From a virus, in IMG/VR virus record IMGVR_UViG_3300005882_000416, positions 1 to 20,140 of that record: 20,140 bases of DNA, one strand, 5' to 3'. Numbering within the stretch: the stretch's first letter is position 1; every line of letters starts with the position of its first letter. A model generated the notes under the pieces. The model did no database searches. It had not been told where the DNA came from and saw nothing but the letters and a program-made list of their open reading frames with translations. The position numbers were made by a program, and so were the translations under genes. Shown here in pieces: positions 1 through 20,140 of this stretch.

Positions 1-591
1 TGCATCTCCAGATCCTTTTGTCATAACATCAAACAATTTTCTGTTTGGCTGTGTATGCAATTCATCAAAAACAACCCCATGAATATTAAAGCCGTGTTTT
101 GAGTATGCCTCTGCGGAGAGGACCTGATAAAAGCTATTTGTTGGATGAAAAATAATCCTTTTTGTAGCTGTGAGAATCTTTACCCTTTTATTAAGTGCTG
201 GGCACATACGAACCATATCAGCAGCAACTTCAAAAACAATGGAAGCTTGCCCTCTGTCAGCTGCACAACCATAAACTTCTGCACGTTCCTCGCCATCACC
301 ACAGCAAAGAAGTAATGCAACAGCTGCAGCAAGTTCAGATTTTCCCATTTTCTTTGGAATTTCGATATAAGCCGTATTAAACTGCCTGTATCCATTTGGC
401 TTTAAAATACCAAAAATATCACGAATTATTTTCTCCTGCCAGTCGATCAATTCAAAGGGCTTTCCTGCCCATATACCTTTTGTATGGCAAAGGCATTCTA
501 TAAATCTAACCGCATAGTCTGCTGCATCTTTGTCGTAAACTGAATTCTTGGCCTTAAAAGGAGTTTGTTTATATTTTTTTAGTTTTCTGAT
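1..591 (-). CDS. terL: Phage terminase large subunit (3' end beyond window; non-ATG start)
   Basis: This is the ATPase/nuclease motor that packages phage DNA into proheads; only the N-terminal 197 residues are in the window. The ATPase domain is clear: Walker A PKKMGKS at about residues 79-85 and Walker B VVFDE at 173-177, followed by LHTQPNRKLFDV, typical of Terminase_1-type proteins of Firmicutes phages. The nuclease domain lies beyond base 1. The frame is open back to a TGA just upstream, but there is no ATG, GTG or TTG where the protein should begin. The best match to the expected N-terminus (MRKLKKYK in relatives I remember) places the start at an ATC codon at 591-589, nine bases after a good GGAGG. 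The first in-frame TTG is at residue 48 and the first ATG lies inside Walker A. It is separated from the upstream small genes by a terminator. Identity is near certain; the start is an inference. Confidence 0.93.
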   Translation of the reverse strand, partial: MRKLKKYKQTPFKAKNSVYDKDAADYAVRFIECLCHTKGIWAGKPFELIDWQEKIIRDIFGILKPNGYRQFNTAYIEIPKKMGKSELAAAVALLLCCGDGEERAEVYGCAADRGQASIVFEVAADMVRMCPALNKRVKILTATKRIIFHPTNSFYQVLSAEAYSKHGFNIHGVVFDELHTQPNRKLFDVMTKGSGDA

Positions 592-619
592 ATGCCCTCA
601 CCTCCCTTTTTGTAAACAT

Positions 620-643
620 AAAAAAATACAGCCGCTAAGCTGT
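620..643 (-). terminator. Rho-independent terminator before terL
   Basis: On the minus strand a six-pair stem (ACAGCT with GGCTGT, including one T-G pair) and a TAGC loop are followed by T, A and seven T residues. It lies after the DUF7678-like gene and ahead of terL. It would end or attenuate transcription in the middle of the packaging block, so terL may depend on readthrough or antitermination. The stem is short, so strength is uncertain. Confidence 0.6.
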
Positions 644-699
644 TTTACAAAAGAAAGAGCCAATCGGCTCAATCTCATTAATATTTGCTTTTCTAAAAA

Positions 700-927
700 T
701 CAGTAATTCTCACTATGAAGAAGTATCTCAAGTGCAATCTGTGTTTCTTCATCAATTGCCTTCATATCCCAACCTCTATCATAGTTGCATACAATTTCAC
801 CGTTTCGCTTTAACATAAGTTTACTAATCTTTCCGCCATCTATGCCATAGCTACTACCATTTTTATAGACCTTAAGCCAGTAATGAAAGATACTATTATA
901 AACCTTCAAACTTCCTTCTTTCCACAT
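700..927 (-). CDS. Small phage protein, DUF7678-like
   Basis: A 75-residue protein of unknown function, with an AGGAGG eight bases before its ATG. It has the look of a small conserved protein often found next to terminase genes in Firmicutes prophages: an N-terminal beta-rich stretch (YWLKVYKNGSSYGIDGGKIS), a central VCNYDRGWD motif and a C-terminal acidic helix. I associate this pattern with DUF7678, from memory only. No signal peptide, membrane segment or catalytic motif is seen. It is the last gene of a cluster of small genes between the methyltransferase and terL and is followed by a terminator. Real gene: confident. Family name: moderate. Confidence 0.75.
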   Translation of the reverse strand: MWKEGSLKVYNSIFHYWLKVYKNGSSYGIDGGKISKLMLKRNGEIVCNYDRGWDMKAIDEETQIALEILLHSENY

Positions 928-930
928 AAC

Positions 931-1110
931 TTAATCCTCCTGACCGTTGATTATGAATTTCACATACTTTGCTTTTTCTTCTTCAAGTAAATTCACCAAT
1001 TCATAAAAATCCATCTCATAGGCAATTCTTTGTACCGCATGGATATCAAACATATTGGTAAGACCTGTTTCACGAACTGCAAGAATCTGTTCTTTAATTT
1101 TTTGATTCAT
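931..1110 (-). CDS. Small phage protein, DUF5049 type
   Basis: A 59-residue protein. It resembles DUF5049 proteins of Firmicutes phages: an N-terminal MNQKIKEQILAVR helix, a TGLTNMFDIHAVQ segment and a FYELVNLLEE helix. Function is unknown. A TTG two codons upstream would also keep the frame, but it sits one base from the AGGAGG. The ATG at 1110, seven bases downstream of that site, is the better start. It overlaps the end of the DUF4314 gene by 17 bases and is followed three bases later by the DUF7678-like gene, so the three are probably translated as a coupled unit. Confidence 0.8.
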   Translation of the reverse strand: MNQKIKEQILAVRETGLTNMFDIHAVQRIAYEMDFYELVNLLEEEKAKYVKFIINGQED

Positions 1111-1330
1111 TGTCAATCCTCCTGCACTTATCTACGCCATAGGCTACCGAAAGGCCACAACCATTGTCCCACTTCACCATGATTGAACCAATATCATCTA
1201 CACCAATAACGGTTCCTTTTGTTCCAGTTGGTGGTGCCTGTATGTCCTCCATCTGTATAAGTTCAACCCGTGTTCCCGTAGGATACTCCTTGCGGATTTT
1301 CTGCACAATTTCTTTATTTGGAAATCTCAT
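1094..1330 (-). CDS. DUF4314 family small phage protein
   Basis: A 78-residue protein matching the DUF4314 pattern: GTRVELIQMEDIQAPPTGTKG, then VIGVDDIGSIMVKWDNG and a closing GVDK. This is a compact beta-barrel-like sequence common in phage and plasmid small genes; its function is unknown. The ATG at 1330 follows AGGGGG at about eight bases. A GTG at 1339 is part of that purine-rich stretch and is a poorer start. Its 5' end overlaps the tail of the virulence-related gene by 17 bases and its 3' end overlaps the DUF5049 gene by 17 bases, which indicates tight co-translation. Confidence 0.85.
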   Translation of the reverse strand: MRFPNKEIVQKIRKEYPTGTRVELIQMEDIQAPPTGTKGTVIGVDDIGSIMVKWDNGCGLSVAYGVDKCRRIDNESKN

Positions 1331-2054
1331 TTTTGGCACCCCCTTTGAAAGCTGATGAACCTGTGAAATTTTTGAGTAGAATCTTTCGCTCTACTTTATA
1401 TTCCTCCCCAATAAATCCCAAGCGTAGGAGCAGGCAACGGAAAGCGTATTTTTCATTTTCTACTTCTTTTTTCTTTGCCTGAATGCGTTTTTGTTTTCTT
1501 GTCATCTCGCAAAGTGCATAAATCAAATGTGTATAGGCCTTAACCGCATCACTGTCATTAGGTTTAATGGAAAACCAAGGAAAGGAAATCTTTTCTTCGT
1601 CTGTTTCGATGGGTAAGCTATCAATACCCAGTGCTTTTTTAATAAGGCTACCTTTTGCCTCAAGCAAATGCTCTAGGTTTGAAAAGCTACTATCTGTTAA
1701 GGACGTCCGTGGTATTGTCACTGTAAGCCCGAAATCACCGCTCTGTGCGGCTTCTTCCTCTTGATTGGCATTCTCGGTTGACTTCGTTTTTTCTTCCGCC
1801 GTATCAGGCTTTGTTAAATGCTGTACCTTAGCTGTGAACCCTTTCTTTTTCAACTTTTCTAAAAGGTTCTTAATCTCCTCACTGCCCACTTTGTCATCAA
1901 AGAATAGCGTTCCAAAACGGTCGATGGTAAAATAATCTAACTCATACTCAAAGGATGGCACACCTTTGTATATGGCTTTAGCTCCTGTTATCTCGCTGAT
2001 TGCGGCAACCATGCTCTTTCGTTCTTTACCTTGTACATTAAATTTTACTTCCAT
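1314..2054 (-). CDS. Phage 'virulence-related' protein, unknown function
   Basis: A 246-residue protein of a family commonly labelled virulence-related protein in Firmicutes prophages, without experimental basis that I know of. It begins MEVKFNVQGKERKSMVAAIS and has a conserved N-terminal part (ITGAKAIYKGVPSFEYELDYFTID) up to about residue 85. A charged low-complexity linker at roughly 86-107 (EEKTKSTENANQEEEAAQ) follows. The C-terminal half is helical and lysine-rich around 195-210. No membrane segment or catalytic motif is visible. The ATG follows AAGGAGGT by seven bases. It sits between the DNA methyltransferase and the DUF4314 gene, its usual place in this phage type. Confidence 0.78.
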   Translation of the reverse strand: MEVKFNVQGKERKSMVAAISEITGAKAIYKGVPSFEYELDYFTIDRFGTLFFDDKVGSEEIKNLLEKLKKKGFTAKVQHLTKPDTAEEKTKSTENANQEEEAAQSGDFGLTVTIPRTSLTDSSFSNLEHLLEAKGSLIKKALGIDSLPIETDEEKISFPWFSIKPNDSDAVKAYTHLIYALCEMTRKQKRIQAKKKEVENEKYAFRCLLLRLGFIGEEYKVERKILLKNFTGSSAFKGGAKNEISK

Positions 2055-2174
2055 ATGAAGTACCTCCTTAATTTTGTACTTACATATATCACTCTAAACC
2101 ACATAAATAGCAAGCCTTTCTACGATATAATGAAATTCTTTTGTATTTACAGAATGAATCACAAAATAGATGTA
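2055..2174 (-). promoter_or_regulatory. Intergenic region with a weak promoter candidate
   Basis: This 120-bp gap follows the methyltransferase stop and ends in the strong ribosome binding site of the virulence-related gene. A TTGCTA hexamer and an ATATAT hexamer lie about 18 bases apart near 2060-2100 on the minus strand, a plausible but weak sigma-A promoter. No terminator or other gene was seen. Confidence 0.3.
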
Positions 2175-3419
2175 CTACCCTTTCAATTCCTCCTCAATTC
2201 CTAATTCATCAAATCTATAAGTAAGACCCTCTCGAACTACTGATACCTGTTCTGAAGAACCCACCTGCTCAATATACCTTTTAACAATGACATCGCAGAA
2301 CTTTTCATCAAGTTCCACCATGTAACAGATGCGTTCCGACTGCTCACAGGCAATCAGCGTAGAACCACTTCCACCAAATGGATCAAGAACAATAGTATTA
2401 CTCATTGAGGAGTTCATAATCGGGTATGCAAGCAAAGCAACAGGTTTCATTGTTGGGTGGTCTCCGTTTTTCTTAGGCTTATCAAATTCCCAGATGGTTG
2501 TTTCTTTCCTTCCTGTGTACCACTGATGCTTTCCTTTTTTCTTCCATCCAAATAATATAGGCTCATGCTTCCACTGATAAGGAGAACGACCTAGCACAAG
2601 GGATTCTTTCTTCCAAATACAGCAACCTGATAAATAAAACCCTGCATCCGAAAATGCTCTACGAAAATTAAGACCTTCCGTGTCAGCATGAAAGACATAA
2701 ATCGATGCATCTTCTGCCATCACTTCTTCGGTATTTATAAACGCATCTAAAAGGAAGGTGTAGAATGCATCATTCTCCATATGGTCATTTTTAATTTTTC
2801 CAGCTGACCCTTCATAATTTACATTATAAGGAGGATCGGTAATCACAAGATTTGCTTTTACTCCAGCCATAAGGTTATCAAAGGTATCCTTCTTCGTAGA
2901 ATCACCGCAAACAAGTCTATGTCTGCCAAGCGTCCACACATCTCCAAGTTTAGAAAATACAGGCTTTTTAAGTTCCGCATCCACATCAAAGTCATCATCG
3001 TGAATACCATCTTTTATTGTATCCTTAAAAAGATCATCTAGTTCTTCTGGTTCAAAGCCAGTAAGAGATACATCAAAATCAGCACCTTGCAGATCTGAAA
3101 TCAAAAGAGCCAATTTATCTTTATCCCAATCACCACTGATTTTATTTAAAGCAACATTGAGCGCCTTTTCCTTTTCTTCCGACAGTTCCACTACCACGCA
3201 CTCAACTTCAGTAATATTCATATCAATAAGCACCTTTAATCTTTGATGCCCACCAACAACACGGCCGGTCACCTTATTCCAGATAACCGGATCTACATAG
3301 CCAAATTGCTCAATGGAGCGTTTTAGCTTTTCATATTCTGAATCCCCTGGCTTTAAATCCTTACGGGGATTGTAATCAGCAGGCAGTAAATCTATTGTAT
3401 TCTTTTTCTCAATTAACAT
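2175..3419 (-). CDS. ParB-domain DNA methyltransferase (N4/N6 class)
   Basis: A 414-residue fusion. Residues 1-100 look like a ParB/Srx-type nuclease-fold domain, with VVGGHQRLKVL at about 55-65. Residues 155-380 are an amino-methyltransferase with DPPYNV at 195-200, HPTMKP at 321-326 and the SAM-binding DPFGGSGST at 346-354. Catalytic motif before SAM motif is the beta-class order. It transfers a methyl group from SAM to adenine N6 or cytosine N4; the recognition site cannot be told from sequence. No cognate restriction gene is adjacent, so it acts as an orphan phage enzyme, probably masking phage DNA from host restriction or marking it for packaging (inference). It starts two bases after the terS stop region with AAAGGAAG as binding site and is probably co-transcribed with terS. 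Confidence 0.93.
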   Translation of the reverse strand: MLIEKKNTIDLLPADYNPRKDLKPGDSEYEKLKRSIEQFGYVDPVIWNKVTGRVVGGHQRLKVLIDMNITEVECVVVELSEEKEKALNVALNKISGDWDKDKLALLISDLQGADFDVSLTGFEPEELDDLFKDTIKDGIHDDDFDVDAELKKPVFSKLGDVWTLGRHRLVCGDSTKKDTFDNLMAGVKANLVITDPPYNVNYEGSAGKIKNDHMENDAFYTFLLDAFINTEEVMAEDASIYVFHADTEGLNFRRAFSDAGFYLSGCCIWKKESLVLGRSPYQWKHEPILFGWKKKGKHQWYTGRKETTIWEFDKPKKNGDHPTMKPVALLAYPIMNSSMSNTIVLDPFGGSGSTLIACEQSERICYMVELDEKFCDVIVKRYIEQVGSSEQVSVVREGLTYRFDELGIEEELKG

Positions 3420-3421
3420 CT

Positions 3422-3961
3422 TTATCTTCCTTTCCTAGTAGATAAGAGCCGCTCCATTAAGTTATCTTGTGGTGTCATACCACCATATTCCACTGAGCAA
3501 TTTTCCTTTACAATCTGGTAAATCTGATACCAAGTCTGGTTTACCTGTTTCATGTAAGTCTGACTCATTGAAACATAAGGAGAAGCTATAGCATTGCCGG
3601 TGGTCGGATGTTTTGCTAGAAACCCGTATTCTGAGATACACTCTTCGCATTGAATCCAACGTGAAACGCTCATGGCATACTGTTCAATCAGCTGGTTGTT
3701 TACTAACATTTCACAGCCTCGTTCTTTTAGCCACTGCCATGTTTCCTTGTAGATATCCTCAGCACACAAATCTTTGCCATTTTTCTGCTCAGCTTTTAAG
3801 TATTCTTTTATAGGTGGTACATCTGCACCTTCAATTTCTGTAGGTTCAGGTAAAACCATCGTTCCATTTACTTTACCATTAGCTATTTTATCTGTCAGAG
3901 CCTTAGATTTTCTTCCGGCACCAACACGCTGTCCTCCACGATTTGTGCCGTCTTTTGCCAA
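3422..3961 (-). CDS. terS: Phage terminase small subunit, P27 family
   Basis: A 179-residue protein that would bind viral DNA at the packaging site and recruit TerL. The N-terminus MAKDGTNRGGQRVGAGRKSKAL is the basic, glycine-rich opening typical of P27-type small terminases. The middle carries the helical core (EYLKAEQKNGKDLCAEDIYKETW split by short loops), and the C-terminus ends MERLLSTRKGR. Length fits the family. Its large subunit partner is not adjacent but about 2.8 kb downstream, with the methyltransferase and four small genes between. An HNH endonuclease lies directly upstream, an arrangement seen in cos-packaging phages. The start codon follows a modest AGGTG. Confidence 0.88.
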   Translation of the reverse strand: MAKDGTNRGGQRVGAGRKSKALTDKIANGKVNGTMVLPEPTEIEGADVPPIKEYLKAEQKNGKDLCAEDIYKETWQWLKERGCEMLVNNQLIEQYAMSVSRWIQCEECISEYGFLAKHPTTGNAIASPYVSMSQTYMKQVNQTWYQIYQIVKENCSVEYGGMTPQDNLMERLLSTRKGR

Positions 3962-4080
3962 TTGTTCACACCTACTTTCTTTTGCAGGGGTTTATACCCC
4001 CTTTGATTTCTGATTTTTGCACACAAGACCCCAGGCCGTTGCCCAGCATAAAAGGTGTAGAGATTAAGATCCCCCCTGGA
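3962..4080. other. G/C-rich HNH-terS gap, candidate cos region
   Basis: This 119-bp gap is clearly richer in G and C than its surroundings. On the minus strand it contains GATCCAGGGGGGATC just after the HNH stop, then GGGCAACGGCCTGGGG, and later a GGGGG-TATAAA-CCCC hairpin close to terS. No gene fits. In phages encoding HNH next to terminase, cohesive-end sites commonly lie in or near this gap, so it is the best place in the window for cos. This is inferred from position and composition only. Confidence 0.4.
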
Positions 4081-4440
4081 TCACTTACGAATCTGCCTAT
4101 CACCTAATTCAAAATGAATTTTATTGTGACATGATTTACAAAGGGACATTAAATTACTTTTGTCATGCGTTCCGCCTTGTGATATGGGAAGGATATGATG
4201 AACCTCTTCCGTTGGCGTCAGCCGTCCTTCTTTCAAACACATCTCACACAAGGGATGTTCTAAAACATAACGATCACGAATTCTTTTCCACGCCCTGCCA
4301 TACTTTTTGTTCACATCTTTAGAGCGTTCATACTTGTCATACTTTCTTCTTTCCTGCGCCTTATGCTCTTCACAGTACTGTCCCTCGGTTAAATTGGGGC
4401 ATCCTGGATAACTACATGGACGCATTGGTTTCTTTGGCAC
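4081..4440 (-). CDS. HNH endonuclease of the packaging module
   Basis: A 119-residue HNH nuclease. The metal-binding pairs CEMC at 65-68 and CKSCH at 101-105 frame the VHHILP core at 80-85 and the conserved Asn at about 96. An additional N-terminal cysteine/histidine cluster (CSYPGC, YCEEH) is typical of phage HNH proteins beside terS. In related cos phages such proteins nick or cut DNA with the terminase for packaging. The frame stays open 150 bases further upstream, but that extension holds a hairpin and promoter-like sequence. The GTG at 4440, seven bases after a GGAGG, is the credible start. It is the first gene of the proposed late operon. Confidence 0.88.
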   Translation of the reverse strand: MPKKPMRPCSYPGCPNLTEGQYCEEHKAQERRKYDKYERSKDVNKKYGRAWKRIRDRYVLEHPLCEMCLKEGRLTPTEEVHHILPISQGGTHDKSNLMSLCKSCHNKIHFELGDRQIRK

Positions 4441-4465
4441 TTTGCCACCTCCATTTTTTGCATAG

Positions 4466-4498
4466 AAAAAGCCCCACAGGATTGCTCCCGCAAGGCTT
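4466..4498 (-). terminator. Terminator-like hairpin in the HNH leader
   Basis: On the minus strand AAGCC at the 5' side pairs with GGCTT, which runs into T residues, and a small inner TTGC-GGGA-GCAA hairpin lies within. It sits between the candidate late promoter and the HNH start, so it would be a leader attenuator rather than an operon end. The closing stem is only five pairs, so the call is tentative. Confidence 0.4.
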
Positions 4499-4519
4499 GC
4501 CTCTCTTAGTCTTTTGCTA

Positions 4520-4554
4520 ATTATACTATAACATAAAATGGACTGTGGTGTCTT
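4520..4554 (-). promoter_or_regulatory. Candidate late promoter, -10 TATAAT
   Basis: A TATAGTATAAT block at 4520-4530 (minus strand) gives a good -10 element. No recognisable -35 hexamer lies 16-18 bases upstream. Three tandem repeats begin about 29 bases upstream, so the promoter looks activator-dependent. It faces the HNH-terS operon. Confidence 0.45.
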
Positions 4555-4584
4555 GTTGCAAAGTGTTGCAAAGTGTTGCAAAAC
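4555..4584. repeat. Three tandem 10-bp repeats, likely activator site
   Basis: GTTGCAAAGT occurs twice exactly and a third time as GTTGCAAAAC, with a 10-bp period, one helical turn. They lie just after the stop of the DUF1492-type regulator and upstream of a -10 element with no -35. This suits cooperative binding on one DNA face. That the neighbouring regulator binds here is an inference. Confidence 0.7.
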
Positions 4585-4591
4585 GTGCAAG

Positions 4592-5020
4592 TTATATCTT
4601 TATAGGGTTATCCGGCAAAGCCAAATGCTTAATTGCTGTATTATGCCATCGATATATGGTTGTCCTATCCGCATTTAATTCATTCCCAATTTGTTCCCAT
4701 GTAAGTTCAAGTACATAACGGTACCGAAGCACCATGCGTTCATCTGTATCAGCAACTCCGTTAATGACCTCACGTATCTGTTCCTTCAATGCAACAAGAG
4801 TATCTACTTCTACATTAATTTTATCCTCCAAATCCATAATTCGCTCTAGGCACTTTACAAAAGGCGCATCCGTATTTCTCGAAGTCATAACCCGTTCCTT
4901 ATCATATCTTGGTGAAGAAACGCTGCCTGCCATTTCACGAAGCCTGTCCATTTCCTCTATGTTTGACTGTATCCTTTTATCAAGCCGATACGCCTGATGT
5001 AAATACTCTTTTACTTTCAT
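4592..5020 (-). CDS. DUF1492-type sigma-like late regulator
   Basis: A 142-residue protein. The N-terminal MKVKEYLHQAYRLDKRIQSNIEEM and a long helical middle (about 60-90) lead to a C-terminal helix-turn-helix (ELTWEQIGNELNADRTTIYRWHNTAI, about residues 108-133) resembling sigma-70 region 4. Such DUF1492/ArpU-like proteins end the early region in many Firmicutes phages and are thought to switch on late genes. Here it is immediately followed by the tandem repeats and promoter candidate for the HNH-terS operon, which fits that role. It overlaps the preceding gene by ATGA, with a GGAGG ten bases before the ATG. Confidence 0.85.
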   Translation of the reverse strand: MKVKEYLHQAYRLDKRIQSNIEEMDRLREMAGSVSSPRYDKERVMTSRNTDAPFVKCLERIMDLEDKINVEVDTLVALKEQIREVINGVADTDERMVLRYRYVLELTWEQIGNELNADRTTIYRWHNTAIKHLALPDNPIKI

Positions 5021-5241
5021 TTAGCATTTACCTCCATTCTTAGCTTTTTCATTAAGAAATCTCCATCAACAGAGGTAAGTTCTCTATACCAAGCAGAGTG
5101 GAAGAACCTCTCCACCTCAATTATGGTGTGCTTTGCATCCTTATTTTTAGGATTCCTTTTTAATTTTTTTATGGCCTCTCTATAATCCTTAACCGACTGT
5201 AGAATAATTGCATTGGCTAATACCTCCATAGGCTCTGTCAT
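5017..5241 (-). CDS. Small conserved phage protein, unknown function
   Basis: A 74-residue mostly helical protein: EVLANAIILQSVKDYREAIKKL, a lysine-rich loop, then RFFHSAWYRELTSVDGDFLMKKL. Similar small proteins sit between the SNF2 helicase and the sigma-like regulator in related prophages as far as I recall, and I know of no assigned function. It overlaps the helicase stop by ATGA and the regulator start by ATGA. This shows that it is translated as part of one coupled operon, which is the main evidence that it is real. Confidence 0.75.
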   Translation of the reverse strand: MTEPMEVLANAIILQSVKDYREAIKKLKRNPKNKDAKHTIIEVERFFHSAWYRELTSVDGDFLMKKLRMEVNAK

Positions 5242-6595
5242 CGCACCACCTCCAGCTTTGCTTTTACCGCATTGATAAGTGCCGTCTGCGTTTTCTCTTT
5301 CTTAGAAAGGGCTTTCATAACATCTTCATCAATAGTGCCTTTCGTAATAATATGGTGAATAACAACTGTATCTTTTTGTCCTTGTCTATAAAGCCTAGCA
5401 TTTGTCTGTTGATACAACTCCAATGACCAAGTAAGGCCAAACCATATAAGAGTAGATCCTCCACTTTGAAGGTTTAATCCATGTCCTGCCGATGCAGGAT
5501 GAATCACAGCAACTGGAATATTTCCCTTATTCCAATCTTCAATATCTTTCGATGATTTTATCTGTCTTACTTGAAATCTTTTTTGTATACGCTCCAAATC
5601 GTGCCTATACCAGTAAGCTACAAGTACGGGTTTCCCATTAGCTCCTTCAATCAAATCCTCCAGGGCATCAAGTTTTCTGTCGTGAATATGATGAGACTTA
5701 TTATCTTCATCATAAACAGCACCATTTGCCATCTGCAAAAGTTTTCCTGAAAGAACTGCAGCATTGACCGCATCAATTTCCTCTCCTTTAACGTTTGCCA
5801 CCATGTCATCACGAAAGGTTGAGTAAATATCCCATTCTTTATCATCAAGGTATACCGGTACTTCATTTATCACGCATTTTGGCATTTTCAAATAGTCGCA
5901 AGATTTCATGGAAATGGTAATATCAGAAATTTGTTTATATATCTTTTCTTCAGCACCTGGAAGTGGCTTATATGAAAAAATCATCTGAGCATTTCGTTTG
6001 TCTGGACAAAAGAAAGTATTACGGTAGTGGGTGATGTACCTTCCAAGCCTTTGACCCAAATCAAGGATTCGAAACTCTGCCCATAAATCCATCAATCCAT
6101 TTGATGATGGTGTTCCAGTAAGTCCTACTATTCTTTTTACTTTAGCCCTTATCTTTAAAAGACTTTTGAATCGCTTTGCACCATAGGATTTAAATGACGA
6201 TAACTCATCAATAACAACCATATCAAAATCAAAGGGAATACCACTTTTGTTAACCAACCAATCTACATTTTCTCGATTGATAATATAAACGGTAGCTCTT
6301 TTCATAAGTGCTGCTATTCGCTCTTTCTCGCTACCTACTGCAACCGAATAGGATAGCCCTTTTAAGTGGTCCCATTTTTTGATTTCAGCAGGCCATGTAG
6401 ATTTACATACACGCAAAGGTCCTATTACAAGCACTTTTCTTATTTCAAATTGGTCAAGACATAGGTCGAAGATTGCAGACAATGTAATAATTGTCTTACT
6501 CAACCGAGGCCCATATCAAGAAATATTGCAGAAGCAGGCTTTTCTTCTATAAAATCAATCGCATACTGCTGATAATCATGTGGTATGAACTTCAT
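5238..6595 (-). pseudogene. SNF2-type phage helicase, frameshifted in Walker A
   Basis: An ATP-dependent DNA helicase/translocase of the SNF2 branch, common in phage replication modules. The intended start is the ATG at 6595, overlapping the VRR-NUC stop by ATGA. It reads MKFIPHDYQQYAIDFIEE and on to FLDMGLG, then stops at TGA. The remaining 420 or so residues (5238-6503) continue in another frame: KTIITLSA, VVIDELSSF (motif II), GLTGTPSSNG (motif III), and NARLYRQGQ (motif VI). Removing the five bases TGAGT at 6498-6502 restores GLGKTIITL, the Walker A motif. The long downstream frame could start only at a TTG at 6503 and would lack the first half of Walker A. As sequenced, the helicase is probably inactive. 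The rest of the frame is intact, so the lesion may be recent or a sequence artefact. Confidence 0.85.
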
Positions 6596-6879
6596 TTGGC
6601 ATCACCTCCAATCTCTCGTAACACTTCATCTATTTGATCCACCCCATCAATGCAGTAAACCAAAAATCCAAGTGATTCTAACTGCCTTTTTCGCTTTACT
6701 TGCAGTGGTCTCATCTTTTTACCTGTAGCTTTTAATTCAACAAAAGCAAACTTTCCATTAGGTAAAAGAACTAGTCGATCTGGCACCCCATTTAAACCTG
6801 GACTTACAAACTTTGGTGACATCCCATGTCTTTTCTTTACCGCTGCCACAAGTTTTTGCTCTATATATTTTTCTGTCAT
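6592..6879 (-). CDS. VRR-NUC domain nuclease
   Basis: A 95-residue single-domain VRR-NUC protein of the PD-(D/E)xK nuclease superfamily. The pattern is an N-terminal EKYIEQKLVAAVKK helix with a conserved Glu, GVPDRLVLLPNGKFAFVELKA at about 31-51 with the catalytic D...ExK residues, and a C-terminal QLESLGFLVYCIDG. Stand-alone VRR-NUC proteins beside phage SNF2 helicases are thought to process Holliday junctions or replication intermediates. An AGGAGG six bases before the ATG gives a clear start. It overlaps the helicase start by ATGA. Confidence 0.92.
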   Translation of the reverse strand: MTEKYIEQKLVAAVKKRHGMSPKFVSPGLNGVPDRLVLLPNGKFAFVELKATGKKMRPLQVKRKRQLESLGFLVYCIDGVDQIDEVLREIGGDAK

Positions 6880-6894
6880 ATATTCCTCCTATTT

Positions 6895-7025
6895 GACACA
6901 AGAAACACAACTATCACAACGATTCCCTATATATACTTACGCGCGTGCACACTCACAGGATTTAACTATTCCTTTTATAAAAAAAGCATTTTGAATATAA
7001 GGAAAAAAGTTGTGTTGTGTGTGTC
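6895..7025. repeat. Imperfect 17-bp inverted repeat in the primase-VRR gap
   Basis: The arms at 6895-6911 (GACACAAGAAACACAAC) and 7009-7025 (reverse of GACACACACAACACAAC) match at 14 of 17 positions in inverted orientation. They flank about 97 bp containing TATATATA, GCGCGTGCAC and A/T runs. The repeat fills most of the only sizeable gap in the early operon. It may be a replication origin feature, an operator pair or an RNA stem; the sequence alone does not decide. Confidence 0.55.
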
Positions 7026-7029
7026 ACTC

Positions 7030-9372
7030 CTATATCATTTTTTGGTATAATCGCTGTCTTCCGTAAATGGGCAAACGCTTGATATTAGTGGTTCGCTCCC
7101 ATCCTGAAATCTGAGCCATAAGTGCAGCAATTTGATAACTATCCGTAGCTTTTAAGTCAGACAGGCTATGATTTAAGCACTCACACCATATCTCTGCATT
7201 GCTTACAGCGTTTCGTGCAATACTGCCTGTATGCTCTCCACCGCCAAACTCACTGCCATTTAAGTAATTGCGACGGGCAAATAAATCCATTTCATTCCAA
7301 TCAGCAGGTAGGAGTGTATTAAGATACTCTTCCACCATACCGACACGCTCATCACTTTCCATTGCGCCTTTTTGTGCTTTTTCGGCTTCTTCTAAAACAT
7401 CACCTTCAAGGTACAACTTTTCGCCAGACTTCCATATTTCTTTTGCCTCTGCCCAAAACTGTTGCCTATATTCTTCAGTAAAGTTCCATCTCTTTTTCTG
7501 CTTTCTTTGATGTAGCTTAATAATCCAAAAACGACGATTACCCGTAATATCACGGAGATATCCACGCTCACCATTAACTGTTGCAATAATGATACACTGT
7601 CTTGGATGACTTTCCACAACCCTACCGTAAGACGGACGATATTTATCATCAGATGTTGATAGAAAAGCTTTAACCTTTTCTATATCAGCTTTCCTCATAC
7701 CAGCAAGTTCTCCAATTTCAACTACCCAAAATCCCTGTAATTTTTCTGCTCCCGATTTATCATCCATATCTGTAAGGGACAGTGTTTCAGAATAGTAATC
7801 CGCCGTTACAAGGTCTTTAACAATCGTACTTTTACCAATACCTTGATCACCATCAAGCACTGGAACGCAATCAAATTTAATTCCTGGAACATAGATACGA
7901 GCAACTGCAGCTGCAAATATTTTTCTTGTCACAGTTCTTATATAATCTGTATCATCAGCCTGCAGATATTTGATAAAAACATTCTCTACACGCTTAATAC
8001 CATCCCAATTAGGCAAGGCATCGAGATAATCTCTTACAGGATGGAAGTGCCTGTCGTCAGTGACCTTGGTAAATGCCACATCGTGGTTTCGGCTTGAAAA
8101 TGCAAGATATCTGATATCAATAATAGATTTTAGCTGTGCCGTATCGGCATCTCTCCAAAACACATTACCCTCCGGTCTTTCCCATGGGATAGGCCCTGTG
8201 ATTTGAATTCGATTGGCCAATTCGTTATATGCGAAGTTTGCAAAATCGGAATCATTGTTAAGAATCAAGTTAAGATTATATACACTGTTCTCCAATATCT
8301 GACTGCGAGGCTGATATTTAAGCTTTGTTTTCCAGTCATCACCACTTGCCAAAAAATCTTCTTTTGCTTCTGCAAGCCGCTCATTGGTAATAAGCAACTT
8401 GACCTTATCATCATTCATTACGAACTCACACATAGCCTTGTACGATTTTTTATCATCATCGTTTCCAAACTTATGGATACGAACAAGATCAAAAGCATTT
8501 AAAAGCTGACTACAGGCTGGGTCTGATGCATGATGGCTATAAGAAAACTTATCATCATAAATTTGCACGCCTGGCATAGAGTCTGAATCAATAAAATCAT
8601 ATCTATTTGGATTTTCTGTAGGCGTATAAACATCAGAAAGAAAAGTTCCCATAACGTCTGTTATGGAATAAGCACGACAGAATGCTCCTACTACACCTTC
8701 TTTGGCAATAGGGTCATCTTGTTTCTTACCTTCATATGTTTTAGCCACGCTCTCACGAGATGATGTGGGCAAAAGTGAGCAGTCTTTCCAATTTGGATGA
8801 GCTGCAAGAAATATATCTGGGTCAAGCCACTTTCCATCGACACGCTTAAAAATATACTCGCCGTTTGACGGGCTAGTCGGCCAATACATCAGCTGATTAG
8901 GCTGATAGGAGCATTCATCAAATTGGTCGATACCCCATTCATCTGCAAAATATCTCGCAATAGCTACATACTCATCCGATGTAACGTCACGGGTCATAGG
9001 AATAATAATACGGACCCTTGGCGCTTCTGGTATATGTCCATGTGTTGTATATAGGACTGCTGCATATTTACATTCACTGCAAAATTTATCAATAAAGCCT
9101 ACCTCAGCATGATCAACATCAGTAGTAAGCATAGAACGGAAAACAACATTTTCTCGCTTTCTGCGATTGCTTTTAAGCTGACCGCCAACATAACCACCTT
9201 TATCCTTTGTATTGTCACGCTTAGCTTTAGAAAGTTTTGGGTATTCCTGCACCGTTTCTGTTGTTCGGATAGTGGTTTTAAGTTTTTCACATAAATCATC
9301 AAAAGTAATCGTCTTGTTTGACCAGATCTTTGCTTTGCAGCTGTTACCATAGGCAATAGCTAACTTACGCAT
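7030..9372 (-). CDS. VapE/VirE-type primase-helicase
   Basis: A 780-residue replication protein. The N-terminal third carries primase-like residues: TTDVDHAE at 83-90 and YTTHGHIPEAPRVRIIIP at about 108-125. This is the catalytic acidic pair and histidine of archaeo-eukaryotic-type primases in phages and satellites. The C-terminal half is a virulence-associated E helicase with Walker A GDQGIGKST at 508-516, Walker B FWVVEIGEL at 548-556, and SYGRVVESHPRQCII and GNRRFWII further on. Together they would unwind and prime at the phage origin. A GGAGGTGA five bases before the ATG at 9372 sets the start; an upstream TTG lies inside that site. It overlaps the preceding gene by eight bases. Confidence 0.92.
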   Translation of the reverse strand: MRKLAIAYGNSCKAKIWSNKTITFDDLCEKLKTTIRTTETVQEYPKLSKAKRDNTKDKGGYVGGQLKSNRRKRENVVFRSMLTTDVDHAEVGFIDKFCSECKYAAVLYTTHGHIPEAPRVRIIIPMTRDVTSDEYVAIARYFADEWGIDQFDECSYQPNQLMYWPTSPSNGEYIFKRVDGKWLDPDIFLAAHPNWKDCSLLPTSSRESVAKTYEGKKQDDPIAKEGVVGAFCRAYSITDVMGTFLSDVYTPTENPNRYDFIDSDSMPGVQIYDDKFSYSHHASDPACSQLLNAFDLVRIHKFGNDDDKKSYKAMCEFVMNDDKVKLLITNERLAEAKEDFLASGDDWKTKLKYQPRSQILENSVYNLNLILNNDSDFANFAYNELANRIQITGPIPWERPEGNVFWRDADTAQLKSIIDIRYLAFSSRNHDVAFTKVTDDRHFHPVRDYLDALPNWDGIKRVENVFIKYLQADDTDYIRTVTRKIFAAAVARIYVPGIKFDCVPVLDGDQGIGKSTIVKDLVTADYYSETLSLTDMDDKSGAEKLQGFWVVEIGELAGMRKADIEKVKAFLSTSDDKYRPSYGRVVESHPRQCIIIATVNGERGYLRDITGNRRFWIIKLHQRKQKKRWNFTEEYRQQFWAEAKEIWKSGEKLYLEGDVLEEAEKAQKGAMESDERVGMVEEYLNTLLPADWNEMDLFARRNYLNGSEFGGGEHTGSIARNAVSNAEIWCECLNHSLSDLKATDSYQIAALMAQISGWERTTNIKRLPIYGRQRLYQKMI

Positions 9373-9820
9373 GATTCTCACCTCCAAACTTTGGTGTTGT
9401 TTCCTCGAACTTACTGTTAAAATATCTTACCTTTTGTCTACGTTTTTTTGCTTTTTCAATTTCAATGCCCATGCCGTTAGATATAACGTCACCAAGTACC
9501 CATACCTCTTGGCATTTACCCATAAGAATGATATCCATGAAAATGGCAAGATCACGTTCTTTCTTATTGCCATCATCCATAAACTGTGGAAACATGAGAT
9601 GTGGTGCAAGGGGAATATTACCTTTGTCTAAGGCAAAACGGCAAAATTCCTGTGCTCGCTTGATATTGCCATTTGTATCACCACTATAAGGGGAACAAAT
9701 ATATACCAATGGAAGGAAAGCAGGTTTTGACGCTGCTTTCTCCTCCTTGTCAATATTTGATAAAGCTTGAAAAGGAACTGTATCCATATACCCTTCAGAA
9801 TTTCTAATATCGACACCCAT
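9365..9820 (-). CDS. DUF4406/nucleoside deoxyribosyltransferase-like protein
   Basis: A 151-residue protein with a Rossmann-like nucleoside 2-deoxyribosyltransferase/DUF4406 pattern. PLVYICSPYSGDTNGNIKRA at about 37-56 is the nucleotide-binding start, followed by FCRFALDKGNIPLAPHLMFPQF and MGKCQEVWVLGDVISNGMGIEIEKA near 105-129. Relatives in phages are unassigned or proposed to act on nucleotides. The first 35 residues are not part of the domain. A GGAGGTG five bases from the ATG supports this start. The gene sits between the antirepressor and the primase-helicase, overlapping the latter, so its product is probably made with the replication proteins. Confidence 0.82.
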   Translation of the reverse strand: MGVDIRNSEGYMDTVPFQALSNIDKEEKAASKPAFLPLVYICSPYSGDTNGNIKRAQEFCRFALDKGNIPLAPHLMFPQFMDDGNKKERDLAIFMDIILMGKCQEVWVLGDVISNGMGIEIEKAKKRRQKVRYFNSKFEETTPKFGGENHA

Positions 9821-9822
9821 AC

Positions 9823-10602
9823 TTACACCTCCATCTCAATCTGCGGATAAATATCATCTGCCTTTAGCTGTTCGTAAATGAATAGTCTGCCTTTTTGAGT
9901 CCACTTAGTATGAACCTTAGTATGTTCATAACCCTTACTATCCTCGTAAACATGAGTATTTGTTCTCGTATAGCCTTTGCAAGCATATTTTTGATACAAG
10001 AGCCAAGTATTACTTTGTTTAAATTGAATACCATTTTTATGAAGATATTCATTCATCCTTCTAGCACTCCATCCATAATCTTTAGCAATAACAGAAATAT
10101 TTACGGCATCTTTACATTTAAGAACCACATCATAATATGTAGCCTTAGGTTTCATCTCTGCAATTTGCTGTTGTCCAATAGCAAAAGCTGCCTCAAGAGC
10201 CTTATTCTTTTCCCGCTCTTCTTTTAAAGCAGTAAATGCAGCAATTGCGACATCCGGGTTAGCAATCAACTCTGCAGTTGCATATAAACCAAACTTACGA
10301 ATTGATGGAAGAACTTCGCTTGTAACCCAATGCTTAAAGTTTTTAGCCTTTGGCATTTTGCTTGAGAGAATAAGACTGTAAAGCCCTGATTCATTAATGA
10401 CAATCGTTTCCTTATTTTGATTACCATCAAACAACATCACTTTGGTTCTGTCTTCTTCATCAACATGACGGTTAATATCTCGACTACCATTTTGGTACTT
10501 GAGAATCCCTGCTACATCCTTTCCTACAAAATATGGTGTAGCATCAATTAACATTGTTCTTACAGCGCCGAACTCTTCATTTTTATAAATTTGTAATTCC
10601 AT
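9823..10602 (-). CDS. Phage antirepressor, Bro-N plus KilAC
   Basis: A 259-residue two-domain antirepressor. Residues 1 to about 110 form a Bro-N domain (AVRTMLIDATPYFVGKDVAGIL, VINESGLYSLILSSKMPKAKNFKHWV, VLPSIRKFG). A short coiled stretch (EEREKNKALEAAF) links it to a KilAC domain from about 145 to 250 (YYDVVLKCKDAVNISVIAKDYGWSARRMNEYL, with a helix-turn-helix look). Such proteins relieve phage repression or regulate early genes. No partner repressor is visible in the window. AAGGAGG lies eight bases before the ATG. A small GGAGGTC-AAT-CCTCC type hairpin just upstream, at about 10625-10639, could compete for this region. Confidence 0.92.
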   Translation of the reverse strand: MELQIYKNEEFGAVRTMLIDATPYFVGKDVAGILKYQNGSRDINRHVDEEDRTKVMLFDGNQNKETIVINESGLYSLILSSKMPKAKNFKHWVTSEVLPSIRKFGLYATAELIANPDVAIAAFTALKEEREKNKALEAAFAIGQQQIAEMKPKATYYDVVLKCKDAVNISVIAKDYGWSARRMNEYLHKNGIQFKQSNTWLLYQKYACKGYTRTNTHVYEDSKGYEHTKVHTKWTQKGRLFIYEQLKADDIYPQIEMEV

Positions 10603-10665
10603 CAGAATTACCTCCTTAATTTTATTTGGAGGATTGACCTCCTACCTAGTAGCCTTGAGAGAAGG

Positions 10666-11214
10666 TCAAATCTGACGGTTTTGAAAAATTTCTCGAAGTT
10701 TTTTCTCTGCCCTTTTTAATTTCTGCGTGATATTGTTTTCATCAGCTCCAATTGAAGCAGCATATTCACGAATTGGGATGCCATCTATACGAACAGCAAT
10801 AAACATGTCTGCCCAGTCTTGTTTTTTACCAAGTGCCTGACGTATCCTTTGACATACATCTTCATACTCATCCTGGTAATTACGCTCTATTTTTTGAGAA
10901 TTATCGGCAAAAGTATCCATGACATCCGTATCATCTTCTGATTCATCATCCTTGCGATATGGAGTCTTTGGTGTACCTAAATGTCTATGATATCTACGCC
11001 AGTGGTTGTATTCCTTACTGTTCATGAGATCGAACATTTCCTGCACCGTTTCACAGCGCTTTACTTCTACTTTCTTTTCAGGCTTTGCCTCTGCAAGACG
11101 TTGTTCATAATCGATGTCCAGCATGATGCTGTAATCTCCGTCTGGAATTTCAATAGTGGTGTAGCTCTTGTGACCATTTTTGATGTTGTCTTCATATAAA
11201 ACTCGAATCTTCAT
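10666..11214 (-). CDS. Sigma-70-like HTH regulator, first gene of early operon
   Basis: A 182-residue protein. The first 40 residues are beta-rich (TTIEIPDGDYSIMLDIDYEQRL), then VKRCETVQEMFDLMNSKEYNHWRRYHRH, an acidic linker with many Asp/Glu at about 89-100, and a C-terminal sigma region 4-like HTH (DMFIAVRIDGIPIREYAASIGADENNITQKLKRAEKKL, about 136-173, quoted in parts). Relatives occur in phages and conjugative elements of Clostridia as sigma-factor-like proteins. The frame is open up to 11292, but the extra stretch is a terminator hairpin. The ATG at 11214 after AAAGGAA is the likely start. It follows a structured leader with an attenuator and probably leads the early operon. Confidence 0.8.
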   Translation of the reverse strand: MKIRVLYEDNIKNGHKSYTTIEIPDGDYSIMLDIDYEQRLAEAKPEKKVEVKRCETVQEMFDLMNSKEYNHWRRYHRHLGTPKTPYRKDDESEDDTDVMDTFADNSQKIERNYQDEYEDVCQRIRQALGKKQDWADMFIAVRIDGIPIREYAASIGADENNITQKLKRAEKKLREIFQNRQI

Positions 11215-11227
11215 AAAGTATTCCTTT

Positions 11228-11245
11228 CCGTCCTGGCATTGACGG
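11228..11245 (-). promoter_or_regulatory. Hairpin just upstream of the sigma-like gene
   Basis: CCGTC and GACGG form a five-pair stem with an eight-base loop on the minus strand, ending a few bases before the AAAGGAA binding site. It may modulate access of ribosomes, or belong to the larger structured leader. Confidence 0.4.
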
Positions 11246-11253
11246 CAGAATAC

Positions 11254-11289
11254 AAAAAGAGCCTGTGGTTTCAGATACACCACAGACTC
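11254..11289 (-). terminator. Strong terminator/attenuator in the leader
   Basis: On the minus strand GAGTCTGTGGT pairs with ACCACAGGCTC over 11 positions (one T-G pair) around a nine-base loop, followed directly by TTTTT. It is one of the strongest terminators in the window. It lies only about 40 bases before the ATG of the first early gene, with no gene upstream of it until the 46-aa protein. A terminator in that position points to attenuation or antitermination of the whole early operon. Confidence 0.85.
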
Positions 11290-11292
11290 CAC

Positions 11293-11521
11293 TTGTCCTA
11301 AAAATGGGCATAGGAAAGTACGGTGGGTGCATCTTCATTCCAAACACAGCCTTTATTACTGTGTTCTGAACTCTTATGCATCCCGCCGTCCTAATGCGCA
11401 TCTCGGACATTGAGATATTATTTTGTTGAGCGATAACCGCTCTAGATAAAACGTCTCCCTTAGGGAGGATAGGCAGGCTGATTGTTCAAATCTGTCACTA
11501 CCTATAAATTAAAATAAGAAC
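11293..11521 (-). ncRNA. Hairpin-rich non-coding leader, candidate structured RNA
   Basis: No gene is convincing here. A 72-codon frame overlaps it, but it has no binding site and runs through the hairpins. On the minus strand I see CTCCC-TTA-GGGAG (11455-11467), GAGCG-GTTAT-CGCTC (11428-11442) and AACACAG with CTGTGTT (11343-11365), leading into the attenuator. The unusual density of stems suggests a structured leader RNA. No known riboswitch class was recognised and no clear promoter was found. Confidence 0.45.
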
Positions 11522-11662
11522 TTACTTCTTCTTGTTGGGTCTACTTTGACTTAAAGCACTGCCAGCAACTGATTTGGATTTCTTGCTATAACGTCCATCA
11601 CTAAGAATTTTGCTTGCTTTTGATGCAACTCTTTTAGATGTTTGCTTCTTATTTTTGCTCAT
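11522..11662 (-). CDS. 46-aa basic Ser/Lys-rich protein
   Basis: A 46-residue, highly basic protein. It has a GGGAGG eight bases before its ATG, which makes it a credible gene despite its size. Its core reads KQTSKRVASKASKILSDGRY, then KSVAGSALSQ, and it ends in KKK. I recall similar small proteins with the ASKxLxDGR and SVAGSALSQ words scattered in mobile elements and prophages of both Firmicutes and Enterobacteria, without a function. The composition (Lys, Ser, Ala; one acidic residue, an Asp) suggests nucleic-acid binding, but that is a guess. It lies alone between the helicase terminator and the early leader. Confidence 0.72.
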   Translation of the reverse strand: MSKNKKQTSKRVASKASKILSDGRYSKKSKSVAGSALSQSRPNKKK

Positions 11663-11663
11663 T

Positions 11664-11792
11664 TTATTTACCTCCCTTCCAATCGTGTTCCAAAGCTATT
11701 ACTTTGTTACTTCTATTATCGCTCATTGCACGTTTTAAAAATATGGATGTAGTAGGGATGAAATATGGGTAAAGTATGGAACTTAAAAAGAC
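11664..11792 (-). promoter_or_regulatory. Upstream region of the 46-aa gene
   Basis: This region lies between the helicase terminator and the 46-aa gene. It holds three TATGG words on the plus strand (11742, 11764, 11775) and a GATAAT-like -10 near 11718 on the minus strand without a good -35. A 20-codon frame (11664-11726) beginning MSDNRSNKVIALE ends one base before the ATG of the 46-aa gene, but has no ribosome binding site. It is regulatory at best. Confidence 0.3.
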
Positions 11793-11825
11793 AAAAAAAT
11801 AGCCCCCTGCATTACTGCAGGAGGC
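11793..11825 (-). terminator. Strong terminator ending the HamAB-like operon
   Basis: GCCTCCTGCA and TGCAGGGGGC pair over ten positions (one T-G pair) around a four-base GTAA loop, then TA and seven T residues on the minus strand. It follows the helicase stop by fewer than 20 bases. It insulates the defence operon from the phage operon downstream. Confidence 0.92.
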
Positions 11826-11842
11826 ATAATAGAATTTCAGAA

Positions 11843-14458
11843 CTAATCAATGAAAAGTTCTGGCATATTAAATTGTATATCTTTTGTTTCAGTTTCGACA
11901 CCAATATTGCCGCATTCAAGTATAGAACGATGTATCCTTAATTCACCGTCAACCTCTGTTAAATATTTATTTCTATTAGATGGTTCTTCTATAAATTTTG
12001 ATGATTCCCGAGAAAAACCACTTTGTTGCAGAAAAATGGTCAGTGGATTTGTTGTCCCATATTCTACAAACTCATACCAATCATTTTGAAAATGATCCAC
12101 TTGATGAACATTCTTATATTCAAGAGAGAATTTCCTGAAATAATTTGAAATGCTAAACAGAAGCACATTTTCAATCACACCAAGTGTTTCTGCAATAATA
12201 TAATTTTTATGAAGTTTAGATTTTTTGTTATATGTATCAGCCAACTTCATATTACCAACCCATACACCCGTCTCTGGATTACTTTCTTTATATTTAAGTG
12301 CATAATAAATAATCTGATTGAGACCATTTCCTCTAATCCATCTTAATAGAATAACAGCATACCACCTAATAACAGAATCTTCCCTATAAGTACCAGCTTT
12401 CCCTATTGTTCTTTTTTCATAGATATCCCACTTGAATACTTTCCTCAGCTTCATGAGAAAATCAACAAGTTCTTCAAAATCAACCTCATCATTTTCTCCT
12501 GTCACCTTTGGATATTTTTGGCCACTTTCCACAAGTTCTCTCAAGTTAACCACTTGATCATATGAAAAATTAATATCGTCACTGGTCTTTTCTACAGGAA
12601 AAATTTCTCTGATTTTAGACTCCTTATGTTCATCTAAAAATGGTGAGAATGCTTCTCGTATTGGCGTAATAATACCTTCGGAAATATCTTTTGTAAGAAT
12701 CATTGCAAATTTTCGCAATGCTTCAAAGTCCTTTGACGTTGTTGCTTCACGAACCGTAGTTAATTCTATATCTCCACGAATTAAATCCTCAATAACTAAG
12801 TTCAAATACTTACTATTATCTTTCAAATTAATCGAAACTTCCTGTGGTGGAACATCATTCTGTAATAAGTTGATGTACTTTTCTGTTTTAAGATTATCTT
12901 CCATACGAACTAAGAACACATTTCCATATAAATTGTATTTAATACGACCAACTCGTCCTACAAGGTTTCTAAATTCCACCTCGTCCATATTAGAATTCCC
13001 ATTTTTGTAGCTTGTAATAAACAAATTATCCGCTGGAAGATTCACTCCCTCTACAAGTGTGCTTGTGCAGAATATAGTTCTTAAAACACCATCCACAAAA
13101 CTTTTCTCAATTCTTAGGCGAATATTAGAGGGAAGATATCCAACATGATAAGCAATACCTTTTAGTATCAAGTCTGCAAGATAACAATCGCTATGTACTT
13201 CCTTACGAATATCTTTTGATAAAGCTACGAGTTTTTCATCATTTTTGATAGGAAGGTTCTTTGCATACTGAACAGCATAATCTACAACTTTTTGTCTCGA
13301 ATTGCAATAGATGATGTTTTGCTGTGTGGCTCCTACTCTTGTAACAATCTCACTTAGTTCATCTTGTTGCGGAATATTAGCAATATATGAAAGTGATTTT
13401 GACAAATCATCATAAAAATATGCTCTACCCTCACATAAATCTAAAAAGTATTTAAATTGACATACTGGTGTATATTTTGACGCTAATTTTTTAATTTCAT
13501 CCATTTGAATATTGGGAATTAAGCTCAGGTATACTTCAGGATTCGGAATATTTGGTGAGGCAAAAATAACTGTCGGCATCTCTTTCATCTTTGATAACTG
13601 AGCAACTACCTTATAATAATAGGTACTACGTCCACCCCTATCTGATATTTTATGAGCCTCATCTATAAACAGAAAATCGATTTTTATTTTTGGTATACCT
13701 ATCATCATATGAAGCAGTCGTTCAGGCGTCATAACAAAAACAAAATTGTGTTCTTGTTGCAACACTATATCTCCTGATGAACTAACAACACGATAATTTG
13801 TCTGCTGAAGCTTTTCCTGAAGACTTCCAATTATATTACTTCGAACTTCATTTATTAGAGCTTTTGTGGGTACCAAGATAGCATAATTTTTTATTGAACC
13901 ATTCTCAATTTGCTGTTTAAGATATGTTTGTACAACAAATGATTTACCCATCGATGTAGGACCAGAATAGCTAAAATATTTACTGTCCAAGCTATCATAT
14001 ACGTCCTTTTGATCATGAAAAAAATAACTGTCCTCATGGCCAGGGATCTGCAGTGTAGATTTATCATATTCAAAATATAAAGCATCCAATACATCAGCCG
14101 TCTGAAATCCTTCAACATAAGTAGATCGCAAACCACGATAATTTCCAACCGTTGAAAGTATAGATCCAAGGTAGTACTTTACCGATAAATCATCTGGATA
14201 AACTATACTCAATAAGATTATAAGTTCTTGTCCCCACAGCTTATGCCTATCTCTCTTCTCTGGTATAGTAGACTTTGCTAATAAATCTGCAAATCGTAAA
14301 GCATCTTTTATATTTATTTCTTTTTTCCGTTTTTGAAGCTTAAAGATGAATATCGAATAATTATATAGCAACGCCTCATAAATCTCGTTTAAATATTCAT
14401 TCTTATCAATATTTATGTATAACGCTTCGGCAAGCGTTTGGTTTCTTGGAATCTGCAT
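11843..14458 (-). CDS. hamB: HamB/AbpB-like superfamily 2 defence helicase
   Basis: An 871-residue SF2 helicase. Motif I is SGPTSMGKS at 165-173, motif Ia VPTKAL at 196-201, motif II DEAH at 266-269, motif III-like FASPN at 299-303, motif V CTSTLVEGVNLPA at about 464-476 and motif VI NLVGRVGR at 498-505. About 165 residues precede the core and 360 follow. The size, motif style and partner gene fit HamB of Hachiman or AbpB of the AbpAB anti-phage system, in which the helicase controls the partner effector on sensing aberrant DNA. The ATG at 14458 lies eight bases from a GGAGG; a TTG two codons upstream is less well placed. The HamA-like stop is two bases upstream, so the pair is translationally linked. 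The subtype call is from memory of motifs, not from a search. Confidence 0.75.
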   Translation of the reverse strand: MQIPRNQTLAEALYINIDKNEYLNEIYEALLYNYSIFIFKLQKRKKEINIKDALRFADLLAKSTIPEKRDRHKLWGQELIILLSIVYPDDLSVKYYLGSILSTVGNYRGLRSTYVEGFQTADVLDALYFEYDKSTLQIPGHEDSYFFHDQKDVYDSLDSKYFSYSGPTSMGKSFVVQTYLKQQIENGSIKNYAILVPTKALINEVRSNIIGSLQEKLQQTNYRVVSSSGDIVLQQEHNFVFVMTPERLLHMMIGIPKIKIDFLFIDEAHKISDRGGRSTYYYKVVAQLSKMKEMPTVIFASPNIPNPEVYLSLIPNIQMDEIKKLASKYTPVCQFKYFLDLCEGRAYFYDDLSKSLSYIANIPQQDELSEIVTRVGATQQNIIYCNSRQKVVDYAVQYAKNLPIKNDEKLVALSKDIRKEVHSDCYLADLILKGIAYHVGYLPSNIRLRIEKSFVDGVLRTIFCTSTLVEGVNLPADNLFITSYKNGNSNMDEVEFRNLVGRVGRIKYNLYGNVFLVRMEDNLKTEKYINLLQNDVPPQEVSINLKDNSKYLNLVIEDLIRGDIELTTVREATTSKDFEALRKFAMILTKDISEGIITPIREAFSPFLDEHKESKIREIFPVEKTSDDINFSYDQVVNLRELVESGQKYPKVTGENDEVDFEELVDFLMKLRKVFKWDIYEKRTIGKAGTYREDSVIRWYAVILLRWIRGNGLNQIIYYALKYKESNPETGVWVGNMKLADTYNKKSKLHKNYIIAETLGVIENVLLFSISNYFRKFSLEYKNVHQVDHFQNDWYEFVEYGTTNPLTIFLQQSGFSRESSKFIEEPSNRNKYLTEVDGELRIHRSILECGNIGVETETKDIQFNMPELFID

Positions 14459-14460
14459 AA

Positions 14461-15921
14461 TCAATACCTCCCACTCAGCATCTCAGAAACAATGCTATTT
14501 TTCTCAGTTGGAGCGTCATTAAACGGTACAACAAATAAATAAAAATTATAGCCAGATAAACCATTGTCATGAATCTTCTTCTCAATATATGGCTGTAAAG
14601 AAACAATATCATTTTGCATTTGAATCTTTACTGCAGTACGATATTTACTATTATCAGTTTCTATGTAACCTAAAGAAAGAGTATATCCAAGAAAGACTCC
14701 GTATGCCATATCAGGTTTAGGAACATTAGCTTTTCTCGGTAACAAAAGATCCACCATATAATTAGTAGTATCAGGATCATAGATATTATTATGCGTAGTA
14801 TTTTCCACCATCTTCAGTTCAATATCACTGTTTTTTTCAATATCAATAATTTTATCAAAAGCTCTATCTATACTTGCTGTCAAATCACCTAGAATATCAG
14901 ATGCACCAAATACAAGCTGATGAAATAACTGCCCATTATTATCTACTGCTAATAAATGAACGCCATCACTTTTACTGCAAATCCTTCCTCCAAGTTCATC
15001 TATTTCAATCTTGCTCATTATCTTTGGAGCATTTAGTTCCTGTTCCATAAAAACATATAAAAGCATCTCTCCAAGAACAGTTTCAGCACACGTTCCATAG
15101 GCTTGCATAAATTTAACTAATGCCTGTGATCCGATGGAAGCACTTTTCCCAGAAGTTGTATATCTATTAGCTTTCGCTCTAGAAAATACATAACTTCCTA
15201 TGTTATCTACAAGGTATTCTTTCAATGCTCTAAATTTGAATTTGCAGTTATTTATATCGACACCATATATTTTAACATATGATGGGTTAGTTAGTCCGGA
15301 TATAGTTAGTGAGGATACTTGATCAAATACATGGTTGAATATTGGATCACTAAGCGTTTTCTGCAAAGGTAAGTGCACTTCAGCTTTAACTTTTTCAAAA
15401 AACACAGGTTCAGATGAGGAATTAAAAGACTCTACATATTTTATGCCAATTTCTTTTATGGCTTCTTTACATTCTTGATTTTTGACCTCAATTATCACAA
15501 AGTAAAAAACAGATGCCAAAAGAGCAGATAAACTGAATGTCGAATTATTTAAGATATTATTTTTTTCATAGCCTTTAATATACCCAACCATGGTATGATC
15601 TTGAATAGTCATGTCCTCACGCAAAACATCTTTAATAGCGCGAACTACTGATTCACGTTGGCTATCTTTAATCTGTGGAATTACACTGGTTTGGAATACT
15701 CGCTCTGCATCTTCAAAAGATGTGTTCCGGGCAGCAGTAATAACATCTGGAGGTACATTATCATGCCCACTTTTAAGATGTCCCGGAAGGGAACTATCAT
15801 AAGATTCTGTAGTTTGAGAATACGTTGAAAAGATTGCACCGCATAACAAATCATTCGTAACCTTTTGGTTCCGAGCCTGATACAATATTTTCATAAGAGT
15901 ACCAAAACATAGTCGTTTCAT
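14461..15921 (-). CDS. hamA: HamA/AbpA-like DUF1837 defence protein, long N-terminus
   Basis: A 486-residue protein preceding the helicase. The C-terminal half has the outline of the DUF1837/HamA domain: YGTCAETVLGEMLLYVF at 275-291, APKIMSKIEI at 298-307, KSDGVHLL at 317-324, HQLVFGASDILGDL at 334-347 and an ID.AFDKI helix. In classical HamA the strand corresponding to VFGAS carries G-E-S/A-K, part of a PD-(D/E)xK nuclease site; here neither Glu nor Lys is present. The first 250 residues are additional: a helical opening with FGTLMKIL and NDLLCGAIFSTY, then SLPGHLKSGHDNVPPDVI. That region is much longer than in small HamA proteins. GAGGAGG lies seven bases from the ATG. By position this is the effector or DNA-end-binding partner of the helicase. 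The DUF1837 assignment is moderate. Confidence 0.62.
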   Translation of the reverse strand: MKRLCFGTLMKILYQARNQKVTNDLLCGAIFSTYSQTTESYDSSLPGHLKSGHDNVPPDVITAARNTSFEDAERVFQTSVIPQIKDSQRESVVRAIKDVLREDMTIQDHTMVGYIKGYEKNNILNNSTFSLSALLASVFYFVIIEVKNQECKEAIKEIGIKYVESFNSSSEPVFFEKVKAEVHLPLQKTLSDPIFNHVFDQVSSLTISGLTNPSYVKIYGVDINNCKFKFRALKEYLVDNIGSYVFSRAKANRYTTSGKSASIGSQALVKFMQAYGTCAETVLGEMLLYVFMEQELNAPKIMSKIEIDELGGRICSKSDGVHLLAVDNNGQLFHQLVFGASDILGDLTASIDRAFDKIIDIEKNSDIELKMVENTTHNNIYDPDTTNYMVDLLLPRKANVPKPDMAYGVFLGYTLSLGYIETDNSKYRTAVKIQMQNDIVSLQPYIEKKIHDNGLSGYNFYLFVVPFNDAPTEKNSIVSEMLSGRY

Positions 15922-16191
15922 TGCGATGCCTCCTCTTCTATTACAGCTATTTTCTATCTGAATCTAGCGAACCCCCACACCCAACCAGAATGCTTAATCT
16001 TAATACTCATAGTATCTGCAATCTATCTAATAACGGTTCTCTTATATATGAGATGATAACTCCTTAAATATTTCATTATAAAATGGAGATAGTACAACAT
16101 ACCTAAAAGAGTTTAGTTTCCCCATAAGCAACAATCTCCATATTATGCTTAAGATTATTAAACAAAGGAAATAGTATAATTACTTCCCTGT
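15922..16191. promoter_or_regulatory. 270-bp gap between res and hamA, with two inverted repeats
   Basis: No gene is seen. The gap contains a TCTCTTATATATGAGA near-palindrome (16038-16053) that could be an operator. A 13-bp inverted repeat with one mismatch has arms ending in ATGGAGAT at about 16078-16090 and 16134-16146, and a weak GGAAGTA/TATTTCC hairpin lies just after the res stop. A TTGCAG hexamer near 16015 on the minus strand may be the -35 of a hamA promoter. The region is likely to hold the hamAB promoter, as the two operons are otherwise separated. Confidence 0.4.
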
Positions 16192-18804
16192 CTAAAAATC
16201 TTCAAGCAAATTCTCTAGTTCACATCTAAACTTATCCTGACCTTTTAAGAGAATTCCACTTTTCAGATATTCAAAATACTCTGTATATCCGTTTGGACTT
16301 AAAAAATGGAAAATGTATTTTTCATTAATACCGTCCTCTTCCATTTTTTTGTTTAATCTTTCAAAGTGTTCTTTTGCATATTTATATTTTGCTTTGTTTT
16401 CATCGCTATCATCTTTATCAGCTTTTATTTCTGTGACTAAATAATAATCGTACTCATCACTTGAAACTTTAATGAAGAAGTCTGGATTGAAACTCTTTTG
16501 AGAGTATTTTCTTGTTTTAGAAGAAGACCCGCCATACTTCAAACTATAATCTATACTATAGAACCCTCTATCCCTAGATTTAACCCAACTTTCAACTAAA
16601 CCTGCAACTTCTTGTTTACATAGGTAATCAACAAAGTTTCTTTCAGGATCACTACTCGTTAAAACAAGGTTCATAGGCGTTTTAAATAAAAATTCATTCT
16701 TTTCTTTCAGAGCACTTCTTGGAAGACTCTCATCTTCAATCACCTCAGAAAAAATTATTTTTTGTTTTTCAGAATTAATCTCTTTTTCATGATTATTCGT
16801 ATAGAATATTGAGCAACCTCTTCGAAGATTACCAATACCTGTGCTATCATTAGCCATATTAAGAGTATTGATTTTATATGGATCATTAACTTTTAATTTT
16901 GGAACAATTGATTTCTTTTTCTTACGTAGTAAAGTTGAAAATGACTGAAGTATTTTATTGGCGTTTTTATCAATTAACAGCTCACCACTAATCCCAACTT
17001 TCTCCATTGAAGTACGAATAATTTTTTCTATTGTTTCTCTTGGCGGTAGTGAGTATTTGCTATACTCTTCATCACCAAGTTTCAATATAGTACCTTCCCA
17101 ATCTCTAATTTGAAACTCTTCGAAAATTTTATCAGTAATTTCTTCAATGGTCCAAGTATTATATTTTACAGAGTAATTTCGTTTACTTAAATTACCATCA
17201 ACAATTGATTCATAAGATGTATCTTTCTTTGCCTGTATAACTTGAGAGTCTAGTTTTATACCTTCTTTTTTCAAACGGGAATAGTCAAACACTGCTTTCC
17301 TTTTCTTTTGCTCAACTTCTACTTCATCCTTAGAATAGTTTAAATTATATACTTCAAAATTAAATTTTGCTCGTTCTTCCGACTTTAAAATAATACTACT
17401 TAATCTTGTTTCTATCTCCAGTACTTCCTCAACTAATGACTTAATGTTTTTACTCCAAGAATCATGATTAAAGATTATGACTTTAGGCTGTGGCGACGCA
17501 TACTCTTCGGGAATTCTTAGGCCTCTTCCAAGTACCTGAGCAATCAACAATTTTGAGTTAAATGCTCTATCTTCCCAGGGAACAATCTGGAAAACATTCT
17601 TTACATCCCAACCTTCAGTCAACATTGAGACTGATATTACCCATTGAACCGGATCACTCTTATCATCTACAGTCTTTAACTTAGGAAGATTAGCTGCATG
17701 ATCTTTATGAGATGTAACAATTAATACTTTTTCTTCAATAACATCTCTAGTTGCATTTTCAGTATCAATCAAAAAATCTACAAGATCATCTTTTAACGCT
17801 TTTGCTTTAGAAATATCCTTTGTGATCAAAATAGACAGAGGTTTAATTTCTGGATATTGGTCAGAATTATTCAAGTGATTTTGATATATCTTTTGAAATT
17901 TCTCAGAGATTCCACCACTATCATCTTTTTGAACGTATTCAATATTTTTTACCACTCTATCTTCTATAGCTTCTCTTAATGAATACCTGAAAATTACATC
18001 ATTAAAATATTCATTCTCATGATATGCTGTCCCAGTAAACCCCAGTATATACTTAAAACCGTAATCCGAGTCGAGCAAAAACTCTTTCCACTTTTTAATC
18101 CCTTTACCTTCATTACTGCTCACAGAAATGCTTTGAGGTTTATTGAAAATATGATGTGATTCATCGTTTAATACCAATACTCGCCCACCATTATTAATTA
18201 AACTATCTTCAATTGATGAACCAGTTCTTTCATAAACTGCATGAATATTCTCAACACAGACATCTCCATCCTTGATTGTTTTATTAGCGTCAATAATTCT
18301 TGGATTCTTATAATGAGCATCATCCGGAATAGTAGCTCTTAGCCTAGCATTCCCACTTAGCTCTTCAAATTTTTCCTTTAATCCCGCTTCTATTGTTAAC
18401 GAAGGGCATAGCACAAGCACCTTGTCAACTAATCCTAACCCCAGCATAATTTGAGCAACTCCATAAATTACGTATGATTTACCAGTTCCAGTAGCTAAGT
18501 CAATATTAGCAAACAATTTATTGGGAATTTGTATCATAGACTTAAGGTTAGCCAAGGATGTGTACTTTAACTGTAACTCATTATTTTTCTGAAAATTCTC
18601 TTCAAATAAATCTTCAATTGATTTATACCTACCAGATGCAAGATATATAATCGAACTCTTAATTGCAGCTTTCTGGTACTCTCTATTACCACATAGTCTT
18701 TCGATAAATAAATTCCACTCATCCAGACGCAGTTTTGTATGGTCAAAATTATTATTAACTTTCAAAACAAGATCTTTTTGCTTGTAAATCAAAATATCTT
18801 GCAT
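16192..18804 (-). CDS. res: Type III restriction enzyme Res subunit
   Basis: An 870-residue Res subunit, the translocating ATPase and nuclease of a type III restriction-modification enzyme. Residues 104-110 are Walker A (ATGTGKS), 213-218 motif II (NDESHH), LGFTGTAYHENE is motif III, and VLGRGLRIPEEYA in the middle is motif VI. The C-terminal nuclease shows NPDFF at 773-777 and EIKAD at 792-796, the PD...ExK site, so it appears active. Res with Mod cuts DNA with two unmethylated head-to-head sites after ATP-driven communication. The ATG shares one base with the Mod stop (TAATG) and follows a GGAGGTGA, so the two are co-translated. Length is slightly under the usual 900-1000 residues but no gap in the motifs is seen. 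Confidence 0.95.
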   Translation of the reverse strand: MQDILIYKQKDLVLKVNNNFDHTKLRLDEWNLFIERLCGNREYQKAAIKSSIIYLASGRYKSIEDLFEENFQKNNELQLKYTSLANLKSMIQIPNKLFANIDLATGTGKSYVIYGVAQIMLGLGLVDKVLVLCPSLTIEAGLKEKFEELSGNARLRATIPDDAHYKNPRIIDANKTIKDGDVCVENIHAVYERTGSSIEDSLINNGGRVLVLNDESHHIFNKPQSISVSSNEGKGIKKWKEFLLDSDYGFKYILGFTGTAYHENEYFNDVIFRYSLREAIEDRVVKNIEYVQKDDSGGISEKFQKIYQNHLNNSDQYPEIKPLSILITKDISKAKALKDDLVDFLIDTENATRDVIEEKVLIVTSHKDHAANLPKLKTVDDKSDPVQWVISVSMLTEGWDVKNVFQIVPWEDRAFNSKLLIAQVLGRGLRIPEEYASPQPKVIIFNHDSWSKNIKSLVEEVLEIETRLSSIILKSEERAKFNFEVYNLNYSKDEVEVEQKKRKAVFDYSRLKKEGIKLDSQVIQAKKDTSYESIVDGNLSKRNYSVKYNTWTIEEITDKIFEEFQIRDWEGTILKLGDEEYSKYSLPPRETIEKIIRTSMEKVGISGELLIDKNANKILQSFSTLLRKKKKSIVPKLKVNDPYKINTLNMANDSTGIGNLRRGCSIFYTNNHEKEINSEKQKIIFSEVIEDESLPRSALKEKNEFLFKTPMNLVLTSSDPERNFVDYLCKQEVAGLVESWVKSRDRGFYSIDYSLKYGGSSSKTRKYSQKSFNPDFFIKVSSDEYDYYLVTEIKADKDDSDENKAKYKYAKEHFERLNKKMEEDGINEKYIFHFLSPNGYTEYFEYLKSGILLKGQDKFRCELENLLEDF

Positions 18805-20140
18805 TACTTCACCTCCCTTTTAATATTAAAAATCTCTGTAAAATCATTACCATATATATCAGTATAAATCACCATTAACTTATCACCTAAACCTTTAATA
18901 TCTAAGGTAATGCTTAATGCGGGTTTATTCTTGGACCTTAGTTCTTCTCTAATTTCATCATCATTCTTATCCTTACCTTTTTTTTCACTATTGCCAGGTA
19001 ATAAATCCTCGGCAAAGTAAACGTCATCTAGCTCAAAATGTTTTCCATTGTAGTCTTTATCAATATATACTGCAGACAGCGATTCAAAATTTTCCAAAAT
19101 AACACCTTTATCGTCTTTTCCGTACTGGCTTTTAAATTCCTTTATTTTAATTTCTATATTTTTCTTGCTTACTTTGAATTCTGTCTTCACTTCAGGTTGT
19201 CTAATAAAATGGAAGCCAACAACTTCATCGATACTATTTAAATTCTTCTTGCTTTGTGGTTGTCTCAATTTGTGAAAAGGAATTTTATGAAGTTCTTTGA
19301 TTACTTGATAAGGTACCTTTAGAAAATAATATCTTATTCCATCTATCTCATAATAATCAGTCAGGAAATCTACATAGTTTGCAGGAGCAACGATATAAAT
19401 CCTACCATTAACCCTATTCCCAATGACAGAGTTAATGTTCTCTAAATAATCAACATCTATTGAAGAATCCTTATATTTTCTATAATCAAAAATCTTAACT
19501 GGATATTCAGATTTTTTTCCATCAAATTCCAAACCGGCTAAATCAAAATCAGCGATTTCGATTTCAAACAGCCCAGATATAAATTGCTTGTATTCTTGCC
19601 ATTCAAGTTCAAAGGCTTTTTTTAAGTCATAAACCCCTAATTGTGCAGTAACAAAAGGTTTGGCACTTTTACTATATTTTTTCATAGTTGAAATCAGATC
19701 TTTCGACTCTGCAATTCTTAGTAATCTCTTTTGGGTTGTAAAATAGGATAACTTCCCGATATCACATGTTATCCAACGTCTTCCAAGTTTTTCTGCAGTT
19801 GTAGCTGTAGTACCTGAACCGCCAAAAAAATCTAATACTAAGTCTCCTGGGTTTGTGGAAGCCTCAATAATTCTTTTAATCAATGCTTCAGGCTTTTGCG
19901 TTGGATACCCAGTTCTTTCCAAAGAAGTTCCTTGAACAAACGGAATATTAAAAACCTCTGTTGGCTTACCTTCTTTCATATAAGCTTTTCTTATTGTTCC
20001 ATCTGAGTTATTATATATTTTATATCTGCGACCGTCTTCATCAATTTTATCATACCTTTTAACAGCTTTTTCATCATAATCTATTAATGTTGCTTTAGGA
20101 TTGAAGAAGTAATTATCACTTTTTGTATAGAAAAAAATAG
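18804..20140 (-). CDS. mod: Type III DNA methyltransferase Mod subunit (5' end missing)
   Basis: The C-terminal 444 residues of Mod, the sequence-recognition and adenine-N6 methyltransferase subunit; the start and the expected DPPY motif lie outside the window. The frame is open to the edge, beginning IFFYTKSDNYFFNPKA. Internal ATG at 19979 is not the start. Seen here are YPTQKPEALI near 19907 and the SAM motif DFFGGSGTT near 19832, which in this order mark a beta-class enzyme, then CDIGKLSYFTTQKRL. The rest, about 300 residues, includes the part that contacts Res. Site specificity cannot be read from this. The stop overlaps the Res start by one base. Confidence 0.95.
   Translation of the reverse strand, partial: IFFYTKSDNYFFNPKATLIDYDEKAVKRYDKIDEDGRRYKIYNNSDGTIRKAYMKEGKPTEVFNIPFVQGTSLERTGYPTQKPEALIKRIIEASTNPGDLVLDFFGGSGTTATTAEKLGRRWITCDIGKLSYFTTQKRLLRIAESKDLISTMKKYSKSAKPFVTAQLGVYDLKKAFELEWQEYKQFISGLFEIEIADFDLAGLEFDGKKSEYPVKIFDYRKYKDSSIDVDYLENINSVIGNRVNGRIYIVAPANYVDFLTDYYEIDGIRYYFLKVPYQVIKELHKIPFHKLRQPQSKKNLNSIDEVVGFHFIRQPEVKTEFKVSKKNIEIKIKEFKSQYGKDDKGVILENFESLSAVYIDKDYNGKHFELDDVYFAEDLLPGNSEKKGKDKNDDEIREELRSKNKPALSITLDIKGLGDKLMVIYTDIYGNDFTEIFNIKREVK

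Follow-up and report, generated by a model that had tools for sequence, protein, structure and literature searches.

A conserved leader RNA of phage early operons as a candidate two-state switch at the Shine-Dalgarno

What does a heavily structured leader RNA do at the head of a phage early operon? The question is raised by the 20,140-base virus record IMGVR_UViG_3300005882_000416, the whole of which was analysed and is called the window here. A structured leader is encoded on its minus strand at 11416-11210, before a sigma-region-4-like gene. The original prediction, made from the sequence alone, had placed a cluster of stems before an early operon, and such stems are present on the minus strand: the 276 nt of 11490-11215 (minus) fold at -100.6 kcal/mol compared to -69.9 +- 5.3 kcal/mol in 200 dinucleotide shuffles (z = -5.77), none of which was as good. 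Two genes on the same strand follow the leader.

10666-11214, minus strand: first gene behind the leader, 182 aa, with a sigma-region-4-like C-terminal part (phrog_1740 RNA polymerase sigma factor, E 8.8e-6)
9823-10602, minus strand: second gene, an antirepressor with Bro-N and KilAC domains (PF03374, E 1e-37; PF02498, E 6.6e-26)

The phrog_1740 match agrees with the earlier claim that a sigma-like regulator is the first gene beyond the leader. Against NCBIfam sigma70-ECF the same protein reached E 2.5e-4, below the family cut-off, and it had no Pfam match at E up to 0.001. A promoter between 11254 and 11214 had been named as counter-evidence to the original prediction; a consensus scan listed no promoter-like site in 10500-12000 of the window. 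Upstream of the relatives, 8 of 50 upstream clusters reached 9 of 12 promoter matches compared to 9.9 +- 3.1 after letter shuffling, and we therefore claim no promoter. The family-wide part of the leader begins at about 11416. It is preceded by 5' hairpins at 11467-11455 and 11442-11428, whose sequence is common to only part of the family. A second conserved, hairpin-capable stretch (ACAGAUU...AAUCAGCCUGCC) lies at about 11465-11510 (minus), between a small ORF and the leader, again in part of the family. Upstream of the RNA there is also a variable hairpin; its z was < -2 for 27 of the 61 distinct upstream sequences, including that of the window, which is suggestive only.

Relatives were fetched by means of the first gene's protein, giving 38 loci from viral contigs and 42 from genomes, some perhaps the same prophage twice; four further phage records were fetched by blastn with the leader itself. 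The leader was present in 67 of the 84 other loci (blastn, E up to 1e-5), namely 63 of the 80 protein-fetched loci and the four leader-fetched records. Phage records matching the leader include Streptococcus phage Javan630, Erysipelothrix phage phi1605 and Ruminococcus phage NatCom_38182. The remaining 17 of the 80 had no blastn leader match, some of them having little upstream sequence. A pattern scan of viral contigs yielded 41 stretches. We built a covariance model of the core, R1, of 163 positions from 32 sequences; it scored 171.9 bits on the window, which is itself among the building sequences. R1 matched 17 of 391 genomes in the class of Lacrimispora defluvii, 2 of 398 in that of Heyndrickxia camelliae and 21 of 250 in that of Megasphaera micronuciformis (centre genome counted each time), in searches run with stricter filters that can miss weak members. 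We take these classes to be Clostridia, Bacilli and Negativicutes. One genome with a protein relative (L066) had no R1 match at E up to 1. Plasmid records gave no match to the window's leader, and one record was matched by a divergent member. Three leader copies lie within 100 kb on contig C1 of genome G953 (1613131, 1667990 and 1711141), perhaps belonging to adjacent prophages that carry different variants.

The original prediction had recognised no known RNA class, and Rfam searches of the window and of 20 member loci likewise gave none. No Rfam 15 family reached its gathering score in the window, and in the 20 member loci none overlapped the core at E up to 1. Loosening the limit to E 10 brought up 13 matches in 10500-12000, all below gathering score and none inside 11416-11210; seven of them overlap a terminator behind the upstream HamB gene. 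In the passages searched of three RNA-motif surveys (PMC11109978, PMC8632094 and PMC2864571), and in titles and abstract openings from a wider literature search, the leader was not found described, coverage that leaves room for an earlier description. Judged by sequence comparison, the leader is a real and widespread RNA family without an Rfam match, carried by phages and prophages of several Firmicutes classes.

The RNA is better conserved than the protein that it precedes. In alignment A1, which holds 37 of 69 distinct leaders, the RNA cores of L208, L209 and L218 are 87, 86 and 76% identical to the window's, and their complete downstream proteins had no BLASTP match to the window's protein at E up to 10. 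Only complete proteins were counted as dissimilar in this way, those of L126, L145 and L185 running off contig ends. Among the 66 other members, 23 downstream proteins had no BLASTP match or one with E > 0.001, some of these being partial or, as in L240, another gene. In L026, the RNA is 90% and the protein 62% identical. Profile searches with ten diverse downstream proteins matched seven to phrog_11138 or phrog_13787, the former also being the best family of the window's protein. Five of the seven (from L208, L209, L085, L263 and L249) also match a sigma-factor family, with all NCBIfam scores below cut-off. The downstream proteins of L218 and L255 had no profile match, and L240 has a Rha antirepressor directly behind the RNA. 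By these profile and BLASTP comparisons, the common theme behind the RNA is phage early regulators, and the RNA outlasts the protein. The earlier idea of feedback by the sigma-like protein is weakly disfavoured by the BLASTP-dissimilar proteins of L208, L209 and L218 behind 76-87% identical RNA; the evidence against it is only weak because L208 and L209 share phrog_11138 with the window's protein.

The elements of the leader, from its 5' end, are as follows.

11254-11416, minus strand: conserved RNA core and terminator, the R1 region (171.9 bits; blastn homologues in 67/84 loci)
11388-11408, minus strand: P1 hairpin, GUCC/GGAC, with the palindrome AUGCGCAU in its loop (11401-11394); 99.3% paired, two pairs changed on both sides
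11377-11391, minus strand: strand A, GGACGGCGGGAUGCA, comprising the P1 3' strand and the P2 5' strand; alternative partner of C by the A:C swap test
11337-11371, minus strand: P3 hairpin; 11 of 12 pairs changed on both sides, own arms beat swapped arms (0/1000)
11328-11334, minus strand: core strand AGAUGCA, proposed pseudoknot partner of the terminator loop, overlapping strand B (family swap test; window register by eye)
11321-11332, minus strand: strand B, AUGCACCCACCG, the P2 3' strand; across 37 sequences 10 of 12 bases do not vary and two are nearly invariant
11301-11310, minus strand: conserved UGCCCAUUUU, with little or no pairing in the model (A1; similar stretches in divergent members)
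11259-11290, minus strand: P5 terminator hairpin, loop UGUAUCU at 11279-11273 (folding; 91.9% paired in A1)
11254-11258, minus strand: terminator U-tract (U5), which in some relatives has a further partner in A residues ahead of the start codon
11241-11253, minus strand: strand C, GUAUUCUGCCGUC, predicted to hide the Shine-Dalgarno via D or to pair with A (C:D and A:C tests)
11218-11232, minus strand: strand D, GACGGAAAGGAAUAC, holding the Shine-Dalgarno AAAGGA (11227-11222); GAAAGGA is invariant in 37 sequences

Across the 37 sequences of A1, the 42 pairs of the named structure are paired in 93.6% of 1532 cells, and sliding the partners by 1-3 columns left only 34-45% paired. Nineteen of the 42 pairs changed on both sides, with 65 doubly changed cells compared to 14.9 +- 3.2 in shuffles (0/500 as high). 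P3 supplies most of this covariation, and P1, the pseudoknot and the terminator stem contribute two both-side-changed pairs each; the element that we named P4 has two pairs and is weak. P1 is GUCC/GGAC in most members and GCCU/AGGC in L085. Its GUCC strand can also pair with a distal GGA in 44 of 56 distinct rows (6/1000 swaps as good), with the distal segment delimited by a simple rule that does not work for every row, whereas the local P1 forms in 54 of 56 (0/1000). Stem conservation had been put forward as the check on the leader reading, and the stems proved both conserved and covarying, which did not refute it.

Of the 67 members chosen for the model alignment, 65 entered tests in which each arm was paired with its own partner or with swapped partners, L244 and L246 being excluded because their Shine-Dalgarno is not recognisable. 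These tests ignore the tree, so that figures such as 0/2000 are not probabilities. For P2 (A:B) the own pairing averaged -10.25 compared to -8.47 when swapped, with 0/2000 swaps as good by energy and 35/2000 by run score. The terminator loop pairs with the core directly before strand B, forming a pseudoknot (own -7.56 versus swapped -5.04 kcal/mol, 0/2000, 65 members). Its partners covary: GAAGAUG/CAUCUUC in most members is replaced by CGAUG/CAUCG in L085, GACGAUG/CAUCGUC in L255, AGAAGU/ACUUCU in L242, AGAGAU/AUCUCU in L245 and GGAAA/UUUCC in L257. The usual register of the family is broken in the window, where a register shifted by two bases, read by eye, would pair UGUAUCU with AGAUGCA. A clear pseudoknot is absent in L240 and L238.

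Near the 3' end of the leader, 40 bases separate the end of the P5 hairpin with its U5 from the ATG at 11214, in line with the earlier claim of a terminator about 40 bases from the first ATG. The consensus scan did not list P5, probably because its 9-nt loop exceeds the scan's loop limit of 8. P5 probably terminates transcription. A terminator hairpin is missing from five members (L263, L264, L266, L269 and L270), in which the core and C:D are nevertheless kept and A:C complementarity is at its longest. In these five, control by the leader could only be translational. On the comparative evidence, the Shine-Dalgarno hairpin and not the terminator is the more general element, the terminator being optional. 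Of the original prediction, the structure is upheld and gating of the operon is likely, and the terminator in the part of the gate is not supported in that form.

The region around the Shine-Dalgarno has two competing pairings. A C:D hairpin follows the U-tract, and in some relatives it is lengthened by pairs between the U-tract and A residues ahead of the start codon. Own C and D arms paired at -20.5 compared to -15.9 kcal/mol for swapped arms (0/2000, 65 members). The strongest pairing tested was that of A with C, at -26.8 compared to -21.8 kcal/mol (0/2000, 65 members). As a control, A against 40 bases upstream had no own-arm advantage (-9.34 versus -9.99 swapped). The A:C helix is 14 bp in the window, 15 bp in L098 and 17 bp in L263. 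In 46 of 55 distinct A/C pairs it beats all 300 letter shuffles, as it does in L017, whose A and C are identical to the window's. The pairings are weaker in L256, L135, L255 and L076, and L245 fails the swap test in substance, with a weak A:C (22/300 shuffles as good) and hardly any C:D. As A cannot pair with B and C together, A:B with C:D and A:C are mutually exclusive, giving the leader a two-state anatomy.

Nearest-neighbour energies, computed without pseudoknots, place the closed state lower in 56 of 65 members, by a mean of 7.0 kcal/mol (sd 7.0) over all 65. The window's minimum fold is -85.8 kcal/mol compared to -74.7 kcal/mol with A:C forced; the run to be forced was chosen automatically, which affects these energies, and in the window the choice missed the native C:D (forced -75.7), while the minimum fold holds the native one. 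In L218, L031, L254, L238 and L085 the A:C-forced fold has the energy of the minimum-energy fold. Forcing A:C frees the Shine-Dalgarno only partly, with 3.9 of 7 bases unpaired compared to 2.2-2.5. Since the closed state is usually lower in energy, opening needs a driver, either a trigger or a kinetic route.

A candidate for such a trigger is the P1 loop: in 67 of 67 members its sequence includes a perfect palindrome 6 nt or longer. Counted by distinct loops, the palindrome occurs in 27 of 27 compared to 3.9 expected from letter shuffles. Control segments gave 0 of 43 for terminator loops and 1 of 29 for the stretch before B. Six central hexamers occur (UGCGCA, UGGCCA, AGCGCU, GGCGCC, UUGCAA and UACGUA), and the mean self-duplex energy of the loops is -14.3 kcal/mol compared to -5.4 (sd 3.3) in shuffled loops. 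Neighbouring loop bases change together, as from GCGC to GGCC, and so cannot be pairing inside one hairpin. The simplest reading of the palindrome, as the loop sequences suggest, is a loop-loop homodimer of two RNA copies, with a DNA dyad as the alternative. We also considered pairing of the palindrome with the conserved UGCGC stretch and rejected it on inspection, as the palindrome varies (UGGCCA, UUGCAA, UUACGUAA) and the stretch does not follow.

Comparison across the family establishes a conserved leader, covariation of P1, P3, the pseudoknot and C:D, and a competing A:C complementarity; from these we infer that C:D blocks translation and that A:C opens the site. We propose, with a probability of about 0.6, that the leader is a cis-acting two-state RNA switch in the 5' leader of a phage early operon. 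In the closed state, A would pair with B, the core would fold and the terminator hairpin would dock its loop into the core. Any RNA polymerase that read through would make the C:D hairpin hiding the ribosome-binding site, so that the regulator gene would be off twice over. In the open state, A would leave B and pair with C; D would then be unpaired and its Shine-Dalgarno accessible, so that the sigma-like regulator and the antirepressor that follows could be translated. This mechanism is likely in outline. As to the trigger, we lean towards an RNA-RNA contact via the palindromic P1 loop, the main alternative being a ligand or a protein. A more specific and quite doubtful version is that the leader counts its own transcripts: P1 loops would kiss and, above a threshold, A:C exchange between copies would open the Shine-Dalgarno. 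If this were true, stray transcripts in a lysogen would stay silent and a burst of early transcription would commit the prophage to induction.

A metabolite or ion riboswitch, in which the core would be an aptamer whose ligand stabilises A:B and turns the gene off (or leaves it on in the ligand's absence), is possible though unlikely. At the level of sequence, a conserved aptamer-like core is indeed joined to an expression platform; the many invariant unpaired bases, the pseudoknot and the typical dual platform suit this reading, as does RNA identity that stays high while that of the protein falls, as in L026. Against it, the downstream genes examined are phage-regulator-like or unidentified and none is metabolic, and an aptamer has no need of a palindromic loop in every member.

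Activation in trans is a further possibility that we would not favour. The short terminated RNA would use its A to pair with C of a read-through mRNA and open the Shine-Dalgarno, the palindrome starting the contact. It draws on the presence of A in the short RNA and of C only in the read-through mRNA, on the strength of A:C and on the palindrome in all 67 members; the five terminator-less members, which would make no short RNA, argue against it. The model is IsrK of the Salmonella prophage Gifsy-1, which is described as having a terminator with read-through and alternative mRNA structures, one translationally inactive, in an operon that holds the antirepressor-like anrP and is activated in trans by the short RNA (PMC4825925). 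An antirepressor likewise follows in the window, and directly in L240. IsrK is the closest functional analogue, sharing a prophage leader RNA, a terminator, two alternative structures and an antirepressor-like gene in the operon. In IsrK a long-range helix joining leader and orf45 marks the inactive state (PMC4825925), whereas here the long-range A:C is the proposed active state. The leader differs from IsrK in its covarying core, terminator-loop pseudoknot, palindromic loop and Firmicutes setting. The isrK family, for which an Rfam model presumably exists, was absent from the Rfam matches of the window and 20 member loci, and no homology was detected.

Other known RNAs resemble the leader in part. 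The C4 RNA of phages P1 and P7 is a structured phage RNA tied to an antirepressor gene, and represses ant as an antisense RNA. The leader shares the link of a structured phage RNA to an antirepressor and differs from C4 in the antisense repression; the C4 model RF01695 had no match in 10500-12000 at E up to 10. One survey lists C4 from Proteobacteria and phages (PMC2864571). The DUF2800 RNA (RF02960) gave a weak match in one of 20 loci, that of a divergent member, just downstream of the core (L244, 1673-1798), at 31.5 bits compared to a gathering score of 60.2. In lambda cIII mRNA an early phage regulator is translated from one of two alternative mRNA structures. Translation from alternative structures is alike here, the phages are unrelated, and cIII mRNA to our knowledge has no terminator, pseudoknot or palindromic loop. 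GOLLD and ROOL are far larger RNAs. These bacterial structured RNAs are reported to form homo-oligomers (PMC12286853), whereas dimerisation of the leader is predicted from its palindrome.

Leader RNAs of the put and EAR kind serve processive antitermination. A leader of this kind, bound by polymerase or another protein, or one through which the sigma-like product regulates its own gene, would fit the position at the head of an early operon, the terminator at the leader's end and the sigma-like first gene; also in favour are several BLASTP-dissimilar downstream proteins that still share phrog_11138 with the window's. We consider these readings improbable, given the three complete proteins without BLASTP match behind 76-87% identical RNA, the five members with no terminator to bypass, and the covarying C:D and A:C, which they leave unexplained. 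That the conservation serves DNA (an operator or origin) or a hidden peptide is scarcely credible and largely refuted by compensatory changes in separated helices, although the P1 palindrome could be a protein-binding dyad and the window has a 72-codon ORF across part of the region; we rejected a leader peptide because in 17 of 37 sequences the core ATG frame runs into a stop codon within 8 codons, while in 8 it is open to the leader end.

Upstream of the leader, a basic ORF of 46 aa (P0001; 11662-11522, minus strand) ends 106 bases before the conserved RNA. Among the 107 loci with 400 or more flanking bases, 44 have this ORF within 300 bases upstream; P0001 has no significant Pfam match. The original prediction had held that no upstream gene needs the terminator, a statement at odds with this same-strand ORF. 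Further upstream, the window carries same-strand defence cargo at 11843-15921 and 16192-19979 (minus). It comprises Hachiman HamA and HamB (PADLOC E 1.2e-231 and 0), together with a type III restriction-like enzyme accompanied by part of a methyltransferase. A terminator-like hairpin of 10 pairs lies behind HamB at 11825-11802 (minus). Two other loci examined carry different genes at this spot, and from these gene contents it may be a cargo site.

Because the predicted states pair different named strands, the switch is testable by a few compensatory mutations, and the palindrome makes dimerisation testable as well. An RNA family that is kept while the downstream protein diverges would be a missing layer of control in temperate phage induction.
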